64,000 bases of DNA from Streptomyces yatensis. GTDB lineage: Bacteria; Actinomycetota; Actinomycetes; Streptomycetales; Streptomycetaceae. The translations under genes were made by a program, and so were the position numbers. Location: positions 3,596,001 to 3,660,000 of the forward strand of contig NZ_CP072941.1 in assembly GCF_018069625.1 (NCBI RefSeq), given 5' to 3'. The notes beneath the pieces were generated by a model. It was not told the origin of the DNA, searched no databases, and worked only from the letters and a program-made list of their open reading frames with translations. Positions 1 through 64,000 of this stretch are shown piece after piece (the first letter of the stretch is position 1; each line of letters starts with the position of its first letter).

Positions 1-323
1 TGACGGAACTCACCGCCGCTGACCGCCTCCCGGACGGTACTCAGCACCGCTGCCACGCCTTCCCGGGCGACTTCCGGACTGGTCCGGGCCCGCGTGCTCA
101 CCCTGTTGACGAACTCGTCTAGCCCGAAGCCCTCCGCCTCCGGGGTCGGAGACACGAGAGACTCCTTGAGCGCCTTGGGCAGCTCCGAGGCAAGGTCGTC
201 CGCCTCGCCCCTGGTGATCCGTTCGGCCAGGGTCGCCAGGGTGGCGTGGGTAAAGGCCTCCGCCTGCTCGCGCGGGAGGCCGGAGCGCTGGGAGACGGTG
301 CTGATGAACGTCTCGTAGTCCAT
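1..323 (-). CDS. DUF2267 family protein, 3' end cut by window edge
   Basis: Reading the minus strand from an ATG at 323 gives an open frame of 107 codons running off the left edge, so the C-terminus is missing. The protein begins MDYETFISTVSQRSGLP and continues with an acidic stretch containing ELPKALKESL and a later FVNRVSTRARTSPEVA block. This is the usual layout of DUF2267 proteins, small helical proteins of unknown function that are frequent in actinobacteria; a complete member is about 130-140 residues. No signal peptide or membrane segment is visible. Function is unknown; the family call is fairly secure, and only the left neighbour could say more. Confidence 0.75.
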   Translation of the reverse strand, partial: MDYETFISTVSQRSGLPREQAEAFTHATLATLAERITRGEADDLASELPKALKESLVSPTPEAEGFGLDEFVNRVSTRARTSPEVAREGVAAVLSTVREAVSGGEFR

Positions 324-661
324 GAGAGCGCTGCCTCTCTTCGGCATTTCGACTTTCCGGGATCTCTGGTGTCCACCACCGAGACTCTCCAGCATGGCGA
401 CCCCGGCGGCCCGACGCGTGCGCACGCCAGGTCCACATGCGCGCCCTGAGTCGACCCGCCATGCCGAAGCGGTCGGCGACAACGGCGCCTCGACGGCTCC
501 ACGGAACAGCTTCTGGTCCGCCTCGAGTCCCGCCGGCGCCGCGCGGAGGCGGGGCGGGCGCCGGCCTGATCGGGGACGTCCTCGCCGGACACACGAACCT
601 GGGGCCCGTGCGTCCACCTCCCCCGCGGCACCCGGGCCCCCGCCATGTCCCGGAGAGACAC
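324..661. other. Intergenic gap, no gene recognised
   Basis: Between the DUF2267 start and the end of the decayed monooxygenase I see no frame with recognisable protein sequence. The open frames here are GC-driven and low in complexity. It presumably contains the promoter of the DUF2267 gene. Confidence 0.5.
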
Positions 662-1645
662 TCAGCGGTCGAGGATCCGCCGCAGCACCCGCTCCATGCG
701 CCGCCCGTGATCGGCCCCGGTCCCCGCACACCGCCAGGCGACCTGCCCGTCCGGCCGGACCAGCAGCGCGCCTCCCTCGGTCAGGCCGGCGACGTCCTCC
801 CAGCAGCCCTCGGCGACGCGCACCTCCAGGTCCGAGCCGAGCGTGACGGCGGTGACCGGGACGCCGGTCTCCTTCCCGGCCGCCCGCGCCGCCTGAGCCC
901 ACGGGTCGCCGTCCCGCCCCGCGAGCAGAGTGAACGCACCGGCCGTCAGCTCAACGGTCGACAGTCGGCGCCCGTCCCGCTCCAACCACAGGGTGCGGCA
1001 TCCGGGTACCGGGCGAGCCGTCGAGGTTGGTCCGGGCGTCCGCCAAGGACAGGGGCTCGGTGGAAGAAGCCGCGCCCGGCGATCAGTTCGCCCAAGTCCG
1101 CGCGGAACAGCACGTTGACGTGCTGGCCACCGACCACGCCCTGCCCGCTGCGGGCAATGCCGACCTGCTCCCGGGTGGCGCTCTCGGCCCCGTCGGCGGC
1201 CACCACGTACTCCGCCTCGACGACCGATGTCCGCCCGGTCGCCGTGTCCTCGACGGTCACGTCGACACTGTCACCGGCCTGACACAGCGACACCATCCGT
1301 GTGTCTCCCAGTGCACTTCGCCCCCGGCCTCCTGGGCCGCCCGCAGCAGGATCGGGTCGATCCGGTGTTGGCCGCAGCCGCCGAGGTCGGCGGCCGGGGT
1401 GAAGCCCTCGATCGTGTCCAGGAATTCCCGGGACACGTCCGCCTGCGGGCCGGCCGCGACGGGGTCGTACTCGGCGATCGTCCGCGCCTTCATCGGCGGA
1501 CGGCTCTCGCTGCGCCGCTCGGCCACCGCGAGGAACTCCTCGGCACGACCGGTGCTCAGCAGCGCCTCCCGGGCACGGGGACCGATCGACGTGGCCCGGG
1601 GATGGCCAGACAGTCCCCGCGCGCTGCACCACGACGACCGGCCGG
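662..1645 (-). pseudogene. Decayed FAD-dependent aromatic monooxygenase (PheA/TfdB type)
   Basis: Pieces of one flavoprotein monooxygenase occur in all three minus frames. The first piece (about 1640-1260) reads GLSGHPRATSIGPRA, then an IEGFTPAADLGGCGQHRIDP block. The second (about 1300-1050) reads VEAEYVVAADGAESATREQ and NVLFRADLGELIAG. The third reads LDGSPGTRMPH and then, after another frame change, LWLERDGRRLSTVEL down to the stop at 662. The order is correct for the family. However, the N-terminal GxGxxG flavin-binding motif is absent, a block between the FRADLGELIAG and LDGSPGTR segments is missing, and at least three frameshifts are needed. Intact homologues are about 480-550 residues, so this is a relic. 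Sequencing error could explain single shifts, not the missing blocks. Confidence 0.75.
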
Positions 1646-1663
1646 ACACCCCGCCCCGCCGGA

Positions 1664-1690
1664 TGTCACACTCCGGCGGGCTCATCTGTC
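1664..1690 (+). promoter_or_regulatory. Candidate ECF41 sigma factor promoter
   Basis: TGTCACA lies at 1664-1670 and TGTC at 1687-1690, separated by 16 bases and about 53 bases ahead of the decarboxylase start. The published ECF41 promoter is TGTCACA-N16-CGTC, so only one base differs. The ECF41-type sigma gene sits immediately downstream, which makes autoregulation of this pair likely. The match is seen in the sequence; the function is inferred. Confidence 0.65.
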
Positions 1691-1743
1691 GCACCTGGGA
1701 CAAGCCATTGCCACCACAGGTACGACACGATGGGGAGCCCGCC

Positions 1744-2301
1744 ATGGCCCGTATCCCGCTCACCCCGCCCAGCACCCTGCTCAACCGCATCGGCGCCTGG
1801 TACTCCCGGCGCACCTACGGCAAGGTGCTCCACCCCGGTCTGGCCGCCGGCCACAATCCGCGGGTGCTGCTCACCTACGTCCGGGCCGAGCGCGGCGCCG
1901 CCAAGTGGAACCGCCTCGACCCGGGCCTCAAGCACCTCGCGGTCATGGCCGCGACGGCCAGGATCAACTGCTCGTGGTGCATGGACTTCGGCCACTGGGA
2001 GGCCGACAACCTCGGGCTCCCGATGGACAAGATCTCCAAGGTGCCGCGGTGGCGCGACCACCGGGACGCCTTCACCGATCTCGAGTTGCTCGTCCTGGAC
2101 TACGCCGAGGCGATGACCGAGACCGAGCCCCGCGTGACCGACGAACTCGCGGCCACCCTGGTCGAGCGGCTCGGTGAGGCGGCGTTCGTCGAACTCACCG
2201 CCATGGTCGGTCTGGAGAACTACCGCTCGCGCGTCAACAGCGCCTTCGGCCTGACCAGCCAGGGCTTCTCGGACGCCTGCGAGGTACCGTCACAGGCGTG
2301 A
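1744..2301 (+). CDS. Carboxymuconolactone decarboxylase (AhpD-like) family protein
   Basis: The 185-residue protein has a CxxC pair in the segment NCSWCMDFGHWEADN, the redox-type active site seen in AhpD-like members of the carboxymuconolactone decarboxylase family, and the family's C-terminal helices (ELTAMVGLENYRSRVNSAFG). It has no signal peptide and is probably cytoplasmic. The ATG at 1744 is chosen because the family's N-terminus follows directly; longer upstream reading in this frame is not protein-like. The stop overlaps the GTG start of the sigma factor gene, so the two are translationally coupled. Genes of this family are the characteristic neighbours and targets of ECF41 sigma factors. 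The true substrate is unknown; a role in peroxide or organic stress is an inference. Confidence 0.85.
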   Translation: MARIPLTPPSTLLNRIGAWYSRRTYGKVLHPGLAAGHNPRVLLTYVRAERGAAKWNRLDPGLKHLAVMAATARINCSWCMDFGHWEADNLGLPMDKISKVPRWRDHRDAFTDLELLVLDYAEAMTETEPRVTDELAATLVERLGEAAFVELTAMVGLENYRSRVNSAFGLTSQGFSDACEVPSQA

Positions 2302-3155
2302 TCGACACGACCACCTTCGAAGCGCACCGGCGGATGCTGTTCGGCATCGCCTACCGCATGCTCGGCTCCGTCGCCGACGCCGAGGACGTGGTGCAGGACG
2401 CCTGGCTGCGGTGCAGTCAGGCCTCCACGCCGGTGCGCAATCCGGCGGGCTATCTGGTCCGTACGGTCACCAACCTCGCGCTCAACCGGCTCACCTCGGC
2501 CGCCGCCACCCGCGAGCAGTACGTCGGCCCCTGGCTGCCCGAGCCGCTGGTCACCCGGCCGGACATCGGCGAGGAGGTGGAGCTGGCCGAGTCGGTCTCG
2601 CTCGCCATGCTCGTCGTCCTGGAGAGTCTGTCGCCGCTGGAGCGGGCGGTCTTCGTGCTCAAGGAGGTCTTCGGCTTCTCCTTCCGGGAGATCGCCGGAA
2701 TGCTGGATCGCGGCGAGGCGGCCGTACGGCAGGTGGGCAGCCGGGCCAGGGCCCATGTGCAGGCCCGCCGGCCGCGTTACGACGCCCCGGCGGAGGTGCG
2801 GCGGCAGGTCACCGAGGAGTTCCTGGCCGCGTGTCTCGGCGGCGACCTGAACCGCATGATGGAGCTGCTGGCCCCCGATGTGACGGCGTGGAGCGACGGC
2901 GGCGGCAAGGTGAAGGCCGCACTCCGCCCGCAGCGGGGCGCGGAGAAGGTCGCCCGCTTCCTCGCCGCCGTCATCGCCCAGCCGATGGACGACCCCCGGG
3001 TGCACGCGGTGGACGTCAACGGCCGGCCGGGATTGCTGTTCACGGTCGCGGGCCGCCCGGACACGGTCGCCTGCGCGGAGGTCGAGGACGGGCGCATCAC
3101 GGAGATCCGCATCATTCGCAACCCGGACAAGCTGCGGCACCTGCCGCCGCCGTAG
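2298..3155 (+). CDS. sigJ: ECF41-type RNA polymerase sigma factor (SigJ-like) with SnoaL-like C-terminal domain
   Basis: The 285-residue protein has sigma region 2 at the N-terminus (RRMLFGIAYRMLGSVADAEDVVQDAW) and region 4 around residues 105-150 (LSPLERAVFVLKEVFGFSFREIAGML). An added C-terminal SnoaL-like domain of about 110 residues follows. All three signature motifs of the ECF41 group are present: WLPEP in the linker, DGGGK, and the terminal NPDKL. In this group the C-terminal domain replaces a separate anti-sigma factor. The GTG start overlaps the TGA of the decarboxylase gene. The last 44 bases overlap the convergent mca gene. Regulation probably goes through the TGTCACA promoter ahead of the operon. 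The sigJ symbol is used loosely for the group. Confidence 0.9.
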   Translation: MIDTTTFEAHRRMLFGIAYRMLGSVADAEDVVQDAWLRCSQASTPVRNPAGYLVRTVTNLALNRLTSAAATREQYVGPWLPEPLVTRPDIGEEVELAESVSLAMLVVLESLSPLERAVFVLKEVFGFSFREIAGMLDRGEAAVRQVGSRARAHVQARRPRYDAPAEVRRQVTEEFLAACLGGDLNRMMELLAPDVTAWSDGGGKVKAALRPQRGAEKVARFLAAVIAQPMDDPRVHAVDVNGRPGLLFTVAGRPDTVACAEVEDGRITEIRIIRNPDKLRHLPPP

Positions 3156-4029
3156 GCCGCTGAGGGCGCCGGGGGCGCCGCACCCCGGCGAACAGATCGT
3201 CCTCGGGAGTCGCGCCATCGACCTCGACATCGACGTGGGACCGGGCCAGGCGATAGTCCTCAGTGGGCCAGACCTCGCGCTCGATGTCACGGTCATGAAG
3301 CATGAACCCGGCGTTCGGGTCGATCTGCGTGGCGTGCGCGAGCAGCGCCCGGTCCCTGGTCGCGAAGTGCTCCGCGCACGGCACCCGCGTGGTGATCTCC
3401 AGCCCGACGGCGGGCAGTTCGGCCAGCACCTCCCGCATGCCCGAGTCCATGCCCCGTGCGGTCATGGCGTCGTGCAGGGCCTGGAACCAGGGCCGCGACA
3501 AGCCGCCCTGGTAGTACAGCTTCAGTGGCCGCCAGGGCGCCCCCGCCTCGGGATGGCGGCCCACCTCCCCCGCCGCGTCGAAGGCGGCGACCGTCACCTG
3601 ATGGGTCCTGATGTGGTCCGGGTGCGGATAGCCGCCGGTCTCGTCGTACGTGACGACCACATGCGGTCGGAAGCTCCGGATCAGCCCCACCAGTCGTCCG
3701 GCCGCCTCCTCCAGGGGCGCGAGCGCGAAGCAGCCGTCGGGCAGCGGCTCGCCCGGCGCCGGGAGCCCCGAGTCGACGAACCCCAGGAAGTGCTGGCGCA
3801 CCCCCAGGATCCGGCGGGCCTCGGCCATCTCGGCCCGCCGGATCGCGGCGAGGTTCTCCCGCACACCGGGCCGGTCCATGGCGGGGTTGAGCACATCTCC
3901 ACGCTCCCCTCCGGTGCAGGTGACCACCAGCACCTCCACCCCCTCGGCGGCGTACTTGGCCAGCGTGGCCGCGCCCTTGCTGGACTCGTCGTCGGGGTGG
4001 GCGTGCACGCTCATCAGACGCAGGTTCAA
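3112..4029 (-). CDS. mca: Mycothiol S-conjugate amidase
   Basis: This is a LmbE/PIG-L family zinc deacetylase. The metal-binding HAHPDDESSKG motif lies close to the N-terminus and a second ligand motif, GYPHPDHIRTHQ, near residue 145. The full-length match to Mca (about 290-305 residues) distinguishes it from MshB by the LYYQGGLSRPWFQALH segment. Mca cleaves mycothiol conjugates of electrophiles to release a mercapturic acid and regenerate GlcN-inositol, a detoxification step in actinobacterial cytoplasm. A GAGGAG sequence (4040-4035) lies five bases ahead of the TTG at 4029, so I prefer that start over the overlapping GTG at 4035. The 3' end overlaps the sigma factor gene tail-to-tail. Confidence 0.9.
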   Translation of the reverse strand: MNLRLMSVHAHPDDESSKGAATLAKYAAEGVEVLVVTCTGGERGDVLNPAMDRPGVRENLAAIRRAEMAEARRILGVRQHFLGFVDSGLPAPGEPLPDGCFALAPLEEAAGRLVGLIRSFRPHVVVTYDETGGYPHPDHIRTHQVTVAAFDAAGEVGRHPEAGAPWRPLKLYYQGGLSRPWFQALHDAMTARGMDSGMREVLAELPAVGLEITTRVPCAEHFATRDRALLAHATQIDPNAGFMLHDRDIEREVWPTEDYRLARSHVDVEVDGATPEDDLFAGVRRPRRPQRPTAAAGAAACPGCE

Positions 4030-4084
4030 GCGCACTCCTCGGATGGTTCGTGGTGACTGACACCCAGAAAACTAGCCCGAACCA

Positions 4085-4110
4085 AAACTTAGGTCAATCA
4101 TAAATTTAGG
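4085..4110. promoter_or_regulatory. AT-rich direct repeat between mca and the TetR gene
   Basis: AAACTTAGG at 4085-4093 and AAATTTAGG at 4102-4110 differ at one base and are spaced by eight bases, in an unusually AT-rich island between two divergent genes. The position suits a promoter or operator for the TetR protein, although TetR sites are normally palindromic and this is not. Confidence 0.35.
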
Positions 4111-4134
4111 GCGCAACCATGCGAGGATGGGGCC

Positions 4135-4794
4135 ATGACAGCAGGACTGCGTGAGCTGAAGAAGCGGCAGACGCGCCAGATGATCTCCGACACCGCGACC
4201 CGGCTCTTCATGGAGCGCGGCTTCGAGGCGGTGACCATCGCCGAGATCGCGACGGCGGCCCAGGTGGCCAAGATGACGGTCACGAACTACTTCCCGCGCA
4301 AGGAAGACCTGGCCCTCGACTACCACGAGACGATCACCACCGCCCTGGCCCGGACCGTCGCGGGCCGCCCGACCGGCGAATCGGCCCTGACCGCGCTGCG
4401 CCGCGCATACCTGGCCGCGGTCGAGCGTCACGACCCCGTCGTCGGCTTCTCCAGCCCGGAGTTCGCCCGCATGGTCGCCGACAGCCCCACCCTGACCACC
4501 CGACTCCGCGAACTGCACGACCAACGCGAAGAGGCCCTGGCCGACGTCCTCACCACCGAAACCGCCCTCACCCCCGACGACCCCACCCCCCGCGCCGCCG
4601 CCGCCCTCCTCACCGCCGCCCACCGCACCCTGTTCCACCACGTCCAGGCCCTGACCCGCGCGGGCCACCCCACCGAGGAGATCGCCACCGCGGCAACCCG
4701 CTCAGCCGAGAAGGTCTTCGACTTGCTGGAACCGTCCTTGGGCGACTACGCGCGCGCTGGGGCTGGTGCCGCCGGCCTCAGCGCACCGGGGTAG
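4135..4794 (+). CDS. TetR family transcriptional regulator
   Basis: The 219-residue protein has the N-terminal TetR helix-turn-helix: LKKRQTRQMISDTATRLFMERGF, then VTIAEIATAAQVAKMTVTNYF, with the KEDL turn typical of the family. The C-terminal two thirds form a helical ligand-binding domain with no recognisable specificity. It is divergent from mca, and the 105-base AT-rich interval probably serves both genes. By the usual logic of the family it represses itself and perhaps mca or another neighbour in response to a small ligand; that is inference. The C-terminal third is rich in Thr, Pro and Ala. Confidence 0.9.
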   Translation: MTAGLRELKKRQTRQMISDTATRLFMERGFEAVTIAEIATAAQVAKMTVTNYFPRKEDLALDYHETITTALARTVAGRPTGESALTALRRAYLAAVERHDPVVGFSSPEFARMVADSPTLTTRLRELHDQREEALADVLTTETALTPDDPTPRAAAALLTAAHRTLFHHVQALTRAGHPTEEIATAATRSAEKVFDLLEPSLGDYARAGAGAAGLSAPG

Positions 4795-4910
4795 GCGCCC
4801 CTATTCGGGGCTCACGGCCCCCGCCCCAGGTCGCTTGGCCGCCCCTTGTATGTCACCGCTGTTCGACTTAGCGTGACGGATCACTGACAACGTCGGAGGG
4901 GGCCGCGGGC

Positions 4911-7900
4911 GTGGCGTTCTGGATGGCTGCTGCGTCCGTATGGGCTGTGCTGCAGCTGCTGTTGCTGTCCTGGCCGGTGCGGACGGTGCGGTGGCCGACG
5001 GTGCTGCTCGCCTTCGGGGTGGGGGCGTACGGCTGCGGCGTGCTCTCGATGGCCCTGGAACTCGTGGTGGCACGTCAGTTGGCCACCACGCGGGAGAAAT
5101 CACTGTCGGGCGTCATGGATGTGGTGTCGTGGACGACGGCTCCGGCAGTGGAGGAGCTGGTCAAGATCGCGCCGCTCCTGGTCGCGGGGTGGGCACTGCG
5201 CAGACGGATGCAGTGGGGGCTGGCGGACTTCGTGGTGCTGGGCGGCGCCGCCGGAGCTGGGTTCGGGCTGCTGGAAAAGCTGCTGATGTATGCCGAGTCC
5301 GCGGGTAAGGCCGCCCCCACGGACGAGGGGGGCTGGCAGATCGCGGGGGGACTGATCGACCCGCCGTACGTTCCCGGCCTCGAACAGATCCTCGGCAGTT
5401 GGTTCCCCTCATCGACCGGCACCGTCGAAGTCGGGGGTCCGACACTCCCCTACGAGGTACACATCTTCGCCAGCGCGCTCGGCGGGCTGGCGGTGGGCCT
5501 GCTGTGGTGCGGTGGCCGCGTCCTGACCCGGGTCGCGGCCCTGGTGCCACTGGCCGGGGCGGTCGCGATCCACTGGGTGACCAATTACGCCGCGGCCTTC
5601 CCGGGCGACGAAACCGCGATGGAGTGGCGGGAGAAGCTGGCCGGGGACTGGGGCCTGTGGATCATCCTGGGGTGCCTTGCCGTCGCGTGGATCTGGGATC
5701 TGCGCCGGTCCCGCCTGGGCCGACGGCACCAACCTGACGTCGTGCTGGCTGCCGAACGCCAGGGCCAGACCGCCCCCGAAGCTCTCCTCGGGTACGCCCT
5801 GTTGCGCCTCCCGGCCACCTGGATCCTCGCCCTGGGCTACGCCCGGCAGCGCCGGGCGCTGCTGTACGCCACGGCCCACCCCCGTAGCCGCCCGGAGAAG
5901 TTGGAGCCGCTGCGCGAGTCGGTCGTCCAGCAGACCCACCGGATGGACGCGACCCACCGCCAGGAGGCATGGCGCGGCGTGACCTTACGGCAGCTGTGGC
6001 ACCGGGCCCGGGAGCAGCGACCCCGCTGGCCGCGGCAGGAGAAAGTCCTCCTGGTGCTCAGCCTGCTGCTGGCCGTCCCTTCCCTGCTGTATCTGGCGGT
6101 GGGTTCCTTCCCGTCCACGAAGGATCTGCAGCAGTACTTCACCGAGGGCACCGGGCTGCGCATCCTGGTCGGCGTCGGCCTGGCCGGGCTGGTCCTGACC
6201 CTGTGGCGCCTGATGTCCGCCGTACGCGGCTACCGGGCCGCAAGCGCGTCTCCGCTGGGCGAGGCCGTCGCCCTGGTCCAGTTCCGCATCGCCGTCTGCG
6301 CGGGCTCACTCGTCGTCGGCGTCCTGTTGCTGTCCCGCTGGTCCGCGATCGCGGACGGCGAGGCCCCTCTGGCGGGCTACCGCATTCTCGGCACCGACCG
6401 CTTTCTCCTGGAAAAGCTCCTCGAGACCGGCCTCCCTCTCCTCCTCACCCTCGCCATGTTCGCCATGCCCTACGCGCTGCCCCTGGAACTCGCCATGGGC
6501 GGCGGGCTGGCGGAGACCCTGCTGATGGGCCTCGGCCCGCGCGCCCTGGCCCCGGTCGCCTCACGCATCGGCGCCAGGCTGGCGGCGCGGGAGGCGACAC
6601 AATGGGCGCGCGGCGCTCTCCGCAGCCGTGGCCGGGGGGTGTTCTCCCGTACCTGGGACCGGGTGCGACACGGCCGTACCGATCCGGTGGATCTGGCGAC
6701 CGGGCGGATGTTCCTGCCGCAGACGGATGTGGAGCTGCCGGGTGTGCTGCCGCTGGTGTTCTCCCGCCGGGTGGACTCCGGATACCGCGCCGGGCGGTGG
6801 TTCGGCCCGACCTGGGCATCGACGGCCGACCAGCGGCTGGAGTCCGACGAGCAGGGCGTGATCTTCTTCACCGAGGACGGTCTGCTGCTGGCCTATCCGC
6901 ATCCGGTGCCGGGCGGCCCCGCGGTCCTCCCCGCGGAGGGTCCGCGCTGGCCGCTGGCACGGACGGCGGACGGGGTGACGTACACCGTCACCCACCCGGA
7001 GGCCGGGCTCGTCCGCACCTTCACCCCGTACGGCGACGGAACGGTGGCACTCCTGCAGGAGATCACCGACCGCAACGGCAACCGCGTCACCTTCACCTAC
7101 GACGCCTCCGGCACGCCCCTCGAAATCCTCCACAGCGGTGGCTACCGGCTGCGGCTGACGTCGGAGAACGAGCGGATCACCGGCCTGTACGTGGGGGACG
7201 TGCGGGTGATGGGCTACGGCTACACCGACGGCCGGCTCACCGAAGTGACGGGCTCCTCGGGGCTGCCGCTGCGTTTCGTCTACGACCGGGTCGGGCGGGT
7301 CACGTCCTGGATCGACACCAACAACCGCTGGTACTCCTACGCCTACGACGAGCACGACCGGGTCATCGCCGAGGGCGGCGAAGGCGGCCACTACACCCTC
7401 CGCATCGGCTACGACGGGGTGGACCCGGACTTCCCCGGTCTGAAGGTCACGACCCTCACCTCACCGGACGGTGCGGTCACCCGCTATCTGATCGACGAGG
7501 CGCACCAGGTCGTCGGGGAGATCGACGCGGCCGGCGCGGTCAGCCGCACGGTGTACGACGAAGCGGGCCGTACGGTCGCCGAGACCGACCCGCTGGGCCG
7601 CACCACCGGCTTCCGCTACGACGAGCACGGGCATCCGACGGCCGTGATCCGGCCGGACGGCAGCGAGATCAGCGCGACGCTGGACGCACAGGGCAACCCG
7701 GTACAGATCACCGACCCGGACGGCGCGGTATGGCGGCAGACCTTCGACGCGGCGGGCAACCGCACCACCCTCACCGACCCGCTCGCCGCCACCACCCGGT
7801 ATCTGTACGACGCACGCGGAGGTCTCCTCGCCGTCACCGACCCGCTGGCCGCGACGACCCGGGTGCGCTGCGACGGGGCCGGGCTCCCCGTCGAAATCAC

Positions 7901-10091
7901 CGACCCGCTGGGGGCCACGACCTGCTACCAGCGGGACGCCTTCGGCCGCGTCGTGGCCGAGACCGACCCGCTGGGTGCGGTGACCCGCTACGAGTGGAGC
8001 CCGGAGGGCAAGCTCCTGCGCCGCACGGGGCCGGATGGCTCGGCGGAGTCCTGGACGTACGACGGCGAGGGCAACTGCCTCTCTCATACCGACCCCGTCG
8101 GTGGCACGACGGTGTACGAGTACACCCACTTCGACCTGCTGGCCGCCCGCACGGGCCCGGACGGGGCCCGCTACGAGTTCGAGCACGACGCGGCGCTGCG
8201 GCTGACGAGGGTCACCAATCCGCAGGGGCTGACCTGGAGTTACGCGTACGACCTGGCGGGCCGCCTGGTGACGGAGACGGACTTCGACGGCCGTAGGGTG
8301 AGCTACGCGCATGACGCGGCGGGCCAACTCGTCTCGCGTACCGACCCTCTGGGCCAACGCACCGGCTACGTCCACGACGCGCTGGGCCGCGTAGTGTCCC
8401 AGGACGCCGCCGGGCAGATATCGACCTTCCGCTGGGGCCCGGCCGGAGACATACTCGAGGCCATCGGCCCGGACACCGAGCTGACCCGGACGTACGACCC
8501 CGTCGGCCGCATGCTCTCCGAGACAGTGGACGGCCGCACCCTGCACCTGGCCTACGACGCGGCAGGGCAGCTCGTCTCCCGCCGTACCCCGGCAGGGGCG
8601 GAGACTATTTACGCCTACGACGCGGCGGGCAACCGCATCGCCCTGACGGCCGGGGTCCACGTCCTCGCCTCGGCATACGACGCAGCAGGCCGCGAAATCA
8701 CGCGCCGCATCGGCGACGCCCTCGCCCTCACCCATACTTGGGACCGACTCGGCCGCCTGACCACGCAAGCTCTGACCGGCGTATCTGGCGACATCCACCA
8801 CCGGGCGTACGGCTACCGAGCCGACGGCCACCTCACCTCGGTGGACGACCACTTGTCGGGCCGACGCACCTTCGACCTGGACGCGGCGGGCCGGGTCACC
8901 GCCGTCCAAGCCCACGGCTGGACCGAGACCTACGCCTACGACGAGGCGGGCAACCAAACACACGCGACCTGGCCGAGCACGCAACCCGCCCAGGAGGCGA
9001 CGGGGCCCCGCACCTACACCGGTACGCGCATCACCGGCGCGGGCTCGGTCCGCTACGAACACGACGAGGCGGGCCGCCTCACCCTCCGCCAAAAGACCCG
9101 CCTGTCCCGCAAACCGGATACCTGGCACTACACCTGGGACGCCGAAGACCGCCTGGTATCGGTCACCACCCCCGACGGCACGGTGTGGCGCTACCGCTAC
9201 GACCCCTTCGGCCGCCGCACCACCAAACAACGCCTCGCGGCAGACGGCGAAACCGTCCTGGAGCAAACGGATTTCACCTGGGACGGCCCCACCCTCGTGG
9301 AACAGACCACCACCGCCCCGGACTTCCCCCACCCCGTCACCCTCACCTGGGACCACGACGGCCTTCACCCCATAGCCCAGACCGAACGCGTCACCGAAGC
9401 CACCACCCAACGCGAAATCGACGCCCGCTTCTTCGCGATCGTCACCGACCTGGTCGGCACCCCCACCGAACTCATCGACGATTCGGGCACCATCGCGTGG
9501 CACACCCGCTCCACCCTCTGGGGCACCACGACCTGGGCCGCCGACAGCACGGCGTACACCCCGCTCCGCTTCCCCGGCCAATACTTCGACCCGGAAACCG
9601 GCCTCCACTACAATTTCCATCGCTATTACGACCCGGATTCCGCCCGCTATCTCTCCCCCGACCCTCTAGGTCTATCCCCCGCCCCCAACCCGGCCGCCTA
9701 CACCCAGAACCCCCACACCTGGTTTGATCCCCTAGGACTATCCCCATGTCCAGGCGGCAACCACAATTGGGCCGGCAATCCCGCTGAACACGCCCGGCTA
9801 AGACGATTCTACGAACAAGCCCAAAAATACGGGAAGGCCGGTTACAGGGAACTAGAAAGCGGAAGATTCCGCTTTTATGGAAATGTAACACCCGCAAGGA
9901 AGGAAGGCGAAATAATGGGACGCCGACTCGTCCGAGAGTGGGATCCCGCAACTGACTCCACTCGCATTTGGCACGAATCACTTGATCACGGCGGCAGGGT
10001 ACGCATCACAAGACCCGACGTAAAACTCACGGGCGGCAAAAAGGTGCACTACCTGTTCGACGGCACCGGAAATCTCATAGGAAAATTTTAA
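4911..10091 (+). CDS. PrsW-like intramembrane protease fused to RHS/YD-repeat polymorphic toxin
   Basis: A single 1726-residue frame. Residues 1-270 form a PrsW-family membrane protease: AVEELVK (Glu81, Glu82), GFGLLEKLLMY (Glu122), YEVHIFAS (His184) and IHWVTNY (His221), all in membrane segments. Residues 375-560 add further hydrophobic segments. A DUF6531 entry domain follows near 590-665 (PVDLATGRMFLPQTDVELPG), then many YD repeats (for example RYEYDEAGR-type units) to about 1500. The RHS core (PETGLHYNFHRYYDPDSARY) ends in DPLGL near 1607. The last about 118 residues, containing GRRLVREWDPATDSTR and IWHESLDHGG, resemble the Ntox24 (polymorphic toxin type 24) domain as I remember it. A leucine TTA codon at 5985-5987 suggests bldA control. 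The small gene behind it is the likely immunity gene. The start is uncertain by a few codons. Confidence 0.85.
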   Translation: MAFWMAAASVWAVLQLLLLSWPVRTVRWPTVLLAFGVGAYGCGVLSMALELVVARQLATTREKSLSGVMDVVSWTTAPAVEELVKIAPLLVAGWALRRRMQWGLADFVVLGGAAGAGFGLLEKLLMYAESAGKAAPTDEGGWQIAGGLIDPPYVPGLEQILGSWFPSSTGTVEVGGPTLPYEVHIFASALGGLAVGLLWCGGRVLTRVAALVPLAGAVAIHWVTNYAAAFPGDETAMEWREKLAGDWGLWIILGCLAVAWIWDLRRSRLGRRHQPDVVLAAERQGQTAPEALLGYALLRLPATWILALGYARQRRALLYATAHPRSRPEKLEPLRESVVQQTHRMDATHRQEAWRGVTLRQLWHRAREQRPRWPRQEKVLLVLSLLLAVPSLLYLAVGSFPSTKDLQQYFTEGTGLRILVGVGLAGLVLTLWRLMSAVRGYRAASASPLGEAVALVQFRIAVCAGSLVVGVLLLSRWSAIADGEAPLAGYRILGTDRFLLEKLLETGLPLLLTLAMFAMPYALPLELAMGGGLAETLLMGLGPRALAPVASRIGARLAAREATQWARGALRSRGRGVFSRTWDRVRHGRTDPVDLATGRMFLPQTDVELPGVLPLVFSRRVDSGYRAGRWFGPTWASTADQRLESDEQGVIFFTEDGLLLAYPHPVPGGPAVLPAEGPRWPLARTADGVTYTVTHPEAGLVRTFTPYGDGTVALLQEITDRNGNRVTFTYDASGTPLEILHSGGYRLRLTSENERITGLYVGDVRVMGYGYTDGRLTEVTGSSGLPLRFVYDRVGRVTSWIDTNNRWYSYAYDEHDRVIAEGGEGGHYTLRIGYDGVDPDFPGLKVTTLTSPDGAVTRYLIDEAHQVVGEIDAAGAVSRTVYDEAGRTVAETDPLGRTTGFRYDEHGHPTAVIRPDGSEISATLDAQGNPVQITDPDGAVWRQTFDAAGNRTTLTDPLAATTRYLYDARGGLLAVTDPLAATTRVRCDGAGLPVEITDPLGATTCYQRDAFGRVVAETDPLGAVTRYEWSPEGKLLRRTGPDGSAESWTYDGEGNCLSHTDPVGGTTVYEYTHFDLLAARTGPDGARYEFEHDAALRLTRVTNPQGLTWSYAYDLAGRLVTETDFDGRRVSYAHDAAGQLVSRTDPLGQRTGYVHDALGRVVSQDAAGQISTFRWGPAGDILEAIGPDTELTRTYDPVGRMLSETVDGRTLHLAYDAAGQLVSRRTPAGAETIYAYDAAGNRIALTAGVHVLASAYDAAGREITRRIGDALALTHTWDRLGRLTTQALTGVSGDIHHRAYGYRADGHLTSVDDHLSGRRTFDLDAAGRVTAVQAHGWTETYAYDEAGNQTHATWPSTQPAQEATGPRTYTGTRITGAGSVRYEHDEAGRLTLRQKTRLSRKPDTWHYTWDAEDRLVSVTTPDGTVWRYRYDPFGRRTTKQRLAADGETVLEQTDFTWDGPTLVEQTTTAPDFPHPVTLTWDHDGLHPIAQTERVTEATTQREIDARFFAIVTDLVGTPTELIDDSGTIAWHTRSTLWGTTTWAADSTAYTPLRFPGQYFDPETGLHYNFHRYYDPDSARYLSPDPLGLSPAPNPAAYTQNPHTWFDPLGLSPCPGGNHNWAGNPAEHARLRRFYEQAQKYGKAGYRELESGRFRFYGNVTPARKEGEIMGRRLVREWDPATDSTRIWHESLDHGGRVRITRPDVKLTGGKKVHYLFDGTGNLIGKF

Positions 10092-10098
10092 GGATCCC

Positions 10099-10341
10099 AT
10101 GAATCTGAGGAATGAAATCATCAAAAGACTCACGGCGCTTACCGAAGGCACCAGCCCCCCGGAGGAGGTCTCCGAATGGGCGACTTCCACAATGCAGGAA
10201 GACGCCCCGGACCTACTGGACGCCGATGTCTGGCAAGCGCTTGATCGCCTGAGTGGGGCAGACCTCAAGTCTGACCCGACAACCTACCTGCACAGCACAG
10301 AAGACTACGTGGAGTGGCTGCGCGAGTTCAGGGAACAATAA
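10099..10341 (+). CDS. Putative immunity protein for the RHS toxin
   Basis: An 80-residue acidic protein (MNLRNEIIKRLTALTEGT start) with no recognised domain, beginning seven bases after the RHS stop codon with AAGGA just ahead of its ATG. Its position directly after a polymorphic toxin tip, small size, acidic charge and shared lower GC content are what is expected of a cognate immunity protein. It has no signal peptide, which implies protection from the cytoplasmic side. The last 14 bases overlap the convergent DUF397 gene. The function is inferred from position only; it could be an orphan hypothetical. Confidence 0.6.
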   Translation: MNLRNEIIKRLTALTEGTSPPEEVSEWATSTMQEDAPDLLDADVWQALDRLSGADLKSDPTTYLHSTEDYVEWLREFREQ

Positions 10342-10567
10342 GGGCGAGGCGTGGGAATTCTCCGGTACGCAGAGCGGTCGTGAACGTGTCCCACGCCTCC
10401 ACGGGGAACACGAGGGCCGGGCCTGCCGGGTGTTTGCTGTCGCGGACGGGGACGACACCGGCAGTGGTGGCTATGGAGGGCGCGAACTCCACGCACTGGC
10501 CTTCGTCGCCGCTGCTGTAGCTGGACTTGACCCATTCAGCACCGGACAGGTCGAGGGCGGTGTTCAT
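10328..10567 (-). CDS. DUF397 domain protein (Scr2-like)
   Basis: The 79-residue protein carries the DUF397 hallmark WVKSSYSSGDEGQCVEFA near residue 12, then VPVRDSKHPAGPALVF and a terminal WDTFTTALRTGEF. Such proteins occur in large numbers in Streptomyces, usually next to a helix-turn-helix protein of the WhiJ/Scr1 type. Some pairs behave like toxin-antitoxin or developmental regulatory modules. Its ATG overlaps the TGA of the upstream regulator by four bases (ATGA), so the two are coupled. The role here is unknown. Confidence 0.9.
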   Translation of the reverse strand: MNTALDLSGAEWVKSSYSSGDEGQCVEFAPSIATTAGVVPVRDSKHPAGPALVFPVEAWDTFTTALRTGEFPRLALIVP

Positions 10568-11388
10568 CGTGTGTAGTCCTCCATCAGTCTGTGGATCACG
10601 GCCAGCGAATCGTCCGGCGACAAAGCCGAAGCCCTGATGCGGTCGTACCTGGCAGTCGCGAGCTCCACTTCTGCCGGTGAATCGATCGTCTGGCCCGCCA
10701 TGGCTGTATCTGCGTACACAACACTCGGTTCATCGTCGAACGTCAGAAGGGTAAAGCTTCCCGGCACCGGAGGTGCTCCGGCCGAGAACGGCAGCACCTG
10801 AAGTGTGATGTGCGGAGACTCTGCTTCGGCCAAGAGGTGGGCGAGTTGGGCGCGCATCACTTCCCTTCCTCCCACCTCAGTGCGTAGGCACGCCTGACTC
10901 AGGACGCACCACAGCAACGGCGGCGCATCCCGCTCCATCACCTCTCGTCGCTGCAATCGTCTGGCCACCCTTGCATCGATCTGGTCGGCGGCGTCCCGAG
11001 GATGTGCGGACCGGAATACCGCTCGCGCGTACTCGGCCGTCTGCAACATGCCCATGATGAGCGTCGCCGAGTAGTCCAGGATGCCGACCGCCTGCCGCTC
11101 CAACTGCACGTACGGCACGAACCAGTCCGGATAGCCATGCTGGCTGGCCCGCTTCCGCAGGCGTGCGAACAGGCCCGGTGTGCCGAAGACCCGATCGCAC
11201 GCGTCGGCGAACTCGGGGCTGGCCAAGCGCTCCCCCGCCTCCACCTTGGCCACATATTGCTGCCCGTAGTTGGCCTTCAAGCCCAACTCCCGCTGGCTCA
11301 GCTCCGCCTGCATCCGCCAGGTCCGTACCTCGGCTCCTAAGAACGCCGCTCCGCTCGACGGTTCCTGGCCTTCCTTGGCCTCACTCAC
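10564..11388 (-). CDS. WhiJ/Scr1-like helix-turn-helix regulator with DUF5753 domain
   Basis: From the GTG at 11388 the protein is 274 residues. That start is preferred because AGGGGAG lies about eight bases upstream; longer reading adds low-complexity sequence. An XRE-type helix-turn-helix lies near residues 15-70 (LGAEVRTWRMQAELSQRELG and YVAKVEAGER). The DUF5753 domain follows (YVQLERQAVGILDYSATLIMG, then PHITLQVLPFSAGA). Together with the overlapping DUF397 gene it makes the module known from whiJ-like loci, in which the regulator is thought to repress until its small partner antagonises it. It is divergent from three tiny genes that may belong to the same locus. Confidence 0.9.
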   Translation of the reverse strand: MSEAKEGQEPSSGAAFLGAEVRTWRMQAELSQRELGLKANYGQQYVAKVEAGERLASPEFADACDRVFGTPGLFARLRKRASQHGYPDWFVPYVQLERQAVGILDYSATLIMGMLQTAEYARAVFRSAHPRDAADQIDARVARRLQRREVMERDAPPLLWCVLSQACLRTEVGGREVMRAQLAHLLAEAESPHITLQVLPFSAGAPPVPGSFTLLTFDDEPSVVYADTAMAGQTIDSPAEVELATARYDRIRASALSPDDSLAVIHRLMEDYTR

Positions 11389-11521
11389 CTGTGGTTCTCC
11401 CCTCACCCCAAGCCGCTTGGTGTGCCCCGATCCCTGTTGCGCGCGGCCCCGCAGGGCAACGCTGGGAGTACACAGAGTGATTAAAGCCCGCAAGACACAT
11501 CCAGGTCAGGAAGAACCCCCC

Positions 11522-11755
11522 ATGGTGTTTCCCTCCGAACACATCACCGAATCCACTCGCCATCGTGTCGCGGAGCGGGTCACCCGCGAGATGCGGGAAG
11601 TGGCGCGGCGGCGTGGCTGGAGTTCGGCGGGCTCGGCCGAGCCGTCGGTGGGAGGGACGACAAACGTCCTCTTCTGCGGGGCACTCCCCGAAGACCTCGC
11701 GCGGCGCCAACAGCCGCCCCTGCCTACCGCCCAACCCACACCCCTCGGAGAGTGA
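11522..11755 (+). CDS. Small hypothetical protein, first of three divergent from the Scr1-like gene
   Basis: A 77-residue frame from the ATG at 11522, with AGGAAG about seven bases upstream. It starts MVFPSEHITESTRHRVAERV and has an Arg-rich helix-like first half, with a Pro-rich end (LPTAQPTPLGE). No domain is recognised. It lies 133 bases from the divergent regulator start and just ahead of two further small genes, so it probably heads a short operon controlled by that regulator. Whether it is translated is uncertain. Confidence 0.5.
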   Translation: MVFPSEHITESTRHRVAERVTREMREVARRRGWSSAGSAEPSVGGTTNVLFCGALPEDLARRQQPPLPTAQPTPLGE

Positions 11756-11758
11756 CCG

Positions 11759-11920
11759 TTGAACGACACCTGCCCCACCTGCCGCCACTACGCGGCACTG
11801 CGCGAACAGGCCAGACAAGCCGGGGACTACAGCAAGGCCACCGACTACGAGGTACTGCGCCGACGCCACCCCGCCCACATCATCCACATCCCCCGGCAGC
11901 CCGAAGGACGAGCCCTATGA
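11759..11920 (+). CDS. 53-residue hypothetical protein with N-terminal CxxC
   Basis: A short frame from the TTG at 11759 with CGGAG about eight bases upstream. The protein begins MNDTCPTCRHYAALREQARQ and ends IPRQPEGRAL. Its stop overlaps the next ATG as ATGA, which supports genuine translation. The CPTC plus following His suggests a small metal-binding or redox site. Small proteins like this frequently accompany DUF397/DUF5753 pairs in Streptomyces; the function is not known. Confidence 0.55.
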   Translation: MNDTCPTCRHYAALREQARQAGDYSKATDYEVLRRRHPAHIIHIPRQPEGRAL

Positions 11921-12159
11921 ACCACAACTGTCCAGTGCCCGCCCCCGGCCAAGTGGCGTACGACCCGGTCAGTGGGCGTACCGGCGTGGTGCAGGCGGTG
12001 CACAGCGTCGCCGAATTGCTCTTCGATCACCGGACGACCGGCGACCGCGTCGCGTTCCTCCGGCCGGAGCGAGGCGGGGTCGAGTGGATGGCCGACGCCG
12101 GGGCCCTCCGTTTCCCGGCGGAGGGGGAGGACGGCGGGCGGCACCCGCACGCGCCGTAA
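11917..12159 (+). CDS. 80-residue hypothetical protein
   Basis: Starts at the ATG overlapping the previous stop (ATGA). The sequence reads MNHNCPVPAPGQVAYDPVSG, then RTGVVQAVHSVAELLFDH, and ends with VEWMADAGALRFPAEGED. The pattern is like a small beta-barrel DNA- or ligand-binding fold (an opening PGQVAYDP-type strand followed by FLRPERGG), but no family is recognised. It completes the three-gene mini-operon divergent from the WhiJ/Scr1-like regulator. Confidence 0.6.
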   Translation: MNHNCPVPAPGQVAYDPVSGRTGVVQAVHSVAELLFDHRTTGDRVAFLRPERGGVEWMADAGALRFPAEGEDGGRHPHAP

Positions 12160-12573
12160 TCGCGATCGGTACGGCCCGCGCCCGGCCGCCGTCCTGACGG
12201 TGGTCAGCGCCAGCCGCCGCACTCTGTGCCAGTCCATGGCCGGTCTGCCGGCCGGCACCCCCGGGCGGTGTCTCGGAACCCGTACGCGCAGGGCGCCCGG
12301 CGCTATGTGGCAGTGGAGGGGAGTCCGCAGGGTGAGGGGTTCGCCGTCCACGCCGACCGGGACGGCCTCCCCACCCCCACGTCGGCTCCCGGCTCCCGGC
12401 TCCCGGCTCCCGGCCGTGAATAGAAACAGCCCGTCACCGCGTTTCCAGAACCTCGGACCGCGGATCGAGGAGATACGCCGCCCGCCGGGGTGATCAGCGC
12501 CGTGACGCCGCCACTTCCCGGTGGCGCCTCCGTGCGGTGGCACTTCCCTCCGTTCCCGCGCGAGGGAGGACCC
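12160..12573. other. Intergenic region with 7-bp tandem repeat
   Basis: No gene is recognised in these 414 bases. GGCTCCC is repeated four times without interruption at 12384-12411. The remainder is GC-rich; the promoter of the downstream membrane protein gene is expected here but no clear -10/-35 pair was found. Confidence 0.6.
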
Positions 12574-14004
12574 ATGGAGCCGTCCGCCGATGCCTCTGGC
12601 CCCGCCGAGCCCCACCCGCTGACCGGGGGCGAACGACAGGAGTACGAGCGGCTGCGCGGGGCCGCGGCCGTACGCCACCGGCGGCTTCGCCACGCGGGCG
12701 CGGGTGTGCTGCTCGTGCTCGCAGTGCTGCTCTCGCCACTCGCCGTCGTCGCCACCTGGCTGCACGAGGAGATCACCGACCCGCACCGCTACGTCCAGAC
12801 CGTCGCCCCGATCGCCAGGAACCCCGGCGTCCAGTCCACCGTCACCAACCGGCTCACCCGACGCGTGGTCGACCAGGTCGACGTACCCGCCATCACCGCC
12901 CAGCTCGCCAGGAACCTGAACAAGACGGGAGCCCCGTCCGTCGTCGTGGACGGTACGAAGATGCTCGGTGGGCCGCTGGAGAGCGCCCTCACCGACGCCG
13001 TGCACCGCGTGATCCACAAGGCGATCACCAGCGATCAGTTCCCGTTGGTGTGGGACGCGGCCAACCGCCGCGCCCACGCCGCCGTCGTCAAGGTCCTCAC
13101 CGGTGAGGGCACCAGCGCGGTCCAGGCCCGCGGAAACGCGATCGTCCTGGACATCGGCACCCTTGTCGACAACGTCAAACAGCGCCTCGTCCGGGCGGGC
13201 TACGAGAAGGCGGCCAAGATCCCTTACATCGACCGGCAGTTCACGCTGGTGCGGACGGACAAGCTGGACGAGGCGCAAGGCGCGATGCGTCTCCTCGACA
13301 TCGTCGGCACCTGGCTGCCCGGCGTGACGATCGTGCTCGCCGCGTTCGCCGTGTGGCTCTCCCCCGCGCATCGGCTCACGCTGCTGGCCGCCGGGATCGG
13401 CACGGCGGTGATGATGGTCGCGCTACTGGTCGGCCTGGCCGTGGTGCGCGGCGTCTACCTGGACTCCGTCCCGCCCACGACCCTGCCCCGGGGCCCGGCG
13501 GCCTTCATCTTCGACGCCCTCGTGCGCTTCCTGCGCGAAAGCACCCGCACGCTTCTCGTCGTCGCGGTCGTCACCGCGCTCGCCGCGTATCTGTACGGCC
13601 CCGGGCGCGGGGCCCGCGCCGTCCGCTCGGCGGCGGCGCGCGGCACCGGCGCCATCGGCCGGGGTCTGGCCCGGGTCGGAGCCCGCACCGGGGGCTTCGG
13701 CCGCTGGCTGGACACCCACCGGGCCTGGACCACCGGCGTGGCGATCACGGGCGGCGCGCTGGCCCTGGTGCTGTGGAACCGCCCCACTCCGGCAGCCGTG
13801 GGGCTCGTCCTCGGCATCGTCGTGGGGGTCCTGGCGCTGCTCGGCATCCTCGCCGGGGCGTCCGGCCCCACGGCGAACGGTCCCATGGCCCCCGGCCCCC
13901 CAGCCCAGGGTCCCGCGGCGTCCGGCCCCGCGGCCGACGGCCCCGCGGCCGACGGCCCCGCGGTCGACGGCCCCGCGGCGGGTGGCCGTCACGGAAGTCC
14001 CTGA
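12574..14004 (+). CDS. Hypothetical integral membrane protein with repetitive Gly-Pro-Ala tail
   Basis: The 476-residue protein starts at an ATG preceded by GGGAGGA four bases upstream. One membrane segment lies near residues 42-62, then an extracytoplasmic region of about 190 residues (YVQTVAPIARNPGVQSTVTN), then four or more membrane segments (for example TIVLAAFAVWLSP and TLLVVAVVTALAAYLYG). The last 50 residues are repeats of the type GPAADGP encoded by a 15-base unit at about 13918-13982. It resembles actinobacterial proteins annotated only as integral membrane proteins. Seventeen bases separate it from the next gene, so they likely form an operon. Confidence 0.7.
   Translation: MEPSADASGPAEPHPLTGGERQEYERLRGAAAVRHRRLRHAGAGVLLVLAVLLSPLAVVATWLHEEITDPHRYVQTVAPIARNPGVQSTVTNRLTRRVVDQVDVPAITAQLARNLNKTGAPSVVVDGTKMLGGPLESALTDAVHRVIHKAITSDQFPLVWDAANRRAHAAVVKVLTGEGTSAVQARGNAIVLDIGTLVDNVKQRLVRAGYEKAAKIPYIDRQFTLVRTDKLDEAQGAMRLLDIVGTWLPGVTIVLAAFAVWLSPAHRLTLLAAGIGTAVMMVALLVGLAVVRGVYLDSVPPTTLPRGPAAFIFDALVRFLRESTRTLLVVAVVTALAAYLYGPGRGARAVRSAAARGTGAIGRGLARVGARTGGFGRWLDTHRAWTTGVAITGGALALVLWNRPTPAAVGLVLGIVVGVLALLGILAGASGPTANGPMAPGPPAQGPAASGPAADGPAADGPAVDGPAAGGRHGSP
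13918..13982 (+). repeat. 15-bp tandem repeats encoding GPAAD units
   Basis: About four copies of GGCCCCGCGGCCGAC with few changes sit at the 3' end of the membrane protein gene and give it a Gly-Pro-Ala-Asp tail. Copy number probably varies among strains through slippage. Confidence 0.7.
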
Positions 14005-14021
14005 CGGCCGGGTGGTATGCC

Positions 14022-14858
14022 ATGCGGGCGCCGCGGACGCTGTGGGAGCGCGTCACGACCGCGATCGGCGGCGGCCCGGCCGCCCGCTTCCTCGAGCGCT
14101 TGGTGACGGTGAACGTCCTGGAAGCCGCGACCCGGCTGGCGGCCCAGGCATTCCTCACCGCCCTCCCCCTGCTGATGGCCGTGGCGGCCTTCGTCCCCGA
14201 CACGCTGCAGAACCTCCTGGCCGACTCGCTGCGCTCGGTGGTGGGAGTGCGCGGTGACGTCCTCGACGAGGTACGCCGTACGTTCATCTCCCGGGGAACG
14301 GCCAAGAACACCTCGGGGGCCGTCGGGCTGCTGGTCGCCCTGGTGTCCGCGACGGCGTTCAGCAGAGCGCTCCAGGCCATCTGCGAACGGTGCTGGGGGC
14401 TGCCCAGGGCGGCGGTGCGCGTGACGGCGTGGCGCTGGCTGCTGTGGCTGCTCGTCTGGCTCGCGGTACTCCTCGTCCAGGCGCCGGTGCGCAGGGGGTT
14501 CGGCACGGGCATCGTCTCCGGGCTGGTGCTGTCCCTGCTGTCGGCCGTCCTGCTGTGGTGGTGGACCCAGCATCTCCTGCTGAGCGGCCGCGTCACCTGG
14601 ACATATCTGCTGCCGGGCGCCGCGCTCGCCGGTGTGGGGACCGTCCTGCTGGGTTACCTCTCCCGGCTGCTCATGCCCGTGGCGATGGCCCGCAGCCTGG
14701 CCGACTTCGGCCCGCTCGGCCCCGTTTTCACGCTTCTGACCTGGCTGATCGTCGTCTTTCTCATCGCCGTGGCCGGTCTCGCGACCGGACCGGCGGTGGC
14801 CTCGTCGGCCTGGTACGCCCGGACAATCCGTTTGCTGCGGGGACGGGAACGCCCCTGA
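14022..14858 (+). CDS. YihY/BrkB-like integral membrane protein
   Basis: The 278-residue protein begins MRAPRTLWERVTTAIGGG. It has about six hydrophobic segments in the YihY/YhjD pattern, an early NVLEAATRLAAQAFLTALPLL block and a late RSLADFGPLGPVFTLLTWLIV block, which is characteristic of the family. YihY proteins are inner membrane proteins of uncertain role; earlier naming as ribonuclease BN was wrong. It follows the previous membrane protein gene after 17 bases. The length is close to family norms. Confidence 0.75.
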   Translation: MRAPRTLWERVTTAIGGGPAARFLERLVTVNVLEAATRLAAQAFLTALPLLMAVAAFVPDTLQNLLADSLRSVVGVRGDVLDEVRRTFISRGTAKNTSGAVGLLVALVSATAFSRALQAICERCWGLPRAAVRVTAWRWLLWLLVWLAVLLVQAPVRRGFGTGIVSGLVLSLLSAVLLWWWTQHLLLSGRVTWTYLLPGAALAGVGTVLLGYLSRLLMPVAMARSLADFGPLGPVFTLLTWLIVVFLIAVAGLATGPAVASSAWYARTIRLLRGRERP

Positions 14859-15431
14859 ACACCGCCTCGAATATCGTTCGAGAACGGTCATCGCGCCCTG
14901 CTAGCGTCCCTCCCGTGGCGAAACTCGACCACCTCTCCGAGCACTTGGTCACGAGAGGGGACGGTCCGCCTCAGGAGGTAGCCGGGATTAGCCCCCGGTC
15001 TTCGAGCGGGCCGTGCGCCCGTGGCACGCGTTCAATCTCAGATTCCTGCTCCAGCCTCAGCATTCGCCGCCGATCGCCTCACCGACCGGGCACGGGCTTG
15101 GTCGTCGGATGCCGGTTCGAATCCGGCCCGCCCCGCTTCGTGGAGCGGTAGTTCAACGGAAGAACACGACGACATCAGATTGACCCGTTCCCATCCGGGG
15201 GGGCGTGCGCAGTTGGGCGGCATCACAGGGCCCGGGGGATGGCCAAACCCTCGGGTCCGCTTCTCTTTGTGCCGTTGTGCCGGCCTGTCCCTTCCTTGGG
15301 CCTGCTCGTTCCGCGTGCCGCTTCCCCGGCCCGAACGCCTGCGGACCGAGATCCCGTCCCAGTAGGGTCCTCCGTACGAGAGGGGGAATAACACCCGTGT
15401 ATTCACTCGTTCTTGACCCGAGGTAGGCGCC
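14859..15431. other. Intergenic region with tRNA-like fragments
   Basis: No protein gene is recognised. A perfect T-arm-like hairpin (GCCGG-TTCGAAT-CCGGC) lies at 15111-15127 and a D-arm-like hairpin (GTTC-AACGGAA-GAAC) at 15151-15165, followed by a weak second T-arm (CCCGTTCCCATCCGGG, about 15184-15199). I cannot fold either into a complete cloverleaf with paired acceptor ends, so they look like tRNA relics. A near-palindrome, GAATAACACCCGTGTATTC, at 15386-15404 precedes the GH25 gene. Confidence 0.4.
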
Positions 15432-16100
15432 ATGCTGCACGGCATCGACGTGAGTTCGTACCAGTCCACCTTCGACCCGGACGGGCTGGCCTTCGTCTTC
15501 ATCAAGGCCACCGAAGGACGGTCGTATATCAACCCGAAGCAGGCCTCGCAGGCGTCCCGGGCGCGGAAGGCGGGATGCGTCGTCGGCTTCTACCACTTCC
15601 TCTGGCCGGGCAACATCACCGCGCAGGCGCAGTACTTCGTCGAGAAGTGCGCGTCCCAGAAGCACGATCTGCTCGCCGTGGACTGGGAGACCACCGGTTC
15701 CGGCACCCGCGCCAGCAACGCCGAGAAGGACCGGTTCATCCGCGAGGTCAAGAAGCTGCGTCCCACGCACCGCGTGATGCTCTACTGCAACCGGAGCTTC
15801 TGGCTCAACTACGACACCACGTCCTACGCCGGGGACGGCCTGTGGATAGCGGACTATGTGTCGGCGGGCAAGCCGCGCATCAAGGCGAAGTGGCGGATCC
15901 ACCAGTACACCGACCGCCCCCTGGACAAGGACGTGGCGAACTTCTCCAGCAAGGCCGCGCTGCAGGCATGGGCCGATCCCAGCCGGGCGGCGCTCACCGC
16001 GGAGGAGACGGAGGACGCCGAGGACGTCCACCTCGCGGAGGGTGTGGACGACGCGGACGAGGCCGAAGCCGGCGAGGAGGCGCGGGAGGGCGGGGCCTGA
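15432..16100 (+). CDS. GH25 family muramidase (lysozyme-like)
   Basis: The 222-residue protein opens with MLHGIDVSSYQSTFDP, the first catalytic-pocket strand of GH25, and has FVFIKATEGRSY, VVGFYHFLWPG and LLAVDWETTG with the Asp/Glu pair. Toward the end it has WRIHQYTD and a degenerate metal-free finish. GH25 enzymes hydrolyse the beta-1,4 bond between N-acetylmuramic acid and N-acetylglucosamine. No signal peptide is visible, so export would need another route or holin-like help; a phage origin is possible. The last 30 residues are very acidic (EETEDAEDVHLAEG). The start is supported by GAGG about eight bases upstream. Confidence 0.85.
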   Translation: MLHGIDVSSYQSTFDPDGLAFVFIKATEGRSYINPKQASQASRARKAGCVVGFYHFLWPGNITAQAQYFVEKCASQKHDLLAVDWETTGSGTRASNAEKDRFIREVKKLRPTHRVMLYCNRSFWLNYDTTSYAGDGLWIADYVSAGKPRIKAKWRIHQYTDRPLDKDVANFSSKAALQAWADPSRAALTAEETEDAEDVHLAEGVDDADEAEAGEEAREGGA

Positions 16101-16146
16101 CCGGGCCCTCGGGATGTTGTCGGTGGGTGCGCCTACGCTGCCCGGT

Positions 16147-16455
16147 ATGAGTTACGCAGACCTGCGCGAACTCCGCAGCGCGCTCACCACCGCGTCGGAC
16201 ATCGCCTTCTCGCTGGACGCCGCGCCCTCCGGGCCGGAGACCGAGCTGCTCACCGACGCCCTGCGCCGGGCGCTGGCCGCCGCGGGCTCGCTGACCGCCG
16301 AGCGCGGCGCCACGGGCTGCCCGGAGCATCCGCGCGGGGCCGTCGATCCGCTGTACGGGGATCCGGAGGACCCGCTGCCGCCCGGTTACGGCCGCTGTCT
16401 GCTGTGCAACGACCGCAGACGGCGGGCGAGCGCACAGCGGCGCGGCTGGCGCTGA
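16147..16455 (+). CDS. Hypothetical protein with two C-terminal cysteines
   Basis: The 102-residue protein starts MSYADLRELRSALTTASDIA, has a helical N-terminal half and an Arg-rich C-terminus with CLLCNDRRRRASAQRRGWR, plus an earlier CPEHPRG. The Cys/His arrangement could bind a metal. It lies 46 bases after the muramidase gene on the same strand. No domain is recognised and the function is unknown. Confidence 0.6.
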   Translation: MSYADLRELRSALTTASDIAFSLDAAPSGPETELLTDALRRALAAAGSLTAERGATGCPEHPRGAVDPLYGDPEDPLPPGYGRCLLCNDRRRRASAQRRGWR

Positions 16456-16516
16456 CGCGCCGGCCGTGCCGCCATGCGGCCCGTTGCCGCCGTGCGGCTG
16501 CCGTGCGGCTCGCTTC

Positions 16517-16574
16517 CTTGCCGCCGTGCGCTCCGGTCGGGCGGTCTTGCCGCCGTGCGGTCCGGTCAGGCGGT
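16517..16574. repeat. Two tandem 29-bp repeats at the 3' end of the EF-hand gene
   Basis: The 29-base unit at 16517-16545 recurs at 16546-16574 with two substitutions. The second copy contains the stop codon and last residues of the EF-hand gene, so the first copy looks like a duplication of its 3' end. Confidence 0.7.
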
Positions 16575-16796
16575 CTTGCTGCCGTCCTTGTTCTGGGCCG
16601 CCCAGAACTCGTCGAAGGTGAGCAGCCCGTCACCGTTGCCGTCGTGGGCGTTGATGACGGCCTGGGCGACGGGCTCCGTGACATACGGGTCCCCAAGCTG
16701 CGCCATCACGCTCTTGTACTCGGCCGCGGTGATCTGGCCGTCACCGTTGAGGTCATACCGCTCGAACGCCTTGCGCGCCGCCTCGATATCCGCCAC
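16566..16796 (-). CDS. EF-hand calcium-binding protein
   Basis: The 76-residue protein has two canonical EF-hand loops: DLNGDGQITAAE near residue 15 and DGNGDGLLTFDE near residue 52. Each has Asp at positions 1, 3 and 5 and Glu at 12, apart from Asn at the third position. It corresponds in size and layout to small calmodulin-like proteins of Streptomyces (CabB/CabC type), which buffer or sense cytoplasmic calcium and affect aerial growth. The GTG start at 16796 is chosen for the AAGGGG sequence ahead of it. The longer open frame upstream is an artefact of GC bias. Confidence 0.9.
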   Translation of the reverse strand: MADIEAARKAFERYDLNGDGQITAAEYKSVMAQLGDPYVTEPVAQAVINAHDGNGDGLLTFDEFWAAQNKDGSKTA

Positions 16797-16927
16797 CTGT
16801 TCCGCCCCTTCCGTGCGTGTGCTTGACCCGCACAGATTAGCGGTCGGCGGCGGCCGGCCCATCGGCCGCGTCGCGATGTACACGACATAAGCGGCGCGCG
16901 CGGCGTTCGCCGCATGCGCCAGGTTCG

Positions 16928-17578
16928 CTACCTTCGCCGGGTTCCCGGCGCGTAGGCCTTGTTGACCAGGGACATATAGCGGTCCCAGTCCCACAGCGGG
17001 CCGGGGTCGGTGTGGTCGGTTCCGGGGACCTCCACATGGCCGATGATGTGGTCGCGGGTCTTGGGGATGCCGAAGCGGTCGCAGACGGCCGCGGTCAGGG
17101 CGGCGGACGAGGCGTACATCTCGTCCGTGAACCACTTGGGGTCGTCCACCCAGCCCTCGTGCTCGATGCCGATGCTGCGGTTGTTGTAGTCCTTGTTGCC
17201 GGCGTGCCAGGCGACGTCCTTCTCCCGGACGAACTGCCCGATGTAGCCGTCGGCCGACGCGACCATGTAGTGCGCGGAGACCTGCTTGGCCGGGTCCTGG
17301 AAGATCTTCATCGCGTCCGGGAAGGTCTCCTGCGTCACATGGATGACGACGAAGTCGATCGGATACGAGGTCGGGCGGCTGGAGACGCGGTAGTTGGAGG
17401 GGGAGGCCGGGATCCAGTGGGTGGGGGGATAAGCGGCCGCGCGGCGGCGACGTCTGTCGTCGGCGTTCGCGGCGGTGGCGGTAGCGGCGGTGGCGGTCAG
17501 TCCGGTGGCGGCGGTGGCGAGATAGGCGCCCGAGCGGAGCAGGGCGCGCCGGGTCGGGGTGCGGCCGTGCGCTTCCAT
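16928..17578 (-). CDS. Tat-exported N-acetylmuramoyl-L-alanine amidase (Amidase_2)
   Basis: From the ATG at 17578 (GGGAG about eight bases upstream) the protein is 216 residues. The first 45 residues form a twin-arginine signal: TPTRRALLRSGAYLATAATG, then Ala-rich to NADD. The amidase domain has IDFVVIHVTQE (zinc His), AHYMVASADGYIGQFV, VAWHAGNKDYNNRSIGIEHEG and IIGHVEVPGTDHTDPG, the expected ligands and catalytic residues of the T7-lysozyme-like fold. It cleaves the amide bond between muramic acid and the stem peptide outside the cell. The regulatory region upstream holds an inverted repeat at 17789-17812. Confidence 0.9.
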   Translation of the reverse strand: MEAHGRTPTRRALLRSGAYLATAATGLTATAATATAANADDRRRRRAAAYPPTHWIPASPSNYRVSSRPTSYPIDFVVIHVTQETFPDAMKIFQDPAKQVSAHYMVASADGYIGQFVREKDVAWHAGNKDYNNRSIGIEHEGWVDDPKWFTDEMYASSAALTAAVCDRFGIPKTRDHIIGHVEVPGTDHTDPGPLWDWDRYMSLVNKAYAPGTRRR

Positions 17579-17788
17579 GGGGGATCTCCCGAATGGCGTA
17601 GCCGGGACAAAGGGGGGGTGAAACGTGGGGGTGTGACGCGCGTAGCGCTGTTCCATGGTGAGTGCTCGGCAGGGCCATGCCAAGAACCGACGGGCAAAGA
17701 AAGATTTCGTGTCACGGTCTGGACCACTGGAGATTCATCAGGAAGAGGTCGACAACAAAGGAAGATTGCCCCTCTACCCGCCATTAGC

Positions 17789-17812
17789 AAGGTAAGTGTT
17801 ACAGCTCACCTT
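17789..17812. promoter_or_regulatory. Inverted repeat upstream of the amidase gene
   Basis: AAGGTAAG (17789-17796) and CTCACCTT (17805-17812) are inverted copies with one mismatch, centred on TGTTACAG. It lies about 210 bases ahead of the amidase start, in an AT-richer stretch, and could be an operator. No specific regulator is recognised. Confidence 0.4.
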
Positions 17813-17935
17813 TGATTGGCTTGGAAGTGATCTACCGTCTCTGCGATAGTCGGGGCCGCGACCCCATTGACCCGAGCGAGGTCGCTTCCCCCGAATGCCA
17901 TGACGAACACCCCTTTCGTGCCATGGCCGGGGACG

Positions 17936-17984
17936 AAAAGAGGTCCCCGTGTCGTCGGCGCACGACGACGCGGGGACCCTTTTC
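17936..17984 (-). terminator. Rho-independent terminator behind the RsbW-like gene
   Basis: A 16-bp stem (17942-17957 with 17963-17978, one G-U pair) closes a 5-base loop. It is flanked by AAAAG on the left and CTTTT on the right, so it can work in both directions. It lies about 85 bases beyond the stop of the minus-strand kinase gene. Confidence 0.8.
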
Positions 17985-18066
17985 ACACGCTGGGCGCGCC
18001 TTACGCGTTTCACACGCTGGGCGCCTTACACGCTCGGCGCCGACGCCCGCACCGGCGCTCATCCGG

Positions 18067-18570
18067 TCAGTTTTCGGCCACGCGCATCTCGAACCAGGTC
18101 GTCTTGCCGCACGGCAGCAGATCGACCCCCCACCGCTGGGAGAGCTGGTCGACCAGCGTCAGCCCGCGCCCGCTGGTGTCGAGCTCCCCCACCGGCAGCA
18201 GACACGGCAGCCCCCGGGAGGGGTCGCGGACCTCGACCCGGATCCAGCCGCGCCGCCGCAGCATCCGCAGCCCGAAGGTGCGGGCGCCGGTGTGCCGTAC
18301 GGCGTTCCCCACCAGTTCGGAGACGAGCAGCACGGTGTGCTCGGCGAGCTGAGGACCCAGCCCCCAGTCGCGCGCCACCACGAATTCGGCCAGCCGGCGG
18401 GCGGTCGCCGCGGACTCGGGACGGGAGGGCAGCCGCACCTCCTCGGCCGCGGGGTTACCAAAGAGGTCAAGCGCCCTGCGGGCCCGCTCGTCCTCGACGG
18501 ACGGCACCCCGCGCACCGCAGCCGTACCAGTGCGCTGCTGCGGCTGCTCCATTCCCTCCAAGCCCGCCAT
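18067..18570 (-). CDS. RsbW/SpoIIAB-like ATP-binding protein (HATPase_c_2)
   Basis: From the ATG at 18570 the protein is 167 residues. The Bergerat ATP-binding fold is shown by the N-box VSELVGNAVRHTG, the G1 box VGELDTSGRGLTLVDQLSQR and the closing GKTTWFEMRV. Members act as anti-sigma-factor serine kinases or orphan regulatory ATPases; Streptomyces genomes carry dozens. No sigma factor or anti-anti-sigma gene is adjacent, so the partner is unknown. Upstream Met codons at residues -4 and -3 are also possible starts. A strong terminator follows. Confidence 0.85.
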   Translation of the reverse strand: MAGLEGMEQPQQRTGTAAVRGVPSVEDERARRALDLFGNPAAEEVRLPSRPESAATARRLAEFVVARDWGLGPQLAEHTVLLVSELVGNAVRHTGARTFGLRMLRRRGWIRVEVRDPSRGLPCLLPVGELDTSGRGLTLVDQLSQRWGVDLLPCGKTTWFEMRVAEN

Positions 18571-18847
18571 GCCCCCCATCATGGCCGCCCAAAAGGTCAT
18601 CCGGGGCGGAACCGTGGGATCCCGAACACCGGAGCCCCAGGCTCCACAAACCCGATCCGACATATGCCAACGGCAGTTGGGGCATCACAACACCCCGGCT
18701 GACCAGCGATGTCACCGCGCGTACGCGTGATCACCCAGCGTACCGGAACGGGGCATGCAGAGGCCGACCGTTGGCGAAGAAAATTCGCTCGCACGGGGCA
18801 TACCCGGCTCCGTGACCCGGGCCGACACGATCGGAACCGGTCGGATG

Positions 18848-19615
18848 TCAGCGGAACGTGGCCTTACCCGGTCCGTCCTCGACAAAGCTGCGCATCCCGA
18901 TCTCCCGGTCCTCGGTGGCGAACAGCCCGGCGAACCAGGTCCGTTCGATGGCGAGACCGCTGTCGAGATCCGTCTCCAGCCCCCGGTCCACCGACTCCTT
19001 GGCCGCGCGCAGCGCGATCGCCGGGCCCCGGGCCAGCCGCGCCGCCCAGGCGTGGGCCTGCTCGTAGACCTCCTCGGCCGGTACGACCCGGTCCACCAGG
19101 CCGATGGTGAGCGCCTCGTCGGCCTTGACCTGACGGCCCGTGAAGATGAGGTCCTTGGCCTTGGCCGGGCCGACCAGCCGGGCCAGCCGCTGGGTGCCGC
19201 CCGCACCCGGGATCAGGCCGAGCAGGATCTCGGGCTGGCCCAGCTTGGCGTTCTCCGCGGCGATCCGGAAGTCGGCGCAGAGCGCCAGCTCGCAGCCGCC
19301 GCCGAGGGCGTAGCCGGTGACGGCGGCGACCACGGGCTTGGGGATCCGGGCCACGGCGGTGAAGGACTCCTGCAGATCACCGGAGCGGGCCACCATCGCG
19401 GCGTGGTCCATCTCCCGCATCTCCTTGATGTCCGCGCCGGCCGCGAACACCTTCTCGCCGCCCCAGATGACCACGGCGCGCACATCGTCGCGGCGGGTCA
19501 CCTCGGCGGCGAGTTCCCGCAGCCGGTCCTGGGTGGCGGTGTCGAGCGCGTTCATCGGGGGGCGGTCAAGGCGGAAGGTGGCAACGCCGTCGGCAACCTC
19601 GAGGTTCACAGTCAT
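18848..19615 (-). CDS. Enoyl-CoA hydratase/isomerase
   Basis: The 255-residue crotonase-fold protein has the oxyanion-hole segments [12 protein letters not shown] and [18 protein letters not shown], and the catalytic glutamates in [20 protein letters not shown]. It hydrates trans-2-enoyl-CoA to 3-hydroxyacyl-CoA in fatty acid beta-oxidation. The length and motifs match short-chain enoyl-CoA hydratases (EchA/PaaF type) closely. It appears to be a single transcription unit. A 16-base palindrome directly upstream of the start suggests repression by a TetR-type fatty-acid regulator. Confidence 0.92.
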
Positions 19616-19623
19616 GAGCGCAG

Positions 19624-19639
19624 GTTAGCGCCCGCTAAC
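19624..19639. promoter_or_regulatory. Palindromic operator candidate ahead of enoyl-CoA hydratase
   Basis: GTTAGCG-CC-CGCTAAC is a perfect palindrome with 7-bp arms, nine bases ahead of the ATG at 19615. It looks like the 16-bp sites bound by TetR-family regulators of fatty acid catabolism. The regulator is not in this window. Confidence 0.55.
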
Positions 19640-19750
19640 ACGGGAGCGGTGGGCCGGGGCGGCAGCCCGGGGCGATGGCATGACGCGGGGACGCAGGGAC
19701 GCTTGGGGGCCGGAGGCAGGGCACCAGGGCGCCCCGGCTCCGGCGCGGGG

Positions 19751-20980
19751 TCACGCCTTCCACTTCTCCCAGGACATGTTCCAGCCGTTGAGCCCGTTGT
19801 CCGGCTGGACGGTCTCGTCATGCGAGTTCTTCACGATGACCACATCGCCGATGATCGACATGCGGAAGAACCAGGAGGCCGGGGTGGAGGAGTCCCCGCC
19901 GCCGCGCTGGTCGAACAGGCCCACACAGCCGTGGCTGACATTGGACGAGCCGAACGTGGCCCGGCCTGCCCAGTAGTTGCCGTGGATGAAGGTGCCGGAG
20001 GTCGACAGGCGCATCGCATGCGGCACGTCCTTGATGTCGTACTCCCCGTCGAAGCCGACCGTGGCGCCGTCCATCCGTGTCACCGGATGCTTCTCGCTGA
20101 TCACCATCTTGCCGTTGTAGGTCTCATGGCCGGGCGCGCCCGAGGTGATGGGGACGGTCTTGATGGTCTTGCCGTCCCGCTTGACCGTCATCTTCTTGGA
20201 CTTGGCGTCGACGACCGAGATCTGGCTGCGGCCGATGGTGAACGTCACCGACTTCCGCTGCTCGCCGTACACCCCCGGCCTGCCCTCGATCCCGTCCAGA
20301 TCCAGGCTGAGCGTCACCTTGGTGCCGGGCTTCCAGTACTTCTCCGGGCGGAAGTCCAGCCGGTCGTTGCCGAACCAGTGGCTCGCGAGCGGCACCGAGG
20401 GCGAGGCGCTGACCTTTATCCCCCTCTCCACGGCCTCCGGGTGGGTGATACCGCGGTTGAAGTGGAGCGAGACGGGCATGCCGACGCCGACCGTCGAGCC
20501 GTCCTCCGGGGTGTAGATGCCCACGAAGGTCTTCTTGGGGCGCAGGGTGGTGAAGGTCGCGTGCCGGGTCGTGGTCAGGCCATGGGTGTCCTTGGCGACC
20601 GCGTCCACCGTGTAGGTGGTGTCCGAGCGGAGATGGGCGGCGGGCAGCCAGCTCTTTCCGTCCTCGCCGACCTTCCCCTCGACCGCGGTGCCCTTGGCGT
20701 CCTTGACCTTGACCGAGGACAGGGTGCCCTTCGCGGAGGTGACCTTCAGCGCACCGCTGGTGTCCACGCCCTTCGCGCCGTCCCCGGGCGCGATCGTCAC
20801 CACGGCCCGCGAGGTCTTGGGCCGGCCGTCGCCCTTGCCGTCCTTGCCCTTCTCACCGTCGCCGGAGCCACCGCCTCCGCCGCACGCGGCCACCGCCATG
20901 AGCAACGCCCCGAGCAGCAGCGCGAGAAGCCCCTTGCGGCCGCCGCGCGCCGCCCCCGGTATCCACCGCACCGTCACCAC
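19751..20980 (-). CDS. L,D-transpeptidase lipoprotein (Ldt family)
   Basis: The 409-residue protein starts at the GTG at 20980, with GGAGGG six bases upstream. It has a lipoprotein signal with lipobox AVAAC and a Gly/Lys-rich tether, then two Ig-like domains (residues 60-270). The YkuD catalytic domain contains FIHGNYW and SSNVSHGCVGLFD with catalytic Cys352. It forms 3-3 cross-links between diaminopimelate residues in peptidoglycan, as Ldt enzymes of mycobacteria do. The C-terminal extension (NGLNGWNMSWEKWK) is typical of LdtMt2-like proteins. It is divergent from glgX and has no functional link to it. Confidence 0.93.
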   Translation of the reverse strand: MVTVRWIPGAARGGRKGLLALLLGALLMAVAACGGGGGSGDGEKGKDGKGDGRPKTSRAVVTIAPGDGAKGVDTSGALKVTSAKGTLSSVKVKDAKGTAVEGKVGEDGKSWLPAAHLRSDTTYTVDAVAKDTHGLTTTRHATFTTLRPKKTFVGIYTPEDGSTVGVGMPVSLHFNRGITHPEAVERGIKVSASPSVPLASHWFGNDRLDFRPEKYWKPGTKVTLSLDLDGIEGRPGVYGEQRKSVTFTIGRSQISVVDAKSKKMTVKRDGKTIKTVPITSGAPGHETYNGKMVISEKHPVTRMDGATVGFDGEYDIKDVPHAMRLSTSGTFIHGNYWAGRATFGSSNVSHGCVGLFDQRGGGDSSTPASWFFRMSIIGDVVIVKNSHDETVQPDNGLNGWNMSWEKWKA

Positions 20981-21323
20981 AGCTCTCCCTCCCCCGGAGC
21001 CGCGCCCCCGCGGCAAGCCCGATCACGCGCAGGGCGCGCCTGGCGATAGGTAATCACACGTCACCGACAGTGGACTTCCCTTCGTTGGTCACGGTTCAGT
21101 CGCAGGGCGGGGGCCGGTCACGGGACGATCGGCCCATGCCGGGCAGCGGCGGAGTGCGGGGAAACGTGCGAGTCGGCGCGATTGCGGGCAGAACAGGTGG
21201 GAGAGCGTGGGCCAGGGTCCGTGCGGTACGGGACGCCGCGGGGCCCGCCGGCCCGCCATGAGGTGCTGCCCGCCTTCCCTCCGTCGGGGCGGGGGCGGTT
21301 GGCCACGAGCCGCGGAGGCCGAT
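20981..21323. other. Divergent promoter region between the L,D-transpeptidase gene and glgX
   Basis: These 343 bases separate two divergent starts and must hold both promoters. A less GC-rich stretch at about 21045-21090 (TAATCACACGTCACC) is the best candidate area. No palindrome or repeat stands out. Confidence 0.4.
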
Positions 21324-23651
<2,328 letters not shown>

Positions 23652-23685
23652 GCGCTGTCGGTGGCGGACCGTAGTCTCGCCACTG

Positions 23686-25536
23686 ATGGCTGTGACGAGT
23701 GAACCCCGCGCCCTAGAGGGCGGTGCCGCCCCGCGGCACCGCTCCGCCACGCGTTCGCTCCTGCGGTTGTGGCCGTATGTGCGCCCGGTGCGGGTGCGGC
23801 TGTTCGGCGCGGCCGGGGTGGCGGTCGTCGCCTCCTGTCTGGGCCTGGTCATCCCGCTGGTCCTCAAGTGGATGGTGGACGGGCCGGTGGCCCACCGGGA
23901 CCCGGGCGGGGTCTGGCTGGGCGGTGCGCTGCTGCTGGCCCTGGGCACGGCCGAGGCCGGGCTCTTCGGGCTGCGGCGCTGGCTGGTGGGGCGGCCCCTG
24001 GCCTCCGTCGAGGCCGCGATGCGCGCCGATCTCTACCGCCATCTGCAGCGGCTGCCGGTCTCCTTCCATGACCGCTGGGCCTCCGGCCAGCTGCTGTCGC
24101 GGGCCACGACCGATCTGATGCTGCTGCGGATGTTCCTGGCCTTCCCGCTCACCTTCCTGGTGGTCAACGGGGTCACCATCCTTGCCGGATTCGCCATTCT
24201 GCTGTCGCAGGAGTGGACGCTGGGCCTGATCCTGCTGTTCCCGGCGGTGCCGCTGATGATCCTCTGCTCGCTCTTCGAGAAGCGGTACGCGACGGTGGCC
24301 CGCACCGTGCAGGACCAGACCGGCGATCTGACGACGGTCGTCGAGGAGGGCGTGCTGGGCGTCCGCATCGTCAAGGGCTTCGGCCGCCACCGCAGCCAGG
24401 CCCGTGCCTTCCGCACCCTGTCCGAGCAGGTCCGCTCCACCGAGCTGCACAAGGCACGGCTGCTGGCCACGATCTGGGCGCTGATCATGACCCTGCCGGA
24501 GCTGGCGATCGGCGCGGCGCTGGTGCTCGGCACGGTGCGGGTGGCCGACGGGGATCTGTCGGCGGGCACGCTGGTCGCCTTCCTCTCCACCGCCCTGACG
24601 CTGCGCTGGCCCGTGGAGTCCCTGGGCTTCCTCCTCGCGATGAGCCAGGACGCGGCGACGGCCACCGACCGTTATTTCGACGTCATGGACGCGGAACCGG
24701 CCGCCGCGGCCGACCGGCGGCCCGCGGGGTCGCCGCGGCGCGGCCAGGACGGCCAGAGCGCGGTGGACAGCCAGGACCGCGAGGGCGGGCTCCGGTTCCA
24801 GGGGGTGGAGTTCGCCTACGCGGACGCGCCACCGGAAGAGCCGCCCGTGCTGCGCGGGGTCGATCTCCACATCCGGCCCGGCGAGACCATGGCGCTGGTC
24901 GGGGCGACCGGCTCCGGGAAGACCACCCTTACCGCTCTCGTCCCCCGGCTCCAGGAGATCACGCGCGGGCGGATCACCCTCGACGGCCGGGACATCACCG
25001 CCCTGACCCGGGAGGAGCTGCGCTCCCTGGTGGCCGTCGCGTTCGAGGAGCCCACGCTGTTCTCCGCCACCGCCGGTGAGAACGTCCTCATGGGCGCGAG
25101 CGACGCGGGCCGGGAGGAGCTGCTGCGGGCCCTGAAGGTGGCGCAGGCCGACTTCGTGCACGCCCTGCCGGAGGGCACCGACACCGAGGTCGGCGAGCAG
25201 GGGCTCAGCCTGTCCGGCGGTCAGCGGCAGCGGCTCGCGCTGGCGCGGGCCGTCGTGGGCAGCCCGCGGTTCCTGGTGCTCGACGATCCGCTGTCCGCCC
25301 TCGACGTGCACACCGAGGCGCTGGTGGAGGCGGCGCTGCGGCAGGTGCTGGCGGCCACGACCGCGCTGGTCGTCGCGCACCGGCCGTCCACCGTGCTGCT
25401 CGCCGACCGGGTCGCGCTGCTGTCGGGGGGCCGGATCACCGCCGTCGGCACCCATCAGCGGCTGCTGCGGGAGAGCGCGGAGTACCGGGCGCTGATGTCG
25501 GGTCAGGAACGCGAGGAGGGGGAGAGCAGACCATGA
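23686..25536 (+). CDS. ABC exporter subunit A (degenerate NBD)
   Basis: A 616-residue half-transporter with a six-helix exporter membrane domain (residues 30-330) and an ATPase domain. Walker A is GATGSGKTT near 406, the signature LSLSGGQRQR is canonical, and Walker B ends LVLDDPLSALD. Asp replaces the usual catalytic Glu after Walker B, which marks the degenerate site of a heterodimeric exporter. The stop overlaps the start of the second subunit gene (ATGA). Heterodimers of this kind export lipids, drugs or peptides; the substrate cannot be told. A variable linker between the two domains is rich in Arg, Gly and Asp. Confidence 0.9.
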   Translation: MAVTSEPRALEGGAAPRHRSATRSLLRLWPYVRPVRVRLFGAAGVAVVASCLGLVIPLVLKWMVDGPVAHRDPGGVWLGGALLLALGTAEAGLFGLRRWLVGRPLASVEAAMRADLYRHLQRLPVSFHDRWASGQLLSRATTDLMLLRMFLAFPLTFLVVNGVTILAGFAILLSQEWTLGLILLFPAVPLMILCSLFEKRYATVARTVQDQTGDLTTVVEEGVLGVRIVKGFGRHRSQARAFRTLSEQVRSTELHKARLLATIWALIMTLPELAIGAALVLGTVRVADGDLSAGTLVAFLSTALTLRWPVESLGFLLAMSQDAATATDRYFDVMDAEPAAAADRRPAGSPRRGQDGQSAVDSQDREGGLRFQGVEFAYADAPPEEPPVLRGVDLHIRPGETMALVGATGSGKTTLTALVPRLQEITRGRITLDGRDITALTREELRSLVAVAFEEPTLFSATAGENVLMGASDAGREELLRALKVAQADFVHALPEGTDTEVGEQGLSLSGGQRQRLALARAVVGSPRFLVLDDPLSALDVHTEALVEAALRQVLAATTALVVAHRPSTVLLADRVALLSGGRITAVGTHQRLLRESAEYRALMSGQEREEGESRP

Positions 25537-27404
25537 CCACGGTCGAGGAGGAGCGGGAGAGCACCGACGACGAGGGCTGGGGCGAGGACAGCGACAAGGG
25601 CCGGGCGACGTCGTCCGACCCGTTCGACCGCGATGTCCTGCCGGTGCCCAAGGGCGCGTCCCTGGCCCTGCTGCGTTCACTGCTCTCGCCGCGCCGGCGG
25701 CGGGTCTGGCTGGCGGCCGTCCTGCTGCTGCTCCAGCAGGCCGCCGTCCAGGCGGGTCCGCTGCTCGTCGCGTACGCCATCGACCATGCCGTGCCCGCAC
25801 TCCGCGACGGCGCCCACGGCCCGCTGATCGCCGTCGGCGCGGTCTATCTGGGCTGTGCGCTCGCCTCCGGGGCGCTGCAGTACGCGTTCATCCGCTTCTC
25901 CGCCCGGATCGGCCAGGACGTGCTGCTGGATCTGCGCGGCCGGATCTTCCGCCATGCCCAGGCGCTGAGCGTGGACTTCCACGAGCGCTACACCTCCGGC
26001 CGGCTGATCTCCCGCGCCACGACCGATGTCGAGTCGCTGCGCGAGCTGCTCAGCGAGGGGCTGGAGGAGCTGCTCGGGGTCGCGCTGTCGGTCGTCTACA
26101 TCTCCATCACGCTGCTCTATCTCGACTGGGGGCTGGGCGGGGCGGCCGTGCTCTCCTTCTGGCCGCTGTATCTGCTGATCCGCTCCTTCCAGCGGCGCTC
26201 CATGCGGGTGTACCGCAAGCGGTCGACGGCGATCGCGGCGGTGATCGTGACGTTCACCGAGACCATGAACGGCATCCGCCCCGTGCAGGCGTTCCGCCGC
26301 GAGCGCGCCAACGACACGCGCTTCCGGGAGCTGAACCACCGCCATGAGCGCGCCAACGGGGACGCGATCCTGGAGATGGCCCGCTATGTGGTCAGCTCCC
26401 GGCTGGTCGCCAACGCGGCGGTGGCCGCCCTCGTGCTCTGGGGCGCCTACCGGGTGGCCTCCGGTTCGCTCGCGCTCGGGGTGCTCGCCGCGGCCGCGCT
26501 GTATCTGCGCAGGCTGTACGACCCGATCGACCGGCTGGGGATGTTCCTCAACTCCTACCAGTCGGCGGCTGCCTCGCTGGAGAAGATCGCGGGACTGCTG
26601 GCCCAGCGCCCCTCCGTCCCCGAGCCCGCCGACCCCAAGCCGCTGCCGCCGCGCCCGGCGAAGACCCCCGGCCGGGAGGTGGTCTTCGACGGGGTGCGCT
26701 TCGCCTATCGCACCGGCGGCGAGGTGCTGCCCCGCTTCGACCTCACGCTGCCCGCCGGGCAGACGCTCGCGGTGGTCGGGGCGACCGGTGCGGGCAAGTC
26801 CACCCTCGCCAAGCTGCTGGCCCGCTTCTACGACCCCAGCGACGGCCGGGTGCTGCTCGACGGGGTGGATCTGCGCGATCTGGCCATGCCCGAACTGCGG
26901 CGCGGTGTGGTCATGGTGACGCAGGAGGCGTTCCTGTTCTCCGGCACGATCGCCGAGAACATCGCCATCGGCCGCCCCGACGCCACCCGCGCCGAGATCG
27001 AGCAGGCGGCCAAGGCGATCGGCGCACACGACTTCATCGCCGCCCTGCCCGACGGCTACGACACGGACGTGCGCAAGCGCGGCGGCCGGATCTCCGCCGG
27101 GCAGCGCCAACTGGTCGCGTTCGCCCGCGCCCTGCTCGCCGACCCATCGGTCCTCATCCTCGACGAGGCCACCTCCTCCCTCGACATCCCGGGCGAGCAG
27201 GCGGTGCAGCGCGCCATGGACACGGTGCTGCGCGGCCGTACGGCGGTCGTCATCGCCCACCGGCTGTCGACCGTCGAGACGGCCGACCGGGTGCTCGTCA
27301 TGGCCGACGGCCGGATCGTCGAGGACGGACCGCCGGACCGCCTGATCGCGGGCGAGGGCCGCTTCGCGGCGCTGCATCAGGCGTGGCGGGACAGCCTGGT
27401 GTGA
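25533..27404 (+). CDS. ABC exporter subunit B (catalytic NBD)
   Basis: A 623-residue partner of the preceding subunit. A charged N-terminus ([18 protein letters not shown]) precedes the exporter membrane domain and the ATPase domain with Walker [10 protein letters not shown] near 416. The signature RISAGQRQL deviates from LSGGQ, and the Walker [12 protein letters not shown] has the catalytic Glu. The noncanonical signature would complete the degenerate site with subunit A, and its intact Walker B would complete the active site with the canonical LSGGQ of A. Both are needed for function. Confidence 0.9.
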
Positions 27405-27420
27405 CGCGCCGGGCGAAAGC

Positions 27421-27530
27421 CTTACGGCTGCTCGGCCGGCGCGCGGAGCCCTTACGGCTGCTCGGCCCACGCGCGGAACCCTTACGGCTGCTCGGCCCAC
27501 GCGCGGAGCCCTTACGGCTGTTCAGCCGCC
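27421..27530. repeat. 30-bp tandem repeats between ABC exporter and racemase-like gene
   Basis: Units start at 27421, 27451, 27481 and 27511. The first three differ by only a few bases (CTTACGGCTGCTCGGCC followed by a GCGCGGA-type end). The last is partial and runs into the 3' end of the minus-strand gene. The unit has no strong hairpin. Confidence 0.85.
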
Positions 27531-28208
27531 GTACGCGTACGAGGCGAGCAGTCCGGCGGCGAGCACCGGGTCCACGACCGGGACGCCCAGCCGCTCCTCC
27601 AGCAGCGGGCGGATGCCGATGGTGTTGAGGCCGGTGCAGGCGAGGAGCAGGGTGTCCGCGCCCGATGCGACGAGCCCGGCCGCGGCCTCCAGCACCGCCG
27701 CGGGCCCCTCCGGGGCGAGCAGGTCGGTGGTGCGGTGGACGCCGTCGGGGCGTGCGGAGGCGGCGAAGTGGTCGCCGAGCACGGCGCGTACGGCGGGCGG
27801 TGCCTCGTCCCGGATGCCCAGCACCCCGACCCTGCGGCCGAGGCCCAGCGCGACGGCGGCGGCCGCCGAGCCCGCGCCGATGACGGGGATGCCGACGGCC
27901 TGGCGGGTCTGCTGCAGCGCCGGATCGGCGGCACAACTGATGATCAGCGTCCGCGCCCCGGCATCGGCCAACTCCCGCGCGAGGTCGACGATCTCGGGTT
28001 CGGCGCGGGCCTCGGAGTCGTCGTCATGGATGCCGTGGGGCTGGCCGGGGATGCACCGCGAGACGGTCGGCAGACCGTAGCGCTCCTCGATGGCCGTGCC
28101 GTGGGTGGCGACGGCGGCAGGATCCTCGCTGGTGAGGACGCGGATCACGCCGATGGGGCGGGCTGGGGCGGCGGACGCGGACACGGACGCGGGCGAGGGC
28201 ATGGACAC
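27522..28208 (-). CDS. Aspartate/glutamate/hydantoin racemase family protein
   Basis: The 228-residue protein has the two half-site cysteines of the racemase fold: TLIISCAADPAL near residue 93 and LLLACTGLNTIGIRPL near 192. The N-terminal strand is RPIGVIRVLTSEDP. Family members racemise amino acids or hydantoins without a cofactor by a two-base thiol mechanism. The substrate cannot be read from sequence. It is the last gene of the minus-strand group with AroM-like, OPT and DUF1177 proteins, which suggests handling of amino acids released from imported peptides. Its 3' end merges with the 30-bp repeats. Confidence 0.85.
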   Translation of the reverse strand: MSMPSPASVSASAAPARPIGVIRVLTSEDPAAVATHGTAIEERYGLPTVSRCIPGQPHGIHDDDSEARAEPEIVDLARELADAGARTLIISCAADPALQQTRQAVGIPVIGAGSAAAAVALGLGRRVGVLGIRDEAPPAVRAVLGDHFAASARPDGVHRTTDLLAPEGPAAVLEAAAGLVASGADTLLLACTGLNTIGIRPLLEERLGVPVVDPVLAAGLLASYAYGG

Positions 28209-28623
28209 GGTGGACCTCCGGTGGGTGAGGCGCTACGGCGTAGGCGGAGGGTGCGGGTGGGGGCTGCGGAAGCCTCACGGGGGCGGCTGGTGCGAGGAGG
28301 CGATACGGGGCAGGTGGGTGCGCCGCTGCGTTACGCGACGGCAGGGTGCGGGCGAGGACGCGGAGGCTTGCGGGGCGCGCGGAGGCGCGGAAGTCTCACG
28401 GGGCCGGTGGATACGCGGAGGCGATGCGAGGTCGGCAGGGTGCGAGCGAGTGCGTGGAGGCGTTACGGGGGGCGACAGCCTGTGGCCGGGCGCGTGGCGC
28501 CTTACGAGGGCGGCAGGGTGCAGGCAGATGCTCGGCGGCGCCGCGGGGTGGCGGGGTGCGCGGCGGCCAGCCGCACTGCTGGGCGGCGGCGCGCGCCGAC
28601 CCGGGCGGCGCGCCGCGTCATCG
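28209..28623. repeat. Gap with degenerate direct repeats
   Basis: No gene is recognised. A block beginning GCAGGGTGCG recurs at about 28341, 28435 and 28513, each followed within 25-30 bases by a GGAGGC or CGGCGGCG motif and a GGGG run. The spacing of 94 and 78 bases and the mismatches suggest an old, decaying tandem array. It lies in the promoter and leader zone of the racemase-like gene. Confidence 0.5.
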
Positions 28624-29400
28624 TCACGCTGAGGCCGCCACCACCTCTGCCGCCATGCGGACGGCGATGGCGCGGGCCAGCAGTACGGGGCGGCCCGCGG
28701 CCCGCAGCGCGGCGGTGCGCATCTGTTCCGTGTAGCCGATGCAGTCCAGGACGAGCCAGGAGCTGCCGCGGTCGGCGAGGGCGCGCGCGGCGGCGGCGAT
28801 GTCGTCCAGGACGCGCTCGGTGGGGCCGTACGGATCGGCGGTCGCGGCCTGGACCCGGCCCGGCAGCAACTCCGCCCAGCGGCGGGAGACGTCCTCGGCC
28901 TGGTCGGGGTGCGGGCAGACGATGCCCACGGGATCGGTGCCCACGGTCGCGGCGACGGCCTGCTGCACCAGCGGTTCGGCGAACAGCAGGGGCCGCCGGG
29001 CCCGCACCGCCGGGAAGCGGCCGGTGCACAGCAGCAGGGTCGCGGCGGCTCCGTCCCGCTCCGCGCGGGCGACCGCGTCCGTGATGCGCGGGACGATCGC
29101 CCCGTGCCCGAGCAGTACCGAACGGCCGTCCCGCAGCCGGGAGACCAGCGGTGCCTCGCCCTCCTCGGGGGCCAGCAGCCGGCGGGTCGCCGCCTCGGCG
29201 TCGCCGTCGAACCGTTCGGCGTCGAGCGCGCCGTGCTCGACCAGGCGCACCCCGGGCAGCAGTGGTTCGGCGTCCGGGCGGAGGTCGGCGCGCGGGGCCT
29301 GGCCGATGGTGACGAGGCCGAGGGCCGGGGCGCCCGCCGGATGGCCGGGGCCTCCGGTCTCCCTGGTGTCCCTGGTGTCCCTGGTGTCCATGTCGTCCAC
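28624..29400 (-). CDS. AroM family protein
   Basis: The 258-residue protein has the AroM N-terminal motif LGLVTIGQAPRADL, a central VLLGHGAIVPRITDAV and the C-terminal SWLVLDCIGYTEQMR with its cysteine. AroM is named from the gene next to aroL in enteric bacteria, but its reaction is not known; the fold belongs with the Asp/Glu racemase group. GTG at 29400 was chosen because GAAAGGA lies ten bases ahead; ATG at 29391 is an alternative. The N-terminal DTRDTRDTR is encoded by a 9-base tandem repeat. It lies 47 bases after the OPT gene, in one operon. Confidence 0.8.
   Translation of the reverse strand: MDDMDTRDTRDTRETGGPGHPAGAPALGLVTIGQAPRADLRPDAEPLLPGVRLVEHGALDAERFDGDAEAATRRLLAPEEGEAPLVSRLRDGRSVLLGHGAIVPRITDAVARAERDGAAATLLLCTGRFPAVRARRPLLFAEPLVQQAVAATVGTDPVGIVCPHPDQAEDVSRRWAELLPGRVQAATADPYGPTERVLDDIAAAARALADRGSSWLVLDCIGYTEQMRTAALRAAGRPVLLARAIAVRMAAEVVAASA
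29360..29391. repeat. 9-bp tandem repeat in the start of the AroM-like gene
   Basis: CTGGTGTCC or close variants repeat at 29363-29389 and encode the Asp-Thr-Arg triplets behind the start codon. The repeat may shift with slippage but keeps the reading frame because the unit is nine bases. Confidence 0.7.
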
Positions 29401-29447
29401 AGCGTGCACGTCCTTTCTCACTGGGCCTTCCCTCGCTGGGCCTTCCC

Positions 29448-31151
29448 TCACAGGGCCTTGGTGAGCTGGCCCACGTCGTTGAGGGAGCTTCCGGCCACGA
29501 GCCCCGCGCCGACCAGCGACAGGTCGTTCTCGGCCTGCTCGTCGGACTCCTTGCGCGCCTCCGCGTCGGCGATCCCGCGCCGCCGCCACAGGGTGTAGAG
29601 CCGGCGGACGACCAGGGCGCCGAGGACCATCCAGCCGGCCTGGGGCGTGGCCACCAGGAGTCCGGTGGCCAGCAGGACGCCCATCTGCCGGGAGGGTCCG
29701 CCGAGGAGCTGGACGAGCGCGCCGGGGATCGCCCACAGCAGCATGGTGGTCATGGTGCCGGGTTCGAGGCCGGTCTTGATGGTGGTCACGTAGACCTCGG
29801 CGACCGGCGGCACCTTGCCGTCGGAGAAGAAGGTCTTCCAGGCGACGGCGACGACGACCAGCGCGACGCCGAAGCCGACGAGCTGGGCGAGGTACTGCTG
29901 ACGCCGCCCCTCGATCTCGAAGGGTCGCCAGGGCGCGGCGTCCCGACGTAGCAGCCAGCCCGCCTTGAAGTCGTAGCCGAGGTCGGCGAAGGCGGGGCCG
30001 GTGGAGGCCGTGTAGCCGACCAGCAGGGCGAGCGGCACGGTCGGGATGTGCAGCACCAGACCGATGATCAAGAAGATCAGGGTGACGGCGAAGGCCGGGA
30101 ACCAGCCGGAGTGCATCGCCGCCAGCCCCACGATCAGCTGGTGGACGATGGCGGCGACACCGGCCAGCAGCACCCAGCCGACCAGGGCGGGCAGCGAGAG
30201 CCCGCCCACCGCACCGCCCGCGATCGCGACCACGATCGCGCCACAGACGAAGAGGCCCATGCCCTCCAGCAGTCCCCTGCGCAGCTGGGGGGCCTGGACC
30301 GTAAGACCGCCGTCGGCATCCGAGCCGTGGGCCGCCGGGCCCTCGGCAGCCGGACCGTCGGCGGTCCCCTTCGCCCCGCCCTTCCGCGTCCGCATCAGCA
30401 GCAGCGCCTGCGCCAGGGCGACGAGCCCCGCGCCGATCATCAGCCCGTGCGGCACATGGCGGGCGCCCAGATCGAAGCCGAACTCGGGGGCGTACTGCCC
30501 CACGGTCAGCCCGACGCCGAACATGGCGAGCGCCCAGATGTTGCCCAGGAACCCCACACCCGCGGCGCTGGTCGGCAGCTTGAACAGCGCGCCGACGAAG
30601 CCGATCACCGCGCCCGCGCCCAGGATCGCGGCCTTGCGCCCGCCGGTGTCCCCGGCCTTGATCGTCTCGGCCGCCGCGATCCCGGCCGGCCACGACCCGG
30701 TGGCGGGCAGCAGCTTGGAGTCGAACACCCGGTACAGCACCCAGCTGTCGACGGCCAGGCCGATGACGGCCCCGCCGAGCATGGGCCACACCAGGTCGTT
30801 ACGTCCCAGGGCGAACGGCACCGCGATCGGGGTGAGCAGCGAGTTGGCCGCGGCGAAGGTGGAGCCGGAGATCGCCGACTGCACCAGGTTCTGCCGGTGC
30901 TTGGAGCGCATCCGGGTCAGCACGCCGACCGGGATACGGCCGATGAGCATCGCCACCAGGGCGCCGATCACGGCCGTGTTGGGCGACACCCCGAGCGAGG
31001 TGATCAGCACGATGCCGATCAGGGCGCCGAGAACCGACAGCACGATGGTCAGGACGAGGGTGACCGGCTCGAAGGCTCTGGGGTGCGACCGCGGTGGGGC
31101 GTCCGCGGCCGCGGCCGCGGCGTCCGCGCCGGCCTGGGGGTTCGGGTTCAT
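29448..31151 (-). CDS. OPT family oligopeptide transporter
   Basis: A 567-residue polytopic membrane protein with about 14 hydrophobic segments. The N-terminal block (VTLVLTIVLSVLGALIGIVL, then AVIGALVAMLIG) and the internal GGAVIGLAVDSWVLYRVFDSK and SKLLPATGSWPAG segments fit the OPT family as found in bacteria. OPT proteins import small peptides by proton symport, and some move metal chelates. A soluble insert of about 40 residues (KGGAKGTADGPAAEGPAAHG) lies near the middle. Its start is 60 bases after the DUF1177 gene. Its pairing with a dipeptidase and racemase-like proteins favours peptide import. Confidence 0.85.
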   Translation of the reverse strand: MNPNPQAGADAAAAAADAPPRSHPRAFEPVTLVLTIVLSVLGALIGIVLITSLGVSPNTAVIGALVAMLIGRIPVGVLTRMRSKHRQNLVQSAISGSTFAAANSLLTPIAVPFALGRNDLVWPMLGGAVIGLAVDSWVLYRVFDSKLLPATGSWPAGIAAAETIKAGDTGGRKAAILGAGAVIGFVGALFKLPTSAAGVGFLGNIWALAMFGVGLTVGQYAPEFGFDLGARHVPHGLMIGAGLVALAQALLLMRTRKGGAKGTADGPAAEGPAAHGSDADGGLTVQAPQLRRGLLEGMGLFVCGAIVVAIAGGAVGGLSLPALVGWVLLAGVAAIVHQLIVGLAAMHSGWFPAFAVTLIFLIIGLVLHIPTVPLALLVGYTASTGPAFADLGYDFKAGWLLRRDAAPWRPFEIEGRRQQYLAQLVGFGVALVVVAVAWKTFFSDGKVPPVAEVYVTTIKTGLEPGTMTTMLLWAIPGALVQLLGGPSRQMGVLLATGLLVATPQAGWMVLGALVVRRLYTLWRRRGIADAEARKESDEQAENDLSLVGAGLVAGSSLNDVGQLTKAL

Positions 31152-31211
31152 GGGGACTCCTGCGGGGTCCGGTGGGACGGGTCGGTCACCCGTCCGCTGG
31201 GGACGGGTCGG

Positions 31212-32174
31212 TCACCCCGCCGGGGTGAGGGCCTGGAGGTGGGTCATGGGGCCGTACAGCTCGACCAGGCGCGCGAACTCCTCGGGGTCCAGGAAGCGGG
31301 CGACGCCGCGTCCGAACTCCTTCGCGGTCTCGACCGCGAACCGGGCCGCGACCGCGATGTCGGTCTCGTGGCTGGCGCCGGTGGCGCATCCGGCCACCGC
31401 CGAGCCCGCGGTGATCGCGAGGCCGACGACGGGGGCGGTGGTGGCGACGGCGGGCTGGAGGATGGAGTTGAGGTGGTGCACTCCGTTGCCGTACGGGGTG
31501 ATGTCCTGCGTGGTGATCGGCAGGATGCGCGCCGACTCGCCGGTCACGCTCTCCAGGACGGCCACCAGATCCTCGCTGACCCGCAGGATCCAGCCCTGGC
31601 AGACCGTCGGCGACAGGGCGACGCCGCGGTGGTTGAGCAACCGGTTGCCCTTGGTGGTGTCGATGGAGACGACCGCGTCCATCGCGGGCGAGATCTCCTC
31701 GCGGTTGCACGTCAGCGTGTCCACCGGGGAGTCCATGAAGGGCACGGGGTCGTGCGGCTGGGTGGGGGCCCAGCCGGAGACGTGGGTGGAGAGCGTGACA
31801 TCGCCGTCCAGGACGTCACCGCGGGCGTGCATGTCCAGCAGCTTGGCCGCGGCGGACAGCGCCGCCACCGCCCCGTCGGCGTCCGAGACCAGCCCGATCC
31901 GCTCCGGGCGGGCCCCGACTCCGCCGAGCCGGCCGAGGATGCCCAGGGTCGGGGCGTGGCCGCCGCCCAGCTTGCCGCGGCGGCCGGGGACGGTGACGGA
32001 GACGAAGTCCGTGCTGCCCTTGTCGCCCTCGACGGTGCGCACCTCGACCTGGGGCGCCGTCTGCGGGTCGGCCCCGGCCGCGGCCTGGACCGCGCGCAGA
32101 TGGTCGGCGAGGAGGGCGCCGCTGGTCTGCGGACGGTCGAGGAGTTCGATGATGTCAAGGACGTGTTTGAGCAC
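31212..32174 (-). CDS. DUF1177 family protein
   Basis: A 320-residue protein starting at the GTG at 32174, with GAGAGG six bases ahead. Recognisable blocks are LKHVLDIIELLDRPQTSG, TDFVSVTVPGRRGKLGGGHAP, STHVSGWAPTQPHDPVPFM and ILPITTQDITPYGNGVHHLN. DUF1177 has no known reaction; its genes recur next to OPT transporters, AroM and racemase-like genes, as here. Conserved His, Asp and Glu residues suggest a metal-dependent amidase or a related hydrolase, but this is a guess. It is the first gene of the minus-strand operon; the IclR gene is divergent across the minisatellite. Confidence 0.8.
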   Translation of the reverse strand: MLKHVLDIIELLDRPQTSGALLADHLRAVQAAAGADPQTAPQVEVRTVEGDKGSTDFVSVTVPGRRGKLGGGHAPTLGILGRLGGVGARPERIGLVSDADGAVAALSAAAKLLDMHARGDVLDGDVTLSTHVSGWAPTQPHDPVPFMDSPVDTLTCNREEISPAMDAVVSIDTTKGNRLLNHRGVALSPTVCQGWILRVSEDLVAVLESVTGESARILPITTQDITPYGNGVHHLNSILQPAVATTAPVVGLAITAGSAVAGCATGASHETDIAVAARFAVETAKEFGRGVARFLDPEEFARLVELYGPMTHLQALTPAG

Positions 32175-32193
32175 GGCTGGCCTCTCACGGCGG

Positions 32194-32384
32194 GGTGACG
32201 CGGTTGGTGACGCGGTCGGTGACGCGGTCGGTGATGTGGTGGGAGATGCGGTGGGAGATGCGGTCGGTAAGGCGGTCAGGGGCGCCGTCGGCGATGTGAC
32301 CGGCAGATGCGATCGGTAAGGACGTCGGCGATGCCGTCGGTGAGGCGATCGGTCATGCCTCGGTAAGGCGATCGGTGACGCCGA
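32194..32384. repeat. 12-bp minisatellite in the divergent promoter region
   Basis: About fifteen 12-base units with consensus GGTGACGCGGTC occupy 32194-32384. Units 2 and 3 are identical and later ones drift. Both strands read through as spurious proteins (DAVG or SPTA repeats), an artefact of the unit being a multiple of three. It separates the DUF1177 start from the IclR start. Confidence 0.9.
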
Positions 32385-32508
32385 TGGCCCGATCGGACGA
32401 GCGGGGAAAGCGGCGCGCGGGGCGGGCACTGCCACCGGGCACCGGCCTGGCCGGGGATCCGCCCGGCCGTCGGCTCCGCCAGGGTCCGCCCGGCGTCGCG
32501 CTGTGCGC

Positions 32509-32536
32509 AATGTTTTCTCGATATCCGAGAATGTTT
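32509..32536. promoter_or_regulatory. IclR operator candidate
   Basis: TTCTCG (32515-32520) and CGAGAA (32526-32531) are perfect inverted arms around ATATC. They are flanked by AATGTTT direct copies at 32509-32515 and 32530-32536. It lies 17 bases ahead of the IclR start in the least GC-rich stretch of the region. IclR proteins typically bind such sites next to their own gene. Confidence 0.6.
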
Positions 32537-32547
32537 ACTCTTTCGTC

Positions 32548-33351
32548 ATGCCTGAACAGAAGCCCGTAACCGGCACCCCGCCCCTCCAGACCGCGGACCG
32601 CGTGCTGAACGTGCTGCTCGCCTTCGACCGCGAGCGCCCGGAGTGGGGCGTCACCGAGATCGCCGAGGAGTTCGGGCTGGACAAGTCGGTGGCCCAGCGG
32701 CTGCTGGCCGCGCTGGCCTACCGGGGCTTCCTGGTCTCCGACAAGCGCTCACGGCGCTACCGGCTGGGCCCGGCGGTGTGGCATCTGTCCTGGGTGTGGG
32801 AGCGCGGCGGCGGCATGGCCAGCCTGGCCCGGCCGATCCTGGAGGCGCTGGCCGAGGCGGTCGGGGTGAACACGCTGTTCGCGGTCCCGGACGGGGTGCA
32901 TATGCGCTGTGTCGCGGCGGTGGACGGGGCCACCGGCCCGCTGCGCTACTACGTGCTGGCGGGCGAGCTGTACCCGGCACACGCCGGCGCCACCTCCCGC
33001 GCCTACTTCGGTATGCTCCCGCCCGGTGACCGGGCCGTGCTGCTGTACGGCCGCCCGATGGCGCGCTTCAGCGAGCACACGCCGACCGATCCGGTGCGGC
33101 TCGAGGAGCGCTTCTCCCAGGTGCGGCGCGACGGCTACGCCTACTCCGAGGGCGAGTACGATCCGGACAGCGCGGCGCTCGCGGCGCCGGTTCTGGTGGG
33201 CAGACGTCCGGTGGGCACCCTGACTCTGGCCGCCGCGCCCGAGGTGCTGCGCCCCCGCCGGGAGCAGCTGATCGCGCCGCTACTGCAGGGCGCCGCCGAT
33301 CTGGGCAGGCTGCTGACGCCGACCCGGCCGCGACGCGCCCCGCGCCGCTAG
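32548..33351 (+). CDS. IclR family transcriptional regulator
   Basis: The 267-residue protein has an N-terminal winged helix (LQTADRVLNVLLAFDR, then VTEIAEEFGLDKSVAQRLLAAL) and the IclR effector domain, with SLARPILEALAEAVGVNTLF and YPAHAGATSRAYFGMLPP. It ends in a short Arg-rich tail. No strong Shine-Dalgarno is seen before the ATG at 32548, so a short or leaderless transcript is possible. Position between two divergent groups and the adjacent palindrome suggest control of the OPT cluster and the dipeptidase gene in response to a peptide-derived metabolite. Confidence 0.88.
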   Translation: MPEQKPVTGTPPLQTADRVLNVLLAFDRERPEWGVTEIAEEFGLDKSVAQRLLAALAYRGFLVSDKRSRRYRLGPAVWHLSWVWERGGGMASLARPILEALAEAVGVNTLFAVPDGVHMRCVAAVDGATGPLRYYVLAGELYPAHAGATSRAYFGMLPPGDRAVLLYGRPMARFSEHTPTDPVRLEERFSQVRRDGYAYSEGEYDPDSAALAAPVLVGRRPVGTLTLAAAPEVLRPRREQLIAPLLQGAADLGRLLTPTRPRRAPRR

Positions 33352-33434
33352 CGGCACCGAGTGGCGCCAATTCGCGCGGCGCACGCACACTGCCCGTCCC
33401 GACGATTCCCCCCACATCCCCTCGCCACTTCAGT

Positions 33435-33490
33435 CCTCCGTTCCGCCGTTCCGCCGTTCCGCCGCACCTCCGTTCCACCGTTCCGCCAGA
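33435..33490. repeat. GTTCCGCC-type short repeats ahead of dipeptidase gene
   Basis: CCGTTCCGC-like units recur five or six times in about 55 bases with small changes. They sit between the IclR stop and the dipeptidase Shine-Dalgarno. Confidence 0.5.
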
Positions 33491-33501
33491 AAGGCCTCCT
33501 C

Positions 33502-34239
33502 ATGCAGTTGTTGCTGCTGTCGAACTCCGCCGCGCCCGGCCGTGGCTATCTGGACCACGCCCTCGAGGAGATCGCCTCGGCACTGGACGGCGCGCGCCGG
33601 CTCGTCTTCGTGCCGTACGCGCTGGCCGACCACGACGGCTACACCGCCAAGGTGGCCACGGCCCTGGAGCCACTGGGCGTGGCGGTCACCGGCGCGCACA
33701 CCGCCGACGACCCGGCCGAGCTGGTGCGCGGGGCGCAGGCGGTGTTCGTCGGCGGCGGCAACAGCTTCCGGCTGCTCAAGGCGTTGCACGAGCGCGATCT
33801 GGTCCGGGCGATACGGGAACGGGTGGCCGCGGGCGCCGTCTACATGGGCTCCAGCGCGGGGACCAACATGGCCTGCCCGACCCTGCGCACCTCCAATGAC
33901 ATGCCCATCGTCCAGCCGCCCACCTTCGAGGCGCTGGGGCTGCTGCCGTTCCAGATCAACCCGCACTACCTCGACGCCGAGCCGAACACCGCCCACATGG
34001 GCGAGAGCCGTGCCCTGCGGCTCGAGCAGTTCCTGGAGGAGAACGACGTCCCCGTGGTCGGACTGCGCGAGGGCACCTGGCTGCGCCGGAACGCGGACCG
34101 GCTGACCCTGGGCGGCATCGACGCCGGGGCGATCCTGTTCCGCAGGGGCGAGGACCCGGCGGAGCTGCGCCCCGGCGCCGATCTGAGCGCGCTGTTGCGG
34201 GAGGAGCCGCGCTTCGACTCCGCCGCGCACGCGTCCTGA
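33502..34239 (+). CDS. pepE: Dipeptidase E (peptidase S51)
   Basis: The 245-residue protein has MQLLLLSNSAAPGRGYLDHAL at the N-terminus, FVGGGNSFRLLKAL and the nucleophile motif YMGSSAGTNMACPT (serine in SSAG). The PFQINPHYLDAEP segment with its histidine is also present. Peptidase E hydrolyses dipeptides with N-terminal aspartate in the cytoplasm. The ATG follows GAAAGG by about six bases. It is downstream of the IclR gene and probably co-regulated with the OPT importer, which would supply peptides. Length matches the family, about 230-245 residues. Confidence 0.88.
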   Translation: MQLLLLSNSAAPGRGYLDHALEEIASALDGARRLVFVPYALADHDGYTAKVATALEPLGVAVTGAHTADDPAELVRGAQAVFVGGGNSFRLLKALHERDLVRAIRERVAAGAVYMGSSAGTNMACPTLRTSNDMPIVQPPTFEALGLLPFQINPHYLDAEPNTAHMGESRALRLEQFLEENDVPVVGLREGTWLRRNADRLTLGGIDAGAILFRRGEDPAELRPGADLSALLREEPRFDSAAHAS

Positions 34240-34256
34240 CGGCGGGGCCGGGCGGC

Positions 34257-34781
34257 TCACTCACCGACCGAGCCGTCGGCCAACTCCCGTACGACATCGA
34301 GCTGTCCGGCGTGGCGGGCGTACTCCTGGAGCAGATGGAAGAGGATCCAGCCGAGCGTCGGGGCCTCGGCCTCGGTGGCGAACCGCCCGCCGGTGGCCGC
34401 CCGCCGCTCCAGCGGTACGCCCGCGACGGTCGCCCGCGACCAGGCGCACTGCTCCTCGTACCGCGCCCGCACCTCGGCGGAGGTCATGCCCTCGGGGACC
34501 CGCCATCGGTCCTCGGGGCCGCGGTCGCCCCAGGGCTCGTCGACCGCCTGGCCCAGGAATCCCCAGCGAAGCCAGCGCCGTTCGACATGGGTCAGATGGC
34601 GGAGAAGCTCCAACGGGGTCCAGCCGGACGGCAGTCGGCTGGTGCGCAGCTCGTGCTCCGAGAGGCCGTGGAGCTTGTTGGGCACCACGGAGCGGAAGTA
34701 GTCGAGATAGGCGCCGAGCATGTGGTGAGGCTCGGTCAGCGAATGCGGGGGCTCGTCGATCGGGTTCACGGGGTCGGACAT
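34257..34781 (-). CDS. DinB-family protein (DUF664)
   Basis: A 174-residue protein starting MSDPVNPIDEPPHSLTEPHH. The four-helix DinB layout is shown by ELLRHLTHVERRWLRWGFLG and the terminal LFHLLQEYARHAGQLDVVREL, with three histidines placed for metal binding (THVE, H in FHLL, RHAG). Such proteins often act as thiol-dependent S-transferases in mycothiol-using bacteria; for this one that is only suggestive. The gene ends 17 bases after the convergent dipeptidase gene. Two upstream Met codons exist but the chosen one is best supported by homologues. Confidence 0.85.
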   Translation of the reverse strand: MSDPVNPIDEPPHSLTEPHHMLGAYLDYFRSVVPNKLHGLSEHELRTSRLPSGWTPLELLRHLTHVERRWLRWGFLGQAVDEPWGDRGPEDRWRVPEGMTSAEVRARYEEQCAWSRATVAGVPLERRAATGGRFATEAEAPTLGWILFHLLQEYARHAGQLDVVRELADGSVGE

Positions 34782-35236
34782 GGGGGCGATGCTACGGAAC
34801 GCCACCGACATCGGTCATTGCCGAATTTGACCGTAAATCACCGTCATACGAACACGGCATAGCTGTCAACGGACGCTTTCCGGACAAGTTCTTGTCGCGA
34901 TCCTGACAGGTCAAGTCCAGTGGTGCCACTCTTCCCTCGGCCGAGACGCCCGCATTCCCACAGTGTGCGGACCCAAGGCCGTACCCCCAAACCCCCGGTC
35001 GCACCGCGGCCGCACCCCGTCGTTCATCCGCGACAGGGCGCACCCGGTAACGCCAGGGAAACCCCCGGTCGCACCGCGGCCGCACCCCGTCGTTCATCTG
35101 CGACAGGGCGCACCCGGTAACACCAGGGGACGGTAAACCCGCTCTGCCCCGCTCTGCCCTGCCCTGCCCGGACGGCGACCCAGCCGCCCGGTCGTCCCGG
35201 CCGTGCCACCGTGCGGCCAGCGCAGAAGGAGTCAGC
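34782..35236. repeat. Promoter region of first M4 protease with 70-bp tandem duplication
   Basis: A 70-base unit beginning near 34989 (AACCCCCGGTCGCACC) is repeated at 35059 with two substitutions (near 35099 and 35122) and ends near 35128. The region before the repeats is AT-richer (34810-34900) and contains the likely promoters of both divergent genes. CTGACAGGTCAAG near 34905 may be an operator. Confidence 0.8.
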
Positions 35237-37570
35237 GTGAGATCCCTCCCCCAACGGCACCTCAGACCCAGCCCCCGCAGATCCGGTCGCACCCCAGGTC
35301 AGCGAGGTGTCGCGACCGGCGCGCTGGTCGTCGCGGCGGCGATGATCGGCGTCGGCATCCAGAGCGGCACCGCCGCGGCCCGCCAGGACGGCGCCGCCGA
35401 CCGCCCCGCCGCCCGCACCATCTCCGGCGCCCCCGACCCCGGCGCCCTCCCCGCCAAGCTCTCCCCCGCCCAGCGCGCCGAGCTGATCCGGAAGGCCGAC
35501 GCCGCCAAGAGCGCGGCCGCCAAGGGCCTCGGGCTCGGCGCCAAGGAGAAGCTGGTCGTCAAGGACGTCATCAAGGACGCCGACGGCACCACCCACACCC
35601 GCTACGAGCGCACCTACGCCGGACTTCCCGTCCTCGGCGGCGACCTGGTCGTGGACCGGGCGAAGAGCGGTGCGCAGCTGACCGTCGCCAAGGCGACCAA
35701 GGCCCGGCTGGCCGTGCCGACCACCACCGCCGTCGTCGCGCCCGCCACCGCCGAGAAGGCCGCCGTGAAGGCGGCGAACGCGCAGGGTTCGCGGAAGACC
35801 GAGGCCGAGCGGGCGCCCCGCAAGGTGATCTGGGCCGCGAAGGGCACCCCGACCCTCGCCTATGAGACGGTCGTCGGCGGCCTCCAGGAGGACGGCGCCC
35901 CGAACGAGCTGCACGTCATCACCGACGCGGCCACCGGCACCAAGCTGTTCGAGTTCCAGGGTGTCAAGAAGGGCACCGGGAACAGCCAGTACAGCGGCCA
36001 GGTGGCCCTCGGCACCTCGGGCAGCGCGGGCTCGTACAACCTCACCGACTCCGGCCGCGGCAACCACAAGACGTACAACCTCAACCGCGGCACCTCGGGC
36101 ACCGGCACGCTCTTCACCGACGCCGACGACGTCTGGGGCAGCGGCAACACCTCCGACGCCGCGACCGCCGGTGTGGACGCGCACTACGGCGCCGCCGAGA
36201 CCTGGGACTACTACAAGAACGTCCACGGCCGCACCGGCATCCGGGGCGACGGCGTCGGCGCGTACTCCCGGGTCCACTACAGCAGCGGCTATGTCAACGC
36301 CTTCTGGCAGGACGCCTGCTTCTGCATGACCTACGGCGACGGCTCGGGCAATGCCAAGCCGCTGACCTCCCTCGATGTCGCCGCCCACGAGATGAGCCAC
36401 GGGGTCACCGCGGCCACCGCCAACCTCACCTACAGCGGTGAGTCCGGCGGGCTCAACGAAGGCACCTCCGACATCTTCGCCGCGGCCGTCGAGTTCTACG
36501 CGAACAACGCGAGCGACCCCGGGGACTACCTCGTCGGTGAGAAGATCGACATCAATGGCGACGGCACCCCGCTGCGCTACATGGACAAGCCCAGCAAGGA
36601 CGGGGCCTCCAAGGACAGCTGGTACTCCGGTGTCGGCAATGTGGACGTCCACTACTCGTCCGGCATCGCCAACCACTTCTTCTACCTGCTCTCCGAGGGC
36701 AGCGGTACCAAGGTCATCAACGGCGTCAGCTACGACAGCCCGACCTACGACAACCTCCCGGTCACCGGCATCGGCCGGGGCAACGCGGAGAAGATCTGGT
36801 TCAAGGCGCTGAGCCAGCGGATGACCTCCAACACCAACTACGCGGGCGCCCGTGACGCCACGCTGTGGGCGGCGGGCGAGCTCTTCGGCCAGGGCAGCGC
36901 GCAGTACAACGCGGTGGCGAACGCCTGGGCCGGGGTCAACGTCGGCACCCGGATCGCCGACGGCGTCACCGTCACCCCGCCCGGCGCCCAGACCAGCATC
37001 GTCAACCAGGCCACCAGCCTGCAGATCACCGCGACCAGCTCCAACCCGGGCGCGCTCTCCTACGCGGCCGATGGACTGCCCGCGGGCCTGTCGATCAACT
37101 CCTCGACCGGCCTGATCTCCGGGACCCCGACCACCGTCGGGTCGAGCCAGGTGACGGTCACGGTGACCGACTCGGCCGGCAAGACCGGCACGGCGTCCTT
37201 CACCTGGACCGTGAACACCAGTGGCGGCAATGTCTTCGAGAACACCGCGGACATCGCCATCCCGGACGCGGGGGCGCCGGTCACCTCGCCGATCGCGGTG
37301 AGCCGGGCCGGAAACGCGCCGTCCAACCTCCAGGTGGGCGTGGACATCGTGCACAGCTACCGCGGCGACCTGGCGATCGACCTGATCGCCCCGGACGGTA
37401 CGGCCTACCCGCTCAAGAGCGCCAGCCTCTTCGACTCGGCGGACGACGTGCGGACCACGTACACCGTGAACGCGTCCTCGGAAACCGCGGTCGGCACCTG
37501 GAAGCTGCGGGTCCAGGACATGTACGCGCAGGACACCGGCTACATCAACAGCTGGAAGCTGACCTTCTGA
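35237..37570 (+). CDS. Secreted M4 metallopeptidase with Ig-like and P domains
   Basis: A 777-residue thermolysin-like zinc protease. The GTG at 35237 has AAGGAG six bases ahead. A long signal peptide (to about residue 55) is followed by the FTP and PepSY propeptide (IKDADGTTHTRYERTYAGLP). The catalytic domain has the zinc motif HEMSH (His384, Glu385, His388), GGLNEGTSDIFAAAV and VDVHYSSGIANHFFYLL. After the M4 C-terminal domain come a putative Ig domain (SYAADGLPAGLSINSSTGLI) and a terminal proprotein-convertase P domain (IPDAGAPVTSPIAVS). The extra domains distinguish it from the two paralogues. It is extracellular and autoprocessed. Confidence 0.93.
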   Translation: MRSLPQRHLRPSPRRSGRTPGQRGVATGALVVAAAMIGVGIQSGTAAARQDGAADRPAARTISGAPDPGALPAKLSPAQRAELIRKADAAKSAAAKGLGLGAKEKLVVKDVIKDADGTTHTRYERTYAGLPVLGGDLVVDRAKSGAQLTVAKATKARLAVPTTTAVVAPATAEKAAVKAANAQGSRKTEAERAPRKVIWAAKGTPTLAYETVVGGLQEDGAPNELHVITDAATGTKLFEFQGVKKGTGNSQYSGQVALGTSGSAGSYNLTDSGRGNHKTYNLNRGTSGTGTLFTDADDVWGSGNTSDAATAGVDAHYGAAETWDYYKNVHGRTGIRGDGVGAYSRVHYSSGYVNAFWQDACFCMTYGDGSGNAKPLTSLDVAAHEMSHGVTAATANLTYSGESGGLNEGTSDIFAAAVEFYANNASDPGDYLVGEKIDINGDGTPLRYMDKPSKDGASKDSWYSGVGNVDVHYSSGIANHFFYLLSEGSGTKVINGVSYDSPTYDNLPVTGIGRGNAEKIWFKALSQRMTSNTNYAGARDATLWAAGELFGQGSAQYNAVANAWAGVNVGTRIADGVTVTPPGAQTSIVNQATSLQITATSSNPGALSYAADGLPAGLSINSSTGLISGTPTTVGSSQVTVTVTDSAGKTGTASFTWTVNTSGGNVFENTADIAIPDAGAPVTSPIAVSRAGNAPSNLQVGVDIVHSYRGDLAIDLIAPDGTAYPLKSASLFDSADDVRTTYTVNASSETAVGTWKLRVQDMYAQDTGYINSWKLTF

Positions 37571-37595
37571 CCGAGCCGTGAGGCTCCCTCAGGAC

Positions 37596-37637
37596 AGGCG
37601 CCGCCAGGGGTCGACCCGACTCCCCCTGGCGGCGCCT
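37596..37637 (+). terminator. Terminator behind first M4 gene
   Basis: Perfect 15-bp stem, 37596-37610 with 37623-37637, with a 12-base loop, 25 bases after the stop; followed by CTTCAT rather than a long T-run. Confidence 0.75.
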
Positions 37638-37923
37638 CTTCATGCCCTGACCTGGTCCTGGCCCCGGTCCTGGCCTGGCTCCTGAACCTGCTCCCGGTCC
37701 CCCGCTCCGGTAGCCCCCGACTCTTACGCCGAGCTGTCCGGATTCCGAAGGTTGATCAGCATTCAACGAACATTTTCCCTTCGACCTGTCGTGAAACCCG
37801 TGACATGTCCGGGACTTATATGACAGTCTGCCGAACGCATTACGCATCAGTACCTCTTGTTCAGCACCGGGCCGCACTTCCCCGCAGCCCGGCGCTGACC
37901 CCCCACAGCAACGAGGAGATCGC
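37638..37923. other. Promoter region of second M4 gene
   Basis: No gene is seen. GTTGA-TCAGCAT-TCAAC at 37751-37767 is an inverted repeat in an AT-richer stretch, and GACATGTC occurs near 37801. Either could be a regulatory site. Confidence 0.4.
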
Positions 37924-39573
37924 GTGCGCAAGACCTTCAGCATGCCCATATCCGGTACCGGCAAGCGGCGTTCGGTGATCGCGGCCGGTACCGTGGTCGC
38001 CGCGGCGGCCCTGCTCGCCTCGGGAATGACCACCGGCACCGCGGGTGCCGCCCCGGCCAAGTCCGGCGGCCAGCCCACGGCGCTCACCGCCTCGGCCCGC
38101 GCCGAGCTGCTCCGCGAGGCCAACGCGACCAAGGCGGACACCGCCTCGTCGCTCGGCCTCGGCGCCAAGGAGAAGCTGGTCGTCAAGGACGTCATCAAGG
38201 ACGCCGACGGCACCACCCACACCCGCTACGACCGCACCTACGACGGCCTGCCCGTCCTGGGCGGCGACCTGATCGTCCACCAGGCCAAGGGTGGTGACGT
38301 CAAGAGCGTCACCAAGGCCACCAAGGCCACCGTCAAGGTCGCCTCGACCGCGGCCGGGATCGCCCCGAGCACCGCGGCCAAGGCCGCCGTCAAGCTGGCC
38401 AAGGCCGACGACACCACCCAGGCGGCGGCCGACCAGGCCCCGCGCAAGGTGATCTGGGCCGCCACCGGCAAGCCCGTGCTCGCCTACGAGACCGTCGTCG
38501 GCGGGGTGCAGAAGGACGGCACCCCGAACCAGCTGCACGTCATCACGGACGCCGCCACCGGCAAGAAGCTCTACGAGTACCAGGGCATCGAGACCGGCAA
38601 GGGCGCGAGCGAGTACAGCGGCTCGGTCGAGCTCGGCACCACCAAGGAAGGCAGCGGTTACACCCTGACCGACGCCGACCGCGGCGGCCACAAGACCACC
38701 AACCTGGAGAACGGCGAGGAGGGCGAGGGCAAGGCGTTCACCGACGACGACGACAACTGGGGCACCGGCAAGCCGGACGACCCCCAGACCGCCGCCGTCG
38801 ACGCCCACTACGGCGCCGCCGCCACCTGGGACTACTACAAGAACGTGCACGGCCGCGACGGCATCGCCGGCGACGGCAAGGGCGCCTACTCCCGCGTGCA
38901 CTACGGCGACAGCTACGTCAACGCCTTCTGGGACGACAGCTGCTTCTGCATGACCTACGGCGACGGCGAGGGCAACAAGGCGCCGCTGACCGCGCTCGAC
39001 GTGGCGGGCCACGAGATGAGCCACGGCGTCACCTCCAAGACCGCGGGCCTGGAGTACAGCGGCGAGTCGGGCGGCCTCAACGAGGCCACCTCCGACATCT
39101 TCGGCACCTCGGTGGAGTTCAGCACCAAGAACACCACCGACGTCGGTGACTACCTCATCGGCGAGGCGATCGACATCAACGGCGACGGCACCCCGCTGCG
39201 CTACATGGACAAGCCCAGCAAGGACGGGCAGTCCGCGGACGCGTGGTCCGACGGCGTGGGCGACCAGGACGTGCACTACTCCTCCGGTGTCGCCAACCAC
39301 TTCTTCTACCTGCTGTCCGAGGGCAGCGGCGCGAAGGAGATCAACGGGGTGAAGTACGACAGCCCCACCTCCGACGGCTCCAAGGTCGAGGGCATCGGGC
39401 GGGACAAGGCCGAGAAGGTCTGGTACAAGGCCCTGACCACGTACATGACCTCCAACACCGACTATCACGCCGCCCGTGAGGCCACGCTGAAGGCCGCCAC
39501 GGACCTCTTCGGTGCCGACAGCGCCGAGTACAAGGGCGTGGACGCCGCCTGGGCCGGGGTCAACGTCAAGTAG
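37924..39573 (+). CDS. Secreted M4 metallopeptidase, second paralogue
   Basis: A 549-residue thermolysin-like protease with GAGGAG about five bases ahead of its GTG. Signal peptide to about residue 41 (AAALLASGMTTGTAGAAPA), propeptide with the same VVKDVIKDADGTTHTRY block, then the catalytic domain with HEMSH (His363, Glu364, His367), GGLNEATSDIFGTSVEF and DVHYSSGVANHFFYLL. It ends after the M4 C-terminal domain (GVDAAWAGVNVK) without the Ig and P domains of the first copy. It is probably exported by Sec and activated by cleavage of its propeptide. Confidence 0.93.
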   Translation: MRKTFSMPISGTGKRRSVIAAGTVVAAAALLASGMTTGTAGAAPAKSGGQPTALTASARAELLREANATKADTASSLGLGAKEKLVVKDVIKDADGTTHTRYDRTYDGLPVLGGDLIVHQAKGGDVKSVTKATKATVKVASTAAGIAPSTAAKAAVKLAKADDTTQAAADQAPRKVIWAATGKPVLAYETVVGGVQKDGTPNQLHVITDAATGKKLYEYQGIETGKGASEYSGSVELGTTKEGSGYTLTDADRGGHKTTNLENGEEGEGKAFTDDDDNWGTGKPDDPQTAAVDAHYGAAATWDYYKNVHGRDGIAGDGKGAYSRVHYGDSYVNAFWDDSCFCMTYGDGEGNKAPLTALDVAGHEMSHGVTSKTAGLEYSGESGGLNEATSDIFGTSVEFSTKNTTDVGDYLIGEAIDINGDGTPLRYMDKPSKDGQSADAWSDGVGDQDVHYSSGVANHFFYLLSEGSGAKEINGVKYDSPTSDGSKVEGIGRDKAEKVWYKALTTYMTSNTDYHAAREATLKAATDLFGADSAEYKGVDAAWAGVNVK

Positions 39574-39603
39574 GACCAATCCAGTTCGTCGCACGACACT
39601 TTG

Positions 39604-39636
39604 CCGGTGCCCGGGGCCTCAGGCCCCGGGCACCGG
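39604..39636 (+). terminator. Terminator behind second M4 gene
   Basis: Perfect 16-bp inverted repeat around one base (39604-39619 with 39621-39636), followed by TATGTTTTAT, so a T-containing tail is present. In RNA the loop would open to a few bases. Confidence 0.85.
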
Positions 39637-39719
39637 TATGTTTTATCCACGGCAAAGCGGCATCTTTGTCGCGTTGGGCGGAACCTTCGCCCAACTCACC
39701 ATCACAACTGGAGATACGC

Positions 39720-41396
39720 GTGGATTCACGTTCGACGTCAGCGATATCCGGCATATCATGTCTCAGACGCTCGCGTACCGCCCTCGCCGCCGGAGCGGCG
39801 ACCCTGGCCGCCTCCCTGCTCGCCGCCGGCGCCACCGCCGGCTCCGCGAACGCGGCCGCCCCCTCGGCCTCTTCGGCCTCCTCCGCCTCCGCCGTCTCCC
39901 TCTCCCCCTCCGTCCGCGCCGAACTGCTGCGCGAGGCGGGGGCGACCGCGGTCTCCACCGCGAAGTCGCTGGGGCTCGGGGCCAAGGAGAAGCTGGTCGT
40001 CAAGGACGTCATCAAGGACGCCGACGGCACCACCCACACCCGCTACGAGCGCACCTACGCCGGACTTCCCGTCCTCGGCGGCGATCTGATCGCCCATGAG
40101 TCCGCGAGTGGCGCCTCCCAGGGTGTCGACAAGGCGACCGACGCCGATATCAAGGTCGCCGACACCAGCGCCGCCGTCGCCCCCTCCGGCGCCCAGCGGT
40201 CCGCCCTGAGCGCCGCGCGGGCCGCGGGCGACAAGGAGACCGGCGCCAAGGCCGCGCCGCGCAAGGTGATCTGGGCCGCCACCGGCAAGCCCACGCTCGC
40301 CTACGAGACGGTCGTCAGCGGGGTCCAGAAGGACGGTACGCCCAGCAAGCTGCACGTCATCACCGACGCCGACACCGGCAAGAAGCTGTACGAGTTCCAG
40401 GCCGTCGAGAACGGCACCGGCACCGGTCAGCACAACGGCAAGGTCACCGTCGGCAGCGTCCGCAGCGGCAGCCAGTGGATGCTGAAGGACGCCCCGCGGG
40501 GCGGCCACCAGACGTACAACCTCAAGCACGCGTGGGAAGACACCAAGAAGGGGTCGGCGTTCTACGACGCCGACAACGTCTGGGGCAACGGCAAGCCCAC
40601 CATCGCGCAGACCGCCGCCGTGGACGTCCACTACGGCGCGGCCATGACCTGGGACTACTACAAGTACGTCCTCGGCCGGAACGGCATCAAGGGCAACGGC
40701 AAGGCCGCGTACTCGCGCGTCCACTACGGCGACGCGTACGAGAACGCCTTCTGGGACGACGACTGCTTCTGCATGACCTACGGCGACGGCGCGGGCAACA
40801 AGAAGCCCCTCACCGCGCTCGACGTCGCGGGCCACGAGATGAGCCACGGGCTCACCTCGGCCACCGCCAACCTGGAGTACAGCGGCGAGTCCGGCGGGCT
40901 CAACGAGGCCACCTCCGACATCTTCGGCACCGCCGTGGAGTTCTACGCCAAGAACGCCAAGGACCCCGGTGACTACCTCATCGGCGAGAAGATCGACATC
41001 AATGGCGACGGCACGCCGCTGCGCTACATGGACAAGCCCAGCAAGGACGGTCTGTCCTACGACTACTGGAAGAGCGGTGTGGGCGACGACGACCCGCACT
41101 TCACCTCCGGTATCGCCAACCACTTCTTCTACCTGCTGGCCGAGGGCAGCGGCCGTAAGGTCATCGGCGGGGTGACCTACGACAGCCCGACCAAGGACGG
41201 CCGCACCGTCAAGGGCATCGGCCGGGCCAAGGCAGAGAAGATCTGGTACAAGGCCCTGTCCTCGTACATGACCTCGACCACCAACTACGCCAAGGCCCGC
41301 ACCGCGACCCTCAAGGCCGCGAAGGCCCTGTACGGCGCGAGCAGCGCCGAGTACAAGGCGGTCGACAACGCCTGGGGCGGCGTGAACGTGAAGTAG
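39720..41396 (+). CDS. Secreted M4 metallopeptidase, third paralogue
   Basis: A 558-residue protease like the second copy. GTG at 39720 follows GGAG by about six bases; the longer open frame upstream is not protein-like. Signal peptide (ALAAGAATLAASLLAAGATA), propeptide, then HEMSH (His372, Glu373, His376), GGLNEATSDIFGTAVEF and DPHFTSGIANHFFYLL, which has DPHF where the others have DVHY. It ends with VDNAWGGVNVK. The propeptide shares a 104-base exact stretch with the first copy, suggesting gene conversion. Confidence 0.92.
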   Translation: MDSRSTSAISGISCLRRSRTALAAGAATLAASLLAAGATAGSANAAAPSASSASSASAVSLSPSVRAELLREAGATAVSTAKSLGLGAKEKLVVKDVIKDADGTTHTRYERTYAGLPVLGGDLIAHESASGASQGVDKATDADIKVADTSAAVAPSGAQRSALSAARAAGDKETGAKAAPRKVIWAATGKPTLAYETVVSGVQKDGTPSKLHVITDADTGKKLYEFQAVENGTGTGQHNGKVTVGSVRSGSQWMLKDAPRGGHQTYNLKHAWEDTKKGSAFYDADNVWGNGKPTIAQTAAVDVHYGAAMTWDYYKYVLGRNGIKGNGKAAYSRVHYGDAYENAFWDDDCFCMTYGDGAGNKKPLTALDVAGHEMSHGLTSATANLEYSGESGGLNEATSDIFGTAVEFYAKNAKDPGDYLIGEKIDINGDGTPLRYMDKPSKDGLSYDYWKSGVGDDDPHFTSGIANHFFYLLAEGSGRKVIGGVTYDSPTKDGRTVKGIGRAKAEKIWYKALSSYMTSTTNYAKARTATLKAAKALYGASSAEYKAVDNAWGGVNVK

Positions 41397-41402
41397 GCCT
41401 CG

Positions 41403-41446
41403 CCGGTCGGCCGGGCGGGCGGCTCCGTGCCCGCCCGGCCGACCGG
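41403..41446 (+). terminator. Terminator behind third M4 gene
   Basis: Perfect 18-bp stem, 41403-41420 with 41429-41446, and an 8-base loop, seven bases after the stop. No T-run follows. It also lies between the convergent ends of this gene and the PstS-like gene. Confidence 0.8.
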
Positions 41447-41483
41447 TGACTCACGGTGGGTGGTACCCCCGCCGGCGGCGCCC

Positions 41484-43037
41484 CTACCGCCCGCCGACCG
41501 CCAGCTGACACGCCCGCTGGTTCTCCGCGGCGGAGCAGGGCAGATGACCGTGCTTCTCGACGAGGTTCCGCCCGGTGTCGCCCGCCAGATAGTCGAGGAA
41601 CTTCGAGGTCAGGGAGTTGGGGGGCGGCGCGGTGTAGGTGTAGGCGTACTCCGGCTCCCAGAAGGAGTACGTGCGCTCCCGCACCGCGTCGACGGAGGGC
41701 TTGCGTCCCTCCAGGGCCACCAGATGGAGTGCCCCCTTGCGGGCGCTCTCCTGGGCGGAATGCAGCTCGGCGTATCCGATCGCGCCGGGTGTGCTCGCCA
41801 CCGTCTTCAACACCTCACCCGTACTGTCGAGTTCACAGCGGATGACATGGTCCTTGGCGAATTTCGGGCTCCGGCAGTTGTCCGACGTCCGGGAGATCTC
41901 ATTGCCGCCCAGCACCCGGTTCTCGAACACCCCGCGCGTTCCGGATTTCGCGTCCCGGCTCACCAGCCGCACCGGCAGATCGGGGCCGTCGGGCAGCTGA
42001 TTCCAGTTGGTGATCCGGCCGGAGTAGAGCCCGCGGAGATCCTCCAGGGAGAGATCCGTGACCCGGACGTCCTTGTTCACCACCATGCTGAAGACGGACA
42101 GCGCCACCAGATGCTCCTTGAGCTTGGGGTTCCCGTCTCCGTCCGGGCCATCGGAGAAGGCGAGATACGCCGGGAATCCACCCTGCGCCGCCTCCCCGGC
42201 ATCGATCAGCGTCTTCGTACCGCGCCCACTGCCCTGCGCCTCCACGGTGACCTGCGCACCACGGCAGTCGCCCTGATACGCCGCGCCCACATCCTGGGTG
42301 ACCGGCTTGAACGCGGTCGAGCCGACGATCGTCAGCTTCCCCTCGGCACATCCGCGCGGCAGCGGATCGTCCCGCAACAGCTGGGTGCCGAAGGGCTGGA
42401 GGATCAGCAGCGCCAGCAGGCTGCCGATCAGCCCGAGCACCCGGTTGCTGGGCCGCCGGAACTTCTCGTTGTTGCGGATCCTGCCTTCCTTGATCCGCCC
42501 GCCCACATGCGGCGGCTTGTCCGTCCCCGCGCCCGTCAGCAGCACCAGCAGCTTGAAGTGATCCCCCTTGTTCAGCGGCACCCGGGGCAGCGAGATCTCA
42601 TTGCCCTCACAGACCAGCCCGGGGTTCTCGGGGGTCCCGTGCTGCGGAAGGTGGCGCAGCAGATCGGGGTGGCTGGGCTCGGTGACCGCCACGTCCCGCA
42701 CGATCCGATTGGGAAAGGTCGCGGTGAGCCCTCGGTGGTTCGTCGCGGGTGCGGTGATGTAGTCGTCGGCGTCAAGGCTGCGGAATCCGTCGTTCTCGAT
42801 CCGCAGCAGGACGAGTGAGGCCCCGGCCAGATCCGGGGTGTTCTCCAGCATCCGCAGCCGCTGATGGACCGGCCCGTCCTGGGTACTGTCGTCTATCAAC
42901 GTGTCCATCTGCACGCGATAGCCGATACGCTTCCGCCCGGGAATCAGCCGCTCATACGAGAGCCCCCCGAGCGTGACGATCACACCGAGAAGCGCCAGCA
43001 GATTCTCGGGCGCCGTCAACTGTTCCAGCCACTTCAC
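41484..43037 (-). CDS. Membrane-anchored PstS-like solute-binding protein
   Basis: A 517-residue protein with an N-terminal membrane segment (ENLLALLGVIVTLGGLSYE), a domain of about 170 residues without clear homologues (LRIENDGFRSLDADDYI), a second membrane segment near residues 200-222 (VLGLIGSLLALLILQPFG) and then a PstS-type domain. That domain has KLTIVGSTAFKPVTQDV, the GSGRGTKTLIDAG pocket loop, FSDGPDGDGN and DAKSGTRGVFENRV. The PstS fold suggests phosphate or another anion, but the usual ABC transporter genes are absent, so sensing is possible. It is convergent with the protease. Confidence 0.75.
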   Translation of the reverse strand: MKWLEQLTAPENLLALLGVIVTLGGLSYERLIPGRKRIGYRVQMDTLIDDSTQDGPVHQRLRMLENTPDLAGASLVLLRIENDGFRSLDADDYITAPATNHRGLTATFPNRIVRDVAVTEPSHPDLLRHLPQHGTPENPGLVCEGNEISLPRVPLNKGDHFKLLVLLTGAGTDKPPHVGGRIKEGRIRNNEKFRRPSNRVLGLIGSLLALLILQPFGTQLLRDDPLPRGCAEGKLTIVGSTAFKPVTQDVGAAYQGDCRGAQVTVEAQGSGRGTKTLIDAGEAAQGGFPAYLAFSDGPDGDGNPKLKEHLVALSVFSMVVNKDVRVTDLSLEDLRGLYSGRITNWNQLPDGPDLPVRLVSRDAKSGTRGVFENRVLGGNEISRTSDNCRSPKFAKDHVIRCELDSTGEVLKTVASTPGAIGYAELHSAQESARKGALHLVALEGRKPSVDAVRERTYSFWEPEYAYTYTAPPPNSLTSKFLDYLAGDTGRNLVEKHGHLPCSAAENQRACQLAVGGR

Positions 43038-43237
43038 GATTTCCCCCCGTGCATGCCATGGCTTCAGGGGGGCGAATGTACGCTCCGAGAACGCTTACGG
43101 GGCCGATGTGGCCCACCTCTCATGCAATGTTCGTCCCGCGTTCAACGACCCTTGTCCGCGGGGCCCGAACGGCCCGACGGCACCGAGCGGCAAGCCCGTC
43201 CCCCTGCCGCCGCACGGCACCGCCGCCTGACGCGGAG

Positions 43238-43450
43238 TCAGTCATCCAGCGGCATGCGGATGACGGGGTCAAAGGGACGCTTCTGAAAACCGGTCCGCAG
43301 ATTGCGGCAGCCCGGCGCCTTGCACATGAAGAACTCCTCGACCGTCTTCCGGCCGGTCCGATTCTTGAGCCAGGCCTTCTCGTCGGCAGTGAGACGACGG
43401 TGCATTTCGTCCGTTCCACAGGTGTAGCAATAAATCTTCTGGTCTCGCAC
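43238..43450 (-). CDS. Small zinc-ribbon protein
   Basis: From the GTG at 43450 (GGGAGG five bases ahead) the protein is 70 residues. It holds two Cys pairs, IYCYTCGTDE and FMCKAPGCRNLRTG, spaced as in a zinc ribbon, and a basic middle (WLKNRTGRKTVEEF). The upstream 23 codons in the same frame lack a good ribosome site. Similar small proteins are widespread in Streptomyces, without known role; a nucleic-acid or protein-binding job is plausible. Confidence 0.75.
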   Translation of the reverse strand: MRDQKIYCYTCGTDEMHRRLTADEKAWLKNRTGRKTVEEFFMCKAPGCRNLRTGFQKRPFDPVIRMPLDD

Positions 43451-43556
43451 GACACCTCCCGAAAACGCGGACAGCCAACCCGCGAGCCTATAAAACGAGT
43501 TGAACCACCAACAGTGCACAACCGGACAACTCCGACCCGGCGGGCGCCCTGAACGC

Positions 43557-46265
43557 TCAGCGCATCAGGACTCCCGCCGCCTCGGTCATGGAATCGCCGG
43601 GCAGCGCGGTGAGGCCCAACTCGGGGGCGGAGGCCAGGAGGTGGTGGGTGGGGAGGATGCGGATCGTGTAGCCGAAGGGGCCGGTGCGGTCGAGGGCGAG
43701 GGGGCCTTCGTAGAGGTGGCGGCCTTCGGGGTCGGGGTCTGTGGTGGGTTTGAGGGGGACGTGGGTGGCGTCGGTGATGCGGTCGGTGTCGTCGACGCGG
43801 CCCGCCACCGCCTGGACCTCCACGTCCGCCGGGGCCAGTCCGGCCAGGCGCACCCGGACCCGTAGGGAGAGGGTCGAGCCGAGTTCGGCGGCGCCGGCGG
43901 GGGCGGGTGGGGTGAGGTGGGCCTCGACGTGGTCGACGGCGACGCCCGGCCAGGCGTCGCGGATCCGGGACTTCCAGGTGGCCAGTTCGGCGGCCGCCAC
44001 CGGGTCCAGCGCGCGGTGGGAGCGGGCGGCCGGGGCGTAGAGCCGCTCGACGTATTCGCGCACCATGCGGCCGGCGAGGACCTTGGGGCCGAGGGTGGTG
44101 AGGGTGCGGCGGACCATGTCGATCCAGCGGCCGGGGAGGCCGTCCGGGCCGCGGTCGTAGAAGCGCGGGGCGATCCGCCGTTCCAGCAGGTCGTAGAGGG
44201 CGGTGGCCTCCAGGTCGTCGCGGCGGGTCTCGTCGATGGCGTCACCGTCGGCGGTGGGGATGGCCCAGCCGAAGTCCGGGTCGTACCACTCGTCCCACCA
44301 GCCGTCGAGGACGGAGAGGTTGAGACAGCCGTTCAGCGCGGCCTTCATACCGCTGGTGCCGCATGCCTCCAGCGGGCGCAGCGGGTTGTTGAGCCAGATG
44401 TCGCAGCCGGGGTAGAGCTGCTGGGCCATGCCCATGCCGTAGTCGGGCAGGAAGACCAGGCGGTGGCGGACCCGGGGGTCGTCGGCGAAGCGGACGAGTT
44501 CCTGGACCAGGCGCTTGCCGCCGTCGTCCGCCGGGTGGGCCTTGCCCGCGACGACGATCTGGATCGGCCGCTCGGGGTGGAGCAGCAGCTCCATCAGCCG
44601 CTCCGGGTCGCGCAGCATCAGGGTGAGCCGCTTGTAGGAGGGGACGCGGCGGGCGAAGCCGATGGTGAGGACGTCGGGGTCGAGCACCCCGTCGATCCAG
44701 CCGAGCTCGGCGGTGCCCGCGCCGCGCTGCCGCCAGGAGTCGTACAGCCGCTGGCGGGCCTCGGCGACCAGCCGCTTGCGCAGGGTGCGGCGCAGCTCCC
44801 ACAGCTCGGCGTCGGGGAGGTGGCCGAACTGGCGGGCGCCGAGCCGGGTGACCTCGGGGGCCGTCCAGGTGGGTGCGTGCACCCCGTTGGTGATGGAGGT
44901 GATGGGCACCTCCTCGGGGTCGAACCCGGGCCAGAGCCCGGCGAACATCTCCCGGCTGACGCGGCCGTGCAGCGTGGACACCCCGTTGGCGCGCTGGGCC
45001 AGGCGCAGCCCCATCACCGCCATGTTGAAGAGGTTGGGCTCACCGCCGGGGTAGGTCTCCATGCCGAGCGCGAGGACCCGCTCGACCTCGATTCCCGGCA
45101 GCTCGGCGTCGTCACCGAAGTGGCGGGCGACCAGCTCGCGGTCGAAGCGGTCGATACCGGCGGGGACGGGGGTGTGGGTGGTGAAGACGGTCCCGGCCCG
45201 CACCGCCTCATGGGCGGCGCCGAAGTCGGCCCCGTCGGCGATCAGTTCGCGGATGCGCTCCAGGCCCTGGAAACCGGCGTGGCCCTCGTTGGTGTGGAAC
45301 ACCTCGGGGTCGGGGTGGCCGGTGAGCCGGCAGTACGCGCGCACGGCGCGGACGCCGCCGATGCCCAGCAGCATCTCCTGCAGCAACCGGTGCTCGCTGC
45401 CGCCGCCGTAGAGCCGGTCGGTGACATCGCGCTCACCGTGGCCGTTCTCCTCCACATCGGAGTCGAGCAGCAGCAGCGGCACCCTGCCCACCTGGGCGTG
45501 CCAGACGCGGGCGTGGAGCGGACGGCCGCCGGGCAGGGTGAGCGGGATCCGGACGGGCCGGCCGTCCGCCTCGCTCAGCTGGGTGAGCGGCAGCTCGTTG
45601 GGGTCCAGGACCGGATAGTGCTCCTGCTGCCAGCCCTCGCGGGAGAGCGACTGCCGGAAGTAGCCGTGGCGGTAGAGCAGTCCGACGCCCATCAGGGGCA
45701 CGCCGAGGTCGCTGGCGGCCTTGAGGTGGTCACCGGCGAGGATGCCCAGGCCGCCGGAGTACTGGGGCAGGGCGGCGGTGATCCCGAACTCCGGCGAGAA
45801 GTAGGCGATCGCGGCGGGGAGTCCGGAGGGGGCGGATGGGCCTGGGGGTGCGGAGGGTGCGGGCGCGCCTGGGGGTGCGGACGGTACGGATGCGCCGGAA
45901 GGTACACCGGATGCGCCTGACGCCGCGGACGCGCCGGGCCCCGGCCCCGCGCGGTCCTCCGCGGCGACCCGCCCCTGGTACCAGCGCGGCCCGGTCAGAT
46001 AGTCGTGCAGATCATCCGCGGCCGCCGTAAGACGCCGCAGGAAGGAGCGGTCCTCGGCGAGGTCCGCGAGCCGGGAGACGGGCACGGCGCCCAGCAGCCG
46101 CACCGGGTCCCCGCCCGACTCCCGCCATCCCTCGGGGTCCACGGACTCGAAGAGCTCGCGGGTCTCGGGATGCCAGGACCAGCGCAGATTGCGCGCCAGC
46201 CGGTGGAGCGGTCGCAGGGGCTCCGGAAGCACGGGGCGCACGCTGAATCGACGAATGGCCTTCAC
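43557..46265 (-). CDS. glgP: Alpha-glucan phosphorylase
   Basis: A 902-residue GT35 enzyme starting at the GTG at 46265. It has the actinobacterial N-terminal helical domain ([20 protein letters not shown]), the [20 protein letters not shown] loop and [18 protein letters not shown]. The pyridoxal phosphate lysine is in [20 protein letters not shown]. It phosphorolyses alpha-1,4-glucans to glucose 1-phosphate. A Pro/Ser/Ala/Gly insert of about 45 residues lies near residues 115-160 ([13 protein letters not shown]), unusual for the family and likely a flexible linker. With glgX it forms the breakdown arm of the glucan cycle. Confidence 0.92.
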
Positions 46266-46403
46266 CCTTCGACGGTAGCGGCCGACGAGTCCCCGTTTCG
46301 GCTGTTTCGCCCCGCTCCCGAGAAGTCGGCCCGAAGGCGGCAACCTTTCCGGCCAAGGGGGCGACTAGGGGGCACACCTTCCCCCCATGCCTTGGAGGAC
46401 CAC

Positions 46404-48323
46404 GTGCGCTCCCGGGACAGTTCGCACACTCCACCCCCCGCCCATCCGCCCGGATTCCCGGTGCGGAGGACACCGACCCGCGGCCGGATGCTGGCCGTCG
46501 CCTGCGCGGCGGGCGCGCTGACCGTCACCTCACTGGTGAGCGTCTCGGAGGCCGCCGAGGACAAAGGGGCCGCGCCGAAGGCGGCCGCCGCGGCCCAGCT
46601 GGAGAGGCTGGACCGGGGGCTGGTGAGCGTGCACACCGGCAATGACAACCTGGTCAGCTGGCGCTGGCTGGCCACCGATCCGAATGACGTGACGTTCAAC
46701 CTCTACCGGGGCGCCGTCAAGGTCAACTCCTCCCCCATCACCACCACCAACTACCTCCACAAGGACGCCCCCAACAGCGCGGACTACACCGTGCGGGCCA
46801 TCGTGGGCGGGGTCGAGCAGCCCGCCTCGCCGAGCGCGACGCAGTTCCGCCCCGGGTACTACGATGTGCCGATCTCACCGCCGGCGGGCGGCTCCGGCTA
46901 CACCTACGAGGCCAATGACGCCTCGGTCGGCGACCTCGACGGCGACGGCGATCTGGACTTCGTCCTCAAGTGGCAGCCGACCAACGCCAAGGACAACTCC
47001 CAGTCGGGGGTCACCGGCAACACCGTCGTGGACGGCTACACCCTGCAGGGGCAGCGGCTGTGGCGGATCGACCTGGGCCGCAACATCCGCTCGGGCGCCC
47101 ACTACACCCAGTTCCAGGTGTACGACTACGACGGCGACGGCCGGGCCGAGGTCGCGATGAAGACCGCCGACGGCACGGTCGACGGCGCCGGGAAGACCAT
47201 CGGCAGCGCCTCCGCCGACTACCGCAACTCCGGCGGCTATGTGCTCAGCGGGCCCGAATATCTGACGATGTTCAACGGGCGCACGGGGGCCGCGATGAGC
47301 ACGGTGGACTACGTCCCGCCGCGCGGCACCGTCTCCTCATGGGGCGATGACTACGGCAACCGCGTGGACCGCTTCCTGGCCGGTACGGCGTATCTCAACG
47401 GCTCCACCCCCTCGCTGATCGAGGCGCGCGGCTACTACACCCGCACGGTGATCTCCGCCTGGAGGTTCAGCGGAGGGCAGCTCACCCGTCAGTGGACCTT
47501 CGACACCAACAGCTCCACCAACACCGGCAAGGGCTACGACGGCCAGGGCAACCACGCGCTGGCGACCGGAGACGTGGACGGCGACGGCCGGGACGAGATC
47601 GTCTACGGCTCGATGGCCGTGGACGACAACGGCTCGGCGCTGTGGACCAACAGGAACGGCCACGGCGACGCCGCCCACCTCGGCGACCTCGACCCCGCGC
47701 GGCCGGGCCTGGAGTACTTCAAGGTGGACGAGGACTCGTCCAAGCCGGGCTCGTACTTCGCCGACGCCCGCACCGGCCAGGTGCTGTGGTCCACCGCGTC
47801 CGGCGGCGACAACGGGCGCGGTGCGGCCGGCGACATCTGGGCGGGCAACGACGGCGCCGAGATGTGGTCCGCGCGGGACGACCAGATCCGCGACGAGGGC
47901 GGCGGCGCCAAGGGCCGCAAACCGTCCTCGATCAACTTCCTGGCCTGGTGGGACGGCGATCCGGTGCGCGAGCTGCTGGACGGCACGCATATCGACAAGT
48001 ACGGCCCCTCCGGTGACACCCGGCTGCTCACCGGCTCCGGGGTGCACTCCAACAACGGCACCAAGGCCACCCCGTCGCTGTCCGGCGACATCCTCGGCGA
48101 CTGGCGCGAGGAGGTGGTCTGGCCGACCGGCGACAACAAGGCGCTGCGGATCTACTCCACGCCGTACGAGACCGACCGGAAGATCACCACGCTGCTGCAC
48201 GACCGGCAGTACCGCGAGGCGCTGGCCTGGCAGAACACCGCCTACAACCAGCCCCCGCACCCCAGCTTCTTCCTCGGCGACAAGATGGCGACCCCGCCGC
48301 GGCCGGCCATCACCACCCCGTGA
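46404..48323 (+). CDS. Rhamnogalacturonan endolyase (PL11)
   Basis: A 639-residue secreted enzyme; the GTG at 46404 has GGAGG five bases ahead. A long signal region runs to about residue 50. It has the PL11 N-terminal strand LDRGLVSVHTGNDNLVSWRW and repeated calcium-binding DxDGDG loops (VGDLDGDGDLDFVLKW, YDYDGDGRAEVAMK, GDVDGDGRDEIVYGS) that form the eight-bladed propeller. The signature SSINFLAWWDGDPVRELLDG and ILGDWREEVVWP are also present. It cleaves the rhamnose-galacturonate backbone of pectin by beta-elimination, outside the cell. The pectate lyase gene follows after 27 bases. Confidence 0.92.
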   Translation: MRSRDSSHTPPPAHPPGFPVRRTPTRGRMLAVACAAGALTVTSLVSVSEAAEDKGAAPKAAAAAQLERLDRGLVSVHTGNDNLVSWRWLATDPNDVTFNLYRGAVKVNSSPITTTNYLHKDAPNSADYTVRAIVGGVEQPASPSATQFRPGYYDVPISPPAGGSGYTYEANDASVGDLDGDGDLDFVLKWQPTNAKDNSQSGVTGNTVVDGYTLQGQRLWRIDLGRNIRSGAHYTQFQVYDYDGDGRAEVAMKTADGTVDGAGKTIGSASADYRNSGGYVLSGPEYLTMFNGRTGAAMSTVDYVPPRGTVSSWGDDYGNRVDRFLAGTAYLNGSTPSLIEARGYYTRTVISAWRFSGGQLTRQWTFDTNSSTNTGKGYDGQGNHALATGDVDGDGRDEIVYGSMAVDDNGSALWTNRNGHGDAAHLGDLDPARPGLEYFKVDEDSSKPGSYFADARTGQVLWSTASGGDNGRGAAGDIWAGNDGAEMWSARDDQIRDEGGGAKGRKPSSINFLAWWDGDPVRELLDGTHIDKYGPSGDTRLLTGSGVHSNNGTKATPSLSGDILGDWREEVVWPTGDNKALRIYSTPYETDRKITTLLHDRQYREALAWQNTAYNQPPHPSFFLGDKMATPPRPAITTP

Positions 48324-48350
48324 AACCCCCCACAGAGAAGGAGTTCCGAC

Positions 48351-49145
48351 ATGGCTGAACAACGCACCGGGCACCGCGCGATAGCCGGCGTCCTCGGCGC
48401 CGTCGCCCTCACCGCGGGCGCGATCACCACCGGGCTGACCCTGCCCGCGGCCTCCGCCGCCACCTGGCCCACCCCCAGCGGCACCCCGCAGGCGGTCTCC
48501 AAGACCATCAGCGTCAGCGGGACCACCGACGGCGGTATGAAGCGCTACTACGGCTCCGGCGACCTCGGCGGCGACGGCCAGGAGGAGGACCAGGGCCCGC
48601 TGTTCGAGCTGAAGGACGGCGCCACCCTGAAGAACGTCATCCTCGGCGCCCCGGCCGCCGACGGCGTCCACTGCGAGGGCAGCTGCACCCTGCAGAACGT
48701 CTGGTGGGAGGACGTCGGCGAGGACGCCGCCACCTTCCGCGGCACCGGCAAGACGTTCAACGTGATCGGCGGCGGCGCCCGCAAGGCCGCGGACAAGATC
48801 TTCCAGTTCAACGGCGGCGGCACGCTCACCATCTCGAACTTCGCCGGCCAGGACTTCTCCACCTTCGTCCGGTCCTGCGGCAACTGCTCCTCGCAGTACA
48901 AGCGCACCATCAATGTGAGCAACACCGAGATCACCGCCCCGGGCAAGGTCATCGGCGGGATCAACACCAACTACGGCGACTCGCTGACCCTGCGCGGCAT
49001 CACCGTCGTCGGGGACAGCAGCAAGAAGATCGTCCCGTGCCAGAAGTACATCGGGAACAACACCGGCGCCGAGCCGAGCAAGAACGGCAGCGGCCCCGAC
49101 GGCACCTACTGCAAGTACAGCTCCTCCGACATCACCTACCGGTGA
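48351..49145 (+). CDS. Pectate lyase (PL3)
   Basis: A 264-residue secreted enzyme with a Sec signal (AGVLGAVALTAGAITTGLTL, cleavage near ASA). The PL3 core reads LKNVILGAPAADGVHCEG, CTLQNVWWEDVGEDAATFRG and IFQFNGGGTLTISNF. Paired cysteines (SCGNCSSQYKRT and the terminal CKYSS) are typical. It cleaves polygalacturonate with calcium by beta-elimination. GAAGGAG ends about seven bases ahead of the ATG. With the rhamnogalacturonan lyase it forms a two-gene pectin-degrading operon. Confidence 0.93.
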   Translation: MAEQRTGHRAIAGVLGAVALTAGAITTGLTLPAASAATWPTPSGTPQAVSKTISVSGTTDGGMKRYYGSGDLGGDGQEEDQGPLFELKDGATLKNVILGAPAADGVHCEGSCTLQNVWWEDVGEDAATFRGTGKTFNVIGGGARKAADKIFQFNGGGTLTISNFAGQDFSTFVRSCGNCSSQYKRTINVSNTEITAPGKVIGGINTNYGDSLTLRGITVVGDSSKKIVPCQKYIGNNTGAEPSKNGSGPDGTYCKYSSSDITYR

Positions 49146-49169
49146 TCGCCGCCTGGCCACGAACCACCG

Positions 49170-49208
49170 CGCGCCGTGCCTGACCCTCACAGGGACAGGC
49201 ACGGCGCG
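49170..49208 (+). terminator. Terminator behind the pectate lyase gene
   Basis: Perfect 13-bp stem, 49170-49182 with 49196-49208, with a 13-base loop, about 24 bases after the stop. There is no T-run. Confidence 0.65.
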
Positions 49209-49232
49209 TGCCCATGCCGGACACTGGTGGGC

Positions 49233-50096
49233 ATGGACGCACCTGCCGAGCTGGGAAGTTTCCTGCGCACCCGCCGCGCCGGGCTGCGCCCCGAGGACGT
49301 CGGCCTGGTCGCCTACGGGACCCGGCGCCGCGTCCCGGGGCTGCGCCGCGAGGAGCTGGCGCAGCTGGCCGGGGTGAGCGCGGCGTACTACACCCGGCTG
49401 GAACAGGGCCAGTCCACCGGCGCCTCGGACGGGGTGCTGGACGCCATCGCCCGCGCGCTGCGGCTGAGCCCGGACGAGCGGGCGCACTTGAGCAATCTGG
49501 CCCGTCCGCCACGCGCCGCGCGCCGTCCCGCGCCACGCGCCGGCTCCGCGCGCCCGGCGACCCGGCGGCTGATCGCCGCGATGGACGGGGTGCCGGCCGT
49601 GGTCCTCGACCACCGCTTCGACGTCCTGGCCTGGAATCCGCTGGGGCACGCCCTGATCGCCGGGCATCTGCCCGCCGACGCGCCCGAGCGGCCCGCCGCC
49701 CGCCCCAACACCCAGCGGATGCTGTTCCTCGATCCGCACACCCGTGAGCTGTATCCGGACTGGCCAGGCGAGGCGCGGCGGGCGGTCTCCTCGCTGCGGG
49801 TGGCGGCGGGCGCGCACCCCGACGACCGGCGGCTCGCCGAGCTGATCGGCGAACTGTCCATGAAGAGCCCGGAGTTCGCGGCGCTGTGGTCGCGCCATCC
49901 GGTGCGCCGGTGCGCGTTCGGCACCAAGTCCTTCCACCACCCCCTGGTGGGGCCGCTGGAGCTGGACTTCGAGATGACCCGGCTGCCGGACTCGGGGGGC
50001 CAGGGGCTGCTGATGTACGGGGCGGAGCCGGGTTCGCCGTCGGAGGCGGCGCTGCGGCTGCTGGCGCGGGAGGCCGGCACGTTTTACGCCCCCTGA
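49233..50096 (+). CDS. XRE family regulator with MmyB-like ligand-binding domain
   Basis: The 287-residue protein has an N-terminal helix-turn-helix (LGSFLRTRRAGLRPEDVGL, then RREELAQLAGVSAAYYTRLE) and the MmyB-like domain, with GVPAVVLDHRFDVLAWNPLG and ELSMKSPEFAALWSRHPVR. This domain is thought to bind a fatty-acid-like ligand. Same-strand position directly after the pectate lyase gene, but with a terminator between them, makes shared function doubtful. It probably controls a divergent or unlinked target. The ATG at 49233 is taken because it precedes the helix-turn-helix by about 20 residues. Confidence 0.88.
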   Translation: MDAPAELGSFLRTRRAGLRPEDVGLVAYGTRRRVPGLRREELAQLAGVSAAYYTRLEQGQSTGASDGVLDAIARALRLSPDERAHLSNLARPPRAARRPAPRAGSARPATRRLIAAMDGVPAVVLDHRFDVLAWNPLGHALIAGHLPADAPERPAARPNTQRMLFLDPHTRELYPDWPGEARRAVSSLRVAAGAHPDDRRLAELIGELSMKSPEFAALWSRHPVRRCAFGTKSFHHPLVGPLELDFEMTRLPDSGGQGLLMYGAEPGSPSEAALRLLAREAGTFYAP

Positions 50097-50205
50097 TGCG
50101 CCCTTGTCGGGATCTTTCCTCTCACGCGAGGCTGGGGTCCTTCTGACGGATCTCCGCGGCGTCGCGACGCCCGGTATGCCGTCGAGTTGGGGAGGGGATC
50201 GCTCC

Positions 50206-51438
50206 ATGGCATGCGCATCTGCGGGCCGCCGGCGCAGGGTGGGGGCGCCGGCCGCCGTCGTCGCGGTGGTCCTGGTGGCCCTGTCGCCCGCCCAGACCGT
50301 TCCCGCGCAGGGGGTCCAGGCCGCGGGCGGGGCGGGGACCCACGGCTATATCGTCGCCCTGAAGCGGGGCGCGGGAGCGCCCGCGGCGGCGTCCGGGGCG
50401 GGCCGGGCGCTGGTCGAGCGGTACGGGGCGCGGGTGCGCCGGGTCTACGGCTCCGCGCTCAACGGCTATGCGGTACGGGCGAGCGCGGCGCAGGCCGGGC
50501 GGCTGGCGGCCGACCGACGCATCGCCTCGGTGACCCGGGACGAGCGGGTGTCCCTGCGGTGGACCCGGCTGCGGCTGCCGGCCCCGCCCCGCCGCCAGGC
50601 GCGGCCGCCGTGGGGCCTGGACCGGATCGACCAGCCGGACCGGCCGCTGGACGGGGCGTACACCGCACCCGGGGGCGGCGGGCGCGGCACCACGATCTAT
50701 GTCATCGACTCCGGGGTCCGCGCCTCCCATGAGGACTTCGGCGGCCGGGCCCGCTCCGGCTGGGACTTCGTGGACGACGATCCGGTGGCCGAGGACGGCA
50801 ACGGCCATGGCACCCATGTGGCGGCCACGGCGGCGGGCACCCGCTACGGCGTGGCGAAGAAGGCGGCGATCGTGGCCGTCCGGGTGCTGGACGACCGGGG
50901 CGAGGGCACCATCGCCCAGGTGCTGGCCGGAATGGACTGGGTGCTGCGACACGCCAGGCGGCCCGCGGTGGTCAATCTGAGCCTGGGCTCGGCGGCGGCC
51001 ACCCCGCTGCCCGAATGGGACGCGGCGGTGCGGACGGGGATCGCGGCCGGTCTGGTCTTCACCGTGGCGGCGGGCAATCAGGACCGGCCCGCCGCCGCCT
51101 TCTCGCCGGGCCGGGTGGCGCCGGCGCTCACGGTGGGCTCGACCGACCGCGCCGACCGGCGCTCGGGCTTCTCCAACTGGGGCCCCGGAGTTGACCTGTT
51201 CGCGCCCGGTGACCGGATCGTCTCGGCGTCGAACGCGAGCGATACGGCGACCAGGACGCTGTCGGGCACCTCGATGGCGGCCCCGCATGTCGCGGGCGCC
51301 GCCGCGCTGTATCTGGCCGACCATCCCCTCGCCACCCCTGCCCAGGTCGGCGCGGCGCTGATAGCCGGGGCGAGCGGGGGCCGGGTGCGCGGCGCGGGCG
51401 CGGGCTCACCGAACCGTCTGCTGCGGGTGGCCAACTGA
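50206..51438 (+). CDS. Secreted subtilisin-like serine protease (S8)
   Basis: A 410-residue protease; the ATG at 50206 lies eight bases after GGGGAGGGG. Signal peptide to about residue 40, inhibitor I9 propeptide (YIVALKRGAGAPAAASGAGR to ASVTRDERVSL), then the catalytic domain. The triad is Asp168 in YVIDSGV, His201 in NGHGTHVAATAAG and Ser356 in SGTSMAAPHVAG. It resembles proteinase K-like enzymes of Streptomyces and lacks extra C-terminal domains. It is secreted and matures by removal of the propeptide. Confidence 0.93.
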   Translation: MACASAGRRRRVGAPAAVVAVVLVALSPAQTVPAQGVQAAGGAGTHGYIVALKRGAGAPAAASGAGRALVERYGARVRRVYGSALNGYAVRASAAQAGRLAADRRIASVTRDERVSLRWTRLRLPAPPRRQARPPWGLDRIDQPDRPLDGAYTAPGGGGRGTTIYVIDSGVRASHEDFGGRARSGWDFVDDDPVAEDGNGHGTHVAATAAGTRYGVAKKAAIVAVRVLDDRGEGTIAQVLAGMDWVLRHARRPAVVNLSLGSAAATPLPEWDAAVRTGIAAGLVFTVAAGNQDRPAAAFSPGRVAPALTVGSTDRADRRSGFSNWGPGVDLFAPGDRIVSASNASDTATRTLSGTSMAAPHVAGAAALYLADHPLATPAQVGAALIAGASGGRVRGAGAGSPNRLLRVAN

Positions 51439-51466
51439 CGTAGCGACACAACGCATCGGGTGGACG

Positions 51467-51486
51467 GCCCCGCCTACGGGCGGGGT
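51467..51486 (+). terminator. Terminator behind the subtilisin-like gene
   Basis: GCCCCGCC (51467-51474) and GGCGGGGT (51479-51486) form an 8-bp stem around TACG, a stable tetraloop, about 30 bases after the stop. No T-run. Confidence 0.5.
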
Positions 51487-51627
51487 CGATTCATGCACCC
51501 GGCGTTACGGACCGGTAGTTCACGGGAACCCGGATTGTCTCCCCGTTCCACAGGGGAAGGCTTTCCACGCGCGCCCCCCATGGCCGACCTCATCCGCCCA
51601 CCAGAGTGAACGCGGACAGGAGCTGTC

Positions 51628-53712
51628 ATGCCCGCAACCCATCGCCCGGCGGCAAAACCGATACAAAGGACAAAAGCCGCCCTAGCGTCTCCATCCGCAA
51701 CGCCGTCAGGTGATCCTATGATCGGTCGCATTCCCATTCTGGATATCCGCCCGCTGATCGACTGCGGCCGCCGCCCCGCCAAGGCGGTGGTGGACGAGAC
51801 CTTCGAGGTCAGCGCCACCGTGTTCCGGGAGGGCCATGACGCGGTCAACGCCAATGTGGTCCTCCGCGATCCGTCCGGGCGCTCGGGCCCCTGGACCCCG
51901 ATGCGCGAACTCGCCCCCGGCACCGACCGCTGGGGCGCCGAGGTCACCCCCGGCGCGCCCGGCCGCTGGACGTACACGGTCGAGGCCTGGAGCGATCCGA
52001 TCGCCACCTGGCGCCACCACGCCCGGATCAAGATCCCGGCCGGGATCGACACCGATCTGGTCCTGGAGGAGGGGGCCCGGCTGCATGAGCGGGCCGCCAC
52101 CGGAGTGCCCAAGAACGACGGCCGGGAGGCGGTCCTGGCGGCCGTCGACGGGCTGCGCGACGAGCGCCGCCCGGTGGCCGACCGGCTCGCCGCGGCGCTC
52201 GCGCCCGATGTGACCGCGGCCCTCGACCGCCACCCGCTGCGGGAGTTGGTCACCTCATCACGCCCCATGCCGCTCCAGGTGGACCGGGAGCGGGCGCTGT
52301 TCGGCTCCTGGTACGAACTCTTCCCGCGCTCGGAGGGGGCCAGGGTGACCGAGGGGCGGCGGCCGGTCAGCGGCACCCTGCGCACCGCCGCCGAGCGGCT
52401 GCCCGCCCTGGCCGCCGCGGGCTTCGACGTCGTCTATCTGCCGCCGATCCACCCCATCGGCACCGCCTTCCGCAAGGGCCCCAACAACACCCTCTCCGCC
52501 GGCCCCTTCGACGTGGGCTCCCCGTGGGCCATCGGCTCGGCCGACGGCGGCCATGACGCGATCCACCCGGACCTGGGCACCCTGGAGGACTTCGACCACT
52601 TCGTGGCGCGCGCCCGCGAGCTGCGCATGGAGGTCGCGCTGGACTTCGCGCTCCAGTGCTCCCCGGACCACCCCTGGGTCACCGAGCACCCCGAATGGTT
52701 CCACCAGCGCGCCGACGGCACCGTCGCGTACGCCGAGAACCCGCCCAAGAAGTACCAGGACATCTATCCGATCGCCTTCGACCGGGACTTCCACGGCCTG
52801 GTCCGGGAGACCGAGCGGGTGCTGCGCTTCTGGATGGAGCACGGGGTGCGGATCTTCCGGGTGGACAATCCGCACACCAAGCCGGTGGTCTTCTGGGAGA
52901 AGGTGCTCGGCGACATCCACCGCACCCACCCCGATGTCCTCTTCCTCGCCGAGGCGTTCACCCGCCCGGCGATGATGAACACCCTCGGCGCGGTCGGCTT
53001 CCACCAGTCGTACACCTACTTCACCTGGCGGAACACCAAACAGGAGCTCACCGACTACCTCACCGAGCTGGCCGGGGACGCGGCCGCCTGGATGCGGCCC
53101 AACTTCTTCGTCAACACCCCCGACATCCTCCACGCCCACCTCCAGGAGGGCGGCCGCCCCGCCTTCGAGGCGCGGGCCGTGCTCGCCGCCACCCTCTCCC
53201 CCACCTGGGGCGTCTACGCGGGCTACGAACTGTGCGAGAACACCCCGGTGCGCGCGGGCAGCGAGGAGTACCTGGACTCGGAGAAGTACCAGCTGCGGCC
53301 GCGCGACTGGGCGGCGGCCGAGCGCGAGGGCAGAACGATCACCCCCCTGCTCGCCCGGCTGAACCGGCTGCGCCGCCGCCATCCCGCCCTGCGGCGGCTG
53401 CGCAACCTCAGATTCCACCACGCCGACAACGATTCCGTCATCGTCTACTCCAAGCGCGCGGGCGACTCGTGTGTGGTCACGGTCGTCAACCTGGACCCTC
53501 ACCACACCCAGGAGGCGACGGTCTCGTTGAACATGCCGGAACTCGGCCTCGAGTGGCATGAGTCCGTCCCGGTGCGCGACGAGCTCACCGGCGAGACCTA
53601 TCACTGGGGCAGGGACAACTATGTGCGCCTGGAGCCGGGGCGTGGGCCGGCTCCGGCGCATGTGCTGTCCCTGCGACCGTCCTCACCGATCGGAGGGTCA
53701 CCCACAACATGA
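51628..53712 (+). CDS. glgE: Alpha-1,4-glucan:maltose-1-phosphate maltosyltransferase
   Basis: A 694-residue GH13_3 enzyme with AGGAG ahead of its ATG. It has the GlgE N-terminal domain ([20 protein letters not shown]), the central barrel ([20 protein letters not shown]), nucleophile Asp413 in [15 protein letters not shown] and general acid Glu442 in [12 protein letters not shown]. The late [16 protein letters not shown] is also typical. It transfers maltosyl units from maltose 1-phosphate onto glucan chains in the cytoplasm. It is about 20 residues longer than the well-studied Streptomyces coelicolor form. The stop overlaps the treS start (ATGA). Confidence 0.95.
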
Positions 53713-55445
53713 TCGTCAATGAGCCCGTACCGGACACATTCGAGGACACACCCGCGAAGGACCGTGATCCCGACTGGTTCAAGCGCGCCGTCTTCTACGA
53801 GGTCCTGGTCCGCTCCTTCCAGGACAGCAACGGGGACGGCGTCGGCGACCTCAAGGGCCTGACCGCCAAGCTGGACTATCTGCAGTGGCTGGGCGTGGAC
53901 TGCCTGTGGCTGCCACCGTTCTTCGCCTCACCGCTGCGCGACGGCGGCTATGACGTCTCGGACTACACCGCCGTGCTGCCGGAGTTCGGGGACCTCGCGG
54001 ACTTCGTGGAGTTCGTCGACGCCGCGCATCAGCGCGGGATGCGCGTGATCATCGATTTTGTCATGAACCACACGAGCGACCAGCATCCGTGGTTCCAGGA
54101 GTCCCGCAGCGACCCGGACGGACCGTACGGCGAGTACTACGTATGGGCCGACGACGACAAGCAGTACCAGGACGCGCGGATCATCTTCGTCGACACCGAG
54201 GCGTCCAACTGGACCTTTGATCCGGTACGCAAGCAGTACTACTGGCACCGCTTCTTCTCGCACCAGCCGGACCTCAACTTCGAGAACCCGGCCGTCCAGG
54301 AGGAAGTACTGGCCGCCCTGCGCTTCTGGCTGGACCTGGGCATCGACGGATTCCGGCTCGACGCCGTCCCGTATCTGTATGCCGAGGAGGGCACCAACTG
54401 CGAGAACCTCCCGCGCACCCATGAACTGCTCAAGCGCGTCCGGGCCGAGATCGACGCCCACTACCCCGACACCGTGCTGCTGGCCGAGGCCAATCAGTGG
54501 CCGGAGGACGTCGTCGACTACTTCGGCGACTTCGCGGCGGGCGGCGACGAATGCCATATGGCCTTCCACTTCCCGGTGATGCCGCGCATCTTCATGGCGG
54601 TGCGGCGCGAGTCCCGCTATCCGGTCTCGGAGATCCTCGCCAAGACCCCCGCCATCCCCTCCGGCTGCCAGTGGGGCATCTTCCTGCGCAACCACGACGA
54701 GCTGACGCTGGAGATGGTCACCGACGAAGAGCGCGACTACATGTACGCGGAGTACGCCAAGGACCCCAGAATGCGGGCCAACATCGGCATCCGCAGACGA
54801 CTCGCCCCCCTGCTGGACAACGACCGCAACCAGATCGAGCTGTTCACCGCGCTGCTGCTGTCCCTGCCCGGCTCCCCGATCCTCTACTACGGCGACGAGA
54901 TCGGCATGGGGGACAACATCTGGCTCGGCGACCGCGACGCCGTGCGCACCCCCATGCAGTGGACCCCCGACCGCAACGCGGGCTTCTCCTCCTGCGATCC
55001 GGGGCGGCTGTTCCTGCCGACCATCATGGACCCGGTCTACGGCTATCAGGTCACCAATGTCGAGGCGGCCATGAGCAGCCCGTCCTCGCTGCTGCACTGG
55101 ACCCGCCGGATGATCGAGATCCGGAAGCAGAACCCCGCCTTCGGGCTCGGCTCCTTCACCGAGCTGCCGTCCTCCAACCCGGCGGTCCTCGCCTTCCTGC
55201 GCGAGGCCCCCTCCACCCGGGACGGCGAGGACGACTTGGTGCTGTGCGTGAACAACTTCTCGCGCTTCGCCCAGCCCACCGAGCTGGATCTGCAGTCCTT
55301 CGCCGGCCGCCATCCGGTCGAGCTGATCGGCGGGGTCCGCTTCCCGGCCATCGGGGAGCTGCCGTATCTGCTGACCATGGCCGGCCACGGCTTCTACTGG
55401 TTCCGGCTGCGGCGAGGCGAACCGATGGACCACTGGGCCGAGTGA
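53709..55445 (+). CDS. treS: Trehalose synthase (maltose alpha-D-glucosyltransferase)
   Basis: A 578-residue GH13 enzyme. It has [20 protein letters not shown] at the N-terminus, [15 protein letters not shown], nucleophile Asp218 in [20 protein letters not shown] and acid Glu260 in [14 protein letters not shown]. The C-terminal segment [14 protein letters not shown] is also typical. It interconverts trehalose and maltose and so feeds maltose to Mak. The start overlaps the end of glgE, showing coupled translation. A block of 50-bp repeats separates it from the maltokinase gene. Confidence 0.95.
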
Positions 55446-56093
55446 GACGCCTGGAAGGGGCACGGGGCACCGGGGCCTCCGCCCTTGGACCCCGGGGCCT
55501 GAGGGCGGAAGCCCCGCCCTCCAGCCCCTCCGGCGCTCGAGGAGCGGAGTCTGGGGCAGAGCCCCGCCGCCCCCAGCCCCTCCGGCGCTCGAGGAGCAGG
55601 GCCTGGGGCAGAACCCCACCACCCAGCCCCTCCGGCGCTCGAGGAGCAGGGCCTGGGGCAGAACCCCACCACCCAGCCCCTCCGGCGCTCGAGGAGCAGG
55701 GCCTGGGACAGAACCCCACCACCCAGCCCCTCCGGCGCTTGAGGAGCGGGGTCTGGGGCGGAGCCCCAGTTTCGGGAAGGGGCGGGGAGGGGAACGGCCC
55801 GCCGCAGGCGCCCCGCCCGGCCACGTGGTTTCGGCCAGGGCACACAGGGCACACCCTCCGCCCCGCCCCTCGCTCCTCCGTACGCGTCCATCTCGGGCGC
55901 GTACGGGCGTTTTCGACCCCCCGTCATGGGCACTCTGTACTCACATGCGCCACCGGCGGACCCGATCGCGTACACCGAGCTCGCCGTACGGACGATCCTC
56001 GCCCGACACGTCCCGCACCGTCGCACAGTCAATGCCGCAATCCGGGACACTTTGCCCTGATCTGTCGTGTGCCCGGGGAAAGGACGCGACGCC
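55446..56093. other. Unusually long gap between treS and maltokinase gene
   Basis: This 648-base interval sits inside an operon that is compact in most relatives. The left half holds the 50-bp repeats listed separately; the right half (55850-56080) is less GC-rich and may hold a second promoter for mak and glgB. No gene is recognised. Confidence 0.6.
55521..55790. repeat. 50-52 bp tandem repeats inside the glgE operon
   Basis: Five units start at 55521, 55573, 55623, 55673 and 55723. Each begins CCAGCCCCTCCGGCGCTCGA, continues GGAGCAGGGCCTGGGGCAGA and ends in a CCCCACCACC-like run. The middle three are almost identical. TCTGGGGC-type and GAGCCCC-type pieces are inverted and could pair. Similar units are scattered between genes in many Streptomyces genomes. 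Confidence 0.9.
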
Positions 56094-57668
56094 ATGCCGG
56101 AAGCTCCGCTCTCCCGGGGGGCACAACACCCGCCGCCCGCCGTACCGCGGGACCAGCCCCCGACGTCCGCCACCCGCACCGCCACGGCCGCTGCCGCGGC
56201 CGCGGCAGCGGGCCCGTCCGGGCTGCTCGCCTCGCTCGCGCCGCTGCTCGCCGAGTGGCTGCCCCGCCAGCGCTGGTTCGCGGGCAAGGGCCGTCCCGTC
56301 ACCGGCTTCGCGCTGGTCTCCGCGACCGAGCTGCTGCCGTGGCGGGCGGGCGGCGGCATGCCCGGGCTGCTCCATCTGCTGATCCGCGCCCAGCAGCCGG
56401 AGCCGCCAGGCCACCGGCACGGCTTCGGCTGCGGCCACCGGCGCGGGGCGGCAGCCAGCGACTGCTACCAGCTCCTGCTCGGGGCGCGCCCCACCCTTCC
56501 GCCGCCGCTCGCCCCCGCGCTCATCGGCCGGCCCAGCGGCGGGCCGCTGGACGGGCAGACGGTGTACGAGGCGCTGTTCGACCCCCGGCTCACCACGCTG
56601 CTGCTGGAGCGGCTGCGGACGCCCGGGCGGCTCGGCCCGCTGCGCTTCGTACGGGAGCCGTCCAGCGCGATCCCCTCCGCGCTGCCGCCCCGGGTGATGA
56701 CCGCCGAGCAGTCCAACTCCTCGGTGATCTATGGCGATACGTTTATTCTCAAACTCTTCCGCCGGGTCAGCCCCGGCACCAACCCCGACCTCGAACTCCC
56801 CCTCGCGCTCGCCCACACCGGCTGCACCCGGGTGCCCGCGCCCGCCGCCTGGTTCGAGGCCGAGCCGCTTGCCGAGGGCGCCGTGCCGCCGCCGGAGCCC
56901 GTCACCCTGGGGGTGCTGCAGCCGTTCCTGGCCGGTTCCCGGGACGGCTGGCAGCTCGCGCTCGACGCCCTGGCCGCCGGGGGCGACTTCACCGAGGCCG
57001 CCCGGGCGCTGGGGCACGCGACCGCCGAGGTCCATCTGGCGATGGCCCGCGCCCTGCCCACCTCCGTGTTGCGCCGCCCGCAGATCGACCATCTCGCCGC
57101 CGCCATGAGCGAACGGCTGGATTCGGCCGCCGCCGCGGTGCCCGCCCTCCAGCCCTACCGCGCCGAATTGCACGGCGCCTACGAGGATCTGGCCGCGCTG
57201 GGGCGCGCGGGGCGCACCTGGGCGGCCCAGCGCATCCACGGCGATCTGCATCTGGGGCAGGCGCTGCTGACCGGGGACGTCGGCGGCGGAGGTGGTAGCG
57301 GGGACGGTAGCGGTGGCGGGCGCTGGTCGCTGATCGACTTCGAGGGCGAGCCGTCCCGCCCGCTGGCCGAACGCCGCCGCGCGCAGCCGCCGGTGCGCGA
57401 TATCGCCGGCATGCTGCGGTCCTTCGACTACGCGGCGGCCGTGGGACGCCATGAGCGCCCGCAGGAGTGGGCGGGCCGCACCCGCGCCGCCTACTGCGCG
57501 GGCTATGCGGAGGCCTCCGGCACCGATCCGCGCGACGAACCGGAGCTGCTGCGCGCCCATGAGACCGACAAGGCCGTCTACGAAGTGCTCTACGAGGCGC
57601 GGCACCGCCCCGACTGGCTGTCGGTCCCGATGACCGCGATCCGCCGCCTCGCCACCGCCCGCGCCTGA
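56094..57668 (+). CDS. mak: Maltokinase
   Basis: A 524-residue protein (also called Pep2). The N-terminal cap contains [16 protein letters not shown], then [19 protein letters not shown] with the ATP-binding lysine. The catalytic loop [12 protein letters not shown] and the metal-binding [15 protein letters not shown] follow. It phosphorylates maltose to maltose 1-phosphate, the GlgE donor. A glycine/serine-rich insert ([13 protein letters not shown]) lies just after the catalytic loop, which is uncommon and probably a surface loop. The ATG is supported by GGGGAAAGGA about nine bases ahead. It is separated from treS by the repeats. Confidence 0.93.
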
Positions 57669-57826
57669 CCCATGGGGCCACGGGCGGCACCGGCCCCGGC
57701 CCTGCTCTGGGCCCCGGCGCGGGGGCCCGGCGCCGGGCCCCCGCCCACGGACCGCCGCCGCACGGTCCCCGTCCGCATCCCCGCTTCCGACCGTCCGACG
57801 CCCGACACCTCCGGGAGGACCACCCC

Positions 57827-60800
57827 GTGACCGCACGACCGCCGTCCGGCCAGCACCCGTCCGACGAGGGACCGGGCCACCCACCCGCCACCACGACCGG
57901 TCCGGCGGTCCCGGGCGTCCCCCCGACGTTCCTCCCCGGCCGCACCTATCCGCGGCCCCAGCCCGCCACCGCGCACCCGGGCCCCGAGCCCGTCCGGCCG
58001 GGCGAGAGCGCGGACCGCACAACGCCGACCACCTCCCCCGGCCCGGACGCCGCCCAGGCGGACCCGGCTTCGGCGACGGACCCCGCCCCGGCGCGGGAGG
58101 CCGCCGCGGCGGCCGGGCCCCCGTCGGCGTCCTCAGCAGCCGGGAACCCGCACCCGGACCGACGGCCGAGCCCCGACGACGAGCCGAGGCGGGGGGCCAT
58201 CGCGGCGAGCGGGCCCGGGGAAGCAGGTCCAGCAGCCGGGAATCCGCGCCCGGGCCCCGGCGCCCCGCCGCCGGCCGGCTCCCCCGGGCCGGTCACCCCG
58301 GAGGCGCATCCAACCCCGGCACGCGAGACCGCCGCGGCGGCCGAGCCCCGGGACACGACCACACCGGCCGGGCCCCACGAAGCGGCCACACCGGGTGGGC
58401 CCCGTGACGCGACCTCGGCAGCCGGGAATCCGCGCCCCGACCGGCGCCCGGCCCCCGAGGACGCCCCGGGGCCGGCCCCGGCCCCCCGGGAGGACCCCGC
58501 GTCCGCCGAGTCGGCGGGGATCGAGCCCGCGTCCCACCGGGAGTCTCCCGACCCGTCCGCCACGGCGGCGGATCCGGCCGGACGGCCGGAGGCGGCAGTC
58601 GGAAGTGGCGGCCCGGGGTTGGCGGCACCCACTCACGACGGTGGCCCGGGCCAGGAGGCCCAGCCCGCCGACCGTGGCCGCCCCGGCCGCGAGGCGCGGG
58701 TGTCCTACGGTGCCGCGCCCGTGCCCCGCGCGCCGCGCGCGGACCAGGCGCGGCATGAGGAGCCGGACGGCGCGGCCGAGCCGTCGCGCGTCGCCGGGCG
58801 GCCCGTGGCCGGGGGCGGCGGGCAGGCCGACGAGGTGTACGACGAGCACGGGGTGCGGCCCGCGCCCGCGCTCGGGGACGAGGAGCGGCGGCGGCTGCTG
58901 ACCGGGGCGCACCACGCACCGCACGATCTGCTCGGCGCCCACCCCGTGCGCGGCGGTGTGCTCTTCCGCTGCCTGCGCCCGTACGCCCACTCGGTGACCG
59001 TCGCCGCCGCCGGGCTGCGCGCCCGGCTGCGGGCCGAGGGGGACGGGCTGTTCTCCGGGGTGCTGCCGCTGCGGGAGATCCCGGAGTACCGGCTGCTGGT
59101 GACGTACGAGGACGCCGAGCTGGAGCTGCACGACCCGTACCGCTTCCTGCCCACCCTCGGCGAACTCGATCTGCACCTCATCGGCGAGGGCCGGCACGAG
59201 GAGCTGTGGCGGGCGCTCGGCGCGCATCCGATGACCCACCAGCGCGTCTCCGGCACCCGCTTCACCGTATGGGCGCCGAACGCCCTCGGGGTGCGGCTGA
59301 CCGGCGACTTCACCTACTGGGACGGCACCGCGCTGCCGATGCGCTCGCTCGGCGGCAGCGGTGTGTGGGAGCTGTTCCTGCCCGGTGTCGGCGAGGGCGC
59401 GCTCTACAAGTTCGAGATCACCCGGCCCGACGGCGGCCGCACCCTGCGCGCCGACCCGATGGCGCGGCGCACCGAGTGCCCGCCCGCCACCGCCTCCGTC
59501 GTCCATGCCTCCCACCACGACTGGGGGGATGAGGCGTGGCTGGCGCGCCGGGAGGGCGGGCGCGTCCATGAGCTGCCGTTCTCCGTCTACGAGGTGCATC
59601 TGCCGTCCTGGCGGCCGGGGCTGACCTACCGGCAGCTCGCCCAGCAGCTCCCGGCGTACGTGAAGGACCTCGGCTTCACCCATGTCGAGCTGATGCCGGT
59701 GGCCGAGCACCCCTTCGGCGGCTCGTGGGGCTACCAGGTGACCGGTTTCTACGCGCCGACGGCCCGGCTGGGCACCCCCGACGACTTCAAGTACCTGGTG
59801 GACGCGCTGCACCAGGCGGGCATCGGGGTGCTCGTGGACTGGGTGCCCGCGCATTTCCCCAAGGACGCCTGGGCGCTGGCCGAGTTCGACGGCCGTCCGC
59901 TGTACGAGCCCGCGGATCCGCTGCGGGCCGCGCACCCCGACTGGGGCACGCTGGAGTTCGACTACGGGCGCACGGAGGTGCGCAACTTCCTGGTGGCGAA
60001 CGCCGTCTACTGGTGCGAGGAGTTCCATATCGACGGTCTGCGGGTGGACGCCGTCGCCTCCATGCTCTACCTCGACTACTCCCGCGAGCCCGGCCAGTGG
60101 ACGCCCAACGCGCACGGCGGCCGGGAGAACCTGGACGCGGTCGCCTTCCTGCAGGAGATGAACGCGACCGTCTACCGCCGCTGCCCGGGTGTGATCACCA
60201 TCGCCGAGGAGTCGACCGCCTGGGACGGGGTCACCCGCGCCACCCACCATGTGGGCCCCAGCGGCTTCGGCGGCCTCGGCTTCGGGCTGAAGTGGAACAT
60301 GGGCTGGATGCACGACTCGCTGGCCTATCTCGCGCATGAGCCGGTGCACCGCGCCTACCACCACCATGAGATGACCTTCTCGATGGTGTACGCCTACAGC
60401 GAGAACTATGTGCTGCCGATCTCGCACGACGAGGTGGTGCACGGCAAACGGGCCCTGGTGTCGAAGATGCCCGGGGACTGGTGGCAGCAGCGCGCCAACC
60501 ACCGCGCGTACCTCGGCTTCATGTGGGCCCATCCGGGCAAGCAACTGCTCTTCATGGGGCAGGAGTTCGCCCAAGGGGCCGAGTGGTCGGAGGCGCACGG
60601 GCCGGACTGGTGGCTGCTGGATCCGTCGTACTCCGCCGAGCCCGACCACCGGGGCGTCCGCGATCTGGTCCGCGATCTGAACCAGGTGTACGCGGCCACG
60701 CCCGCGCTGTGGCAGCGGGACACCGACCCCGAGGGCTTCTCCTGGATCGAGGGCGATGCCCGCGAGGACAATGTCTTCGCCTTCCTCCGCTTCGACGCCG

Positions 60801-61045
60801 ACGGCTCCCCGCTGCTGACCATCAGCAACTTCTCCCCGGTGGTCCGCCAGGACTACCGCATCGGGACGCCGGAGGCGGTGCCGGTGTGGCGTGAGGTGCT
60901 GAACACCGACGACGGGCGCTATGGCGGCAGCGGTGTGGCCAACGCCGAGCCGCTGAAGGCCGAGCCCACGGGGTGGCACGGCCGTCCGGCCTCCATCCTG
61001 CCGGTGCTGCCGCCGCTGGCCACGATCTGGCTGCGGCCCGCCTGA
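57827..61045 (+). CDS. glgB: Glycogen branching enzyme with very long disordered N-terminal extension
   Basis: A 1072-residue protein from the GTG at 57827 (GGGAGG eight bases ahead). Residues 1-330 are Pro/Ala/Gly/Glu-rich and repeat-like, without a domain. The enzyme begins near 345 ([20 protein letters not shown]), with CBM48 and GH13 domains: nucleophile Asp741 in [17 protein letters not shown], acid Glu794 in [10 protein letters not shown] and [10 protein letters not shown]. It forms alpha-1,6 branches in the glucan made by GlgE. The extension is far longer than usual (typical GlgB is 730-780 residues) but the frame is continuous and the ribosome site strong. An internal start nearer the domain is possible. 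Confidence 0.93.
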
Positions 61046-61088
61046 GCCGCACACCTCCTGAGCCGCCCCTCCCGATGCCTACGTCCCG

Positions 61089-64000
61089 TCAGCCGTCGGG
61101 CTCGCCCAGCCGGGTGAGCCCGTCCCGGAGCCGCTGGGCGTCGGGGTGGCCGAGGGCGTCGAACCGGGTCAGGGCCCGCTGCCAGCTGTCGCGGGCCCCG
61201 GCCCGGTCCCCGGCGGCGAGCTGTGCGCTGCCGAGCCGGTGCAGGGACTCCGCCTCCCGGACCCGCTCGCCCCGGCCGCGCCGCAGCTCCACGGCGTGCC
61301 GGTAGCACCTGATGGCCTGCTGGTGGTCGCCGATGTGCTGATAGGCGTAGCCGAGGCTGTCCCAGGCCGCGGACTCCCCCCGTCTGTCCCCCGCCTCCCG
61401 CATCATGTTCAGCGCCTTCTCGCAGTGGACGAGGGTCTGCTGGAAGTCGCCCAGCATGGCGTAGGCCCAGCCGACGTTGTTCATCGCGTACGCCTCGCCG
61501 CTGCGCCGGCCCGCCGCCCGGTGCAGCTTCAGGGCGCGCAGCGCGTGGTGCAGCCCCTCGTCAAGGCGGCCCTCCCGCTCACAGGCGAAGTTGAGCGCGC
61601 CATGGGCCAGGGCCTGGCCGACGGCGTTGCCGGTCTCGCGGTGCAGGTTCAGGGCGCGCACCAGATGGCCGCGGGCCCGGTCGTAGCGCCCCATCCGCAG
61701 ATCGGCCAGGCCCAGGCCGTAGCAGGCGTGGGCCTGGCCGGTGAGGTCGCGGATGCGGTGGGCCGAGCCCAGGGCGGTCCGGTGGACGGTGCGCTGATCG
61801 TGCCAGTGGCCGCGCTGGTCCAGGAACTCCATCAGCGACCAGGCCAGTTGCCAGGCGTGGGCCTCGAATCCGGTCTCGGCGGCCTGCTGCAGCGCCGCGA
61901 TCAGCGCCGGATAGGTGAGGCTGAACCAGAGCAGTGCCTGGGCGTGGCCCGCGAACTCCCCGACGCTGACCCCGGGGCTGACCGGCTCGACCCTGATCGG
62001 CTCGCGGTGCGGGGTGAACGCGGCCCCGGCGGCCACGGCGGTGTGCAGATAGTGGTCGAGCAGCCGGTGCAGCGCGGTGTGGCGCTCCTCCTGCCCGTCG
62101 TACGCCCGGGTGAGCTCCACGGCGTAGGCGCGCAGCAGATCGTGGAAGCCGTACTGGCCGGGGGCGCGTTCGGTGATCAGATGCGCCCGGGTGAGCTGGA
62201 TCAGCAGCCGGCGGGCCTGCGGGACGGGGACCCCCACCAGGCTGGCGGCGGCGGGGGCCGCGATGTCGGGGCCCGGGTGGACGCCCAGCAGCCGGAACAG
62301 CCGGGCGGCGTCGGGGCCCAGGGCGTGGTACGACCAGGAGAAGACGGCCCGGACATCGGTGGTGGCGTCCCCGCCTTCGAAGGCGTCGAGGCTGCCGCGG
62401 GCGTCGCGCAGCTCCCCGGCGAGCGCCTCCAGGCCGAAGCGGGGGTGGGCGGCGGCGCGGGCGGCCACGATGGCGAGCGCGAGCGGCAGCCCGGCGCACA
62501 CCGTGATCACCTCGGCCACGGCCTCGGGTTCGGCGGCCACCCGCTCGGCACCGACCCGGCTGATCAGCAGCTCGCGCGCCTCGGCGCGGTCGAGCAGATC
62601 GAGCGGCAGCGGCTGGGCCTGCTCGGCGACGACCAGGCTGGTGAGTTCGTTACGGCTGGTCAGCACCACCAGACAGCCGGGGGAACCGGGCAGCAGGGGC
62701 CGCACCTGCTCGGCGTCCCGGGCGTTGTCGAGCAGGATCAGCATCCGGCGGTCGGCCACCAGGCTCCGGTACAGCGCGGTCTGCGCCTCGACGGTCGCGG
62801 GGATCCGGTGGGCGGGCACCTGGAAGGCGTCCAGGAGGCTCCGTACGGCCTCGGCGACGGTCATGGCCGAGTCGGTGGGGCCGAAACCGCGCAGGTTCAG
62901 ATAGAGCTGACCGTCGGGGAACCGGTCGCGGACGCGGTGGGCCCAGTGCACCGCGAGGGTCGTCTTGCCGAGGCCGCCACTGCCCGCGATCACGGTGATC
63001 ACCGCGGCCGTGGGCGCCCGTCCGCCGCCCTCGCCCGAGCCCGCGCGCAGCAGGGCGTCCAGCCCGGCCAGTTCGCGCTCCCGGCCGGTGAAGTGGGCGA
63101 CGTCGGAGGGGAGTTGCTGCGGTACGGCGGTGACGACAGAGATGGGCCCGGGGGTGATGACGGGTGGACCGGCGTGGGGCGGATCGGCGGAGGTGGGCGG
63201 GGAGGCGAGTTCCGCGGCGGGCGCGGTGACGGGCTCGGGGCTCTCGTCGGCGGCCGGGACGCCCTCCGGGGCGGGGGACGGGGCGGGCGCCGCGTCGGAC
63301 GGCTGCGCCGGGGGTACGGGAGCGCTCCCGTACGATCCGGGCGGACCGGACGGATCCCCGGACCGGCCGCCGTCTCGGCTGTCCCGGCCGTCCCGGCTGT
63401 CCTCGAGTGCCTCCCGGTGGAGCCGCTGCAGCTCGTCGCCGGGTTCGATGCCCAGCTCCTCCACATACCTCCGGCGGGTGGAGCGGAAGAGCGCGAGGGC
63501 GTCGGCCCGCCTGCCGCCACGCCGCAGCGCCTCCATCAGCAGCGCCACCGAGCGCTCCCGCAAAGGGTGTTCGGCCACCAGGGCGGACAGCTCCGCGGCG
63601 GCCTCGTGGTGCCGTCCGGAGCGCAGGTCGATCGCGGCGAGCTCCTCGACCGCCGTCCGCCGCTCCTCCTCCAGCCCGGCGCCCAGGGTGTCGGGGAGCC
63701 AGCCGCCCGCGACGTCCGCCAGTGCGGGCCCGCGCCACAACTGCAGTGCCGCGCGCAGCAGTTCCCCGGCCCGGCCCTCGGGTCCCTCGGCGAACCCGGC
63801 GGCCCGGGCGGCCGACCCGACGGCCCCGGCAGCCCCACTGGCCCCAGCGTCCTTGGGGCCCTCCCGCGCGGCCCGCACCAGATCGCGGAACCGGTGCAGA
63901 TCGACCTGCTCACGCGCGACGGTCAGGGAATAGCCCTTCGCCGATGTCGTCAACTCGGCCCCGGGCAAGGCGGAAAGGATCCGCCGCAGCTTGGAAATCT
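61089..64000 (-). CDS. AfsR/SARP-type regulator (BTAD-NB-ARC-TPR), N-terminus cut by window edge
   Basis: The minus frame is open from the right edge (ISKLRRILSALPGAELTTS) to the stop at 61089, at least 970 residues. The DNA-binding winged helix would lie beyond the edge, with only its end visible. Next come the BTAD domain (VDLHRFRDLVRAAREGPKDA to ADALALFRSTRRRYVEELGI), a Pro/Ala linker, and an NB-ARC ATPase with Walker A GSGGLGKTTLAVHWAHR and a Walker B-like RRMLILLDNARDAEQV. Seven or so TPR repeats end the protein (AYAMNNVGWAYAMLGDFQQT). Such proteins activate antibiotic or other secondary-metabolism genes. The target is not in the window; it is convergent with glgB. Confidence 0.9.
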   Translation of the reverse strand, partial: ISKLRRILSALPGAELTTSAKGYSLTVAREQVDLHRFRDLVRAAREGPKDAGASGAAGAVGSAARAAGFAEGPEGRAGELLRAALQLWRGPALADVAGGWLPDTLGAGLEEERRTAVEELAAIDLRSGRHHEAAAELSALVAEHPLRERSVALLMEALRRGGRRADALALFRSTRRRYVEELGIEPGDELQRLHREALEDSRDGRDSRDGGRSGDPSGPPGSYGSAPVPPAQPSDAAPAPSPAPEGVPAADESPEPVTAPAAELASPPTSADPPHAGPPVITPGPISVVTAVPQQLPSDVAHFTGRERELAGLDALLRAGSGEGGGRAPTAAVITVIAGSGGLGKTTLAVHWAHRVRDRFPDGQLYLNLRGFGPTDSAMTVAEAVRSLLDAFQVPAHRIPATVEAQTALYRSLVADRRMLILLDNARDAEQVRPLLPGSPGCLVVLTSRNELTSLVVAEQAQPLPLDLLDRAEARELLISRVGAERVAAEPEAVAEVITVCAGLPLALAIVAARAAAHPRFGLEALAGELRDARGSLDAFEGGDATTDVRAVFSWSYHALGPDAARLFRLLGVHPGPDIAAPAAASLVGVPVPQARRLLIQLTRAHLITERAPGQYGFHDLLRAYAVELTRAYDGQEERHTALHRLLDHYLHTAVAAGAAFTPHREPIRVEPVSPGVSVGEFAGHAQALLWFSLTYPALIAALQQAAETGFEAHAWQLAWSLMEFLDQRGHWHDQRTVHRTALGSAHRIRDLTGQAHACYGLGLADLRMGRYDRARGHLVRALNLHRETGNAVGQALAHGALNFACEREGRLDEGLHHALRALKLHRAAGRRSGEAYAMNNVGWAYAMLGDFQQTLVHCEKALNMMREAGDRRGESAAWDSLGYAYQHIGDHQQAIRCYRHAVELRRGRGERVREAESLHRLGSAQLAAGDRAGARDSWQRALTRFDALGHPDAQRLRDGLTRLGEPDG

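Follow-up and report, generated by a model that had tools for sequence, protein, structure and literature searches.

Zhang et al. (2012; PMC3482391) counted PrsW among the trafficking systems of polymorphic toxins, described short-linker and RHS-linked forms, and named a Streptomyces protein with the order PrsW-RHS-Ntox9. Their proposal was that PrsW acts as a conduit which extrudes and processes the toxin, providing both export and self-release. The gene analysed here (positions 4911-10091, forward strand, of the window, by which we mean the whole 64,000-nucleotide stretch of Streptomyces yatensis DNA under study) has the same order as the proteins in the available text of that paper, with an N-terminal PrsW domain joined through RHS repeats to a C-terminal toxin. 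It is a real, conserved member of the published PrsW-RHS class, and its identity as a PrsW-RHS polymorphic toxin is near certain. A preliminary description of this DNA knew of no described mechanism for the combination. This part does not stand, since both the combination and PrsW-dependent export with self-release were put forward in 2012, and the release idea in the preliminary description comes close to that proposal. Our analysis goes beyond the available text of the 2012 description in its conservation counts, a second membrane module, the topology, the cleavage aspartates and the occurrence of a tip-immunity pair on another chassis. What we consider new is that the active-site residues are kept in every untruncated relative examined, that the cage is probably self-freeing and that cage and protease seem to lie on opposite faces of the membrane. 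A search of titles and abstract openings in the open-licence PMC literature found no experimental test of a PrsW-dependent toxin route.

The gene is a single open reading frame of 1726 amino acids with a GTG start, directly 5' of which lies the stretch GGAGGGG. The genome around the window is a single contig of 10.36 Mb, and the window sequence contains no N. In agreement with the preliminary description, which had one continuous frame running from PrsW through further membrane helices to an RHS cage and toxin tip, the Pfam and NCBIfam domains all fall in this one frame. A protein search with residues 1-590, in which the 8000 candidates sharing most words with the query were scored, returned 34 proteins, 28 of them 1726-1780 amino acids long; wherever an organism is given it is a Streptomyces. 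The PrsW/RHS junction, DPVDxATGRMFL, was present in all 34 proteins inspected. The membrane module was matched in 71 of 392 Streptomyces genomes (E ≤ 0.001), and 10 of the 392, the query genome counted, have a frame of 1739-1784 codons from stop to stop, which leaves room for RHS and a tip. Not among these ten are G002 and G070, whose RHS-type copies are partial and sit at contig ends, and G354, whose frame has 744 codons; weak module matches (27-33% identity), which resemble general PrsW proteins, were left out of the chassis count. The PrsW-RHS homologues L015/L048 and L042 have frames that end inside or shortly after the membrane module. Long opposite-strand ORFs also lie over the gene (for example 7461-9620), as expected from high G+C. 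When the search was widened to the class, 13 of 394 genomes were matched, six of them in Streptomyces (S. yatensis included); the seven matches outside the genus are weak, and one of these, L059, joins PrsW to a WHH/colicin-type DNase. This last protein (L059:970-3093), from a genome of another family, is a short PrsW toxin outside Streptomyces.

The PrsW-like membrane protease domain (4911..5702, forward strand; residues 1-264) has about seven predicted membrane helices and carries EExxK (81-85), E122, H184 and HxxxN (221-225). Pfam PrsW-protease matches residues 28-139 with a score of 38.3 bits (cut-off, 23.5); the match spans the first two motifs only, since an insertion of some 45 residues separates it from both His motifs. 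All four motifs fall in successive predicted membrane helices, and these helices agree with the published places of the motifs (helix 3 for EExxK, helix 5 for His and helix 6 for HxxxD/N; PMC4602095). As the preliminary description had proposed, hydropathy puts E81/E82, E122, H184 and H221 inside predicted membrane segments, and the same residues align in seven of seven other PrsW proteins: six apparently standalone, including one from the S. yatensis genome, and one DNase-joined (each standalone protein being the top BLAST hit at its locus). The four motifs are common to our protein and to standalone PrsW intramembrane proteases, to which it adds the insertion, situated between motifs 2 and 3, a four-helix module, the RHS cage and the toxin.

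Across 33 RHS-type proteins (query counted; 47-95% identical to it), E81, E82, K85, E122, H184, H221 and N225 are invariant, the count leaving out the N-truncated P0021 and the unaligned fragment P0035. Among short PrsW proteins that lack a cage (120 listed of 262), E81, E82 and E122 are present in 118 of 120, H184 in 119 and H221 in 120, and the missing residues stem from two truncated entries. Chance conservation of five out of five active-site residues is unlikely because only 91 of 602 positions are conserved at 93% or more over the RHS and short sets together. The preliminary description had suggested asking whether the protease residues persist across differing tips, and they do; their loss in homologues, which it had named as counter-evidence, was looked for and found in no untruncated relative examined. 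Judged by its motifs, the PrsW active site is complete. Structural comparison was less informative: a Foldseek search with the N-terminal part gave no significant matches (the predicted model is weak past residue 482), rows named as PrsW or CAAX proteases were absent from the best 50 of both Foldseek and VIA, and a sequence search of the N-terminal part against solved structures returned no matches. In the model itself, confidence is good over much of the PrsW core and falls below 50 at 483-557 and 569-602. At the top of the VIA rows stands a 224-residue chain from a multipass translocon entry; we take this chain to be TMEM147, an APH-1-like protein.

Beyond PrsW lies a second membrane module (5703..6680, forward strand; residues 265-590), in which hydropathy and charge mark out a positive loop (264-379), four predicted helices (380-526) and an Arg-rich linker (544-590). 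It is mostly common to the short, RHS-free forms. Short-form frames occur at 20 places in 20 Streptomyces genomes (661-864 codons, 39-46% identity), and their matches to the query run from residues 1-4 to 520-575; since the same module occurs with and without RHS, what is shared is the membrane module and not the RHS part. In the eight of these 20 places that were inspected, the tails consist of short linkers, often Gly/Ser-rich, followed by varied domains. RNase A-like (PF18431) and CdiA C-terminal (PF18451) domains are found in many of the short proteins listed of the 262, while many have no domain match, and a toxin is not evident in every member of the 120. One genome (G165, locus L044) has both forms side by side, with the genes for a short PrsW protein and a PrsW-RHS toxin arranged head to head and about 250 bp between them.

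The S. yatensis genome encodes two further RHS proteins, L089 and L090, which share the whole cage (50-52% identical), and a weak further RHS match, L004. The RHS shells of L089 and L090 are like that of our protein, but these two proteins start with T7SS_signal or WXG100_2 domains and carry other tips, and no WXG or T7SS signal is among the Pfam families of the PrsW-RHS protein. Because paralogues sharing the cage start with type VII signals, PrsW would appear to occupy the place of a secretion signal. EccC gave two matches over the cut-off in the S. yatensis genome and none of 14 control genomes exceeded it. The remark in the preliminary description that Streptomyces lacks a type VI system accords with the one family tested, the sheath family VipB, which had no match in the S. 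yatensis genome and was positive among the 14 controls only in E. coli. The immediate neighbours are a TetR-type regulator upstream (4135-4794), an HTH/DUF5753 regulator downstream (10564-11493) and a PIG-L deacetylase (3112-4035). No secretion family was found by Pfam among 11 chosen neighbour ORFs, seven of which had no match at all.

Under the explanation that we favor, and consider likely on the sequence evidence, the gene encodes a PrsW-RHS polymorphic toxin with a membrane-held, self-cleaving cage, a PrsW domain engaged in export or triggering and an immunity protein encoded downstream. According to this model, the membrane module would replace a secretion signal, insert in the producer's membrane and hold the cage; the cage would fold round the tip, free it inside by a cut at D1606 and possibly cut itself off the membrane module at D591; the retained PrsW activity would serve export or triggering, cleaving on the outer side either its own chain or a partner; and the small downstream protein would protect the producer. 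Least secure in this model is what the protease does, and any display or export model must account for a cage that the charge pattern places in the cytoplasm.

Our reasoning on topology is as follows. Hydropathy gives the whole membrane module about 11 helices, with bounds set by hand on the query. Loop charges alternate with the same orientation in 153 of 153 aligned proteins (N-terminus outside, 264-379 loop inside), the call is unchanged when that long loop is left out, and this orientation brings E122, H184 and H221 close to the outer ends of the helices that carry them. One alignment, A2, comprised 57 of the 120 listed short forms and 18 RHS-type proteins. Past helix 11 the Arg-rich linker of the RHS forms has a mean net charge of +9.8. 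A further hydrophobic stretch (>1.6 Kyte-Doolittle) past TM11 occurs in only 2 of 33 RHS forms as against 93 of 119 short forms (from 120 listed of 262), and beyond this region all 33 RHS forms have a net positive tail. Because of the loop charges, the positive linker and the rarity of a twelfth stretch in RHS forms, the RHS cage is predicted to face the cytoplasm, with the PrsW residues close to the outer face, and many short-form toxins may face outside. Neither helix count, 11 or 12, is sure, because some predicted PrsW helices score equally low (TM3 at 1.25 Kyte-Doolittle) and because the tails of short forms are mostly positive, the 30 residues past the stretch carrying a net positive charge in 76 of 119 forms and a negative one in 37 (from the same 120 listed of 262).

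This pattern bears most directly on the 2012 proposal, in which the PrsW module both moves the chain through the membrane and frees the toxin outside by cleavage; we regard it as possible, though short of probable. The proposal draws strength from the retention of the PrsW residues in all untruncated RHS and short forms examined (the latter from 120 listed of 262), from the precedent of site-1 proteases, whose cuts fall in the extracytoplasmic portion of a substrate (PMC3498285), and from the stretch past TM11, which could place the toxin of short forms outside. It is harder to reconcile with the near absence of that stretch from RHS forms, with their uniformly positive tails and with the prevalence of positive charge past the stretch in short forms; moreover, RHS has cleavage aspartates of its own and the conduit is a proposal only. 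That PrsW releases the toxin is doubtful as judged from these features.

The RHS cage (6681..9740, forward strand; residues 591-1610) extends from D591-PVDLATG to the second DPLGL (D1606). Pfam finds DUF6531 at 591-661, 18 RHS repeats and RHS protein, and NCBIfam finds Rhs_assc_core at 1536-1610 (76 bits, cut-off 32.5); YD repeats, the RHS-associated core and two DPLGL motifs are all present, the latter spaced by 17 residues, matching the spacing in PMC8636562. The whole of residues 591-1607 can be aligned with solved Rhs chains, 7pq5_L 288-1339 being one, and the end register is the same when flanks are added. Compared with type VI Rhs effectors (Rhs1/Tre23, 7q97), the shell aligns in full with 7pq5 and 7q97 and has both Rhs1 aspartates in register, but the PrsW-RHS protein has no PAAR or VgrG match in Pfam or NCBIfam. 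Specifically, D591 and D1606 align with D288 and D1338 of Photorhabdus Rhs1, which are needed for N- and C-terminal self-cleavage, respectively (PMC8636562). D591-P-V-D and A596-T597-G598 are found in 34 of 34 aligned relatives, and the residue equivalent to D591 is E in 8qjd and H in 7q97. Since both Rhs1-type cleavage aspartates are present, the cage could leave the membrane without PrsW, and it is probably able to free itself; a cleavage-type motif alone is, of course, no proof of cutting.

The N-terminal aspartate also invites a different reading, rather unlikely in our estimation, in which the PrsW module does no more than anchor and sense, self-cleavage at D591 frees the cage and PrsW cuts some other envelope protein. 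The register with D288 of Rhs1, the invariance of the motif at a place where E or H stands in other solved chains, and the prediction that cage and PrsW site lie on opposite faces would all fit. Against this, a motif is not cleavage, and in the type VII paralogues a pattern search finds the motif at the RHS start of L089 and not of L090. In addition, the short forms keep PrsW and a tail without RHS and therefore need another means of release. A bolder idea, to which we assign a low probability, is that one chassis serves two membrane faces: short forms would have 12 helices and a toxin outside, RHS forms would have 11 and a loaded cage inside, and PrsW, instead of severing the toxin, would gate it from the outside as a sensor of contact or damage while the cage frees itself via its aspartates.

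The polymorphic toxin tip (9741..10091, forward strand; residues 1611-1726 and stop) has low GC and motifs like those of Ntox9, and 7 bp past its stop begins the gene for a putative immunity protein of 80 amino acids (10099..10341, forward strand). G+C is 0.54 in the tip and 0.57 in the small ORF as against 0.70-0.73 in the rest, and third-position G+C is 0.53, 0.69 and 0.87-0.90, respectively. The features of polymorphic toxins are all in evidence, namely a constant N-terminal part, an exchanged tip and a small gene directly 3'. The query is 46.6-94.6% identical to 28 other proteins over the N-terminal part and 61.8-88.7% over RHS, yet its tip resembles that of only one of them (P0002); the tips of 29 proteins form 18 clusters (29 of 35 used, the core end of P0010, P0012, P0018, P0020, P0025 and P0035 being unrecognised by the pattern). 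Within the 392 Streptomyces genomes, query genome counted, the tip has matches in four, one of them weak, and the 80-residue protein in 17. G332 has a tip of 53% identity at the end of an RHS protein of 2194 codons, the start of which resembles a signal peptide by eye, and a 42% identical small ORF then follows; S. rugosispiralis (L038) has the same tip and small-gene pair on a PrsW-RHS gene. More generally, a small ORF lies at -4 to +7 after the full frame in six of nine named loci (L035, L042 and L043 being the exceptions). Given the tip exchange, the low G+C of the pair and the occurrence of a related pair on another chassis, tip and small gene appear to behave as a toxin-immunity cassette, the immunity function being putative, and the tip was probably acquired horizontally. 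Relatives of the 80-residue protein at L085, L086, L087 and L091 have no such tip in the stretch inspected and are perhaps orphan or re-used immunity genes.

Neither the tip nor the 80-residue protein has a Pfam or NCBIfam match, and the tip gave chance-level matches only against solved structures. Both of the 53% identical tips do contain, by eye, the Ntox9-like motifs RFY/RYY, GE, WHE/WQE and VHY; those of Ntox9 are RxY, E, WxE and H, and the family has been likened to colicin E3 (PMC3482391). Probably, then, the tip is an Ntox9-type nuclease directed against related bacteria. That it might instead be a host-control or phage-defence effector acting within the producer would suit a cage on the cytoplasmic side, but we consider this very unlikely as PADLOC matches neither the toxin nor the small protein, a related tip and partner end the G332 RHS protein with its signal-peptide-like start, and tips swap as competition toxins do. 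Finally, the notion of two genes fused by an assembly error or an overlooked frameshift, which the preliminary description had itself raised as the finding that would undo it and which has the unusual architecture as its sole support, can be dismissed as having practically no chance of being right because of the relatives of like length, the long frames in other, independent genomes and the conserved junction.

A PrsW-dependent toxin route has been proposed since 2012 (PMC3482391), and S. yatensis and its relatives offer a clean system in which to consider it: RHS toxins on type VII signals and on PrsW occur in one genome, and the chassis occurs with and without a cage. If the reading with two membrane faces were true, the PrsW-RHS protein would be a weapon made of a single protein, triggered by a protease and working without a secretion machine. 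If one membrane protein does the job of a secretion machine, the count of Gram-positive contact toxins would change.
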